64,000 nt of DNA from Dacryopinax spathularia. Taxonomy: Eukaryota; Basidiomycota; Dacrymycetes; Dacrymycetales; Dacrymycetaceae. This document shows positions 1 to 64,000 of the stretch, one piece after another. The stretch is from the NCBI GenBank assembly GCA_037974965.1, contig JBBPFI010000004.1:806001-870000 (forward strand), read 5' to 3'. Position numbers and translations under genes: made by a program. Positions within the stretch are counted from its first letter, which is position 1. Each line of letters starts with the position of its first letter. The notes below the pieces were generated by a model. The model was not told where the DNA came from and searched no databases. It saw only the letters and a program-made list of their open reading frames with translations.

Positions 1-43
1 CTGCCTCTCGGCCGCAGGCTATATAACCAGATCTGCTTAGAGG

Positions 44-1254
44 ATGATCAGGTTCTGCTTCACAATCTCCCGTCTATTGCTCGTGTTGGCTATGACCGTG
101 GATTACGACACGACTTTCACCGTAAAGTGGAAGGATGCAGGGGAAGATGTATGTGTTTACCTTCCTAGAGATGCTTGAGGGGTTGACTAATAGATTAGGA
201 ACAGCCGATATGGCTAGCTTTCGTGTTCTCGCCCGAGGTGCAGGGCAACAGCTTGTTACAATGGCACCCTGTCCTTTGGGAGACGGTGGCCATCCGGAAC
301 AGCGGCTGCAAGAAGTTCGCCTTCTCTGGCAGACTGGCTTTCGGTCTCTGCATCGGCGTGAGTGCCTGTGTACGCTATGTCAGGGCGATCCTGCTCAAGC
401 TTTCTTCAAAGGATAAAGAGACATTGACAGACCATGTGTATCGAGTTGTTGAGGTAGGCTTTGGCGCTGCGTCTGCGGTACTGGAAAAGGACTGAAGAGT
501 GCCAGGGTGACAGCGCGGGTTGGGATCTTACATTGCGAAAGGACGTACCGGTGTGGACCGTTCCAGATTCACCCAGTTTGCGCTCTTGCATGTCTGCTTC
601 AAACAAGACGCTCACGGCACAGGACATAACATTCGGTGAGTGATTTCCCATTATGCAGACAAGGGCCGCTGAACACCGGTAATTCAGGCATTGTTTCCGA
701 CATAGGAGACTATGCGCCGTTATTGTGCTGGAAAGGGGTGCTGTACACATCTTCCGTCTCGCACACACGGCGTACACTGCGCTGACTAGCATTCGGATAG
801 ACCCGGACAGACGGTAGAAGTGAAGCAACCCATCACCGTTCGAGCATATATTGGCTCAGGTCTGAATAGTACGTCACTTCCCTCAGGATCTAGTCAAGAT
901 ACTCAACCAGAATTTGCTAGGGGGAGCCATCGACTACTGGATTTCCGCTTCAAATGCTATTTGGGAGTCCATCTTAGACACAACGCATCGTAAGCAGGTT
1001 CGCCCCGCTCAATATGTCATGACGCGCTCATACAGTCTTCGTTAGGAGAGCTCAAAGTAGAATTTGCCACAGACGCTCAGGTATGTTGAAATAGCCGCGA
1101 ATGCAGAAATCTCTGAAACGAGGATTGATAGGGCCACTCCATTCTGAGAGAATACGACGCTTGCGCAGAAAAGGTAACCGCGCCGTCATTAGCATTGGCC
1201 GTCACCAGGAAAGACGTAACCGTGTACTCCGACACAAAGATCGGGGAGGCGTAG
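44..1254 (+). CDS. Nine-exon gene of unknown function, possibly secreted
   Basis: No family was recognised. Exons are proposed at 44-148, 199-357, 412-453, 500-635, 688-737, 790-868, 921-989, 1046-1080 and 1132-1254. Together they make 798 nt (265 aa plus stop), and every junction keeps one reading frame. Most introns are 46-54 nt with GT...AG ends and CTAAY/CTGAY-like branch sites. The N-terminus has a short hydrophobic run (RLLLVLAM) that could be a signal peptide. The rest looks like a beta-rich extracellular domain, with stretches such as TFTVKWKDAGED, SLLQWHPVLWETV, VPVWTVPDSPSLRSC and ITVRAYIGSG. It converges on the MAK5 gene, with only about 40 nt between the stop codons. The gene lies at the window edge, so a further 5' exon cannot be excluded. 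The 358-411 intron has an alternative acceptor at 399 that would add four codons. Confidence 0.55.
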
Positions 1255-1295
1255 ACTGATGTGCATATGCACGATGTGTACTATATATACTGCCA

Positions 1296-3991
1296 CTAAG
1301 GACCCTTCTTTCCCTGAGGCTTTTTACTGCGTATCTTGCTCGGCTTCTGATTGGCAACGTCCTGCATAGCCGTGGATTTGTTGACACCAACGAACTTGTC
1401 ATTATCTACGCTGTGTCAGCCCTGGAAATATGGACATGGCATGAATCCTCACGAGAAGACGCAAGAAGATCGTCTGCCACTGGTTGAGGTCCGGACGTAA
1501 TGTACTTGGCAATAATGCCCTTGGCCACCACTCGCTCGGACAGCAAAGCCCGGAGCTGAGCCTTGTAGGATGCGATCTGAGACGCCGTCTTCTGATCGAC
1601 CTTCGGAGATTGCTTGTCTCTAGAACTCGTTTTAGCACCCGTGTCCCGAGGTAAGCATAGCAACATACTCCGCATCCGAATCAAGCTCAATCTCGAGCGC
1701 ATCCGCGGTCTCTTGAAGCCAGTTCTTCTCATGATTGGCTTTCTTGATCTTATGCTGGGCGTCATCAATCCTCTTGGCAAGAGCCATGCGTTCCTTCAGC
1801 TTGTCAAGGACGCCATGCTCGACGGGAAGTTCGGGAGGTTCAACAGCTAACGGCCGGTCAGTCGAGAAACATATAGGAAAGACAAGCCAGCTTACATCGA
1901 CCAAGACTCTGCAATAAGGCACGCTGCACCCGCTTTTCATCGGGACTACAAAGCAGTAGACTGAACCCAGGCTTTTCAGCTCGCGCTGTCCTTCCGCTTC
2001 GGTGGATGTAGGTATCTGCTGTACGGGGTATTTGATAATGGATAACATGCTCCACGGCGGGTATATCGAGACCGCGAGCAGCAACATCGGTAGCGACCAA
2101 CACACCATCCGGTGCTGCCTTGAATCTATCAACTCCGTTAGTGCTTGTTCAGGAGTTGAGTACCAATCGCAGAATTCGGCCAACCTTTCCAAGTTTTTGA
2201 GTCGTTGCTTTTGCTGAAGCTGAGAATGTAGCGGATACACTTTCAGTCCCAGCAATTCCAACATAGGCACGATCCTTCGGATACCATCAATAGCACTGAC
2301 AAAGACGAGACTGCGCCCAGGATATCGGAGCAAGAAGTAGTAAAGGTACAGATCCTGTAACGAATGAGTGTGCGAAATGGAGAGAAGTAGGCGTCTCTAC
2401 CTTCTCGGATGAAATACATTCCAGCCTGGCTTCCTGCAGGGTATGCGACACACCCCGCTCAGGTGTCAGATCGATGATTTCGGGTTGTTCATCACGGAAG
2501 TCAAGGCGTTCGAGCATTTCGTCCAAGGTGGAAGGTGCTTTCTCGCCCTTCTTCCTTGCAGGAGTTCTCTTCCGTTTCTTGAGGTTAAGCTGAAGCTCCT
2601 TTGACAATGTGGCGGAGAACACCAAAGTTTGCATGTCACCGCTGAGGCTTCCCTGGCCAGTTATGACATCAATGCCCGCCTTCTGGAAGGCCGCATTCGA
2701 AGGCTCATCGACTTCGTCCCCTTCCGAGTTTCGTCGAGTCAATCGCAAGATATTGTGCAGCTCTTCGAAATGTCCAGTCTCGATCATCCTGTCTGCTTCA
2801 TCCAGAACGAGGAAACGGATGGATCGTATTTGCTGAGCAAGACTCTCATCCTGGAAATCAGATGGTACTCAGCACGAGTCGTGTGAGACTTTGGGAAGGC
2901 ACACTCACCTCGCTGAGCAAATCCCAAAGCCGTCCTGGAGTCGCGATCATGATATCCATACCTCTGTCAATTATACGCTTCTGCTTGATATTGCTCATTC
3001 CACCAACAATGGCCCCCACGCTTATGATTGGCGGGCGACGAGGCCCATCCGATGGGCCATCCGAACGGTCTTTGGCCAGTGCAGGGTCAAATCCTTGCGT
3101 GACGGTACGCAGGTGTTCAGCCACTTGCAACGCCAGTTCGCGCGTGGGCGCCAGGATAAGCGCGGATAAGGACCGCTTCTCAGGCGGAGGGGTACTGGCG
3201 TATTTGACCAGAAGATGGTGTATTATCGGAAGACCATATGCCAATGTCTTTCCAGACCCAGTTTCGGCGACACCGATTACATCTCGTCCTTGAAGAGCCA
3301 GGGGAATGGCCCGTTTCTGGATCTCGGTTGGCTTGTTAAATCCGAGGTTATGGAGAGAGCGCTTAATCTGGTTCTTGAGAGCGAACGGCTGCCATTCAGG
3401 AAGAAGGTATTCTGGAAGCCTATTAGTACAGCACTCTCGTCCGCCAGCGACAGGCGCACCGTCGAAAGGTTGATCAGACGGGACCGGTGCCGGCTCCGCT
3501 TTCCGTACGGACGCTGCTTGATCATTATTCTGTGTTTTTTCCGTCACTTTCGTGGGTTCACTCGTGGCTTCAATGTCTTCTGCAGCTTTTTGTTTGACCT
3601 GAGGGTTGTGATCAGTCGCGATACAAGGGAGGTGTACTCTGTGACGCACCCTGAATTTGGCGACTTTCGGTAGCCCGGGACGCTCCTCATAAAACACCTC
3701 GACATCATCCACCTCTTCTACCATCAGCACACCTCCCTCCTCATCGAAGTCGCCAAACCCGGCTCCTTTCGGCCTGTCAACCTCATGCCAAGGTAATTCG
3801 TCCGGGTCCTCAGTTGCCTCAACCGTCGCCCTAGTCGACGACTTGCGTCGTTTCTTGACCGGCGGACTACCCTCGAATAGGTCGGCTGAGCGTTTTGTGC
3901 CTCTAGAAGCCACGGCGCGCGGTAGCCTGGCTCTTCTTCTGGCGAATGCGGGTCCCGGATCGTGCACTACCACGATTTCACTTGGGGCCAT
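1296..3991 (-). CDS. MAK5: ATP-dependent RNA helicase MAK5 (DDX24 type)
   Basis: This is a nucleolar DEAD-box helicase of the MAK5/DDX24 branch, which acts in assembly of the 60S ribosomal subunit. Seven exons are proposed (3991-2909, 2850-2401, 2354-2185, 2125-1896, 1846-1669, 1625-1453, 1405-1296), totalling 2394 nt or 797 aa. After a basic, low-complexity N-terminus come the Q motif ([13 protein letters not shown]), Walker A (AETGSGKT), [15 protein letters not shown], the DEAD box as LDEADRM, FSATL, the helicase-C block ([15 protein letters not shown]) and HRSGRTARA. The tail is lysine-rich, as expected for a nucleolar protein. The ATG at 3991 is used because the upstream codons at 4000 are not ATG. 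The gene runs tandem to the glucan synthase, whose stop lies about 300 bp upstream of this start. Confidence 0.92.
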
Positions 3992-4295
3992 GGTGGACAA
4001 GACCGACTCCTTCCGTAGTGCTGTCCGAAATTTGGGGACAAGGGTCTTTCACGCTGACAGACCCTGAATGTCGGATTTTGACGTTTGAGCTGGCTGATTA
4101 TTACCGAGTAAAACTGTCTCAAATCCAGCATGAAATTATTTCATTGCGAGTAGAGTCTAAGGAACGACAGCCGTGAGGGCGAGAGTTCGTGCAATTACAG
4201 CAAGAGGATAATGAACAAATGTATGGAGTGAGTCCGATGCGATAGATGCTCAAAATGATGAAAAGAAGACGAAGAAAACCGGGAATACCAAGACA

Positions 4296-7200
4296 TCATG
4301 GCCGCGAGAGTTGCTCCTTCCGGTAGAACATGAAATACCCAGCTACAATCACCAGCTGGCAGATCAAGGCAACCCAGAATGGCGCAGAGGCCATAGGTGA
4401 GCCCTGAATGCCATCAGAGAAGTCCCATGTTGAGGCGTCAGGGAACACGCTTCCGGGACCGATTTGGTCAGGGGCGGTGGCACGGGCGACCATCACACAG
4501 ACGCATCCGATGACTTGCGCGAACGCCAGCGTTGCGCAAACATGGAGACGAGAGAGTGTCTATAGGAGGAATTGTCAGTCATGTACGTCAAGGACGCCGT
4601 TAGACGAAATCTCTCACCTGAAGCAGGATCATACCCAAGCCAACACCTTGGATAGCGTCGAGCACACCGAGCCACAACCACAGCGCTGTGCCGAGGTACG
4701 GACCTGCGGCTCCAGCCCATGGGATGTACAGTGCTAGCGACGAGGTTCCCCACATCATCTGGCACCATCGTGGTGCACCCAGCCCAACCGCGAACACCGG
4801 GAGGAGCCATGTGTGCGTCTTGCTGTAGTACGTGAGGATCCACAACATGATGGCCCATACACCCACGAAGAAGACGATAACGAGGATGAGGATCGCCCAT
4901 TTCGGGATGGTTGCACTCCACAAGAACGACCAGTTGCGGCCATACGGTCCACTGAGCCAGTAATCCCGAAGGATTTCAGAGGCCAGGAACCACAGCACGA
5001 TCTTGCGGCGGAAGAGGGTCTTGAGGAAGTTCGGTACCTTGGGCGGGACCTGGCGGTAATACTCTGGTAGACCAAACAGCATACAGTAGGCGAAGACGAA
5101 GCTCATGATGGCGAGCGGCCAAAGGATAAGGACGATCCACCATGCCGGGCGTGCGGTCGGGAGAACGCCGTTCAACGAATTGCCCCAGTACCACAGGGCT
5201 GCAATCCAGATCTGTTGCGAACCTTGAACGACGCAGGCACGCCATGTCCAGATCTCTGTTGCTGCTCCAGCTTCTTCACCGAAGTTGAGACCGAAGAAGA
5301 GGAAGGCTGCTGCAGAGGAAACAGCGTAACACCAGGTGGCCACGCTACTCAAGATCGATCGCGAGGGCGTGAAGACATCTGAAACGCTGGGCAGGCCGAT
5401 GAGGAAGAAGGCAAGGCCATAGAAAATCCAGGGTGCTGAGAGGACGTATACAGACGGCTTCAGGCGGAAGAGGGTATACCAGACAATGGAAGCGGCGAGG
5501 AAGACACCGCCCAGAACGTAAAGCTGGACGTTGGTCTGCCAGTTTTGACCGGAGAGCAGCGTAATCTGGAAACTCGTAGCGCCAAGCATTTGCCCAGCCG
5601 CAATGATGATGGTATAGAGCGGCCAGCCGCCGATTTCTCTCTGCAATGCGATCTGCAGACGTGTCATAGGCACGGCGTCCGGATCAGGCGCGGGTTGTGC
5701 TTCGTAGTCGATATGAGGCTGGAAGGATGCGGTCGAGCCATACGGATTAGGCGAGCTCGGCCGGGAGTCGTAGTGGGAGTAATGCGAGTCGTAGCCCAAA
5801 GTCGGTGCACCGAATGTGGAGTCGCGCCCGGAACGGACGCTAGCGGCGTAGTTGATCTTGTCCTTCCGGACCTTGTCAAAGAACGCCTCCTCGCTCTTCT
5901 GCAAGTACCGCTCGATCGAGAGCTCGTTCTTGGAGTTCTCCGGCGTGAGGAGTTGCAACTTCTGTACGAAAGCCTGCGCGACCTCTCCGTCAGCATCCGT
6001 GAAACTGTCAATAGCCTTGTTCAACGGCGAATTGGCCTTCTCATCGATGATAGAGGCGATGGACTCGACTGAGGAGACACGCGAGTGCTGACCGAATGGC
6101 CGTCCTGGCTGAGCACCTTCTGCCTGCAGGAACGGATCGGGAAGATGACCCTGCTGCTTGGCGATTTGCTTGTTGGCACGGCTCAAGAAGTCGTCGTATG
6201 ACTGAGCGACACTCGCAGCCCCGTCCTGGCTATCCAGACCAGGCGAATGCGGTGCATCAGGCTGGAATGACTGCTGCTCGTCGGCGGACACGTCAGTGTT
6301 GAAGGAAGATTGGCGACGAAGAGACTGCGGTCGGTTGAATGGTGTAGAGAGATACTGGCCAGGAGTGAGAGAGCCAGGCGACGGCGGTGGCGGCGTTGCA
6401 GCATCCCAACCCTCGTAGTTACTTGCCAATGAATCGCGACGGTTGTCTTCCAGGTTGAGTTGAGGCACGTTGAGCTCGCCGCCAACGCAGTCCGCAGGCG
6501 TCCAAGCATCGTTGCCAGCCAGGGAGCGGCTGATGGAGATACTGCGACGATGGAAGTCCTCCATGCGCTGACGCCATTCGACTACAGGGAATCGCTGCAT
6601 AGCAGAGCGAGCACGCAGAATAGCACGTTCTTCCTCCGTGGACTTCAGGGCTAACTTGATAGTCTTCGACAGCTGGGACAACATGTGTCCGGTGGAGTTG
6701 GATTCGACCGGGAACCACCAACCGGGCATGAGGCCGAGACCACCGAGACGAGAGCCGACACCGAGGGCACCCTTACGACCGAACTCGACAGCGACGAGAC
6801 CGAATGGTTCATCACGGGAGGGAATCAAGGCGAAATCAGCACCGCTGAAAATGAACGGAGGCAGGGCGGTGAACTCGGGCTTGGAGTAAACGCGGTCCGG
6901 ATACATCTCCATGAGACGAGCGAGCTTCTCGGCGGCAAAGCGACCGTAGAGATCGATGACGGGACCGACGCAAATAAGCTGGACGGACTTGCGCTTGGCG
7001 AGGATGGATGGCATGACATCGGCAATAAGGTCGACACCCTTCTGCTTGGACCAGCGACCGACGAACACGAACAGATCGGCGTTCGGATCCTGCTTGATTC
7101 CAGCCCATTCTTGGGCGAGACGCTTGTCTTCCGGTCGCTTCTTCTCGGCATCGTAATCGACGGTAACGGCATGCATATCAACCGGCTTCTCATCGAGCGC

Positions 7201-10200
7201 CTCGATATCCGTAGGATCGGGGTTGGGAAGCGAGTCAACGTGCTTCAGTGTCCAGAGAGCCGGGTAACGAGCCCAAGAACGTTTACCGTATGAGTCGGAC
7301 ACACCAGCCACACCAGTACTCTTTTGGTGAGTGCTGATGTAGGAAGCCGCGGCGTGGAGCAAGTTGAAGGTGTTACCGAACTGGACATACTTGGTGCAGA
7401 CTTCCTTGCTGAGGTTGAATGCGGAACACACTTCCTTCATTTCCTCCTTGGTTCGCAGGGGCCAGAGACCCTGGAATTCGGCGTTGTGAAGGGACAAGCA
7501 GACCGGAATGACCTTGGGGAGCAGGTAGAGAGGAGCCAGAGCACCATGGTAGTCGTTGATGTGGTAGATGTCGATGCCGGGGAAGCGACGGATGGTCTCT
7601 GCGATAGCCTGGTTCCATGTCGAGTAGAAGATAGCAGAGCCAAGATCGTCCATGCGAGCCGGGTACGGGTCAGCCCTAGTCTGGGCGCGGAAGACCGGGC
7701 TGTCCAGAATCACGTAGGTGATGTTGTCCAGCTGGTGAGTCTCGACCTCGATCAGATACGGCTGGCCGAAAATGACGACTTCGATTGGCTCCATGTATTC
7801 GCCTGTGGGGTACTCGAGATCCTTGACTTTGGGAATAACCCAGATCAGGTCGACATCAGTCATCGCCTTGCCCATAAGACCGGACATGACACCAAGACCA
7901 CCGATCTTGACCTTGAGCTTCCAGTCGAAAATCTCGTACTCGAGCGTGGCGATGAGGACCTTACGGCGCTTGGTCGGATCTTCAGGCCAGCCAATGAGGC
8001 GTGTCGGGTGGGAAGAAGAGTGCGGGCGACCGAAAGACTTCTCGGCCATAGGCGTGGCAACCTCGCTATCCTTCTTGTTGAAGGAACCGCCAAGGATGGG
8101 GAAGTAGTTGCTGGGACCGTCCTTTGTGGGCTTGACACCCCACCTGTTGTGCCTAATACCATAGAACGACCACCTGAAGATCAGGACGGCCAGGGTAGCG
8201 GTGATGATCGGAATCGCGAGGAGGAGCGCAAACATGATGGCACCGATAATGGAGTAACCACGCGGCTCGAGACGGTAGCTCATGTCCTGGTCATTGACGA
8301 TGAGTGCCCAGGCCAGATGCGGCTTAGGCGGAGCAGACATGTTGAGGTATGTCGGAGCAGCGGAGTTGGGCGGGCCACGGTCCATAATACCGTCTCCATC
8401 GACATCACCGTAGAAGTAGTTGTCGTAGCCAAAGACGTTCAGCTGGACGTAGGTCGGCCATTGGGCCATGATCTCGAGCTCCCAGGTACCGTCCGCATTG
8501 TGCGTCATCTCAGCCGTAAGACCTTGATCGTAGCCCCAGTTATTGTACGGACCACGGGCGAGGAACTGAGGCACACGACGAGGCCCACCGCTGAAGTCGC
8601 GGTCGGCGTGGACGACATAGGTGGAAGAGCCGATCGCGCCAACCCAGTACTGGAAGATAACGTGCTTGCCGGACCACCACTGCCCATCGAACGTATCGGC
8701 GGGGATGTTGGTCGTGGCTTCGTACGCCTGCCAGTCGGACCAGTTCTGACCGTAGTTCCAGGTGTAGCGGACCATATCGGCGCCGATCGCTTTGTGGGTG
8801 AAGGTGTACTGCGAGCCGTCCCAGCCAAAGGCATCGTTGTCGTAGTCCTGGTTGTAGTCGATGAGCGGGTTGTTCGGCTCGCCCTTACGGAAGACGAGGT
8901 GGTCGGTCACACCGGTCGAGGCGGTGCCGTCGGACGAGGGCATGTTATTCAGCGTGAGTGTGATCACACCGTCAGGCACGTTAACGAGATTGCCAGACCA
9001 GTACCAAGACGAGGTGTCCAGCCCCTGAATGGCCGCAGGATCGGGGTTGTCCACATTACCGCAGTTCACGGAATTGGCATCGACGGACGGGTGGGTCCCG
9101 CTGTTAATGCCAGAGACGTCAAAGCCGAGGTACTGGGTGATGGCACCGCAATTCATGGCGACGTTGAACTCGAAGCGGACCGGGACGGTTGTGGCGTTAC
9201 TGGCCGTTGGATCCCAGACAATCCAGATGGCGTCGTGACCAGGCTCGAACTTGGTCAACATGGGCTTGGGTGCGAGCCAGATATCGCTCGGCACGAGAGA
9301 CTTGAATCCGAAGGGCTCGAGGGTGATCTGCGGCAAACAACCACGGTAAGGCGGGTTGCCATCGAGGTAGTATGGCGAGTTGGAGTTCTGGAGCTCGTAC
9401 GTCTCGTACGGCGCGAACAAATTGCGGACGGTGGTGTTACCCATGTAAGGCGAGGAAATCCACGCGGTGTCAGCGCAGTCGTATGCCCAGGTCTCGGTGA
9501 CATTCATGTTGCTGTAGAACTGCCAGATGGGGATCGCGTCGTTACCCGTGAACTGCTGATTAGGCATGTTGGGGATGAAGTCGCGCGACGTGGACCAGAG
9601 ACCAATCTCCGTCTCGGTCTGGTTCGAACCGGGCCGCTGGATGAAGGTGGTCCAGTTTCCGAGCTGGACGAGGTTGTAACCGTCGACCAGGAGGGGGTAG
9701 TGCTGCCTCAGCTGGTACATGCGCGACATCATGCGCCTGCCCGGTGCAGTGGGGTCGAAATGATCCCGCGAGACCCAGTCGTCTAAGCACCCAAGCATCG
9801 CCTTCTCAAGCGGCCAGTAGTAGTACTGCTGCGAGCCGAGCTTGTAACAACCGTGCCTCTGCCATGCCACGGAAGCGGACATAGGCTGACGGCCGTACAG
9901 GTAGTTCGCGGCGCCGTTGTCGAAGATGTAGAAGCTCTGCTCCTCACCGTAGTACACAAGCGGAATACCAGGCATGACCATGGTGGTGATGAATGTGCCA
10001 AGCATCTGCTGAGCAGTACCGTTGACGAGACCAGGCCATCGGAACACATCGAAGTTGGATACACCAAACATGTGCTTGGGGTCCACAAGACCGGTGTTGG
10101 GGTTCAGGAAGTCATTGTTCACGAAGAACTCGTTCCACATGGTGACGAAGTTGTTGGAAACATCGTAGGCGACCTCAAGGTTACCGTCCATTCCGAGGAG

Positions 10201-11562
10201 GCGGGTAAGGGCACGGTAGACCGAGTAGTGGAAGACGTTTCCGTCCAGACCGTTGTAGGGAATGTCACGGAGGAAGTACTCCGACATATTGGCGGTGATG
10301 TTACCAGCTTGGAAGAAACCGATGTTCCTCTGGGAAGGAGTACGACCACGGCCGATGTAGAGCGAGCCGAAAGTGTCACCACCGGTAACTTCACCACCGA
10401 TGTAGAAGTTGTTCTTGCCCAGAGCTGCCGCGCACTGACGTACGTGGCTCGTCCACTGGGTCAGAGCATCGACGGTGACTTGGGTCGACTTGTCGATACG
10501 GATGGCATCGATATCGAGAGCCTTGATGACCAAGCAGGGGAAGGTCTGCAGCTTGGCCATGACGCTGGGCTTCCACTCACGCAGACGGTCCTGCACGGAC
10601 GCGAACTTGGACAACTGACGCTGCCAATCGGGATGCACACCGAAAGCCTCCATGTCACCGTACTGATCGAAGTCGGACTCGTAGCAACCCTGGTGCTGCA
10701 CGTTGACGATCGTACCGTCATCCTGCCAGAGCACGGGCAGCTGGCAGGAGTTGTTGTACGTGTTAACGATGTCGAAGTCGGGGTACTTTTCGAGACCCCA
10801 CGGAACGTACTCGGGGCTCTTCCATTCAGCCTCGTATTCGTCAATGTTGAATGGTGCCGAGACGTTTTCGTAGCTGGAACAGGTCAGCATCCGCCGGTGA
10901 AATGCTTGCAGCCTAACTTACCCAACAAAGCCAACCATGTCACCGAGGGTACCGATGGTGAAGTCGGCCATGATATACATGCCACGAGCATGAATCTCAT
11001 CGATGGTCTCTTGCCAATCAGTCAAGTTACCCCAGTGAGGGTCAACGAGGGTGAAGTCGAGCGGAGAGTAACCTTGATAAACGTCAGTAGCTGAAAACAG
11101 CGCATAAGAGAAGTGACACGTACTGTCTGCTTGCCAAGGCATGTTCAAGAAGACAGTACCGGCAATGTAGATGACACGGACACCCATTCCCTGCAGATAG
11201 TCGAGCCTGTTCCTCAGACCACGCAGATCACCACCGTAACGCAATTGCGTTTCCCTCCAGTCGTTCTCGTACATCGTCTTGAAGTAGTCATTGTTGTCGG
11301 GGACGCCGTCGGCGAACTTATCGAGGAGGATGGTGTATACGGGCAGTTGTCGCCAGTTCTGTGGTGATGGGGTGTAGGTCGTATTGGCACGCGCGTTGGT
11401 GTCGTAGTCTGTGACCTCGGTCGCGCCTTGGGCGGTATTGATGTTGAACTCGGTAAGATTCGCGTAGTACTGGATCGCGAGTGATACCGGTGCGAGGAGT
11501 AATAGGGTAAGGAGGGAGGAGAGGACGCCTCGGCTGCCCACTCGGGGCGCGCTGGCAGGCAT
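4296..11562 (-). CDS. AGS1: Cell-wall alpha-1,3-glucan synthase
   Basis: A plasma-membrane enzyme that makes cell-wall alpha-1,3-glucan. Four exons (11562-11124, 11072-10922, 10873-4618, 4559-4296) sum to 7110 nt, giving 2369 aa, the usual size for the fungal Ags/Mok family. The order is a signal peptide (SLLTLLLLAPVSLA), an extracellular GH13 amylase-like domain (LPVYTILLDKFADG, IDAIRIDKSTQV, GIPLVYYGEEQSF), a single membrane span near 8200-8260, a cytosolic GT5 glycogen/starch-synthase-like domain (KVKIGGLGVMSGLMGKAM, ADLFVFVGRWSKQKGVDL, DFALIPSRDEPFGLVAVEFG), a serine-rich linker, and a C-terminal block of many membrane helices. The last exon encodes the final helix and a short basic tail. 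In human-pathogenic basidiomycetes this polymer anchors capsule; that is family knowledge, not shown here. A 2.9-kb upstream spacer separates it from the divergent STE11-like gene. Confidence 0.96.
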
Positions 11563-14505
11563 GCTGGGCGCGAAGAGAGTATCAAGTCAGAAAGTCCGCT
11601 GGATATAAGAGGGAGACTGCCGTGTGCGTTGATGAGTCGATTCGGTCGAGGGGGGCACAAAGCGAGTCAGGGAAGTCGCGTTTTGAGGGATGATCGTCGG
11701 TAGGACACGTCTAGCTCGCCAGCGACAGATGAAAGAAAAGGTAAGTCTAAGGATGGGCTGAAGTGAGGTATGAGGTCGTTGGTGCGAGGGAGAGAGGCAG
11801 GCGAGGCGACGGTCGATAGCTTGAGGGAGGAAGGGAGGAGGAGGACAAGGGGGCAAAGGGCGGTGGGGAGGCGGAGCGAGAAAGAGAGAAACGGGGCTAG
11901 CGCAAGGGAAGGTGAGACGGAGCGATGTCGGGGGAAGATGTGCCAAGGGCGTGGATTCCGCCCACCGTCGCTCCCTTCGCTCTCTCAGGTTACCGCCTCC
12001 TTCGCATTTTTGACATCCCCGCTCGGCTCGGCATTTTCACCACTAAGACCCCTCAAAATGCCCCGCTCCATACCAATGCCGGCATTCGGATTATCTCGCT
12101 ACTACGGCTAGACCCAACCCAACTTCTACTAATTGCTTCTACCACAGAACAGACCTTGCACTGAAAATACTTAAACCAACCTTATCGGAGGAACGGACCA
12201 GCGAACGAGCATGTCATATTCCAATCAGAGGTATCCCATCGGAGGCAAGGCATCTTCCTCATTTTGGGTTCACTTGAGTTGCGCGGCGCGGCACAGACCC
12301 ATATGCAAAAGGGCGCGCAGGCTGTGCCGGACGGGACAAAAGCGATCGAGACCCGCGCCATGTATGTCTGGACCCTTGCACTTCCGACCCCTAGATTTTA
12401 TGGTCCCATGGAGCGCAATGAAACGGACGCGTCTGCCCGCGTCGTCAGACGGATGACACGATGCCGCAGAGGCAATTGAAAACGGGCCCAGCGCCTCTCT
12501 CGTTTGTTTTCCAGAACGTCGATAAGAACGTGCACATCAGCACAAAACGCCCACCGCAGCCCTCGCTGGCATACAAAGCCGACGGTTCGGAACGCCTCGG
12601 CTCAGGCACAGGTTTCTCGGATGTTCGCGCTCTCAGACGGCTTCTCTATGGACGCGTCGCCAGGGCTCTGGAGTCCGATCTGGCGAAGAAGTCAGATCGA
12701 GATAGTCGTTGCTTACGCCATCCGTGTCTTTCTCTTTCCTTTCTTGCTACAGGCAACGTAGCTATCTCTTTTCTCGTCGACTCCCACAGTAGACCTGGAA
12801 ATTGCTCTGTCAGCAGCTCCGAACCACTAGGACAACGAAAGTTGCGCAAATCCCGGCGACAGCATCGCCTTCCAAATCTTTTCAAAGCGCTTGGCATCTC
12901 CCCTAGCTTCCCTACCGCTCAAGCGCCAGCTGATTGCGGTAACCTCACAAGAAGTCTTCCACCGAGCCGCGCTGGCACTGCTCGAAAATGGAGCTAGTCA
13001 TATCTTACTTTCTGTGCCCTACTCGAACATAGATCATCGTATGCCCGGCAGGCTCAACACTTCAGCAATGTTATTCCTGTTATTGCTGCGCAACTCTCTA
13101 TGCCAAAAACATCTCAGCCAACCTAAGTACAACCAAAAATAGGTCGGCATCCGACCAGTTTCCTCGTCCAAAAATAGGTCTGCGCCGAGCACGTGCCGAA
13201 ACCCGGACGATACGGCTCAGATTGTAGGCTGCTGGCAGTTTAGCTCAAGCCTGTTCGCCTTGTTTGTGTTAATGAACTGATGGGTTGGTGGTCTGACCTT
13301 GCCGGTCATCGGCGGGAGGTAGCGTCATATAGGGCCTTGGTGATCATCATGCAGCCTTTGGATTGGCGCTCCTACATGCTTAGGACCGACATCGGCGGGA
13401 TGTCTGACCACTTTCGCCGTTCACGATTCGTTTCTTTATTCGTCCATATTGCCTTGACTCGTCCGTGGATCTATCATTGACAGATCTTGAGAGCCGCCAT
13501 AGTCCAATCAGGTCAACATGAGCAGCAAGGGTCGGCAAAGGTTGTATGAGCCAGAACTTGCGACCTCGTTTGCGTTGACGGGTTTGGAGCTTCTTCCTAG
13601 GAAGGGAGGGTTCAGTTGGAGAGCATATGGGTAGAACCATCCGAAACTGCTTGCTAGGCCCTTTAGACAGCCTCAGACATGCAATGAGTTGACCAAGCTG
13701 GATGCCAAGCAAAGAGAGGGTAACAACCCTGAGTGTCTTGCAGGCGTTGACGGTGGTGTACGCCCCTCTCGTGCTGATGCAGGTCCGGAGAGCGAAACGT
13801 ATACTGTCGCTGAGATGTACCCTCAGTTGAGCGGTTGACCATTTCCGTCGTGCAGAGAAGTCGAGGGGTGGATACGAAGGCATACTGGTGAGAACGTCGC
13901 ATTCCAGTCAGAGCACTTGCGGAGGAGCGGTCCGAAGGTGGCTACATGGGAGGTACCCTGCCGAGGGAAACGTCGAACAGAAGTGGAGTACGCGGAAAAG
14001 CCACGCCGACTTATGTAGAGCTGAATCTCGAGAAGCGAATCAATGGTGAAGAGAGAGGCTCGTTGGAGATGCGACAGACAGCTTCGGATCGGGGATGTTT
14101 CAGGACAACCAGGCACTGGGAATCTCCGCGTCGCCGCCCGATAGCTGATGCTGCATGATTGTTACGTTGTGTGCAAGGGCATCAATCGCTTTCGTAGCCA
14201 CCAGATGTTACTCTCACAACAATTGAATAACATCTACTGTGGGCGAACAGCGATGGCTGAGAAAAGTGATGGGAGACAAAGGAGGAGGGGAGGGTGTCAG
14301 ATGTGTTGCGCAGCGTGTTTCAACGCTGAGGTGGCCGGCGGCAGGGATACAGCCACACTGGACATTGCAACCCATTGTCCCTTAGCAGCAGCGTGCCACT
14401 CCATCGTTCCCCACCTTTCCTTCACTCTCCAGCCCCTCTATTGTAGTTGTTGCTGTTGCCTTTATCTACCCGCTCGCAACACTGTGAAAGGGAAATAGGC
14501 AGACG
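11563..14505. promoter_or_regulatory. 2.9-kb divergent intergenic region between AGS1 and the STE11-like gene
   Basis: No gene could be supported here on either strand. Open frames exist at 12461-12997 (+) and 13380-14116 (-), but their proteins have no recognisable domain and no conserved splice pattern. The segment must hold both promoters. The first 350 bp upstream of AGS1 are purine-rich on the plus strand (GA-rich, so the transcribed strand of AGS1 has a CT-rich leader). Two direct copies of a 13-bp motif lie at 13133-13145 and 13168-13180. Confidence 0.6.
13133..13180. promoter_or_regulatory. Two direct copies of CCAAAAATAGGTC
   Basis: The 13-mer CCAAAAATAGGTC occurs at 13133-13145 and again at 13168-13180, 35 bp apart start to start. 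Its core resembles binding sites of MADS-box factors of the MEF2/Rlm1 type, with one mismatch to the classical CTA(A/T)4TAG. The pair lies roughly 1.6 kb upstream of AGS1 and 1.3 kb upstream of the STE11-like gene. Rlm1-type factors control cell-wall genes, including alpha-glucan synthases, in other fungi. That this pair is functional is inference. Confidence 0.3.
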
Positions 14506-17500
14506 ATGACCTCCGTGTATCCCGCACAATACTCGCTATCCTCAAGTCCGTCAGCACCGTCCTTCCACCCAACCCATTCGTTGTCAACCAACTCGTCCGC
14601 GTCGTCGATCGGCCGACCGAGCACCGCTGGCACAAATACTGGCTCGTACACCTCTCCGCCTACGACTCCTTCACCAGGAGCAACAACGGCGAGCCACCTG
14701 GACTCTGCGGCTTCACACCAATCGTATCTGGATTACGTCTCGTCATGGTCAGACACGCATATAAGCAGCTGGCTGGCGGAGAACCGCTTAGCAAGCCTCG
14801 CTCCCACTTTTCGGGACAATGACATCCGGGGGAGCGTTATTCTCGATTTGGATATGTCTGCGCTGAAGGAGATGGGGATCACGAGTGTGGGAGAGCGGGT
14901 GAAGATCATGGCGGCGGTCAAGCAGCTGAGGAAAGCATGCTCAACGACGGGTGGCTCGTCTATCAGCAGTCATACACCTCGCGTACCATCGACAGGCGGA
15001 CTGTCAACATCCTCCGCAACGTCGTCAGATACAAGACTGGGCACATCACCCACTTCTCAACCCCTGCTGCGGCCACCGCCAACCAACAATGGCCCCCTAC
15101 CCCGCCGCCCAGCGACATCACCTGCTTCGTCACCCTCCACGGGAATTCGACCATTACCGTTTGCACCTGGTGAAGGAAACACACGACGTGCTGGTGTACG
15201 GAGTGGCGGACGACCTCCTCCCTTGGACCTGAGTCATAGCACCACCAACAGTCTAAGCCTGCCTCAGGTCATCGACGTCCCGCCAAGCTCTGCAATCTCC
15301 TTGTCCTCATCGCCCATGCCGACCATCATCACTCCTCGTGCTGCTCCACCATTACATCCTCCCTCCGTGCCCGCTCCAGTGACCAACACCTTGAACAGTA
15401 GCGGTCGTAGCTCAAGTGGCGGGAGCTCTGGAGGTTTCGTACGACACGAGAAAGATGCCAGCTCAGGAGGACGTAGTAACCTCCCGCCTATGCAGCCGCC
15501 TCCGAAGTCCCAGGCTCTACCGCCGCCGCCTGCCCATCCTCTGCGGAATATGCCTTCAGCACCGGTGATGCACAATGTGCCGCCACGAGATGGCTCATTG
15601 CGGCCTCAGCGCTCGCATACACCTACTCCTTCGGAACTGCCCTACACGAATGCAGCTGCGTCCTCGTCTACATCCGGCTTGGTCAGCAACTCGTCGCATA
15701 TTGGCAGTGCAGGGCTCTCTCGCTCAGTCGGCGACTACGGCCTGCCCCGAGGACCAGGAGATACCAAGCGTGGTTTTACTGGTCCCACCTTACCTGCAAA
15801 CCCGCGCTCTGTGTCGCCGCTTCCGCCTCAACCACCACAGCGTGAAGCTTCGCTGCGCCGGGCTCACGGGAGGACCGAGTCGCTCAAAGTCAATCCAATC
15901 CAGACTTCCGTTGCAAGACCTGCTGTAACGAACCGACCTGCGACCTCCGGCTCAGCTGCTGGGTCGGCGAGCTCTGCTAACCGGCATCCATATGCGGCAA
16001 GCGGATCGTCACTACAACTCCCTGCATTCTCGAATAACAGCCGACCGGACCTTTCGCCCATAACGGAGTCATCACCTTCATCCTCTGTTGCGATGACTCC
16101 AGGCTCCGTATACTCCACCTCTACATACACGAAGTCCCCAAGTACAGGCCGGCCAATGACTCCCTCAACCGCTCCTCATTCAGGACACGTCATGCACCAG
16201 CCTTCACTCCAAGACCTGCGCCGCCGTCTGGTCAAGTTCTGGGATGCGGAGAATGGTCATTCGTGCAAGCTGAATGTGGAGCAATGCGAGAGTGGGGTGG
16301 AGGTGCTGGAGCAGGTGCTGAAGAAGTTTGGCAAGACGGGTAAGGGTGGGCTGGACGAGAATGCGGATGGGTCTGGAGATGGAGCGTTGAAGCTTGACGG
16401 GTATGGATTGTACCTGCAGTCACCGACGAGGCCGGACAGTCAGTATATGCTGTTCGTAGTTCGCGATCTATGGGCTGACCATTAGTCCCAGTGCCGGGTG
16501 ACAAACCGTTGACTGAGGCTGAACTCATGGCGATCTGCGGCGACGCACACCATCCAGCTCGAGAACAAGGTCTCTACTTGCGGCAGATGGCAAGCGTCCA
16601 ACATGCGAATGCCCAAGCTGCCAAACTCGCTCATTTCTTCGGTGAATCTGTGCCTGTGGTTCAGGGCGCTCAGACAAGTCCGACCAGCCCGACCTACGTT
16701 ATCGGTCCCAGGATGCCAGATGGGAACGGAGAGTACAACAGTCTTGTACCTCCTTACAGCGCCGGCACGCCCAAGACGAGCAAGCAGCTCAAGCGAGCAA
16801 GCACGATCAGCGTTATGTCGGGTCTTGGTGGCGTCCCGGAGCTGCATAACGTACCGCGCAGTCCGTCCAATACGTCGTTCCTCTCAAGTCCGAAGTCGAA
16901 GATTACGAGCTTCTTCACGCGCCGTCCGCCTAGCGAACTGATCACGAACAACCTGAAGGAGTACTTCCCGGATATCGAGAAGAAAAACCTGAGTCGGGCT
17001 GCCCGGCACAGCATCATGCGGAAGAACCACGAGCGGCTTTCGAGCGCTAGGTTCAGCATCAGCTCCAATGATTCTGGCTTGCGATATGCCCGGGGTAGTC
17101 CTGCAGCTTCGCTCAATGCGTCGCCTCTACCGCCGCCTTCGAGTTCACGTCAAAGGCTCTCCGTTGTGCCGCCACGACAGTCTTTCGAGTCATCGCCTCG
17201 CATCTCCATTGAGGACACCGACACAGAAGGTAGCGATGTCCCGCTCGAAACACCAGAGACGGCTAGCACCCAGCCGGAGTTGCTGCCTCCTGTGCCTATG
17301 GTCTCGGAGTCGCTTGCTTCGATGCTTAATATGACCTCAAGTCCAAGCGGCACGCTGAACCTGAACTCTCCGCCCATGCATGGAGTAGAGCTGCAACGTA
17401 CCGCCTCTCAGAGGCGTATGAGTAGCATCTTCAACCAAATCGAGGAGATGCGTGCTAAGCGAGATAAGAGCGATACTGCCAGCATCATCACGGTGGACGA

Positions 17501-18733
17501 GATTACGAAGCGTGTTGAGAGCAGGCGACATTCGACTCTCAACCTTGCCGGGACACTCAGTACTCCTAATTTGGAAGAAGCTCCGGCTCAGGATGAGGAT
17601 GGGCAATATGTCGTTGTACCTTCCGCCAAGCCAATCGTTGGCTTGAGTCCTGCTTACGAAGAGGAGTCCGAAGAATTGCCTGAGGAGGAGCTCCACGAAG
17701 AGGAAGAAGAGGAAGAGGAGGAAGAGGATGATGACGAGGATACGCTTGAGAACGAGGTGGATGCCGAAGATGGCGAACCTAGCAAACCGCAGACCTCGAA
17801 GGGCGGAAAGAAGAACATTCGCTGGATCAAGGGAGCCTTAATCGGCGCAGGCTCATTCGGTTCAGTTTACCTTGGAATGGATGCCAGCACGGGTACTCTG
17901 ATGGCTGTCAAGCAAGTTGAGCTGCCAACAGGCACGACGAGCAACGAGGAGCGGAAGAAGAACATGCTTAGCGCCTTGGAACGGGAGATCGAGCTGTTGA
18001 AAACGCTGCAGCACGAGAACATTGTGCAATACATCGGTACGTTAATTTGATACATCAGCCAGGAGAAATATTAATGCTTCCTCTAGACTCATCATCCGAC
18101 GAGAAGTACCTGAACATTTTCCTCGAATACGTTCCTGGTGGTTCAGTGGCAGCCCTCCTCCGCAGCTATGGTGCTTTCGAGGAACCGCTAGTCGGCAACT
18201 TCGTTGGTCAAATCCTAACCGGTTTGAACTACCTGCATCAGCGAGACATCATTCACCGTGATATCAAGGGTGCCAACATCCTTGTTGATAACAAAGGCGG
18301 TGTTAAGATCTCGGACTTCGGCATCTCAAAGAAGGTGCAAGACAGTGAGTGCAGAGGCCGCCTTCCTGGAAGTATTGCTGACGTTTTCGTAGACTTTGGT
18401 GGAGGCCGCGCGCATCGCCCGTCTCTGCAGGGATCCGTCTTCTGGATGGCTCCCGAGGTGGCCATGCAGAAAGCCGGCGCATATACGCGCAAGGCCGACA
18501 TTTGGAGCATCGGCTGCTTAGTCCTGGAAATGCTCACAGGTCAACGACCATGGGCAGAGCTGGACCAGATGCAGGCGATGTGGAAGATCGGCACAAAAGT
18601 CAAGCCAACATTCCCTTCCGATATCTCCGCGAACGCTGTAGACTTCCTGAACAAGACACTCGACCCAGATCCGAACAACCGCCCGTCCGCGGAAGAGTTG
18701 CTCCAGCACCCCTTCGTCGTCGCTCCCAAATAA
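14506..18733 (+). CDS. STE11: MAP kinase kinase kinase, STE11/Byr2-like (SAM + RA-like + kinase)
   Basis: A serine/threonine kinase at the top of the pheromone/filamentation or osmotic MAPK cascade. Four exons (14506-16438, 16486-18036, 18087-18344, 18393-18733) sum to 4083 nt, 1360 aa. A SAM domain lies at about residues 75-145 ([20 protein letters not shown] ... [16 protein letters not shown]). A Pro/Ser-rich linker follows, then an RA-like fold near residues 565-645 ([20 protein letters not shown]). Another low-complexity region ends in a run of acidic residues just before the kinase. The C-terminal kinase shows [35 protein letters not shown] and [10 protein letters not shown]. The SAM/RA/kinase order fits Byr2/Ste11. 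BCK1 is less likely because of the SAM domain and the RA-like block. The first intron donor is chosen at 16439 because it alone keeps frame with the [11 protein letters not shown] block. Confidence 0.85.
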
Positions 18734-19315
18734 TCTCGCTTCTTATTAGTTTCTCTCTTGCTGCTGAGGATGGATTCGGTCTCATAGGAATAATTCTTCT
18801 TATTACCCTGGCAGGCCAGGCTCTTGCTTCGTCATTCGCTGTTCGTATTAGGATATCCTCATCAACGCATTCCACCGCTCGCCTATCCCTGCTTATACAC
18901 CGTCATGCCGCCTATCCTCCTTGTTGTAACCATTATTATCGTTACACCCTGCCCATGCCCAAATGCACATGATTTTCCACTTCTTTTCGGTGCACCTTCC
19001 TGGATATATAGCGAACTGGCGCGATGCCAGGGAGCACAGAGTGGGCCGTGTTGGCTTGATGCTCGCTGTTAGCGGCTTCTCAGCACGTCTACACATTCCT
19101 CTGTTACATAACCTTTCACCGCCGGACCGCTGCTACGGCTTAAGGAGAAGGCTTTAGGTTGCGAGCGAAATAGTGATGATGTCGATGATGTGGATTCCAT
19201 GGGGATAGATGCATTAGACTGGGGCTAGAGAGTGTCCGTCCCGTCACTATTTGTCCATATTATACAATGAGTGAATAATCATAGCACGCAGTCCATGCAC
19301 CTCGTAGAAAACAAA
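18734..19315. other. Convergent intergenic spacer
   Basis: This 580-bp stretch separates the 3' ends of the STE11-like and ferric reductase genes. It should hold both 3' UTRs. Nothing else was seen. Confidence 0.5.
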
Positions 19316-22300
19316 CTACCACTCAAAGTCCTCCGTAACGAGTGTGATCCTCCCCCGCTTGTCGCCCTTCAGCAAGCGGGATGGGCTAATTTGCGCAGCG
19401 ACTACCTTGCGGACCATCGCGTTCAGCGATGCAGGACCACAGCATGCGACCGTTAGCGGTCCATGCGCGCGCTCGACTTCGTCCGCTAGGATGCGGTCGA
19501 GTTTCGGCCGACCGGGCCGGGCCATCTCCGATACGACGTTTAGGTCGTCTGCCTCCCAGTCGTCCATCTCGATCTTGGAGTCGCTCCTATGATGCTTCGA
19601 GGGCACAGGCTGGCCCTTCCGATCGACCAGCGATCGGACGCTCTCCCCCGCCCCTCCTAAGCTCCGAGTATCGTAGTTCAGCTCATACCCGTAGAGCGAG
19701 GGCGTCTGGGTGCCCCCCATGGTGTAGAGCGAGCTCTGGGTCGACTCGCGTTTGTAATGCATGGGCCGGACGTAGGCTTGGTCGTATGGGTTGTTGTATT
19801 GCTGCAGGGTCTCGGCTGAGGGAGAGATGGGGTATTCGTACCGGTAAAGATCTGATGCAGCGGATGACGGGCCGGAATGGACCGTGGGTGGTCGTTCGTC
19901 CACTGGCGTGATAACGGGAGTTCGTTGAGCACGTGCGGCACGCACAGGCACAGGTGGTCCGAATTGCAGCGGGTCTGCACCGTCGGCATACATGTCCGCA
20001 GACGAGACAGCCGTGTACCGCGGCTGGCCTTCTTCCAACGCAGGCGACGATGTGCCCGATCGCCGACCAGGATGTCCAGGAGGGTAAAACGACCTCGGTC
20101 GCGAGGCCGGTTCCGCCGGCGGCCTATAACTGCTAGGCGGGGCCATCAAAGGCGTCTCCTTCGTCGGACTCGGATTATCATACGGCAACAGACTCCCCTC
20201 TCCCCCTCCCGCGCCGGACGACTCATGCCGTTTCCTCCGGAGCTCCTTCTTGGCCAGAGCGGCATTCGTAACTCGTCTCGAGATCGCTCGCCGGACTTTC
20301 CCCTCTTTTCGCACTTTTTGCGAGAGCTGCGCTTCCCCCGGCAGGCGCGTGTCGTCCTCGTAGTCGAAGTTGGTCATATCGAGTACGTGGGGCTCTTCCT
20401 CTTCCCTCGCCGGTTGCTGAGCTACCATCTGGCGAGGTAAGCGTCCACCTTCGTCCGACGGGTAGTCCAAGTCCGCTACGCTGTTCTCACTAGCGACAGA
20501 GTCGATACTCGAACTCGAAGAGTTGGACATCGACCGAACCCTGCCGGGCTTGGCGAACTGCGCCACGGGTGGAGCAAGGGTGCTATCGTCGTCCCCGAAC
20601 ACCTCGGACTGGTAGGCCATCGTTCGCAGGTCCGTCGAGACTTGCGAAATAGGGTTCTTCATCCCGTTCGTGACGAATATATCGACCTGAAGTGCAGAGC
20701 GGGGCATCATATCCAAACACCGGCGAATAATAGGCGCAGCCCACTGAATATGCGCTATTCGCATATCAGCTCCCAACCACTAAAAACGCAGGGGAAAGAA
20801 AAAGACGTACAGTACTCCCTCACAGTCCAGACAAACCGGATCCGGTCCGTCTTGAACTTCCCTCCCCTGGTCGACCTCCCACCCAACGTCTTCCCGTCTT
20901 TCCCCCGCAGGCACAAGCAGAGATACTCCATAATAGCAGTCCCAAAAGAAACTCCAGACCCACCAACAATGATGACCACCGTCGAGCTCTCGCCCCACCG
21001 CGCACGTTCCGCCGATCCGTATGGCCCATCGACCGTGGCGCGTAGTAGCACACCCCGTTTTGGGCGGCCGGAAGACGTAAATAGGGTTTCTGCGACTGTC
21101 CGCCCGGGGCCGGAGCGGGTGTGTACGTAGCTCCACAGTTTCTTCGTAAATCCTTTCCGGGCGCGGATGACCAGGACGAGCTCCGACCGTTCGTCGTTAT
21201 CACAGCACGAGGCGATCGTAAAAGGATGCATGGTGAACTTTGACAGCGCCGGAACGCGTAAAAGAACATGTTGCCCCGGAGCCCATGTAAGCGGGCGAGA
21301 GGTCTGCAATGTAAGCCGGACGGTCCGCCCTGGTAGAGCCACTGCGTGCGCGAAGCCGGCTGGTGTGCCCGCGTACCCCGCTTTGGCGCTCTGCGGAGTA
21401 AGGGGTCCTGGGAGCTCTTTCTGATATTGATACTGTTGGTAGGGATTTGCATATTCCAATGATGCGCCCCGAGGACCAGGCCGAGCAGTCATAAGGTCCA
21501 CCGAGCTCCCCGGGGAATGTTCGGCCGAGCCTGGTCGTTCCCCAGGCTGGGCGAAAGCGGGCTTAGTGGGGGAATGGACGTCCCCGGGAGCGGAGGTGGG
21601 TGAGGGATCGTATTGATAGTACTCGGAGATGGAGTCGGTGAAGGAGTCTTCGTCTGATTTTCTGCGGGTTCGGTGGTTGGCGACGGTGGTTGTGGGGGGG
21701 TAGGCGTGCGCGGCGTAAGGGGCGTCGTCGGACGATGGGGTGGGGAGCGGTTTTTCCCGGTCGGAGATATAGGACCAGCGGTTGTCCCGCTGCTGTTGTG
21801 GCTGCTGTTGCTGGACTTGGGGTTGGTAAGGGTCGACATGCCCAGTAAGCACCGAAGCGGGCGCCCATTCCTGTCCTCCAGCAGCGACGTAGGGGGTGGG
21901 AGGCGCATACCGTCCCTTCCCCAGCGTATCATCAACCTTCTTCGTCCCGAACACTCCATTAACCCACATCTGTCTCCCCCATCTCCAGAGCCTCTCTGCG
22001 ACCCAGAGTCCAAGGGCGGCATAGCACCATGCTCCCAGCGGAGGGAAATGTAGGGCGGAGAAGATAACTGTTAGGGGCACGAGGAGGATGTGTAGGAATT
22101 TGAACGTTTCGTAGAACCTGTCTCGGATCGGGCCGAGGGAGAGGATGATAAGGAGCGTGAAGCACGCGAAGGCCTACAAACACGCGCCCGCATTAGCTCA
22201 GGTATATAAAAACAGGAGGCAAGGAAGGAGGGGACGCACGATAATGGCAAACACGAAATCCTGATACAGCAACACGAAGCTCCACGCGCTCTTCTCGCTC

Positions 22301-23130
22301 ACCCCCGTCTGCCGATCCTTCGCCAGCTGGACACTCCACGCAACCACATGTCCCACCGTCAACAAATATATAATCCGTCCGCACCACTTATGCAGCCTCG
22401 TCAGCTTGTCAAAGTGCAGACTCGTCAGGATCGGCAGTGCGAACAACGCGAATGGAGGTGCTTTCAGGGCGAGGAGGACCGAGAGGGGGAAGAGCGCGAA
22501 TGCTATGAGGCCTAGGCGGTCGCCCGATGTCCACCAGGATTTCTCGATCGTGTATTGCGGTGGGGAAAGGTTCGTTTCTGCCGCTATGGCTGAAGCGGCC
22601 GGATGACCAGAAAAGAGGTTGTGTCGGAGGTCCCAGAGCGGCGTGCCCGGGGCGATATAGTCCGCCCCTACGAACGACAGAGCAATAGGCCCAATGAACA
22701 GTATGACCAAGGCGAGGATCTGTGCATTGGAGGGAAGGGCCTTGGGCTGCCTATGCGGGACTTGCTTGAGCGCATGTTTCTTCCTCCATGTTCGTCGCCT
22801 GTACGCCCATTTGTCGAATGACGCGCCTATGAACCCTCCCCTGAACCCTGTCCAGTGCAGGAGGGCGAACAGCAGGCCAAAGAAGAGGATCACTATCCAG
22901 AGGAGATAGGCATAACGATATGACGCGCTCGAGAGTCGGTGGACGAGCAGGTAGGCGGTGATCCATGCTTTGCCGTCGCTTATGGCGGGGACGGAGGGGT
23001 CGGTCCCTCCGCCTGGTAGGGCCGCGGTTGAGCTGGGGAGGGAGGAGGAAGCGGAGGTGGTGGGGACGCCGAGGAAGGGTGGGGTGTAGGTCGCTGCTGT
23101 TGACGCTACGATCGTGGGCGTGACCGCCAT
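19316..23130 (-). CDS. Ferric/cupric reductase, FRE-type flavocytochrome, with two long cytosolic insertions
   Basis: A membrane metalloreductase that passes electrons from NADPH through FAD and heme to extracellular Fe(III) or Cu(II). Three exons (23130-22240, 22173-20811, 20754-19316) give 3693 nt, 1230 aa, well above the usual 600-800 aa. The N-terminal half has about seven membrane helices, including a Ferric_reduct core with the heme-ligand histidines in LHKWCGRIIYLLTVGHVVAW and FKFLHILLVPLTVIFSALHF. Then come the FAD-binding HPFTIAS motif, the NADPH-binding VGGSGVSFG motif and the C-terminal CCGPASLNAMV. Two low-complexity Pro/Ser/Arg-rich insertions account for the extra length: about 150-200 aa before the FAD domain, and about 370 aa inside the NADPH domain between VDIFVTNGM and EVERAHGPLTVACCGP. 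The ATX1 copper chaperone gene is the next gene upstream on the same strand. Confidence 0.93.
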
Positions 23131-24241
23131 GTTGGAGGACTTGGTGCTCTTCTGCCCCTATGCTAGGAGACGCGTGCAAGGGTTGTTGTGGTGGTGTGTA
23201 GAGCGGAATGAGATGACCTGCACGTTCCCCCGCTCCCAACACTAGCCCGTAAAATAGGTATCAAAGCAAAGAGATAAACAGAGAAGCAAAGATGGAAGAA
23301 GGAGTGAAAGACGGGTGGTGGTGAAAAGGGGCGCTGATAGCCAAGGCCCTCAGCGTTGGCCAAGCACCGGTGTCCACGGCGGTTCGCTTTGCTCGGCGGA
23401 GCGGCATACGGCGGTCACTCGGCGCGTCGCCCGCCCGCCCCTTCGCCTTCTCCTCGACGTCACGTCACTCATTGGATTAGGGGACTGACAAAAACTCAAA
23501 ATTAGTGCAGCATCGCGTGTCGATCTCATCGCCCCGTGTTCCTCGGCCGCACAGCAATACAGTCCACCCTCAGGCTTGGAGCGTCTTTCCAAGGGCACGA
23601 ATATGAGCCATCTGCATACTCTAATCTTCATACTCTACGCGCAGGGATAGCAACACGATAGCAACACGAGAAAAAAACGCGTCGCGAAAATGATGTTTTT
23701 GGGTCTTCTCTATTCTTAGTTCAACGTGAGCATGCATATGCTGCGCATGATGCCGATGAAAGTGCCAGCAAATCGCCGCGGTGAGACGTGGTGCCGAATT
23801 CAACCGATGCACAGTCTGCGCCCGATGGGCGATGGTGGTTCTGCCGACCCGCACATCCGCATTTCCGGCGCATAGAAGCGGGTTGCTCCTGCCGAACTCA
23901 AATGAGTATCCTAGCTTTTCTGAGGGAGGATCGCGCGATGGCGGGCTGGTGAGTCTGTGGCGAGGGAAAGTAGGGCAACTGAGGGAACACGATAGTTGTC
24001 GAGCGGCTGGGAGGAGCTGCAGCTATGTAGTGGGAAGAAGCTCGTTGGACCCTTCCTCGATGTAACGAGGAGCGAGATGGTGGGAACCACAGTGCAATCA
24101 ATCAACAATTCACAATTCATTCATACAATCCATCCTTCAGCGTCGTACAACATCTCCCCTAGCGTACAGTACAACCCGTCGCAGATCGCGCAGATCGATG
24201 TACCCGATCTAGTGCGATCCCAAGGGATCCACAAGTCCGGA
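23131..24241. promoter_or_regulatory. Upstream region of the ferric reductase
   Basis: A 1.1-kb stretch between the reductase start and the 3' end of ATX1, with no supported gene. A TTTGCTC core lies at 23388-23394, about 260 bp upstream of the reductase ATG. It matches the copper-responsive element core used by Mac1-type factors in budding yeast. One short motif is weak evidence. Confidence 0.3.
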
Positions 24242-24786
24242 TCAGGCGATCGTCTGACCTCCCAAGACCTAACCACCTATCAGTTCGCTGTGCAGTGGGA
24301 GGGAGAAATAGACGGATGCGCACCTGCTTGCCGGTCTTCTGGATCTTCGCCAGGACGGTCTCGTAATCCGCTGTGCCTTTGACGATCACTTCTTGTTTCT
24401 CGAGGCTGGTCTCGTAGGAGGAGACGCCTGCCACACATTCTCAGCATATACTCTTCTCTGGGATGGACAATCGGCCCAGGGAAGGGGAAATGGGGATAGG
24501 AAGGGGAGATCAAGTGAAGCAAGGGAGGGAGAGGCGATACGAAGAGTAGGATGAAGACGTACCATCCAGCTTAGCCAGCGCCCTTTCAACAGCGCCCGAA
24601 CAGCCAGAGCAGTTCATCTACCCCCCACATCCATATCAGTCCACACTCTTTGCCTCTCATATCCCCCCTTTGGGGTGAGGGAATGAGAGTAGCGTACCTT
24701 GACGTTGAATTGGTACGTATGCTACTTCATGTGTCAGCATATCCCTTGCCCTTGCAGAAGGGAGAGGGGGGACGTACCTCAGACAT
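24242..24786 (-). CDS. ATX1: Cytosolic copper chaperone ATX1
   Basis: A metallochaperone that carries Cu(I) to the Ccc2-type P-type ATPase of the secretory pathway, for loading multicopper oxidases of iron uptake. Five tiny exons are proposed: 24786-24778 (9 nt), 24721-24698 (24 nt), 24617-24563 (55 nt), 24427-24324 (104 nt) and 24268-24242 (27 nt). They sum to 219 nt, 72 aa, the normal size of the family. The protein starts MSEHTYQFNVKMNCSGCSG, with the copper-binding MxCxxC motif as MNCSGC. It continues with AVERALAKLDG, VSSYETSLEKQEVIV and a family-typical KIQKTGKQ near the end. The last exon supplies only eight residues. The gene lies directly upstream of the reductase on the same strand. 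Confidence 0.88.
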
Positions 24787-25314
24787 GGTTGGTTATACTT
24801 CGTCGACGGTACAGATACAAATCACTACAGCCTCTTATCAGCCCAGAGCAAGCATATATACATCGATGAACATACAGCGATAAAGCGATGTAGGAGAGGT
24901 AAGTGAGGAGAAAGCAGCGAGTGAGTTGGCCCTTTATGCCCGCTTGGGGTGAGGCATTTATGCCCCTCCCCTCGTGGGCCTGACGAAGGCCAGGCTGAAT
25001 AAGGGTCGCCTTGTCCGAAGTCGCGCCATCGCTTAGTCAGGGATGGAATGTAGGAGGGCTATGACACCGGTTGCACAGCGACTGCCTTAGGGAGGTAAGT
25101 ACCGATGCGGTTGGGTGTTGTCAAGCGTGCACTGTAGAATTGGGGAAGTAGCTGGAGCAGATAGCTAGAATACGTTTAGAGAAGGGAGGCATGAATGCGG
25201 TCAATGGGTATCATTTTGCGCAAGGGTATGGCTACAGTTTCGTGAGTACGTTGTTTCTCCCCATCCTACCATCTGGCCAATTCTCGAGAATGATGGTGAG
25301 GATTTATCATCAGA
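24787..25314. other. Intergenic spacer upstream of ATX1
   Basis: About 530 bp between the ATX1 start and the stop codon of the upstream permease. It should contain the ATX1 promoter. A short direct repeat of TTTATGCCC occurs near 24931 and 24957. No gene was seen. Confidence 0.4.
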
Positions 25315-27675
25315 TCATCGTCTCTCAATCATCTCCACTCTCTCCTCTGTCGTACTCGTCACCGTCCTCCCCCTCTCCTTACTCGCCCTCCCACCCAAGC
25401 GAGAGAACAGGCCAGTGAACGTATCTACCAAGCATGGCGCAAGGCAATCGATTAGCAACTGCTTCTAGGGGTTTGGGAAGCTCGAGCTTACCTCTGATTC
25501 GGGAAAGAACCGACGAAGCTTCTTGTATCCGCTCGTTCCTTCTCTGCGTGAGGAAGTACGCTGGCAGGCCGAGCAATATGAACCCTGTTCGATTCTCGCT
25601 CAGCGCCATATCCGGTAAACAGAGTACATTATGGGTAGGCTTACCGACAGCTGCGAGTGCTTCTAAAGGCGCGGCGATAACAGGCATAGATAGAAGAAAG
25701 AGCGCGACCTGCGGTGATCTGAGAACGTGCTGGTAATGGATATGAGGGCATAGGATACGTACGCCGCAGAAGGTTAGGGGGGTGATGATCCATGTCTTGT
25801 AGGGTCGTTCCAGATGAGGCTCTTTCACCCGAAGCACGATCAGGCCCATCACCTGCTCAACTGTTAGGCGGCGATTCTAGCGGACAAGAGGATTGTAGAA
25901 CGCGTACTGTTAAGCCGTAGAAGCTCCAACCGGCTACACTGTAGAAGTTGATTAGGCTTCGGAAACCGCCGCCGATCCAGATGAACCCGCAGGTCAGGAT
26001 AGCTTGCAGCACCATCGCGTTTACTGGTGTTTTTCTAGTACGGTGCAGTTTGCCGAATAGGGAAGGCAGGAAATTCTCCTTCCCGGCGACGTAAATCAAG
26101 CGAGCAGAGGTGAAGAATGATCCATTGAGGGCGCCGAAGCAGGAGATAGCGACCATGATGGAGAAGACAATCCCTCCAACAGGCCCGAACAAGGCGCTTC
26201 CGAAATCGAGGGCTATCGTGTTGGTGCGCCCAACAGTAGCTTTGTCAAGCACGATGAAGTAGCTGACATTCGCCCAGAGGAAAAGGATCTAGCAGTTTCG
26301 TGAGCGATGACTCCTCCAATACATCATAGACAGAACGTACGATGGTGATGAACATGCTCATGTGGATAGCGCGAGGTAAATTCCGCTCAGCATGCTTCAT
26401 CTCGCCCGCAACGTAGTTCGTCTGGTCCCAGCCATCGAACGCCCACAAGCCGGAATAGGCTGCGATCGCCCATGACGATGGGTTCGGGTTTGTGCCTTCG
26501 AAGATGTTGGAGAACAGTGATGGAGAGGCTTTCCCGCGCGCGAGCTGGATGATGCCTAAGACTGCGATCGCGAACTGCGATTATCGTTAGTACAAGTCCC
26601 GCAGACGCAGGAGTCATCTTACAAGAGCCAGTATCTGACAATCGGGTTTAGCGAAATGCAACAACTGCGGACTTTGGACGTACCTTCATCATCGTGAATG
26701 CAAGTGCTGCGCCAGTGCCTGACTTTGGACTTATCAGGCACAGAAGCGATACGAACGCAACGGCCGCAGTAGCAGTGAGCTTTGTCGCCCAGATGGGGAT
26801 GGCGTCCGGCGGGCTATCGGGTCGGGTTTGACCATAGAACAGCCTGTTCATGTACTCCCTACATCACGGACGGCGGTCAGCGGAGGTTAGTGGGCCATGT
26901 GAGGCGTTACACACCCAAAGATGAGTGCTATGATAGCATTTCCGCCGGGTTTGAGGACTGATATCGCAGTCCAGGAGAAGAGGAAGGAGATGACGGGATT
27001 GTATGCATAAGAGAGGTACGCCTGGGCGCCTGTGATGCCTCGTCAGACGGCACACAGCAGCACAGTCGCGCAGTAGAGCGTACCTCCATTCAACGGTATC
27101 ATCGCACCCAGCTCCGCGAAAGAGCTGCGAACAATCAGCAAAATTCATTCACGAGATTAGCCGGCGACTCACCTCGCTCCTGTCCATGCTAGTAACCCGC
27201 TCAATAGCCATACTATCAGGCTGGCACCCACTGATCCGGTGTTGGCAAAGACCACTCCCGGCGACGAGCTGACAGCGTGATCAGCAAAGAAACTCTGGGA
27301 CGCATACAATGGAACACACAATATGCCAGATCCAATCTGCAGGCTGACGACCAGTGCGATAGCTGCAAAGAGCGTTAGTCTGGAGGTCACAAATCCGCCT
27401 TCGCAGCAGATCTCACCATTGAACAGCCCTATGTTGCGCTCTCCTACAACCTCCTTCTCATCCTCTAGTTCCGTAAGACTCAGGGGCAATAGGTTGTTCT
27501 GGAAGTCGAATGTCGCTACTGATGATATTGAGAACCCGCGTCCTCTCGATGGCCGGATAGGCGCGGCGCCATCCGTAAACTCAAGAGCGCGTAGAGATTC
27601 GGTAGACGAGCGAGGGGTAGCAGAGGCAGATTCTGGGTCACCGTGTGCCGGGGATGGCAGAGGTTGGTAGGACAT
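25315..27675 (-). CDS. L-type amino acid transporter (APC superfamily, MUP1/MUP3-like)
   Basis: A plasma-membrane amino acid permease with about 12 membrane helices. A serine-rich cytosolic N-terminus leads into helix 1 (LFAAIALVVSLQIGSGIL, the unwound GSG motif of the LAT family). Next come SFAELGAMIPLNGG, AYSGLWAFDGWDQTNYVAGE (signature of fungal and animal LAT permeases) and VAISCFGALNGSFFTSARLI. At least eight introns break the gene. The ATG at 27675 is chosen because codons further upstream in the same frame are non-ATG and enter element A. The end at 25315 depends on splicing out 25424-25489; the predicted tail is TFTGLFSRLGGRASKERG and so on. The exact substrate (methionine or a large neutral amino acid) cannot be told from the sequence. 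Element A ends only 75 bp upstream of the start codon. Confidence 0.85.
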
Positions 27676-27741
27676 GTACCAAGAGCGCCGAGGTATGAAG
27701 AGGTGGCCGAGAGTGTTACTATTCTCGGACGTCGGCAGCCC

Positions 27742-28350
27742 TGAATCCAGGAGCAAAGCCCTCGGATGCCATCGCTCCGAAGTTCAGAACCTCGGATGCC
27801 ATTCGGTAGTTGCATGTTCCTTATCTGCCATTGGGATGCGTTATGTCTCATTGTTATGGTCAATATGCCCGTTCAAAGGTCGTGTCCTAACAACTATCCC
27901 TTACTGCAGCCATGATCGCTGTCTTTCTGGGCCAGGAATTGGGCAAAGAGGTAGTTAATTGATTATTTTTAAAAGCCAATATGCTTTCTTCAGAAAAATC
28001 AAGCACTTTGATTTGCCTACCCTTGGTCTTGTATTTCTGTTTTGGCCTTAATTTAATTTTTTAAACATCATAAAATCAAAATTAGTTTTTTTTTAAAAAA
28101 AAAATATGTCAAGCAAGTATAAAATTACTTGCACCTGCTGATTCCACTTCAAGTATCGATCACACTATCAGACTTATTTGTTTTAATCAATAAATACATT
28201 TCACAATCATAAGATAACTACCATAAGCAGGCGATAACATGCGGGCCATGTGGGGCCCGATGGCAGGATAGGTACATGTGCCAGTGCAATGGCAGAACAC
28301 CACATTACCGCGTTCAGCAATGGCATCCGAGGGCTTTGCTCTGAATCCAG
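27742..28350. mobile_element. Element A: non-autonomous TIR transposon, MULE-like, with target-site duplication
   Basis: The element spans 27751-28341 (591 bp). Its ends are a perfect 22-bp inverted repeat beginning GAGCAAAGCCCTCGGATG (27751-27772 and 28320-28341). The inverted similarity continues imperfectly for about 100 bp; for example, left CATGTTCCTTATCTGCCAT corresponds to right CATGTACCTATCCTGCCAT. It is flanked by the 9-bp direct repeat TGAATCCAG at 27742-27750 and 28342-28350, a target-site duplication. The interior from about 27955 to 28210 is very AT-rich, includes a T9A10 run, and codes for nothing recognisable. A 9-bp duplication with long terminal repeats is typical of Mutator-like elements; family assignment is inference. 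The sub-motif CTCGGATGCCAT occurs twice in the left end. Confidence 0.85.
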
Positions 28351-28995
28351 CGTTTTGTTCAGGGATCGAGCCTTGACCTGTAACACCAACTTGCTCCTGG
28401 AAGCAAACAACCATCATGTCGCAACTAACTGGGCAATCGTTCTTCTTTAGTTCATGGCTAAGGTGCTAAGGCCGATGTCAAGAGTCTGGATCGTTCTTAT
28501 AGCGTGCCTGGGCAGCGCTCCAGCAATAGAGCCTCGTTGCTACCTCAGCACCTGCTCATGGCACGAGTCTCATCGGGCGAAGACTCTCCAAGCGTCTGTG
28601 CACAAGGGCGCTCTACTGTCATAGACCTCCTTACTTCTGTTGATCTGGGATTATGACTCTTGTCCTGTCATCTTGATGTGACAGCTCAATGTTGCTGCTG
28701 TCGGATTACCCTACAACGACTTGCCCTCTGCTGGCAGAAACATCATTTCCGCGCCGGGATCGCTCGCAGGACAAACCCGGCGTCTGAGGAGGTCCCAGTG
28801 CTCGAGTCATCGTACGCATCTTGACAATGCCCAGAAATGAAGATGATACCGGCAAGCGATATGGAAAAGGTGCTTGGGCTCTTCTCGGACGGTGCTACTA
28901 TCCATCTGAAGGCACAGCCCATCCCCGGCGCAGCGAACCGCCCTTCAGCTTGTTCGAGGCAACTCTTGGTGATTGGGAGGGTATAAAAGCAGGCA
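28351..28995. other. Intergenic spacer
   Basis: About 640 bp between element A and the RNase III-like gene, with no supported gene. A TATAAAA sequence lies at 28982-28988, only 8 bp before the proposed ATG of the next gene. Confidence 0.4.
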
Positions 28996-29699
28996 ATGGA
29001 ACAGTCACAATTCGGTGCGGGTCAGCCCTCACTGTACCTCGAGAAAGTAAGTTCTGCGCCTGAGCCCACAATGAACGTAGGCTAATGCACCGTTTAGCTC
29101 GCAGAACACGTTCGGCCCGCAACATCCCGCTGAAGACATGGCATTTCCAGCGCTCCCAGCGCTCTCTCCCTCTGGCCTGGCGCGGGTGTACAATCATATG
29201 GAGAATAGCCAGCTCTCCCAAGCTGGTTTCAAAATCCTCAGCAACTCCATCATGAGCTGGATGTCCAGGTTTCCCAGCCTTGTCGCCAATGGCAGTTTAT
29301 ACAATGTGCGTCCCCGTACACCGGTCACATCGAGGATGCTGACCTGCCCTTCAGCGAACGCTGCAAACGATTGGAAGCGCTCCTCAGATCTCCGTCTTCG
29401 CGCTTTTGTATTCAATGAACGAAAGAGTCGTGCTGCCCCCAGATGCTAATCCGGTAGGACGAAGAAGTGCACGCGTTCTCGCCCAGGCTTTCCGCGCCTA
29501 TGCTGGTGCACTCTACGATCAATCTGGACAGGCTGTAGTCGACCGCTGGATCGACAACCTTCTAGAGTACTTCAGAGGTAAGTCTCTCTTCTGCATGTTT
29601 GAATAAGTCTAACGGACGACTGCAGCGCAGCCTATGGCAGCTTCAGTCGTCTGGGTCGTGTGCGTGAATCAACTCGCCGCGGCCCAAGCGCCTGTTTGA
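28996..29699 (+). CDS. Small RNase III-fold protein, apparently lacking the catalytic signature
   Basis: Exons 28996-29046, 29105-29305, 29355-29577 and 29626-29699 sum to 549 nt, 182 aa. The block ARVLAQAFRAYAGALYDQSG with the following VVDRWIDNLLEYF matches the last helices of RNase III domains (the EALIGALYLD...G region). GFKILSNSIMSWMSRFPSL sits where the ERLEFLGDAVL signature is expected. The acidic catalytic residues of that signature are not visible, and no dsRNA-binding domain follows. Fungal mitochondrial ribosomal proteins use such inactive RNase III folds, so a mitoribosomal role is one possibility, but this is inference. The ATG at 28996 is uncertain: a TATA-like sequence sits just in front of it, and the next in-frame ATG is at 29138. 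The last exon could instead begin at 29631 and end at 29706. Confidence 0.5.
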
Positions 29700-29986
29700 T
29701 CGATTAGGAGCGTCTCAGGCTCGGCCGAGCAGAGCGCGTTTCCTCACTCGCAGATCTTCCAGCCCGTGCGCTGGACTGTTTGCGAGCCGGGAAACGGGCA
29801 TTGCTAGGCAAGGTTGTGCCACGCTTCGATAGATCCTTCAGGTGCATTCACCGTCCAAATGTTTCTGCTTTTCTCCTGTATGGCCTGCTCGCTTCCACTT
29901 CCACCTTCCCTCCACTATTCCTAAACCCACTATATGCTCATTCACACTTCCATTCTATATAGAATGTACACGCCGGCCGCCATACG

Positions 29987-31252
29987 CTAATCGTATAGTC
30001 TTTCCCAGTCATCCTCATCCGCTGCCGCAGCAGGCGGAGCTGGATCGCTAGCCTGTTGTGCAAGTTCCGAGGGCGCTGAAGGCTTTTCTCCTACCGGCGT
30101 AGGTTTAGCAGCTGCTTCGTGCTCCTCCGCCTCCCGCATGAGCGCCATCATCTCGTCTTCGTCTTCGTCCTCAGCGGCAAGCCGAGAGGTAGTCTTCGCA
30201 GCCGCTGCTCCGTCTTCCCGCTCTTGCCCCCTCATCATCTCGTCCCACAGCGCGTCCTCATCTTCCGTCTGGCCCTTATCCTTCATGGTCGAGATGGTTG
30301 ACTTCCGTGCAGCTTGTGCCTCCTCTCGCATCATCTCGTCCCAAACTGCGTCGTCATCGTCCGCGAACAGCTTCTCCAAGTCCTCATTAGGCTCACTGGC
30401 GCCTGACGCGTTCTCAGCAGTCCCATTCGTAGCAGCAGCGTTCTTCTTCTCCATGCGACTGAGGATTTCCGCCCAAATTTCCTCATCGTCCGAGTCTTTA
30501 TCATCGTTATCGGCGGCGCCGGAAGGTCTCGACTCGGCCAGCTGACCGACTGTTGCTCGTGCTCCGGCGAGTTTCGCTACATCTCCGTCGTCGTTATCGT
30601 CGTCGCTGCTTAGAATGCCATCGCCTTCGCTAACAGGTTCCTTCTTCTGCGGCTTGTTCGGATTAAGCTCGTCTCGCCATACAGAGAGTGCGACGAGCAT
30701 CCGCCTCTCTCTGCAGACCTTCTCGACTCGCTCGACAGTGTCGATGAATCGTCGTTTCGGAAACATGCGATGTGCCCATAGTTGGTAGATCGTCATTACT
30801 CGATCAAGATCTTCTTTCTACAGCATGATTCAGTAATGATAGAGGAAGGAGGAAGTATCACGGACCTCGTGTCCCTTGCCCTTTGGCTTGAAGTTCTTCG
30901 TCTGCTGTACCAATGCAGGGAAGCCATATTCCCCCAGCAGTCGCTCCGCGTCGATCTTCGCCATGACCCTTCGCTTGGGCTCATCCCCTTCCTCATCCTC
31001 TCGTCTTCTCTTAGCACCAGCAGACCCTTGTCCACTTGTCTCAGCTTGATTTGTCGCTGCCGCTGTAGATGTAGGAGCGACCTCAGGCATGTTCAGACTT
31101 TGTCGAGCTTTGCGTTGAGCGTCTCTTGTGATTTGCGCCCTGTCGATATCGGGAATGATGGAAGGACCGGCATCCTCATCATCAGATGATGCGAAGAGCT
31201 TGTCCAGCGCATCGCTACTGAGCACCGTCGGTGGTTGGGCGACGTCGACCAT
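29987..31252 (-). CDS. CSM3: Replication fork protection component CSM3/Swi3 (Tipin)
   Basis: A partner of Tof1/Timeless that stabilises stalled replication forks and mediates the S-phase checkpoint. Two exons (31252-30866 and 30817-29987) sum to 1218 nt, 405 aa. An acidic N-terminus (LDKLFASSDDEDAG) leads to the Swi3 domain at about residues 85-175 (RRVMAKIDAERLLGEYGFPA, KNFKPKGKGHE, then across the intron KEDLDRVMTIYQLWAHRMFP). The C-terminal half is strongly acidic and contains repeated short motifs of the type DAVWDEMMREE, DALWDEMMRGQ and EEIWAEILSRM. It ends with WERLYD. It is divergent from the NTM1 gene across a 228-bp shared promoter. Confidence 0.9.
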
Positions 31253-31480
31253 ATTTTGTTCTTGTTTGATAGTGCGAAGGAGATGATTGTGCGGAAAGTG
31301 AACACGGTGTAATGAAGGACGCGACGCGACGCGCTGTGAAGAACCACGCGTGACTTCAGGGACCGGCCCGCTGGTCGAGAAAGAAATTATATGCGGCCGG
31401 TGCAGGCACCGACATCAACCAACTTACTAGACACCAGTACTGTACTATATCGAGGTTCTCCTGGACATCGACGCTTGAAG
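31253..31480. promoter_or_regulatory. Divergent promoter CSM3/NTM1
   Basis: Only 228 bp separate the two ATGs, so the promoters must overlap. No specific site could be assigned. Confidence 0.4.
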
Positions 31481-32433
31481 ATGCCACCAAAGAGACAGAG
31501 GGCGCCCGACTTTGCCGCTGGGATCGCATACTGGAATGCACTTCCGCCAACGATAGACACGGTCCTCGGAGGGCTGGCCGCGACGGTGCGCAAGTCCCCA
31601 ATTGCCCTAAGGGCGGGCAGTCTCATCCAATGCGACAGTCGTTACCTCTAGTCGATGCACTCTCATCTCGACAACTCCTGTTATCTCTTTTTCCTGAACT
31701 CCGAACATTTCCCACACCGCACAACCCGCACCCACCCGTCACAGCACCGTCACCAGCACCACGAGCCCTAGATGTCGGTGCCGGTATCGGCCGAGTGACG
31801 TCCAATGTCCTTCTGCATGTATTCACCGAAGTGGACATGGTCGAACCTGTCGAGTCGTTCTTGCGGACGGCGATCGAACAGAGCTCTCAGTGGAAAGGCA
31901 TCAAGCAGGGCGAGAAGGGTGTGCGGTTCATCAAGGCGCCGCTGCAGGATGAAGACGTCTTCACTCTTACCTCCGACGACCCCAGGGTACTAGCCACGGT
32001 GGGGAAGGAGCGGGAGGATGAGAAGGGCTACAACGTAATATGGTGTCAGTGGTGTCTCGGCCATCTTTCAAAGAAGGAGCTCGTTGCATTCCTCAAGCGG
32101 GCAAGGAAGGCATTACGGACACGAGGGTACATCGTGACGAAGGAGAATGTATGCAACGACAATGCCGACGGGAGCGGAGTGGAGATGTACGACGAACTAG
32201 ACTCGACGTTGACGAGGTACGCCACCTGAAAGGGAGAGACCGATTATTTGCTTAAGCATCATTAGATCCAATCGTGCTTGGTTGGACGCCTTTGAGGAGG
32301 CTGGGCTTGACCTATTGCAGGACGACCTCCAGCAAGGTTTCCCGGACGGCCTGTATGACGTTCGCTCGTGCGTGAGGGATATCAGGCTCGCAAATGGAAT
32401 GCTAACTTTGTGTCCAGGTATGTCCTACGGTGA
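31481..32433 (+). CDS. TAE1: Protein alpha-N-terminal methyltransferase NTM1
   Basis: An S-adenosylmethionine-dependent enzyme that methylates the alpha-amino group of proteins beginning (Met-)X-Pro-Lys, including ribosomal proteins. Four exons (31481-31585, 31639-32216, 32266-32367, 32418-32433) total 801 nt, 266 aa, slightly above the size of the yeast and human enzymes. Family hallmarks are YWNALPPTIDTVLGG, LVDALSSRQLLLSLFPE, the AdoMet-binding RALDVGAGIGRVTSNVL, MVEPVESFL, NVIWCQWCLGHLSKKELVAF, YIVTKENVCN and the end DVRSYVLR. The first intron is fixed at 31586-31638 because only this junction yields the conserved GG...TSLPLVDAL block. The 16-nt last exon encodes YVLR and the stop. Confidence 0.92.
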
Positions 32434-32694
32434 CCTTTTCCGCAAGGCGCATGACGGCGAAAGTTGGCTGGCAGCATGGAAGGACGGAATTCGCCCCCAC
32501 CAGAGATCAGCAGGGCTGCAGGCGAGGAGAGCCAGATCTCGCAGACCAAGACCCGTAAACGGACACCCTAAGAGGACGTTGGGACATGGGTGAGCAGAGA
32601 CTCGAAACTCTCAGGAGAACCCATTCGCCCTTTAGAAGAAGCCTGATGCAATTGTTGTATTACGAGTCCCTCGTGTCTATTGTACTTCGCCCCC

Positions 32695-35682
32695 TCAGAA
32701 GCCGGGGTATTTTTCGGAGATGACTAGTGCGACTTCAGGATACGAGCAAATGGACAGCAGTGAAGAACTCACTCAACGTGACCAGCGAAGTCCAACCCGT
32801 GAATGGGTGGCTTCTTCGGCCTTCACCAGTGACAGCATCGTACTGCTCCCAAACATAGCCGGTTCGCTCGTATTCCTGATACGCGATCAGTACGGTTTTC
32901 ACGAGATTGGGAAGTTATGTACCTTGTGGGTATTCTTGATGATATTATCGCGCAGTTCGGAGTAAATCCGCTGAGCCAGTTGTTGGTACGGACCAGGCTG
33001 TTGCGTGTAGACATTCTTCAGGGAAGCGAGGGCCATATAGTTCATCTGGACCCAAATAGCGCCTCTCCAGTAGTTCTCGTCTTTGCCGAAGAGCGGGTGC
33101 GAAGCAGACAGACTTCGGATGCCGTAAGGCGACCACAGGTGGTTAGGGTCATGCATGAGTTCGAGAACAGCGCCGAGGTGGGGCGAGTCAGCTGTGAGAA
33201 GGCCAAGCAGAAGTGGGAAGAGCGAGATGTAGCCGCGGTGACAGACGTGATATGACTCGTCTTCCTCGTTTACACTGGCGTCGCAGTACATCTTCTCTTC
33301 CTCGTTCCAGTGTAGGTCTACAAGAAGATTAGAATGAAGCAAGACCAACCAACCAACACGCGCACCATCAATGTTGGCAATGATGGCCTTCTCAGTGGCA
33401 GCATACTCAGCTTCGTCCTCGTCTTCGCCGACGTAGCCGGCAATATGCTTCATGGTCCTCGAGAAGAAGCCCATCCAGCTAATCAGGTCTAGGTGCAGTT
33501 CGCCGACGTGCGGTGGTCTGGCGCGAGGGTAGTCATCCAAGCCACTGGTGAGCACATGATCCGGAGTACGACCCCTCCAGCGGTAGGCCTCAGTCCGTGA
33601 AGTTGCGGTGCGGCCCCATTGCTTAATTTGACCTCGCTGCGTCCGCTTGAACCACAGGTAATGTCGGCGGAGGGTAGGATAGATGGATGTCAAATAAGCG
33701 CGGGCGGCATCAGGGTTTCTCAGCAGTGCGTCACCATGACCCACTGGCCCGTTCTTGATCAGCGGCAACTGGGAGCCGCCGAGCCCGAGGTTCTGCAGTT
33801 CGAGGCGATCAGACAGGGGATCTGCCCTTTCCTTCAGTCTCTGGATGAAGGCTGTCACTGCCATAGTCAAGGTAGGCGGGTTTGCGTATGTGGGATATTG
33901 AGTCTGGAACTCTTTGGGCACCTGAACTGGAATTAGTTGACTGTAGATCGTGGTGTCGGAGAAAATACCTTGCTGCGCGCTTCCTCGCCCAGGATTTGCT
34001 CGCGGCCAACCCAGCCATCCTCGTCGACAAGGCTCATCCAGTCTCGAAGTATCTCCAGGCTCAGGTCATTGTCCCACTCTCCGATATGTAGTAAGTGGAA
34101 TCCCTCATCCCTGCAAACTAGCTTAGTATATGTACCTTAGTAATGATTGTTTGCGATGCGTACCAGTAGAAACCTCGGGGGAAGAAGCTCCGGCTTGGTG
34201 TTGCGGTAAGCAGCTGCGTAGGGCCGACCAGCTCAGGACCGCCTTTCGATGGCTTAGCAGCATCGGCATTGTCTGAGTCCTCCTCGTCCCATTCATGGAT
34301 GACAGATCTGTCGACGATCGATGTGCCGTAAAAGTATCCGATCCCACCAAGAAGGTTAGACGTGATTGCCTTCGAGAACTCGAAAAGGCTGGTAGATGCA
34401 TTCTGGGGTATTGGGAAGACTTGCTGAAATCGCCTGTCGAAAGATTGTTTGAAAGCAGACAGGCTTGTTCCGAATGTTTCAGCTGCCGAGATGTCAGATC
34501 ATGTCCCCACCTGCAGGTAGGAGGCTTACAAGTAAATGACTGTTTGGTGTCGGAGGTCTCGTAGTGTATGTCGAAAGAAAAAGGACCCTCGAAGGTCTTT
34601 TGGATCGCATATAGGTTGCTTCCCGAGGCGATATCGTCGTTCAGGGTAAGAAGAAACGCAGGAGCGGGAAGCGCGTCAGACCCAGCCTGGGCTCCTCCAT
34701 ATTTGTTCACGAGTGGCTCAGCGTTCGCCATGATGGAGCGTGATACATGGTCTGCATAGACGTTGAGACGGCATGCCGCAACATACAGGTTAGTACTCAC
34801 CTTTAGCTTGCCATACCGTCCCTTCAGCGACTACCATGCCGGCAACATGGGTCTTGTCCGAGATCTCAACGAAGTCTTGCCAGTGTCGTCCACGCGTCAC
34901 ATAGGTATTCTCGGGTCCTGTACGATTGATAAAAGACGTTTCGAATGAAACACAGGCTTGCTCTGACCATTCTCGATTCTCATCTTGAATGCTCCCAGGT
35001 CTGGCGTGCTGCCTGTAAGCACTATGGGGACCTCCGGCACCTGAAACACGACGTGTGAACCATCCGTTGCTTGAGCGGTCGTAGCCACAAACCTCGTTGA
35101 GGAATGCCTGATCTATCTCCAGCCCACCAAACCCTTCTAACCCAGCATAGAATATAAGCGAATTCCGGGACGGTTTCGCTGCACAATTGTGAGCCAGGTA
35201 CGCATGGGCACCTGAGACAGGCAGCATACAGGCATCCAATGGCCGCCCAGATATTCTCACGGACCAACTTCCACCATGTTGCCCCTCATGTACCTTCAAC
35301 CACTCTATATGCAGATCTAGATTGTTCAGGTCGTCCTTGAGCACCTCAATACCGCCGTCTCGAGGGTCGTGCTCGGTCCAGGTATAACTCCTCAGATTGT
35401 CACCCTGCTCACAGGAGTGCCGTATGTCTGCGAACGAGATCAGGAATAGGTCAATACAGTAGGGTCAATAAACGCACTCATGAAAGCAGACAGGTCTTGC
35501 ACCCCAAACCACATCAACCCCGTCATCAGGGACTTTGGTAACCTCGGCCGCATCCCAAAGTACAGGTTGGGTCTGTACGTGCCCCAGAGCAGGGATGGAG
35601 ATTCATTTTCGTCCGCCACGACAGGTATTTCCTGGGCCAGAATAGCTGGAATTGCGCCCAGCAGAAGCCATGGTATCCGCAT
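32695..35682 (-). CDS. CWH41: Mannosyl-oligosaccharide glucosidase I (GH63)
   Basis: The ER enzyme that removes the terminal alpha-1,2-glucose from the N-glycan precursor and feeds the calnexin cycle; loss affects wall glucan in yeast. The protein starts with a signal or anchor segment ([16 protein letters not shown]), followed by the family start [20 protein letters not shown]. Further GH63 features are [25 protein letters not shown]-type sequence near 34170, [14 protein letters not shown] with the catalytic-region Asp, [16 protein letters not shown], and the C-terminal [20 protein letters not shown]. The final exon supplies SEKYPGF and the stop at 32695-32697. About seven introns are needed; the length is roughly 830 aa, near the family norm. 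It converges with NTM1. An in-frame extension upstream to about 35820 is possible, but it would bury the signal segment. Confidence 0.9.
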
Positions 35683-35859
35683 CTTGTAGGAGGACCGTGA
35701 CGTCGAAGAAGCCGCTTGGCCCAGACGTTGGCGACGCGACCGGTAACGTGGCTCAGGGACCTCGAACATTGCCGGACCCTTTCCGTGTTGGGCGCTTGCT
35801 TCTTGACCGTCAACGACCACTGTTGATGGGTTGCGCCTTCCACATGAGTATAGAATCGA

Positions 35860-36915
35860 CTAGGCTATTATGACTCCACCTCTGCTTCTCACTAAATCCC
35901 GCTCATCCGCCGCCTCCACATTAGCCACACCTGGACGTGTAGAGCAAAAATGGCTGCACGACGTTGCGCCGACTCCCTGCTCGTCGACCGAGGTCCGTCC
36001 GCAGCTGGTTGGTGGGTACATTTCACCATGACGCAACGATGGTTGACCGTCTGAATACGAGCACACTGGTACCGCTACGAGATTTGGCGGGGAATTGTGA
36101 TAGCAATCTGTGCAACGGGCTGATCGAATCTGTACTAGCTCAAACCAGCAAAGAGCCTTTCCTGCACCGCCAGTGTCTTCCTGTCCAACTGTAAGTTTTA
36201 TGATGGGTAGCCTTATCTCTGGCGTCGGACTGGCTTTGGACAGCATCACCTGGCCTCGCGCATGCCTGTGATGCGTCCGCCCCTTGGACAGATTCGGTAA
36301 ACAACAAGTCTCAGTGCGCTCTTCCCGAACGAGGTTCCAAGCTGTGCGACCGCATTGGGAAAGGGAAAGGCTCCCTGGCCCTTCTTCTTGTTCTTCGACC
36401 ATGTTGAAAATTCCTGCTGCCTCGTTGACGCTAGCTCGCTTTTGGGAGTAATTATGATCATGTCCCTGAATATAAAAGGGGGCTTTACGTACGTCCAAGG
36501 TGGACATGCGACAGGCCCTGCCCGAGGACAGTGGTGACGCCTTGTAAGCCTCGGTGAATGCCGCACTTCACTGCAAGGTTCCGTAATGTCGATGCGCTTA
36601 CTGCATCGATTCCAATTGTGAACCACCTTGCTGACCGATTTCGGGGACGACACGCGGACAACGTGTGGCAGAAGCGTCAACTTGGAAGACCACCGTCGAT
36701 CGCACGATGGGTACTCGGAGGCTGACCGTTGACCCAGACTCTTTGATCGAGAATCGGAATTCTTTGGGAGGACCGGGCGGTCTAATTCGGCTGAAAGGTT
36801 GGTTGGGCCGCCGGTACGATGGTGGAAGGGGTGGAGTTAGGGGGTTTCGGAGGTCTCGCGAGTTCGAGCGTGTCTCTGCTACTCGCTTGTTTGGCGGTCC
36901 GTTTGTCGGCTCCAT
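35860..36915 (-). CDS. Doubtful multi-exon gene, unknown product
   Basis: This is a weak call. From the ATG at 36915, 105 codons stay open. They encode a basic, Pro-rich start followed by a plausible beta-strand region (EFRFSIKESGSTVSLRVP, IVRSTVVFQVDAS). A good donor (GTAAGC) follows at 36603. Downstream, splice-like signals flank a second open block near 36250-36440 and a third at 35860-36190, but the reading frames could not be joined with confidence. No domain was recognised. It could instead be the upstream region of the glucosidase gene with chance open frames. Confidence 0.22.
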
Positions 36916-38533
36916 GGCCTTGGTCCCACTAGAAGTAGAAGCTTCATTGCAGCTCCACCAAGCTCTTTGACCCAGGAGCGTGGTGTTGGAGACGGAAGTC
37001 TGTCGGAGTTAAAACGAGAAGAAGCACGATTATCCCCGAGAAGGGCTCCCAGCAACAACCAATTGGATGAAGGTCACTTGTCCGCATACAAGTCCCGTCT
37101 TCGCCCGGCCGGCGGGTTGAGGCAAGACAATTCTCGCGTAATGTCGTCTTTCTATACTTTCAAGCTCGGACGTTCAGGGTGCTATGAGGTAGGAGTTGGA
37201 AGATGACCCGGGAGAATATGTGTCAGCGCCACGAGCCTGCACGCGTCAGCTGGGCGTGCGTAAAATGGCAATCCTCTGCCTGTCTCCCTTCGGGGGCAAG
37301 CCCGACTTGGCCGTTGGTGAAGAATGGTGAACTCAAGAAGGCACAGGCGAGAGAAGGACATCTGCCAGAGTGTCGGTAGTGTACTGACAACCTTGCTAAC
37401 CAGGCCCGCGATGCTGTCTCAATGGTATGAGCGGGCCGCTTTGCTATTCACACGGTGCACATCACCATCTCCATGATGCGAGAAAACGCGATCTTCCCAG
37501 CGCAGGTAAGATAACCAAATTGCCCAAAACGCACCCTGGAAGATTTGCAGACATGCAATTATACCGGTCATCAACTTACTTGCGAAGTACGGGTCAGATT
37601 ACCACTACCTCGGTGACCGTACGCGGCAGACTCCGTTCCATGGTGGATTGACCTCGCAGATTTGGGGCGTTCGTTATCTCACGAGGTCACCCTCCCGTAT
37701 GCCGCGCCTGGTCACGCGCCAGATGAAAATCAGAAAGAAGCCGGAGGCCGCGATAAGGGTGCGAGCTGCCATAGTCGTCAAGCCGTCCACGGTCATTATC
37801 GTGAATGTGTAACGAGGGCGACCCGCCGACGGACACATCAAGAATCAGTAGAGGAAGGAAGAGCATGCCAAGCGTTTCATTGATGAAAACCAATGGCAAC
37901 GGCACAAAATAGGAGCCGTTTGAGACCGTGGTTGATTAGACATGCTCACGCGCGTCGGACGATGAAAGAAGGGTGCAAGTGACGAAGGTAGAGCTGGAAC
38001 GGAACCAGGTTGACAGAAAGGACCCCAGAAGAAGGGCACCTCCCTTCTTCAACATTCGATCCCGGAGATCCGCTGGTCACTCGCAGCACTGCGGAGCGGG
38101 ATGGGATGTGGTCTCTGTATTGTGCTGAGAGAGTTGGGGGCGCAAACCGAACGGAGCGAAAAGGGGCGCAGGGTCGACCGCATGGAAGAGATGGGTCGTG
38201 ACCCGCTTGTACTTCCAGATCCGGGGCGGAAGTTGGTGCTAACTCCACCCAAGACCCGTAAGCCAAAGAGGTGGTATGCTTCGGGGTCCCCAAAGGCTGT
38301 GTAGCAGTGACCCAACTCGTGACCCGCACCAGACGAGCCACACCTGGTGTCGCCCTCCTCGAACGCACGTCCCCCCTCCTGCTTCTTGTCTTCCTCGTCC
38401 CTCCCCCCCCATTTGCTATCCCGTCTCCACACCTCATCTACACCCTCGACCACCTCCCTTTCCTCCCCCAACTCCCTTCGCACCACGTCCTTCCCCCCAT
38501 CCTCCCTCGTCGCCTTTCAATCCAACCTAAACT
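36916..38533. promoter_or_regulatory. 1.6-kb upstream region of GSK3
   Basis: No supported gene. The last 150 bp before the GSK3 ATG (from about 38380) are strongly pyrimidine-rich on the plus strand, as in leaders of highly expressed fungal genes. Confidence 0.4.
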
Positions 38534-40028
38534 ATGGCAGCTCATGGCCCCATCAACGGCGTCCGGATCTCTCGTACGTGGTCCAGGTCGCGTGCAAATC
38601 GATTTCGAGCTGACAGAGTTTCCCATCAAGCTGTCGACGACCCTCATAGGGTGGTCAAGGTCGTCGCGTCGGACGGCAAGTCGGGAGAGCAGAAGGACAT
38701 ATCGTATACCAACTGCAAAGTCATTGGGAACGGCTCCTTCGGTGTCGTCTTCCAAGCACGAATGCTCAATGTACCGAAGGAGACGGAGGATATCGCCATC
38801 AAGAAGGTGCTGCAGGACAAGCGGTTCAAGGTGCGTGACGACCCCTTCCGGTTGAGTAGCCGTGACTCAGTTTTGGATAGAACCGCGAATTGCAGATTAT
38901 GCGACTGGTATCCCATCCGAATGTTGTTGAGCTGAAAGCGTTCTTCTACTCCAATGGCGACAAGGTGTGTTTGTTTCCTGTTTCCCGAAGTGTCCAGCTT
39001 CTGATGGCGATGCAGAAGGATGAAGTCTACCTCAACCTTGTTCTCGAATATGTCCCCGAGACCGTTTACCGCGCGTCGCGTCATTACGTGAAGCTCAAGC
39101 AACAAATGCCCACGCTGCAGATCAAGCTGTATATGTACCAGCTCCTGCGCTCTCTCGCCTATATCCATTCTGTCGGCATCTGCCATCGAGATATTAAGCC
39201 GCAGAATCTCCTCCTCAACCCAGCCACCGGTATTCTTAAGCTGTGCGATTTCGGCAGTGCCAAGATCCTCGTTGCTGGCGAACCGAACGTCAGCTATATC
39301 TGTTCACGTTACTACCGCGCACCAGAGTTGATCTTCGGCGCCACGAATTATTCAACTAATATCGGTCAGTACTGCTATGAGTAGGTCGGAGTGACGAGGG
39401 CTGACTGTTGCGCAGACATCTGGTCGACCGGTTGCGTCATGGCAGAGCTCATGCTGGGCCAACCCCTATTCCCGGGGGAGAGTGGCATCGATCAGCTGGT
39501 GGAGATCATCAAGGTGCTCGGCACGCCTACCAGAGAGCAAATCAAGACCATGAACCCGAACTACATGGAGCACAAGTTCCCGCAGATCAAGCCCCATCCC
39601 TTCTCTAAGGTGCTTAATATCCTCTTATACCCCTTGCGATTGGCGCTCATCTACCCCAGGTCTTCCGGCCTCGGACTTCTCCGGATGCGATCGATCTGGT
39701 GTCGCGTCTTCTCGAGTACACGCCGACCGCAAGATTGTCCGCGATTGAGGCGATGTGCCATCCATTCTTCGATGAGCTGCGTCAGGAAGGCACGCGGATG
39801 CCGAATGGGAAACCTTTACCACCTTTGTTCAACTTCACCAGAGAAGGTCAGTCTGCGCGATTTTCTGGATGATACCGATGCTGATCTTGACCAGAATTGT
39901 CCATCCGGCCGGATCTGAACCGGACGCTGGTCCCACCTCATGCCGAACCCGAGCTGCGCTCTCGCGGCATCAACCTAGATACTTTCGTTCCCATACCTCT
40001 CGAGCAGCTGCGTATCACGCTCGACTAG
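38534..40028 (+). CDS. GSK3: Glycogen synthase kinase 3 (shaggy-type Ser/Thr kinase)
   Basis: A conserved signalling kinase; fungal orthologues act in stress response, sterol and wall control. Seven exons (38534-38573, 38619-38830, 38881-38964, 39016-39364, 39416-39609, 39660-39846, 39895-40028) sum to exactly 1200 nt, 399 aa. Motifs in order are [13 protein letters not shown], the catalytic lysine in [59 protein letters not shown], and the activation loop [18 protein letters not shown] with the regulatory tyrosine. Then come [36 protein letters not shown] and [11 protein letters not shown]. The first intron (38574-38618) was placed so that the family-typical [19 protein letters not shown] stays in frame. 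The same frame also reads through this region, so the N-terminal ten residues are less certain. Confidence 0.95.
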
Positions 40029-40924
40029 GCGCCCGGATGAGTATTTTCGCCACCGGGTTAGCAGTGCCAGTCCATTTATGATGCAAGGGTGTTGATGTTG
40101 TTTCCTTTGCAGGCCCCGCCTCACCCTCCTCATGCGCTCTTCTTGTCTCTTCACGACCACCGCAACTCATCCCCGTCTATCGTGATCAATCGGTTTCTAT
40201 CTGGTCACAATGCGCATCACGTCTCATATTACTTTCTACCACTTTGCTGCACCATATTCTTCTGTTAGTCACGCCTGGCCTCCTCGTTCATGTCTCACTC
40301 CTGTTCACCTTGCTGCCCTTTCGTCTGGTGCGCACCGTTCTAAAACGGGCCACGATCGTGCCATGTATCCATGTGACGCATTCTGCGTTTGAACGAGGTA
40401 ACCAATACAGTGTAGATGTCACCTGCAAAGCAACGAACGCTAGCTGTCAGCCTCATCTCATCATCGCCAGACTCGCGTGATCGCTTGCGTCAACGCCCCA
40501 AAGCGTAAGTGAGAATTGCCACCCCCGCAAATTATCGGTCAGCATTCGAATCGTTCATCGGAGTTCTCCGTTAGGATGCGCGCAAGAATAGCGCCATTGA
40601 TCTCGCCATCGGGGCATCAGTTGCGTTAACTTGTGCTTTTGCCTTAACCAAATCGCCTAGATTGAGGACCGATTGCGTGAGTATCGCGTCTTGCCGTACA
40701 AAACTTCTGCTCCCGATGGGACCGTCTGGTCCCGTGCCCCTGGGCGGAACCCCTACCGGTATGCCTGCGGGGCAGTTAGGGAGCGACCTCATAGCTTCCG
40801 GCCATAAGTACCCACCCAAGTCTCGCCTAACCCGACAGTGCTCCGCTGCCATAACTCGAGCGAGCGCTGGTCGTCTCATTCTCCTCTCTCCCATCTCTAC
40901 CCCTCTCCTTCCCAAGCGCCCACC
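40029..40924. promoter_or_regulatory. Intergenic region upstream of MET30
   Basis: About 900 bp with no supported gene. It should hold the GSK3 3' UTR and the MET30 promoter. A CT-rich leader lies at 40876-40922. Confidence 0.4.
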
Positions 40925-43410
40925 ATGGACTCCTCTCATGCTGGCCCCTCAATTCTGAACCAAAAGACTTGCGATACCGTACCTGCACCTCAAAATCTCT
41001 TGATCCGATCATCCCGCCCACCCTCACCTTCACCGCAAATCACGACTACGAGCTTGTTCGAGGTCCCGCCTGTGATTAGTCCGCACGAGGAAGATGTGGA
41101 CTTGCAGATGGAAGATCCGGTAGTGGAGGAGAAGGGTCAGAGCGTCGCTGTATTTCCGCCTGCGCCTACAGGCAGGAAGCTATGCGTGAGGCACCAGCGT
41201 ATGGCGGACGAGGGGACGAATCTGAAGCTACAACACGTGAGTATATGCGGTCAGGTCTATATATGCTCTTGCTTATGTTATGCCAGTCACTCGACCTCCT
41301 TCCGGATGAAGAACGATCCTCTATCGCCCAAATATGGTCATCCTTTAGCGCCTCCTCCCATGCTCGGCGAGACCTCATCCTGCGCGGCATATTGACAATG
41401 TGCTGCTTCACCGAACTCTCGCTGCTCTCGGATCAACTTCGAGAGATCATCCGCATCGACCCCTTTTCCCTTTTCCCATCCGAGATCTCCCTCCGCGTTC
41501 TCTCCTATCTCGACGCCGCCACTCTCACTCGCGCTGCCCAAGTCAACCGAAATTGGAATCGCCTTGCGAATGACGACATCCTGTGGAAGACCATGTGCCA
41601 GCAGCATATAGAACGGAAGTGTACAAAGTGCGGATGGGGCCTGCCATTCTTAAAGACCAAGAAGAACTGGCCCCCCGGTCTATCTGGTCGACCTGCTATC
41701 GCTGCTCGCCCAAGCAGTTTCGCGCATACAAAGCGCACCATTGAAGAGCTCGACCGCGACATCTACCCTGAAGAAACCCCATCAAAGCGACACAAGTCCA
41801 CAAGTCCCGAACCGATGCCTGTGTCACCGGTCGATTCCCCTGGCCTTTCTGGCGCCCTCTCACCGTCTCCTGCTCCAATGGCCTCGCAGACTTGTGTCAC
41901 CCGACCGTGGAAGGATGTGTATCACGAGAGGCATCAAGTCGAGAGCAATTGGCGGAAGGGTCAATACGTTGTGTCGACTCTTCAAGGCCATACTGAGGGT
42001 GTCATGTGTCTTCAGTTCTCCGAGGACTTGCCACATCCCTCATTCCCGGTCCTTATCACCGGCTCATACGATCGCACGGCAAGAGTGTGGAATCTCGAAA
42101 CAGGCAAGGAGATCCGAACTCTGAGGGGTCATTCGAGGGCGATACGGGCACTGCAGTTTGACGAAGCGAAGCTCATCACTGGTTCGATGGATCACACGCT
42201 GAAAGTGTGGAACTGGCGAAGCGGACAGTGCGTTCGTACATTGGAGGGTCATACCGGCGGTGTGGTGTGCCTGCAGTTTGACGGCAATGTGCTGGCGAGC
42301 GGCAGTGTCGACACGACTGTGAAGGTGTGGAATCTTCGTACCGGCGAGTGCTTCACCTTGCGAGGTCACCGAGACTGGGTGAATGCCGTGACCATCTGGG
42401 ATTCGAAGGCGGTATCATCCGATCACGTTGCTGAATCCTCGACCTCGAAGCTCCCCGATATCGACGCTGGCAAGATGCTCTTTTCTGCCTCGGACGATGG
42501 CGTTATCCGACTTTGGGACCTCAATTTACGACAATGCGTCAAGCAGTATCACGGGCATGTTGGCCAAGTCCAGTCAATCAAACTGCTTTTACTGGATGAG
42601 GGTTGCGAGGAGTCCGACGGTAGTGCCGAACCGCAGGAGCCCGACTACTCGGAAATTGCTGCCCAGTTCCAGTCGTCTGTTGGCGAGGGGGATGAAGCAG
42701 AAGAGGCGCCACCCCAGCCTGCGCTCGGCACGATCCAGCCTTTCAACCACCCATATACGCAGCTTCCATCAGGCATGCCCGGGTTCGCGCCTGTGTCCGT
42801 GTCGATTCCTACGGTACCGCCGGCAAACCACCCTGGCTTCGATTCCCCTGCCTTCGCGCCTTCTGCCACGTATGAGGCACATGACCATGGCCACGACAAT
42901 GAGCGCAAACGTGCTGTCCAGAAGCGGACCGGCCCTGTGCCCATTCTCATTTCTGGAAGCCTTGACAACACCATCAAAGTCTGGGATGTCGAGCGCGGTC
43001 AGTGCATGAAGACGCTTTTCGGGCACATCGAAGGTGTCTGGGCGGTTGATAGCGACCGTCTGCGGCTCGTGTCGGCCAGCCACGACCGAACAATCAAGGT
43101 GAGCCATCCTTGCTTCTTTTCCTGATTTCCGGTTTCCATTCGCTTCATTCCATCAAGGCCAGCTTACTGATCCTCGTCTCCGTTTTAGGTCTGGGTCCGC
43201 GAACAAGGCAGATGCGTCACCACGCTCGTGGGACACCGCGGCGCAGTCACATGCATCGCCCTGGGCGACGACAAGATTATCTCTGGCAGCGACGACGGGG
43301 ACATCAAGATCTGGAGCTTTGCCCGCGACGCAAAGCCGCTCCCGTCGTTGTCGGCCGCTTCGTCGTCATCAGTCGCAACCACAACCGCGGCTTCTTCCTC
43401 TGCGGCCTGA
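40925..43410 (+). CDS. MET30: F-box WD40 protein MET30/sconB, SCF ubiquitin-ligase adaptor
   Basis: The substrate-recognition subunit of the SCF E3 ligase that represses sulphur assimilation (and, in yeast, blocks Met4) and responds to cadmium. Three exons (40925-41236, 41287-43098, 43189-43410) total 2346 nt, 781 aa. The family-specific N-terminal block LCVRHQRMADEGTNLKLQ precedes a helical region (RRDLILRGILTMCCFTELSL). The F-box is FSLFPSEISLRVLSYLDAAT with NRNWNRLANDDILWKTMC. About eight WD40 blades follow (TLQGHTEGVMCLQF, TLRGHSRAIRALQF, TLEGHTGGVVCLQF, TLRGHRDWVNAV and others). A long acidic/Pro-rich spacer separates blades 5 and 6. The strong ccaccATGG context and a pyrimidine-rich leader support the start. 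Confidence 0.93.
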
Positions 43411-44367
43411 GCGGAAGCGTGCGGCCAATCGCGATAGCGGTCCCGCGGGTCGTGCGGCATCCCACGCGTCCGGCACATAACCGGCAACCGTCCTTGCGGT
43501 ACATTACCACGAGCTTCTGGACTTCTTCTTTATCTCATCATCCGCGGTTTTGGCATTCCACTCTTCTTGCGATAACTCTCGTGTATATTGCCTCGGATGG
43601 CGTCACCCCTCCATAACCTCCTGCCCTGTCATGGGAACAGGCAGAGGAATTTCTTGTGTCATGTGCGATACCTTTTCTTGAGCTTTTTAGTGTGTAACAA
43701 CAGTACAGTAAAGGTATTGTATGTAGTTTGGTGTAGTAATGAATCCGAACAATTTCATCTCGAATCTCAATTTCACTTGTCACGTAAATATTCAAACCAC
43801 CAAATGAGCGGTCTGATGGAGGATCAGAAAGCCGTTCCGCAACTGCATACATTCCACCAAACCGGCAAGTGCGGCATCCAGCACCCAGCATCACAGAAAT
43901 TGAATGACGCCGTAACGCCTCACTCAAATTTCGGAATGCCGTGACTGAAAGAAATGAGAGCTTGACGCCAAGTCAACCCAGCCGTCCCCAGCCGGCAATA
44001 CAGTAACGTTACGGAAAACGACCCGGCGGCCGGGATGAGCCAAGCCGGCGGGACGGGGACGGTATGGTTGGGATTAGAATGAAACATTTCCCCTCCCACC
44101 CCCTTACGTACATGGATCCGTTGACTAGGCAACAGACGATCCGGGGCGAATATCGGACGAACTGCTGCCCTTTGGGAACGAAAGAAGCAGGAAAGGAAGC
44201 GAGAAAGCGAGGAAGAGGGGGTGGCATGTGTAAGAGCGGCTCGTGCGGAGGACGACTCTGTTCGAATTCTCTTCAGACCTGCTTCTTGGTTCTGGCTTCG
44301 CTCGAGCAGAGCACATCATCGTTGCTTGACTGGCACGTCGGGAACCTGGACGGAAGCTAACGTGATG
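43411..44367. other. Intergenic region between MET30 and element B
   Basis: About 960 bp with no supported gene. A small palindrome, GTAACGTTAC, is at 44002-44011. Beyond that and the MET30 3' UTR, nothing was seen. Confidence 0.35.
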
Positions 44368-44913
44368 ACCTGCTTGCGAGTAAATTGCTCCGTCGGACTA
44401 TCCGTGGAAGCATCTTTGCTCCGTCGCCCCCTCCCGGGCACAATTTGCTAAAACGGACTCCTAAGTGCGTTCCGCGCGGCTTAGGGGAGAGCAAATTCGA
44501 AATTAAGTCTCACTTATAATCCTAACTAAGTACTACTCGCCAATATTTTTGAGCAAACAGGCTTGGAATAGAATAGTTACATTCAATTTAAAGCACTTCT
44601 GCCCATTGCATAGTTGTAGCTACAGAAAGGGGGGTTGTTGTTATTCAAAGTCTGTCTGCAAGATTGGCGTTAAGTTAAAGCGGAACCAAATATGTAATAA
44701 ATAAGCGGGTTTATATTAATACAAAAAGAGCCTTGCGGGCCTGAAACAGACTTTTCAAAAACAAGCTATGGCCCACTATGCTCGCATATCATTGGCTTGG
44801 CAACGCATAAGGGTCCTTAGGAGGCCGCTTTAGCAAATTGAAGGGGTAGGGGCCGACGGAGCAAATCCGCTTTCCACGGATGGTCCGACGGAGCAAATTA
44901 CTCACCTGCTTGC
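44368..44913. mobile_element. Element B: non-autonomous TIR transposon, MULE-like, with 10-bp target-site duplication
   Basis: The element spans 44378-44903 (526 bp). It is flanked by an exact 10-bp direct repeat ACCTGCTTGC at 44368-44377 and 44904-44913. Its ends are inverted repeats of about 88 bp, well over 75% identical by eye. The left end starts GAGTAAATTGCTCCGTCGGA and the right end, read inward, GAGTAATTTGCTCCGTCGGA. Both arms carry the sub-motif TTGCTCCGTCG twice and end near AATTTGCTAAARCGGMCTCC. The interior (about 44500-44770) is AT-rich and non-coding. The structure and the 10-bp duplication fit Mutator-like MITEs. It lies between MET30 and the F-box gene and is not the same family as element A by end sequence, although both begin GAG(C/T)AAA. 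Confidence 0.9.
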
Positions 44914-46194
44914 AGTACTCAATTACGGAAGCAACCGGGAGCAATCTTGCGCTGCCACCAAGCTGGATGATTGGCCCGGCTTGGGCAGGGAGCAGCCTTG
45001 CCTTGCTGGGCGTATTGACCGAGCCCACGGGCCCACGGAGTGACCCGCGTCCCGCGTCCCGTCCCCCAGCTGCTCCCCTGCTCCCGCTCAGCAGTACTGA
45101 AGTGTGTGAGAGAGCTCCTCGCTGGTGCTGTCCTGATCCGTACCGTACGTGCTCGACAGCAGCAAGCAGTCTCTCACCTTGTTAGTACGTCGCTTGCTGC
45201 CCAGCGCTCGACCTCGTCTTTGCTTGCTCCCTGTTGACGCTGCTCTCTTGCTGTCTGGGTTTGGGAGTCTTATACCACGTCGACACGACCCGGGCTTCAA
45301 GCAGCGACAAGCACAATTGCGATAAACGCAGACCAGGACCTGGACCTCGTGCAACTCCCCCGGCCGAAGAACGATCCCGATACATCGCTACATCATTCCC
45401 ATCCCATTCCAATACAGTGCGACCCATCCCGCTCTCGCCCTCCCTCCCTCCCTCCCTCCCTCAGTACCACAATCACCGTCGCCTTTTTGCCTTTCGCCCC
45501 TCAAGCCCGCACTCGCCCCGGCGCCCGGGAAGCATATGCGCCCCATCATCGGTCTATCAACCCGCCTTGCACTTCCCTTGCTAGGCTTATAACACCACCT
45601 CACCATCGTCGTCGTCTACCCTCTCTCTCCTCCGTCCCCGGCTTCCTCGCCATCGGACGCTCTTTCCCCTCACTACCTTCGCTGCTGCACCCTTTAACGG
45701 AGCATAGACATTCACGGGACCGGCTAGTGGTCAATCCCCAGCCCGTCTCCAATAGTCGCCCACCACCCTTCCTTCCTTCCTTCCCTTCACACACCGCTCA
45801 CCCTTCCCCTCCCCTTCCTTCGCCTCTTCCGGTCAGTTCTAAACCGCCTCCGTCTCCGCCCTTTCCTTCTCCTTCTCCCGCATCGTCGTCTTCGCCTTCA
45901 CCTGACCTGCATATATCCGTCCTCTCTCTCCGCCTTTCCTTCTCTCCGCCATCAGCGCATCAGCGCATCACTGACCCATCAGCCCCTTATCTACCCCGTG
46001 CCCGCCCCCGCAACCCCAACTGAACACCCTTCTCCCCAACTACCGCCGGCACGCTGGATTCCTGTACACGCCTCCCCCTCCTCCAGGCGCATAAAGGCTC
46101 CGGCTCACCGACGGCAAAGATAAAGGCGGCTGCACATCCTCATCCTCCCTGTACCAAGGACAAGGACAAGGACAGCGCCAAACGCGAACACGAG
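44914..46194. promoter_or_regulatory. Pyrimidine-rich upstream region of the F-box gene
   Basis: Most of 45400-46020 is C/T-rich on the plus strand and probably includes a long 5' leader. A 225-codon open frame at 45349-46023 is almost entirely Pro/Ser/Arg, as expected from chance translation of such sequence. A (CCCT)n microsatellite of about 25 bp lies at 45438-45462. Confidence 0.4.
45438..45462. repeat. (CCCT)n microsatellite
   Basis: A run of five to six CCCT units in the pyrimidine-rich leader region of the F-box gene. Confidence 0.7.
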
Positions 46195-47688
46195 ATGACG
46201 ACCACCGTCGACGTGCATATCGCCACGCCGGCATTTAACAAAGCGGCGTCGTATGGTATCCGCCCGCATCCACCGCTAAAACCGCATTCCCTCGCTGGAC
46301 AGCCGCTCATGGCACAAACACGACAGCAGCCGTTGATGCAGAGCTATAAGCACGTTCCGCGGCAGGGGCATGTGAGGCAGATCGTCGCCAATTGGCCACC
46401 GCGACCCGTTCGACGGTCTGTCACCCCGCCCGAAGCTGAGCCGGAAGACGGAACTCGCGGACCGATATACAAGCTACCGCGAGAGATCCTGGAGGCTATC
46501 TTCGACCACTATATGGTTGCGTGGGAATGGAAGATCCATGCGGACATCCATACCGTTTCGCCTATGTTCAACGAGCTCGCCCGGGTGCTACGTAACATCT
46601 CGATGGTCTGCAAGCTCTGGCGATATATCTGCCACGACTCGCCCCGGCTATGGCGCAACATCCTTCACTGCTCGCTCGAGGTCGAGCTCCGCCAGACCCA
46701 TAACTACAGGATGTGCATGGACCGGTGCCGGCGCGTGCCGATGGACATGTGGATCTCAGGCTACCAAGAGCTTACAGAAGTATACGATTACCTCCGGAAG
46801 ACAGACGCGTTCGACCGTGTGCGGAGTTTCCACGTCGGCCATGCGCAGATCGCCACTCGCCCGGATAAGGACGTGATCCCGTGGTTCTTCTCGCGGCGGA
46901 TGCCGAACGTGAAGCGGTTTTCGCTCGACTACGCCGACATATCCATGTGCGAGTTCGCCGAGTACCTCAAGCAGTTCCCGAAACTCGAGTATCTCCGCCT
47001 GCTACACGACCGGTTCTCTGACTACGCCGAGCTTGCCGCTGATACCGAGGCGACCGAAGCGCGGGTGGCGATTCCGAACGTGCGGTGCATCGAGCTCATC
47101 CAAGAGAAACGGGACTGGATCTCGCAGGTCATGCAGCGACTCGTGACGACCGACCTGACCTGTATGTCCATCACGCTCTCGAGCCGAAAGGGGCCGGGAA
47201 ACACGGCAAGTATCACACTAGCCGACGCGCCGTGGATGTGCATAAGCCTGCGCAAGATCGCCCTCGGCAACCATCTGGACTATACGGACATAATCGGGAT
47301 CATCCAGCCTCTTCTGGCGCTCTCGCATTTACACCTGTTCAGGTCGGCAGTCTGGGGCGCAGGGGAAGAAGAGACCAAACAGCCATGCGACTCCCTCCTC
47401 GAGATGCTGCACATCCCCTCCCCAGGCCAGGCCGCAACGGGTCAAGCGCCGCTCGTGCCCGCCCTGAGAGTGCTGAGCTTTTACGCCTACCCGCTCTCGA
47501 CCAAAGGGCTCCTTACGTTGATCCAGAATAGGAAGCATGGACACAGCGTGCCTCTGAAATTGGTGGGCTTGGATCCGGAGTGGGTGAAGGCGGCGGAGAG
47601 GGAGGCGGATGGGGAGGAGATGGAGGAGATTAGGAGGGAGGTGGAGGTTTATCGGACGACGCCGTATCATTTGCATGAGTGGCAATAG
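46195..47688 (+). CDS. F-box domain protein
   Basis: A single uninterrupted 497-aa frame, unusual in a window where nearly every gene has introns. A Pro-rich N-terminus is followed by an F-box at about residues 85-150 (IYKLPREILEAIFDHYMVAW, VCKLWRYICHDSPRLWRNIL), so it should bind Skp1 and act as an SCF adaptor. The C-terminal part has loosely repeated Leu-rich segments (RFSLDYADISMCEFAEYLKQ, PKLEYLRLL, IGIIQPLLALSHLHLF) like the degenerate LRR/F-box families common in basidiomycetes. The substrate is unknown. The ATG at 46195 has purines around it and follows a long pyrimidine-rich leader. Confidence 0.8.
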   Translation: MTTTVDVHIATPAFNKAASYGIRPHPPLKPHSLAGQPLMAQTRQQPLMQSYKHVPRQGHVRQIVANWPPRPVRRSVTPPEAEPEDGTRGPIYKLPREILEAIFDHYMVAWEWKIHADIHTVSPMFNELARVLRNISMVCKLWRYICHDSPRLWRNILHCSLEVELRQTHNYRMCMDRCRRVPMDMWISGYQELTEVYDYLRKTDAFDRVRSFHVGHAQIATRPDKDVIPWFFSRRMPNVKRFSLDYADISMCEFAEYLKQFPKLEYLRLLHDRFSDYAELAADTEATEARVAIPNVRCIELIQEKRDWISQVMQRLVTTDLTCMSITLSSRKGPGNTASITLADAPWMCISLRKIALGNHLDYTDIIGIIQPLLALSHLHLFRSAVWGAGEEETKQPCDSLLEMLHIPSPGQAATGQAPLVPALRVLSFYAYPLSTKGLLTLIQNRKHGHSVPLKLVGLDPEWVKAAEREADGEEMEEIRREVEVYRTTPYHLHEWQ

Positions 47689-49379
47689 CCCTCTTTTGCT
47701 CGTGCTCTCTGGCTCTTGCTCTCGGCCGTGTCTCGCTCTGTCTGCTATCAACTGGAGACGGTTGCGATGCGAGGAGGAGAAGATGAAGGGGGGAAACAGT
47801 TTCCGGTATGATTTTCTTTGTGGATGTTCGAGCTGCGAAAATCGCTGCGAGGTATGAGCTGGGAGATGTGGGGACGAGATTTTGGTGGGAGGGCAGTCGG
47901 CGCAGAATTGGAGCGAGCGAACCGCGGATTGCAAGCACACGCATACGAGCCTTCGGTCAAGCGTGGGCACGCGAACGGGATTTTCCGAGCTTGGAAGGAC
48001 TGGCCCAGTACGGCTGTACCCAACACCGAAGCAAGCGACTCTCGCCAGCTTGGAAGGTGCTGCCGGCATAACCAAACCGGCGTGGACGGATCAAGAGGTT
48101 AATGGATCAAGCTCGGTGTTTCTCGTGTGCTTCCCCGCTCCGAGGGTCAATTTCCGAGTTCCGACGTTTCCAGCATCTCGATCTTCCGCCGGCACACGGA
48201 GCACGAAACGAACGAAATCGACGTCTTCGAGCTTTGCTGGAAAAAAGAAGCACGGCCGCTGCGTCCGCATCCGGCAACTAACAAGCGCGCGACATCCGTC
48301 CGCCTGCCGGAAAAATAGAATATTGGCGGGGCGATGCTGGAAGTGTTCTTGTCTGTTCGTTCCGGAGAAGCGCAAGGGCGGAGACATTGCCCCGGATGAG
48401 CGGGGAACCTTGGGGAATGCGGTGGCAGCTTCGCTGGGACTGATGGAGACCTGCGATCGACCGCGGCTGTGCGTGGTAGCCGGGCAGGAGTTTCCCGAGT
48501 GAGTTACTGCGAAGACATCCGGTGTTGCGGTGGTGCGGTGGTGCGGCATGGAGGATGCCGCCGGCTTCGAGCCTTGTTCGCTTCAGCGCAATGCTTCGCG
48601 GGGCCACGCTGTCCGCCTCTTCCGCATGGTCCCAGCTCCTCAACATCCAACATCCGCAACCTCCTTCGGCTACGTGCATCCTACCGCCTTTACGAAAACC
48701 ATCCTCTTTTCCTGTATTTCATAAAGTTCACTCCTACTCTCACTCACGTTTCCCGCAAACGGTTACAAAAGAACCGGCGGCCCAGCTAGCTTACTTTTCG
48801 CTCATCAGTTGTTTTTCCCTTTTTCTCAGTCTGACGAGATGGTTTCTCTTTGTTCTGGCGTGCTTGCCTCTCACCGCGTTTTTCTTTTCGAAGGGAAAGG
48901 AAAGGAACGGAACGGAAGGGGTTTTCGGCGCAGATTATACATACTAATGGCCCTTGATTGGAGATCTCGATACCTCTGTTGTTCTTGTATGCTATACGAA
49001 TTTGATCACATACCCCCACGTTTGCCACGTTTGCCCACCCCACACCTTTAAGCCGTCCCCTAAGTCTCGTAATAGCTTGTTGCGACTGGGCTCGGGCTGG
49101 AGGACTTGCCGTTTTGAGGATTTTAATATGGACTGACGAGCTGGCACTTGCAGGGTGGGGGAGCAGAGGGTGCAGGGGAAGCAGAGAAGAAGAAAAAGCA
49201 AACTATCGTTTGTTTCGCTTTTTGGAGGTCCCTGACTGACGAAACCGAAAGGGCTCGACGCGTTCCTCCCAAAAGTACTATACACGCCACCGCGCGACTA
49301 CCCAGCACAAAAGCAGTTGCTCCCACCTCTCCTCTTTCTCGTCTGCTCAGTGTTGTATACGGATTGAAGGAGGTGGAAC
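47689..49379. other. 1.7-kb intergenic region between F-box gene and NUP133
   Basis: No supported gene on either strand. Short open frames are present but have no recognisable content. It holds the 3' UTR of the F-box gene and the NUP133 promoter. A short purine-rich imperfect repeat (GGAAAGGAAAGGAACGGAAC) begins at 48895. Confidence 0.4.
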
Positions 49380-52300
49380 ATGTTCAGTACTCCTATTGCC
49401 CCGCCCCGAGCACGGAGGTTGCCTTCCCGGACGCCGCATAGTACTGGCGTCTCCCAGCGCACCACTCCCGCTCCCGTTTCCCCACCTTTGCCGGGGCGGC
49501 ATGGTGAGGAGAGTATGGACGTAGATGGGGACGACACCTTCTCCCCTGTTGCTGAGGAGCCGAAGGAAGCGAGAGAGGGGAAGGAGGGGAGAGAGGGCAG
49601 GAGAGAAGGAGAGGAGAGGGTCTTGTTGAAAGACGATGATTATGAGGTTGCTGTTGTTGGCGAGTTGCCGGGTGGTGTGCGGGCTTTGCTAAAAGAGACC
49701 AGTACGCATCTCCCCCTATCCTGTCATCCTTTGGGGGGGAGAGCTGATATTGTGTATACTTACAACAAGAACCGCCCCGAGGAGCGCTGGACGACCGAAC
49801 AGGCTACGCATTCCTAACCTTCTTCGACCGCTGCGTCGTCTGGAAATATCAAGATGCGCGAACGCGCGCCCCTGTCCCGCCTGGCGCCTCTCAGATCTAC
49901 ACTTTCCCCATCCCCACCCCCGCACGCTCACAACAACTCGCCCATGCCGCCCTTGTCCCGCATCAGAGCCGCGAGCCTGGGTTATTGCTCGTCCTCCCCG
50001 AGGGGGAGGCTCGGTATTGGAACTCCGTCACTCGCGCCCTCACAAGCACAGAAAAGTTCGCCAGCGTTGCTGTGAGCCTTGCGGAGGGGGAGGAGGTGAA
50101 CGGGCTCTGGAGATGGGAAAGCGCTGTATACTTGTTTTCCACTTCGGCCGGCAACATTTGCAGGTTGATGTTGACGAGCACGAATGCCGGGCGGGCGCTA
50201 GTCGTCAGCTCGCCTTTCGCAAGACCAAGAGGAGGGCTTTCCCGCCTGTTCTCGCGCGTGCAGGCACCTGGGAATCCGGAGGTTGTCGGCCTGGCTGTGG
50301 GGCACGATTCTGCGCGGGGTGCGGATATATGGGTGGCGAAGGGCAAAAGCGTCGAATTATGGCGAGTGGACCGGGAAGGGGGTGAGCAGCTGGCGGTGGA
50401 AGCGAACATGCAAGACCTTCTGCCGAATGCTCTTCCGTCATCGGATGATAAGTCGTGGTGGGACATACAACTGCTGGATATCGCCGTGCTCAAGGATGGA
50501 ACTCCGGTTGTCGTGTTCGCTTCGACACTTACGACGCCTGGGTTCGTGTGGAACAGCACAAAGCCGCCGTTGTATGCTGTTGCCACGCTCACCGACGCCG
50601 GAGGAGGAGAGATGGAAGTGGGTAGCGTGAAGGAGCTGCAATACTCCACCGTGCGTATAATGCCCCCAATCTAGGACCGTTCGTTCACATTGCCATAGTC
50701 TGCCGTCCTCCCCGCTATATCCGTGTCTCTCAGCATACCACAAGGCGGAAGCACCGTCTTCGTCCAATTCCCCGATACCGTCATCTCCCTCAGCCTTATA
50801 CCCGGCTCCCAGTTCCACGAAGATATACCCTTGCGCGACGCGAACGAGAACCGTTATCTGGGGCACAGCACCGAGTCTACTGCGGAGGGCCATCTCACTT
50901 GCTTGACTGCACTGAGCGGGCTTGTGTCTATGAGTGTAAATGTTGAGAGCGTTGTTGCCAAGGCGCAAGCTTTGTATGTTTCCCCCCTTTGGAATTGTCA
51001 CCTTGAGCTAATCCACTCTGGACAGACAACAAGTTAGCCGAGAGCAACTCGCTACTGAGCGGCTCAAGGAGAGGATCGAGCATGCCGTCTACTACGGCGG
51101 CTCATCCGCCAACCCCTTGTCATTCGACTTCCGAAGTCCGGAGATTGAGGGCGATCTGTCAAGTGCCATCGAGCAGATCAGCAAGGAGATCGTCTCTTCT
51201 TGTACGCCTCTTCCTGCCTATCCATGTCCTCGCGAGCTGATCTGGGGCCAGCCTACAAGCACAAGCCGGTCATTCTAGATCTGAGGAAACAGCTGAAGGA
51301 GCGACTTGATGCCGCTCGGGAGCTTGTTGCGTTTATCGATTCGAATCATCTGTTGGGCCGTGTAAGTGCTTGGACAGAACCGGAGAACTTATTCCTGACC
51401 TCAATGCCAGCTGTCCCCAGCCACAAGGTGGAGCATCTGCATGGATGCAGAAAAGATCGCTGCTGCGAAAGCCTTGTGGGAATTGTATGAGGACGAACTT
51501 AGGTCGGTTGTCTTGCACACACGTCTTGATCTAGCCTGATTCCAGGTCCAGGGAAAATCCGGGATCTCGTCTGTGCTCCATTCTATCCGAGGTGGTCGCC
51601 AGGGCCTTACGTCGGCAGGAGCGAGACAAGGTCGATGTTGGTGTTCGGGTCTTCTTCCAGCATAATGTAGTATCGTCACTCACTGTTCTGCGACCTCATC
51701 TGATTTCGTTGCAGATCGCCAACGTAGGAGAGCTGCTGCAGGAAGTTGCTGAGATTGTGGAAGAAGAGCAGGATTCGTCCAAATCAATTCACCGAGCAAG
51801 CGTCACTTTGGAAGCAGATCGCTTGGTTGTGGTATGTGCTTCTTCGAGCTTACTGTTCCCGTGATCCTGACGACGCCTAGACACTGTTGACCGCGGCGCG
51901 AGAGTACCGGAGCGAGCATGCAACACAATACGGTATCTCCCAATACAGCAGCCCTGTGCCAGTATGGACGGACAGCATGGAGAATATCGACCTGCTCCTA
52001 TTGCTTAGCGAGAGGACAACGATAGATCATCACTCGATCCAGCAAATCAACCTCAACAACCCGCCAAGCCATACATCTCGTGCTGAGATCGAATCTCTGC
52101 AAGAGCAGCTCAAGTACCATCTGCTGTTCATCGCACAAGCTTACTTTAGTGTCGTTCGGAGTTATCTGTCACACCTGGAAACGTAGGCACAGTCGCTGCA
52201 TTCCCCCTTGCCACGCGATTGACGGTCCTTCTGCAGCGTTCAGGGCGGTGACAGCACAGAATATCGGAACCTACTGAGCCGGCATCTGTCAGACCGAAAA

Positions 52301-53816
52301 CGGATTGTGATGGGTCTAGGTATGCCCAGTATGCTTGAGGACCAGGACCCCCATCCTGACTTTGTCTCTAGTCCAGATAGGACATGGCCAGGCCGCGCTG
52401 AAGATTGCGGAACAGGAAGAAGACTGGGAGACGCTGGTTGATTTGTGCACTAACGAAGAGCTTGGAGCCACCCCGGCCATGCTGGAGGAGTATATCCTCA
52501 ACCACGGCGAAGCATTCGCCTTCGAGCTATATCAACGATATTACCAAACAGGTAAGTCGCTCCCGCGCAACTCCGTCCTCGCCATCCCAACTCACGCTCC
52601 TACAGGCAAGATATACGAATTGCTTCACCGGAATGCGAGGGAAGAAATCCAGCTACTCGATCGGTTCCTGCAACAGAGGAAGTATTACCGGATATCGTGG
52701 ATACACGATATCACGATGGGCAACTTCCAGCTTGCGGCTCGCGCGCTCTTACTGGAAGGCACTTCAACCCAAAAGGGGATTGACAGGAAGGTATGACCTA
52801 AACTGTCTAGCGGCTGTTGACAAAGATCGGCCTAACGTTTACGTATAGACGATGTTGAGTCTCGGGAAGCTGAGCGAACTTGCGCAGTACACTTCTAAGG
52901 AGTACAAGCAGAATAGCTCGGGTGTTGTCGGAGGTACACTTTAAGTTCTCGTTGTTCATACAATTTACTAAATGGGGAGCAGCCTACGACAAAGGCCTGG
53001 AAATCGTCACCGTCCACGAACGTCTCGTACAAGAGCTGACGGAAGACATCGCCCTGGGACACCTCGCCCAGCCAGACGTTCTCGCAGACACGATCACCGA
53101 GCTGAAAGCGACTCGCCTAGCAGGATCCGCACTGGCAGACGTGTACAAAGCTGCTGTGAAGCAGGTCATGCATGGCGATATCTTGGCCATTGAAGACTTG
53201 GTGGATATCCTTACGCTTAAGGACAACCAGTTGAGCGAGTTCAAGGACTATGCTACTGCTCTGATTGCATTTGAGAGGAGTGAAGCGGTATGACTTTTCG
53301 AAATCTCTTCGTTTCGTGATTTGTGACTCAATAATATTACAGGAAATCCCCAAAGCTCGGGCACAACTGACACTGGAAGCGCTCTGGCGACGGATATTCC
53401 TCCACGACAAGTAAGCGGTTTGTTCTCTAAACGAGTCCTAATGCTGAGAGTTGGGTAGCTGGAAAGCATTGCAACCTAGTGATGACTTGTCCGATAGTCA
53501 GCGGCAAGCCCGCCTACGGGAGACCGCCGCGTACGCGACTCTAGCAGCCACGGTCGACAGCCTCGAGCCGAAGTATTTCCTCCGGCCCGCGAACTGCTGC
53601 CGCCTCCCCACAGAAGACGAATGCCGAGGTCGTTTCGAGAACTACACCGGGCAGCAGATCATCGCCCTCCAGCAAGCGCTCGAGGACGAGATCTCGCAAC
53701 TAGAAGCGATGTTCACAGCTGACGATCCTGCGTCTCCGAAGCTTGGCCTGGAGTCCTTGTACGACGAGGTCTTCGCTTTGCTGCAACACGATAAGGAAAC
53801 CGTCATGGAGATGTAA
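49380..53816 (+). CDS. NUP133: Nuclear pore protein Nup133 (Y-complex)
   Basis: A structural subunit of the outer-ring (Y or Nup84) complex of the nuclear pore. The first exon encodes a Pro/acidic low-complexity N-terminus. After an intron ending near 49785 comes the N-terminal beta-propeller of the Nup133/Nup155 class (LDDRTGYAFLTFFDRCVVWK, LLLVLPEGEARYWNSVTRAL, VNGLWRWESAVYLFSTSAGN, VVGLAVGHDSARGADIWVAK). About ten short introns split the helical C-terminal half, with blocks such as QIGHGQAALKIAEQEEDWET, IYELLHRNAREEIQLLDRFL and TLEALWRRIFLHD. It ends in SLYDEVFALLQHDKETVMEM. Exon borders in the second half were not all fixed. The 3' end overlaps the convergent COA8-like frame. Confidence 0.82.
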
Positions 53817-54497
53817 CCACCTGTAGTAGTAATAATAGGACTCACGTTCACTCATGGAAAGCAAAGCGATAATCTCGCTCATAGCGTGGTTCTCCTTCGC
53901 CTCAGCTTTCATCATCTTCCATTGCCTTTTGAGCCCAGGCAAGAGAGAGGAGTATATCCGGCGGTACCATTCGCGCGTGTAGGCAAAGTGATGCGGGCGT
54001 TCTTGTTCGACCCAGCGGGCGTAGAACTCTTGAAGGGCTTGTTCTTGCTCGATTTCGCGGATGGCAATCTCATCTGGTGAGGCTGTGGATGCTAAAGGCG
54101 GGTATTGGTCCAGGGCTGCTTGCTTGGCTTCTTGGAAACGTGCATTATTCTTTGAGCAACATGAGTTATGCACATCCTAAGCCATTGATGCATCCACACT
54201 CACTTGCGTCCAGAACGACTGATTGAACGCCTCCAGATCCTCCTGCTGCAGTCTCCACTGTAACGCCTCTCCTTCCTCCTCCTCGACCGGCTTCCCATGC
54301 TTAGTCGTCACGAACTCATCGACAGAATACGGGGTCAAAGATCCTTGTGTAGCTTTCGCATGCCGAGGTGGGCCGTACAACACCGGCCGGAGGTTGGAGA
54401 CGGCATCCGGTGGGCCGACGAGCGGCCGGCGATAGGTGACGACCCCTCTCCGAATGATTCGGGCGGCAGTTCGTACCGGCAACTGTGCTCTTTGCAT
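53700..54497 (-). CDS. COA8/APOPT1-like mitochondrial cytochrome c oxidase assembly factor
   Basis: Two exons (54497-54204, 54149-53700) give 744 nt, 247 aa. The N-terminus is basic and lacks acidic residues (MQRAQLPVRTAARIIRRGVV), typical of a mitochondrial presequence. The conserved core includes LQWRLQQEDLEAFNQSFW, NNARFQEAKQAAL, LQEFYARWVEQERPHHFAYT and REWYRRIYSSLLPGLKRQWK, as in COA8, which helps assemble complex IV in animals. The known family ends soon after this core. The last 40 or so codons, in frame to 53700, lie antisense to the final NUP133 exon and may not all be used. Splicing or an earlier end cannot be excluded. Confidence 0.72.
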
Positions 54498-54788
54498 GAC
54501 TTTTGTCGGCAGACAAGCTTGGTTGGACGGCGAACGGCAAGTTGCGCTAGTCCCCTACTTACGTCGACCTTCCTAAACGGATGAAGCGCGGGACCAAATA
54601 GTGCACCCTGATCGACCCCGAAATGCGGCTATGACGCGGCGCTTCTTTTTCGATGACCCCCATAAGCTGACTGAATGGCGCGATAAATACATCGGATGAC
54701 CATCATCGCTCGCAACACCGCTGGGCACAAAGGTCTCATGAGAAAAACCTACTTTCGGCCAATAAGCACAACTCTACCGGCGCCCTCT

Positions 54789-55842
54789 AATCACTGCGTT
54801 CAGGGGTCTGTAGTAGACCCGAAGCGTATGCGCGTGAGGATGGAGTACACAGACGTACGAGCAGTCACGGCCACAGGGGACATAGGGCGGAGTCCTTGTA
54901 TCTCCGGACAGGAGAAACTCTCAAAGGTAGGAGGGCTTCTTTTTATTAGAACTACAATTATTTCTTTGTATTCACAGTAGGTATTGTACAACGAGGTACA
55001 ACACCTTCTAAATAATGAGATACATTTTTTTTCTTGTATTTTACCAACAAAAAGTACTCGTACGCAGGTGTAGAAACCCTACATTTATGCCCGTGGCTGT
55101 GCCAAGTGCGAAGCCATCCATGACGACTTAACCCCTGGGCTCTCTCTCTCGGCCAAACCACCACTTCTCCCTCTTTCCGCTACACACACTCTCCCTCTCT
55201 CTCCCTCCCTCCTATTCACCCTCTCTCCCTCCCTCTCCCCTTCTACCCCTCCCTTTTCCCCCTTCCCTCCCCCTACTCTACTAACCCAATCCAGCTTTTG
55301 CACCCTACGGGCAGATTTCACCTTCGCAGGCTGAAGAGCAATGCAGTTCATTTCGGTTATCATTCTTTAGTAAGCCCTGCATATATGCGCATGATTAAGT
55401 ACTTACTTCTCTTGTAGTCTGCGCTCATTGATTCTAAGCGGCATTGAGCTGGTATTGCGGGCATCTTGGAGCAGGGATAAAGGGCATGGGGGAGGCTCAA
55501 GCTGGCATGGGGAAAGAGCGGGGTAGATGTAAGTATATGCACTATAGAATGTATGTAGTTACTGTAGGAATGTGATGATATTTTCCTCCAAATAACCCTG
55601 CGCTAAGTTCCTTGCCAGTCATGTATGTGCGCATATAGAAATATACATCTTCTACAAGAACTAATTCTATCTGCCAGTATCTAAACTACAAGAAAAAATA
55701 ATACAGACCCGGATGGGGTGACTATCCGGGACTGTTGCAAACTCCCCGGTACATGATCTACAATTATGTGAGAGGACTTCTTGTAGGCGCTGTACATGCG
55801 CCTACAAGATCCTGCTCATACGGACCCCTGAACGCGGTGAAT
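54789..55842. mobile_element. Element C: non-autonomous CACTA-like TIR transposon with 3-bp target-site duplication
   Basis: The element spans 54792-55839 (1048 bp). The left end reads CACTGCGTTCAGGGGTCTGT; the right end, read inward, reads CACCGCGTTCAGGGGTCCGT (19 of the first 21 bases agree). Both are flanked by AAT (54789-54791 and 55840-55842), the 3-bp duplication expected for CACTA/EnSpm elements. The inside has AT-rich parts, a 12-bp-arm palindrome near 55782-55811 (CTTGTAGGCGC ... GCGCCTACAAG) and a long polypyrimidine tract. No transposase coding was found. A 3-bp duplication alone is weak; the case rests on ends plus CACTG/CACCG termini. Confidence 0.72.
55140..55285. repeat. Polypyrimidine tract inside element C
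   Basis: Nearly 150 bp of almost pure C/T on the plus strand, densest at 55193-55275, made of CTCCCT-like units. It could be a simple-sequence expansion within the element. Confidence 0.7.
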
Positions 55843-56057
55843 GCTGGGCGCAAATTTCATGGCTGCTCTAATCCACCCACCGGGAAAATGAAGTCGCTTA
55901 CAATCGCCGGCTCCAACCGGCGCTCGCTCATCATGTGCTGGCGGGGAAGCCGGCGTACTTCTATCAGCAGGAAACCTAATGAACCCATAACTGAGCTTCG
56001 TGAGGGCGCCTGTTTCCTCCACATCTGACTTCTCGTTCTTGACCGACGACCATCACC

Positions 56058-57774
56058 ATGTCCAGAGACGACTTCAGCGCGAGCGATCTCGAGAGTGTGA
56101 AGGACCAGCTGCTGGACGAGGCTGACCATCCTATCAAATATCGGACATGCTCCTGGCAAAAGGTCTGCTCTAATCTTGACCTCCACTTTGGCTGGTGAAG
56201 TGCTGATAAGGTGATTAATAGACAGCGGCGCTACTATTCTCTGAATATATATGTCTCGCTATCATGAGCTTTCCCTGGTATGTTCCCGCGAAGGGTGAAA
56301 TGAATTAATGACTGACTCAGGTCCTTAGGTCATTCTCGGTGCTCGGAATGGTACCAGGCATAATTGTCACCCTCGCAGTAGCCGCAAGCGTCCAATATAC
56401 TTCCCTGATCCTCTGGCGCTTCTGTCTCAAGCATCCCGAGATCCGCGACGTCTGCGATATCGGCAAGATGCTCTTCGGCGGCTCCCAGATCGCATACAAC
56501 ATCACGGCCGTCTTCTTTGTCTTCAACAATACATTCATCCAGGGGTTGCACTGTCTTGTCGGTGCTCGGCTGCTGAACACGCTCTCGGACTCGGCGGCAT
56601 GCTCGGTCTTGTTCAGTGCCGTGACGGCCATTGCGTGCTTTATCGTCTCCCTCCCCCGCCCGCTAGCGCATATGAGCTGGCTGGGGACGTTCAGCGCAGC
56701 GACGATGTTCATCGCGGTGATCTTGTCGATCATCTTTGCCGGGATTCAGACCCACCCGTTTGGGTACATTGCCGGGCAGGAACCGATCGTCACTGTTATC
56801 CCCGTATCGGGAACAGGCTTTGTGGCTGGGATGTCGGCGTTCCTGAATATCACATATACCTTTGTCGGCCAGATTACGCTCCCTTCGGTAAGCTCCCTTC
56901 TGCTTCTTCTATTGGCGCGTTCTGACTGCGGAATCCAGTTCATCGCAGAAATGAAGAACCCCAAGGACTTCCCGAAGGCGTTATGGGCATGCACGATTGC
57001 CGAAATAATTGTGTTCACCCTATGCGGCGCTATAATGTACCACTACGTTGGTACGTGCCAAACCCGCTATCTCACCATCAGATGGACTCACTCGCGCGAC
57101 AGGAAATCAATATATGACCGCACCTGCTTTCGGCTCCCTTCAGCCGCTGTACAAGAAGATCGCATTCTCATTCGCAATACCCACCATTATTTACCTCGGA
57201 TCCCTATATTCCGTAAGCCGCATCCTACCCCTTCCCCGGCATGATGATGCTGACCCGCTCGAAGTCCGTATCCGCACGTTTCCTCTTCTTCCGCATCTTC
57301 CAAAACTCGCACCATCGCTACTCCAACACCGTCATCGGCTGGGGCACATGGATGGCAATCATCGCCGCTACCTGGATTTTGGCATTCATAATTGCCGAGA
57401 TCATCCCCTTCTTCTCCGATATGCTGAGTTTGATGAGCTCGCTCTTTGGTGCGCCCTCTTTCTCCAGGAGCGAGGAGTCGGCTGATTAGGTGATAGATGG
57501 CTGGTTTGGGTTCATCTTCTGGGGAATGGCGTATTTGACCCTTTACCCGGGAGCGTCGAAGTGGGGAGGCATTGGACGAAGCGCGGAAACGCTCCTGAAC
57601 TACTTCTTGATCGTCTTTGGGCTGTATATCCTGGTTGCGGGCACATATGTAAGCCCGTCCTTCCGCTATGGGAACATTGTCTCAGGTCTGATATCGGTGC
57701 AGGTGTCCGTCCAATCCATCATCACGGACTACGCCGGCGGCGGACTATTCAGTTGTGCTAGTACAGCATTGTAA
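56058..57774 (+). CDS. Amino acid transporter, AAAP family
   Basis: A membrane permease of the Aa_trans (AAAP/AVT, Neurospora MTR-like) family with about 11 helices. The short cytosolic N-terminus (MSRDDFSASDLESVKDQLLD) is followed by KYRTCSWQKTAALLFSEYIC and AIMSFPWSFSVLGMVPGIIV, the family's first two helices. Later blocks include GFVAGMSAFLNITYTFVGQI, FIAEMKNPKDFPKALWACTI and the last helix block with ITDYAGGGLFSCAS. About seven introns of ordinary size interrupt it. The family usually takes up neutral or aromatic amino acids; substrate here is unknown. Element C ends 218 bp upstream of the ATG. It converges on the TauD-like gene with 42 nt between stops. Confidence 0.85.
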
Positions 57775-57816
57775 ACCACCCCTTTCCCCTCCCAGACCCT
57801 ATACAAGTGCATAATA

Positions 57817-59205
57817 CTAGAAAGATATCCCCAATACCTCCCTCCTCGACCTGGACTTGGGATCAAAGAACGGCCTTTCCCCAACCCCGACAACCCGGTT
57901 CCCCTGCCTCGCACCGCCGTAATCGTTCGTAGCGGTGTGAAAAGCGGCCCGGTTGTCCCAGATCGCGACGTCGTCCGGTTGCCAACGGTAGCGGACTTGG
58001 AGGTCGTGGTTCTCTGCTATGTGCCGGAAGAGGTAGTCGAGTTGGTGGTCGGATTCTTCTTTTGTGAGCTCGAGGATGCGGGTGGTGAACCTGCACGAAG
58101 GGATCAGAGTGATATTCAGTCGTCGGAGAGAAGGGGAGATTACGATCGGTTGACGTAGAGCGCTTTGAAGCCTGTTACGGGATGTGTTCTTACGACGGGA
58201 CTGGTTGTGGTCAGCATGAGACAAACTTATCGAGGCGCAGTAAGAAAGCGCGTACTGAACGGCACGTAAATCTTCTCCAACATTGAGCGGAGAGCCTCGT
58301 AGGTTCTGGATGGGGACTTTCTGAGATCGTGCGGTCTGCTCATTGTCAGAGTCTTAAACCATAGCGGATAGCCGGCTATCTTACATCATGGAAGAAGTTC
58401 CCATCATGCACTGCTGTTAAGCCTTCGATGAACCGCTTGTATGCGGGGCTTAGGCGGTCATATGCTTCGTAGCCACTTTGCGATGTCAGCAGAGGTCAAT
58501 GATCGTCGCCACCGAGAGCTACCTTGCCCACTACGCGTAATTAGGTGAGCAATGTATTGTTCCTGGGAAATGACGGCCGTACCAAAGTATCGCCTCCGAC
58601 AGAAGGGAGGGTATGCATTTTCAGTATCTGGATAATATGAGGGAGAGCAAGGCAAAGAGAAAGGCCGACTGACCGAAAAATCTGCCGGAGCCGGCTCAAA
58701 GGAAATGTCGGAATGCCAGCCATTGCTCGCACGTGCAGTGAGGTCGACACCTGCTCTTGCGATTCCGCTAAACAAGGGTATTCAACAGTGTCATCCACCT
58801 TAGGAAGAAACGGCCGTACCCCACAGAGGATATCACAGAGACGTCTGAGCCCAGCTCAGGTGTTTCTTCAGAAACAGGATGCTTATGCAAGCTTGAGGTT
58901 TCTGGTCGCCCAGTCAACTCTCCCATTCTTAGAGCTAGTATCTTCTGTTGTTCAGGCGTGATATCTTGCTGCGAAAAGAAGACAACTCCGCGATAGCAGA
59001 CAAGCGTAGCCAGATCCCGAATCAAGCCGTCAGACCGAGAATCAGTAAGAAAAGCAGATAATTGAACGTTCGGATCCGGGAAGCGGGTGCCGATGTGGGT
59101 CGTCAGGTCATAAGAGGGTAACATCGCCAGCGGTCCTTGCGCAGACACCGCGGTTGCCAGGCGGCGAACATTGCGAAGAACAGGGAGTCTGAATGCGGCG
59201 AACAT
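57817..59205 (-). CDS. TauD/TfdA-family Fe(II)/2-oxoglutarate dioxygenase
   Basis: An alpha-ketoglutarate-dependent dioxygenase related to taurine and sulfonate dioxygenases. The N-terminus (MFAAFRLPVLRNVRRLATAV) resembles a mitochondrial presequence, which is unusual for cytosolic sulfonate dioxygenases. The fold is recognisable from GVVFFSQQDITPEQQKILAL, the iron-binding HxD in SNGWHSDISFEP, LPSVGGDTL, FIRVHPVTGFKALYVNR, and the distal part WQPDDVAIWDNRAAFHTATN with the third iron ligand and the 2-oxoglutarate-binding arginine soon after. At least six introns are needed; the length is about 380 aa. The upstream MED12 gene is divergent across 276 bp. Confidence 0.85.
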
Positions 59206-59481
59206 ACTTGAAAGGGGCTACGGGGCATTGTGTTGGCCATTGTGCAGTCTCTTATGTTTGGTGCAAGAGGTCGATACGATTGCGCCATGTGATGATGGTA
59301 ATGTGCAAGGACCGCGCGCCTTATCGCCTGGTAATCATCACGTGTTGTGGTTCTTGTGGCGATGCAGAAGGCATTAATGGTCCCTATTTTGGCTGGGCGT
59401 CAAAGGAATCGCTGAGCGCGGAGTGCGCGGCCATCGTCCAGACGAGGAATGCCCGCTAGGGCGGGTCCACAGAGTAGGGAC
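59206..59481. promoter_or_regulatory. Divergent promoter TauD-like/MED12
   Basis: A 276-bp gap between two divergent ATGs, so both promoters must lie here or overlap the genes. No site was assigned. Confidence 0.4.
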
Positions 59482-62400
59482 ATGGCCGGCGACAAGAAGG
59501 AAAAGGCAGCCAGCGTAGAGCCTTTCAGGCCACACCCTCCAACATGGAGGCCGCCTATACACCAGTCGGCCAGTCTAGGTGAGCAGCGTCAACGGCGCTT
59601 CAGAATGAGTGAGCGTCTGTATGCTGATGACACGGACAGGCTGGCCAGACTATGTACCTGATCACCCGGAGCGCATGGAGAATATCATGTCGGCGAAGAC
59701 AGTCAAGGAAGGACTAGCGATACCATCATATGCATCTGTGTGTGGAATGATTAGGTTGCTCGGGGATGAGCTGACGACGGCGGTAGCAGGAAGCGTCCAC
59801 ATCGCACGGCGACAACCTGGACAAGCTGGAATCAGAGGAGACCCTCGAGCGGCTAGGGCAGCTCATGACACAAGTGTTGGAGAAACGGGATGCAGCAATG
59901 GGGAGTCCTGGACCGTGAGTTATATGCGCTCACCCGGTGATGTATCGCTGAGCGCCCATCAGAACCACCTACAAAATGCCGCCCAGAGTCACCGTGCCCG
60001 ACATGAGGCGGAACAAATGGCTCGATGCGCTGGCGGACCCCAACATTCCGCTTAAGGACATCGCATCTAAGGCCTCTCAGGCGGGAGCGGCAACTCCGGA
60101 TTTCTATATTCCCCATGGACCGAAGGGATCCGAACTATTCGAGCTGCTTTACAGCAAGAATGTCCCTATTGATCGGGCAGTATGGTTTGTCCGCATTGTG
60201 GGGTACAATGACATGGTACGTGTTCACATGGAAGACCAAAACAGTCACTCATGGTTTGCAGGCACCGCTTCGGAAACAACCCGGTTACAATCCAATGTCC
60301 TACAGCTTCGATACGGCGAAGGAGATGATAATATGGTACAAGAAACAGCTCGGCGAAATCAGTCTTCCGACAGCACGTCTTCAGTCCACCGCCTTAAAAC
60401 AAGTCTTCAAAGGTGTCTTGCTCGATGTGGACAGTCGGATAGCATGGTGCTCGAAGTTCGCATACACGTGCGTTTCTTCTATGGGTGCCTTTTCCGCAGC
60501 GCTGATTCGTCTATAGGATGCAGCTAACCCGAGAGTTCTACAAGGAAAGCATGATAGATCATGGAACTTTCCTACTTTGGGCTTGTCATCACGTTGCCTA
60601 TTGTAATCTCGCTCAGCTTGCCATTTTCGCCAGAGTGGTCGACGAGTACGTCTCCGAGATGACAGCACACCGCGCATTCGCCAAGGCACTGGTCGACAAC
60701 TCTCTGCTCAAGTTAAAGGAGATCGACGGAAGTCCCGGCGCCGAACACTTAGAAGGACTACAGAAACTCTTGCGGAAATTCATCCAACTGGCAATGATCG
60801 ATGTTCCTGAAGCTTTCATCTCGCCTCGCAAATGGCCATTCAACGTCGAAGCTGTCTTCGACGTAATTGACGCTTATGTGCCGCTCAACCCCGAAACGAA
60901 GGATGAGATCAAGGAACATACGCTCATCCAACTCCGGCGAACTGCACAGGAGGTCAATAAGCGGAATTGTGCTCTGCTTTTCTATGGACAGCGGAACGAG
61001 CAGCCGAGCTCTATCAGCGAGAGTATTGTAGCTATCCGGGTGAGTTTTCTTCGTGCAGCCTCCCCTTGCTGGCCATTGATGTCCAGTCAGAACCTAAACT
61101 CAATCGGGCCAAACAGCAACTTGGCGACTTTCAGGTTCTTCAGCGGTGACGACAAGGCTTTCGACCAACAGCTCAGCATGCTCCTAACATGGGCGGTAAG
61201 CCGCTACCAATACGGCGACCATCGACCATACGCCGTCGCTAGTATCCTCCGCAAATGGATAGACGATGCAAAGATCGAAGCTGTCCGAAAGAAAAGCAAG
61301 GCCAAACCGGCAGATGTTCTGCAAGAAAAGCTCTTTACTTGGCTGCATGGCTATGGCTTGCCGTCGTTGGAGAATGATTTGCCGGCTATCGCTAGGCTTA
61401 TGGGAGAGCTCATCCGACGAGGCGTTTTCTCTTATGCACGATACGTGCAGGAGCTGGTCGCCCGAGGGGAACTGGAAAATCCGCAAGGACCGGTCAGTGA
61501 CCCTTTCGGACATTTGCCCGGCATGTGGCTCATGATCATGCCCAGTCATCCCGTCATACAGCGATCATTAGAGCGACCCCTCTCATCAACTCGTCAGAGG
61601 TGTTAGAGCTTCTGCACAGGACGTCCTTGTTCGATCGTCAATTGCAAGTCACTCCTGAAGACAGCCAGATGCTGTCAATGCAAAGAGAGATTGTCGCTGC
61701 TATTCCAGAGATTTTCACGGCATCAGGTATAGATTTCTACATAGTCGTGCACATATATGTCATCTAACCGCACGAGTTCCCTATAGACAGTTCTACGATA
61801 ACCAGCGACTTCGCCACGGTCATGTCGGCAACACAGTACGAGCAGGCCCGAGTCGTACACTACTGGCTGTTGCCGAGGATACGGAACAAATATGCCGAAA
61901 GGTCAACCAGCTTCATTCTGACCCGTTATGCGCGCGCTGACATAGGACCATCAGCGACGGGGCCCATCAACGGCCGCAAATGGGCTTAGCATGTTATGCC
62001 GCCATTGTTCAGTTGCTGACAGATGCACGCCTCCATGTGGCTTTGCTCGAGGTAAGTTTCTTGCAGCACCCAGCGGATCGTTCTCTGATCTGCTGCAGTT
62101 CAACTTGCTTATGCTCAGTCTGGCTGTTTGGTCTGAGGGTGACCTAAGCGAGCAATCAGAACTCTTCACGGCCGTACTCGACACTTTCGATCGTCATTCA
62201 GCTATCTGGGCCTCAATGGATGCGAACGCATCTATCGCTCAAAGCCTGTTCCTCAAGCTGCAGAAGCTCCGTTTCCAGAAACAAAAGGCTCCACCTCTGG
62301 TGCGATTCATCCGGCAACCAAAATTCTGGCCTTATCTCGCTAAGCAGGAGAGAGCTGTAGTGGAGACGGAGTACACTCGCTTTGTCAAGGTAAGGCTTCT

Positions 62401-64000
62401 TCGGCTATTGACATGTCCAAGATGTTTATCTTACCCAGGAACTGGCTGATCCACCGAGAGCCGATAACTTCAGCACGGCACGCATTCCTGAGCTCCAGGA
62501 GCTTATCCATTCTTCTGTCGACAAGTCTCCGCACAACATCGCAACCCAAATTTGGGAACGTGTGAAATCAACCCAAGACTGGCCTGGTCTCGTTTGGGAG
62601 AACGTCATGCAGGGCTTGAAAGATTACTCGCTACAAGCTACGAGCAGAGAGGAAAGACTGGCTTGCTCGAAACGACTCAGCCTCGTCCTGCATCACCTTG
62701 ATCGACGGCTGTTGAAAGGGTTCGACCACTATCTTCGCCTCTGGTGTACGCGCACGGAAGGCCTCAAGATACTGGATATTAACGCTGCACACTGGGAGCT
62801 CCTGGTACCTCTACTAATCAAACTCTGCGTCTTTCATGCCGTTTCTTGCGCCACCATTCTGGAGTGCTTCGTTTATCCCGTCTGGCGACACTTTGCGGCT
62901 ATACCGACTTCCTCGGACTCGCAAATGTACCGCGAAAGGCATGTGCCCTGCTTGTTTCAGACTGCAATCCTGGTCCTGTGTCTTCTGCTGCAAAACCAAG
63001 CAAGCACGGGCGACGGCGCAGGTTTGACACCAATCAGTCTGCCTCAGCTGCAACGGTTGCAGACCAGAAGATTGTCCGTCTACCAGGGAACCAGCTTTCA
63101 GGCTCTTCTGGACGGTGCTGGCTATCTGGTCGCTCTCAGTATGAGCCCGCTGCTTACTCCAGAGGTCGCCACGACCCTCCTGCGTCTCAAAATGAGTTTA
63201 CTGGATGATCCCCTCTTCAAGCAGCAAGTTTCGCGAGACCCCATCCAGATCCAGCGATCGCTTGCCTCTTCGCCGAACCTCGCAAGGACGCCCGAAGTAG
63301 AGGACAGAATGGAAGAAGTCCTGATGTACCTCATGACAGCTGATAATGGTTCGCCGGCTGTTCAGGGAAGTGACGGAGAAGGCGACATCTGGAAGCAGAC
63401 AATCTCCGAGCTCGATCCCTGGCGCTGTCACCGGGATGCAGTCAAGCTCCAGCTCACTCTGCGCCGACTATGTCGAATTGGTAGAAGCAATTCACCAGAA
63501 GCACCAGCATTTGCTGCGCAGCTGGACCGCGATACGACAGCACTGTTCGCGCATGATTGGACGCCTGAAGAGCTAGCATATATCTCGGTTCTCTTGGATG
63601 GCATTGATACAAAAGCAACCGGCGAGGTTAGCTTCTACAGAATGCTTGCTTTTCCGCGCTAATCTCCCGTTCCTTCAGCTCGTGAACAAGGCGTACGAAA
63701 GGATTACGGATGCATTGCGCAGTACTCTATCGAATCTTACGGCCCAATCTGCCAATGTGTTCAACGGGATCGCCACAAGCACCATTCACCTTATGTTAAG
63801 GATCACGTCGCCAGTGACTGTGATGGAGACCGGCTATCCAGAGATATCGAGCTCCACCATGGAGACGTTCCTTACTGCTGTCTGCAGCACCTGGAAAGCC
63901 GTGTTCCCCAGAATCAGCCCGTATACCACACTACAAGCAATGGATAGCAAGCCCATCGATGGCAGCGTTTACCGTGATCTTATGATGCTCACCACACGGT
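59482..64000 (+). CDS. MED12: Mediator kinase-module subunit MED12 (SRB8), 3' end outside the window
   Basis: A large subunit of the Mediator CDK8 kinase module, which represses or tunes RNA polymerase II transcription. The start is placed at 59482 because the first exon (FRPHPPTWRPPIHQSASLG) and the next (WPDYVPDHPERMENIMSAK) match the conserved MED12 N-terminus. After an exon at about 59810-59930 comes the Med12 block TTYKMPPRVTVPDMRRNKW with ELLYSKNVPIDRAVWFVRIV. The LCEWAV-type domain follows near 61140-61260 (FDQQLSMLLTWAVSRYQYGD, RPYAVASILRKWIDDAK). Many short introns split the gene, and coding continues to the right edge (KAVFPRISPYTTLQAMDSKP), so the protein is incomplete here. Confidence 0.88.

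Follow-up and report, generated by a model that had tools for sequence, protein, structure and literature searches.

The locus

The DNA analysed here is a stretch of 64 kb (the window), which carries a probable amino acid permease gene on the minus strand and, upstream of the permease ATG, a TIR-bounded insertion of 591 bp, Element A (Table 1). The TIRs of Element A are perfect over their outermost 22 bp, show 96% complementarity across 26 nt, and give the element termini of the form GAGC...GCTC. The 9-bp target-site duplication (TSD) TGAATCCAG lies directly outside them on each side. As the original prediction held, the perfect ends and the TSD define the bounds of the insertion to the base. 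It also described about 100 bp of imperfect inverted similarity beyond the ends; such similarity is present, but it does not form a continuous TIR, and past 26 bp consists mainly of a motif repeated at a spacing of ~30 bp, together with one weak 24-nt inverted pair (75%) deeper in the element (27950-27973 and 28199-28222).

The interior is AT-rich, again as claimed, with a GC of 0.327, whereas the two 100-bp ends reach 0.555 and the window as a whole 0.548. The longest stop-to-stop frame of Element A has 68 codons. A comparison of dinucleotide ratios with the window, which is not a formal test, reveals no RIP signature in Element A: CpA+TpG over ApC+GpT is 1.75, compared with a window value of 1.18, and the element and the window have the same TpA/ApT, 0.67.

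The permease, the gene nearest to Element A, is recognised by a match to AA_permease_2 (PF13520; E 4.4e-16) in the minus-strand frame 25857-26252. Frames 25379-25852 and 27169-27756 have no Pfam match and, since the latter holds the ATG, the span given for the gene is approximate; we infer that the ATG frame and the AA_permease_2 frame are one gene. The first ATG of the permease frame, at 27675 (minus), is 76 positions from the edge of Element A, the distance originally given, with 75 bp between, and the in-frame stop upstream of this ATG falls inside the element. By this positional argument, Element A may have replaced the proximal promoter or may supply a leader.

Table 1. Features of Element A, its neighbouring gene, and a second MITE in the window.
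Feature	Position	Strand	Basis
Gene for a probable amino acid permease (span approximate)	25379..27675	-	PF13520 match and ATG; span inferred
Left TSD copy, TGAATCCAG	27742..27750		Sequence; word repeated at 28342-28350
Element A, non-autonomous MULE-type MITE, 591 bp	27751..28341	+	Ends, TSD, copies, 68-codon longest frame
Left TIR, outer 22 bp perfect	27751..27776	+	Inverted-repeat comparison, genome-wide end pattern
Left iteron 1, TCGGATGCCAT	27762..27772	+	Sequence repeat
Left iteron 2, TCGGATGCCAT, 30 bp from iteron 1	27792..27802	+	Sequence repeat
Left iteron 3, a degenerate copy (TTATCTGCCAT) 29 bp from iteron 2	27821..27831	+	Sequence, lag 29
Right iteron 3, a degenerate copy (...TCCTGCCAT) 29 bp from iteron 2	28260..28270	-	Sequence, lag 29
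Right iteron 2, a degenerate copy (...TCTGCCAT) 31 bp from iteron 1	28289..28299	-	Sequence, lag 31
Right TIR	28316..28341	-	Inverted-repeat comparison
Right iteron 1, TCGGATGCCAT	28320..28330	-	Sequence repeat
Right TSD copy, TGAATCCAG	28342..28350		Sequence
Element B, 526-bp MITE, same architecture as Element A	44378..44903	+	TSD, iterons, copies

Copies of Element A in the genome

The search for copies covered the genome of the window itself (29.2 Mb in 24 contigs). The size and gene content of this genome point to a fungus; a search for 5.8S rRNA gave no match. The original prediction had looked to copies with different duplications as the proof of mobility, and to a lack of any second copy as evidence against it. 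Four complete copies and one truncated copy are present elsewhere: 587 bp on C7, 555 bp on C4 (C4b), 1234 bp on C6, 541 bp on C11, and, also on C4, a remnant of 184 bp with one end left. The TSDs of all five complete copies, Element A included, are perfect and each is a different sequence (TGAATCCAG, CTCTTGGCAC, TAAGTTACGG, GCGAATTCGA, GCTATAAACG), with a length of 9 bp for the window copy and 10 bp for the other four. Thus, the Element A family is a real, mobile family, and in being short and non-coding, with TIRs, TSDs, and several dispersed copies, Element A is a MITE. Searched for with as many as 3 mismatches, the 22-bp end has 11 matches in the genome (control, 0), two from each complete copy and one from the truncated copy. 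Every match is thus an end of the Element A family, which rules out chance.

Pairwise identity among the copies runs from 98.4% (C7 versus C4b) down to 70.1% (C4b versus C11), indicating copies of differing age; between the copies in the window and on C7 it is 95.7%. When Element A is compared with the most divergent complete copies (C6 and C11), counting gaps as mismatches, identity is 0.98 at the tips and 0.35-0.38 in the middle, as expected if movement needs only the ends. At the left end of C4b, one 30-bp unit is missing between iterons 1 and 2; despite this loss, C4b has a perfect 10-bp TSD and retains its 98.4% identity to C7.

Elements of the CACTA/EnSpm type have CACTA/CACTG termini and a 3-bp TSD. 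Element A does not fit this group, given its GAGC...GCTC termini and the 9-10-bp TSDs of its family. The C6 copy (C6:734949-736182) harbours a nested insert of 690 bp that resembles a non-autonomous CACTA element: its ends read CACTAG...CTAGTG, it is accompanied by a 3-bp duplication (CAT), and CACTGA/TCAGTG motifs recur in it.

Resident MULEs and their ends

At least 16 loci in the genome encode a MULE transposase domain. In ten of these (L024-L031, L033, and L034; spans of 1.9-2.6 kb), both TIRs are present and the TSDs, of 9-10 bp, are perfect; they are intact with respect to their ends, the recovered frames of L026 (391 aa) and L033 (279 aa) being shortened relative to the 542-609 aa of the other eight. 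For L032 and L038, the limited ranges scanned yielded neither TIRs nor TSDs, and for L035-L037 and L039 the analysis consisted solely of self-comparison for inverted repeats and a search for the end of Element A. A Pfam scan of eight transposases detects the MULE domain PF10551 in all eight, always over the curated cut-off, SWIM in all eight (over the cut-off in seven), and DBD_Tnp_Mut in seven (over the cut-off in two). Between MULE families, the transposases are ~40-60% identical.

The first 24 bp of Element A, aligned ungapped and in register, match the ends of L027 at 16 positions and those of L028 and L029 at 17 each, scores that none of 10,000 dinucleotide shuffles equals. Weaker matches in register are seen with L024 (13/24), L030 (11/24), and L033 (13/24), for which 40, 164, and 43 shuffles per 10,000, respectively, are equally good. 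The core shared by Element A and the MULE ends is (T)CGGATGCC.

As a second control, all 127,954 24-mers on both strands of the window were scored against six MULE families. By the six-family sum, the left end of Element A (87) ranks second and the right end (84) third. The first rank (92) lies outside Element A, at 13142 on the minus strand, and a 24-mer at 11519, also outside the element, matches L027 at 19/24. Thus, a match this good occurs about once per window elsewhere; that of Element A is telling because it coincides precisely with the two ends of a mobile element whose TSD has the same length. The 24-mer at 13142 reads GAGGAAACTGGTCGGATGCCGACC and is either a chance match or the remnant of a MULE end.

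The TSDs of the Element A family (9 bp here, 10 bp in the others) lie within the 8-11 bp expected of MULEs and within the 9-11 bp given for the Mutator superfamily in the portion of PMC3310237 at hand. Its ends are held in common with PF10551-encoding elements, being similar in register and not identical. Long TIRs, often >100 bp, are frequent among MULEs without being required, and Element A has instead a 26-bp TIR followed by repeated motifs. Since long TIRs are not universal, the length given in the accessible part of PMC6446971 being 14-500 bp and that of the Mutyl TIRs 22 bp, a short TIR is not taken to exclude a MULE. The dispersed copies with different 9-10-bp TSDs and the ends in register with resident Mutator-transposase elements together bear out the earlier description of Element A as a MULE-like MITE.

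Iterons and end layout

Each end of Element A contains three iterons spaced by ~30 bp, a layout common to most of the resident MULE and MITE ends examined. In a self-match scan of 28 ends from 14 elements, at lags of 14-55, the best lag is 27-32 bp in 24 ends; the exceptions are one L027 end (18), both L029 ends (14, tied with 31), and one L063 end (18, tied with 30). At lags 28, 30, and 31, respectively, 11, 11, and 10 of 22 ends contain a stretch of 12 bases with 9 or more matches, versus 1.1-1.6% of shuffled ends. The ends counted are not independent, since an element has two copies of its end and the families are related, and some elements were chosen through the motif itself. For the eight MULEs, which were chosen by transposase domain, the best lag is ~30 bp in 13 of 16 ends.

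Genome-wide, the pattern CGGATGCC-N17-25-CGGATGCC has 33 matches (control, 0), counted as pattern matches, of which four are Element A copies. A triple GATGCC at similar spacing gives 21 matches (control, 1), one of which, on C15, resembles a simple repeat.

Transposase similarity and end similarity are correlated across eight families (Mantel r 0.61, with L033 represented by a partial protein); 268 of 20,000 permutations give a value as high. Such a correlation is expected were the iterons binding sites of the transposase. The spacing of 28-31 bp corresponds to about three helical turns.

Origin of Element A

With multiple copies, TSDs, a common end architecture, and transposase genes all observed directly in the genome, Element A is very probably a non-autonomous MITE of the Mutator/MULE type that is moved in trans by a compact MULE of the L027/L028/L029 group or by a close relative now absent. 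Element A would carry the end sequences alone, and a resident MULE transposase would supply movement in trans. The N-terminal DNA-binding domain of the transposase may dock on the three ~30-bp-spaced iterons of each end, the DDE domain would then cut adjacent to the GAG... termini, and insertion would duplicate 9-10 bp of the target. Element A may still be active.

The mover itself is less sharply defined because no transposase-coding element bearing the 22-bp end of Element A was found in the assembly, the end pattern (up to 3 mismatches) returning just the 11 MITE ends. Presumably, the mover is either a transposase of the L027/L028/L029 type that acts across families or a relative now absent. 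BLAST of the interior of Element A against the 16 MULE loci (E up to 1) gives short matches only and no shared interior, of which the best are a poly-A/T stretch in L034 (E 4e-4) and the end core in L028 (E 0.005). Derivation of the interior by deletion of an autonomous parent, a frequent though not required trait of MITEs, is therefore not apparent with respect to these loci.

The site beside the permease is an insertion site at which a regulatory effect is possible, and Element A might have been co-opted as the permease promoter or 5' leader and retained for that role. Its start 76 bp from the permease ATG agrees with such a role, as does the C11 copy, from whose end the first ATG of a GST_N-domain frame lies 123 bp downstream (L005 2042-2164). 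GST_N is the one Pfam match among the 10 flanking frames, a selection, scanned for the other copies; none of the seven selected frames flanking C7, C4b, and C6, that is, three of the five complete copies, has a match. No preference for gene proximity is claimed, since one frame in ten is too little. Promoter MITEs of fungi can, moreover, be neutral: in Fusarium, a MITE was deleted from two promoters and expression was unchanged, according to the available part of PMC3599309. Retention of Element A for a promoter role thus appears unlikely.

It is far less probable that Element A belongs to another superfamily with 9-10-bp duplications and that its likeness to MULE ends is convergent. Such an origin would accommodate the lack of an autonomous partner with identical ends in the assembly, and isolated 24-mers of the window do equal the match of Element A to a MULE end. 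Convergence would, however, have to account for three MULE families being matched in register at both termini, with none of 10,000 shuffles as good, for a TSD length like that of the ten MULEs with TSDs, and for the three-iteron layout that Element A and the MULEs have in common. The reading of Element A as a host inverted repeat or an assembly coincidence, and hence no transposon, is refuted by copies dispersed over four contigs with distinct TSDs.

Comparison with known systems

The resident MULEs closest to Element A, L027, L028, and L029, share its start register, the (T)CGGATGCC-type core, the ~30-bp repeats, and a 9-10-bp TSD, but they are ~2 kb in length and encode a transposase, and their 22-bp termini are not identical to its own. 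Among fungal Mutator-like elements, Hop of Fusarium oxysporum and Mutyl of Yarrowia lipolytica have a 9-bp TSD, as does Element A, and the 22-bp imperfect TIRs of Mutyl recall its 22-bp ends (PMC5014426, in part). Unlike Element A, both are autonomous; Hop has perfect TIRs of 99 bp, and full-length Mutyl is 7,413 bp. The portion of that paper at hand contains no mention of iteron structure in Hop or Mutyl.

Muta1 of Aedes aegypti is the nearest precedent found for MULE ends built of repeats. The available text of PMC5225508 describes such ends, many non-autonomous derivatives, and an 8-9-bp TSD; the repeat of Muta1 is a 12-bp unit present nine times with 3-4-bp spacers in 145-bp TIRs, in contrast to the three iterons spaced by 28-31 bp here. 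Muta1 was also studied with an assay in yeast (PMC5225508). The mimp elements of Fusarium oxysporum are likewise fungal MITEs located upstream of genes, but they are miniature forms of Impala, of the Tc1 group, and not MULEs (PMC3599309, same portion). In maize MuDR/Mu, the TIR holds a sequence of ~32 bp bound by MURA (PMC3310237), whereas the TIRs as a whole are ~215 bp (PMC2774946) versus 26 bp in Element A. The accessible parts of these two maize papers contain no description of a three-iteron rule in MuDR/Mu, and none for MULE ends in general was found in the open-access literature searched, as far as its text was at hand.

Other MITE families and a proposed shared end grammar

Element B, also in the window, is flanked by the 10-bp TSD ACCTGCTTGC (44368-44377 and 44904-44913). 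Its first 24 bp match MULE L029 at 17 positions, its iteron core, TTGCTCCGTCG, is unlike that of Element A, and it is found at ~10 places in the genome, itself counted. Two further groups have closer MULE matches than Element A has. The ends of the L056-L062-type MITEs match those of L028 at 80-84% identity over 82-85 bp in the best cases, and L056, L059, and L061 have perfect 10-bp TSDs. L063 (C10:7880-8400) is a 479-bp MITE with a 9-bp TSD whose outer ends are held in common with MULE L027, and matches to its family are also present on C1, C7, C9, and C17. The triple-iteron word of L063 is nearly unchanged at five places in the genome, which suggests, from sequence conservation, that this family has moved recently.

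The genome thus contains ten end-intact MULEs and at least four MITE groups (Element A, Element B, the L056/L061 type, and the L063 type). As a MITE, Element A is ordinary in kind, and what deserves attention is the three-iteron end grammar that it shares. We tentatively propose, as a possibility that falls short of an even chance, that the ends of the resident MULEs all begin in a GAG-like manner, carry the (T)CGGATGCC-type core at one constant offset, and have three iterons spaced by 28-31 bp, that MITEs exploit this grammar such that one transposase could mobilise several MITE families, Element A included, and that the ends co-evolve with the DNA-binding domain. If so, ends co-evolving with that domain would constitute a natural series of protein-DNA recognition within one genome. 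In any case, the genome offers a compact system for end recognition in the Mutator family and for the question of whether MITEs can be moved across families.

Two minor observations concern other repeats. At L058 (C8) and L060 (C1), one L028-type MITE recurs together with its near flanks in opposite orientation, and neither copy has a TSD within one mismatch; the pair represents either a segmental duplication or an assembly duplicate. Within the window, a segment of 1072 bp (54780-55851) has 33-nt inverted ends of 82% (GCGCCC...) but lacks a clear duplication at either edge.
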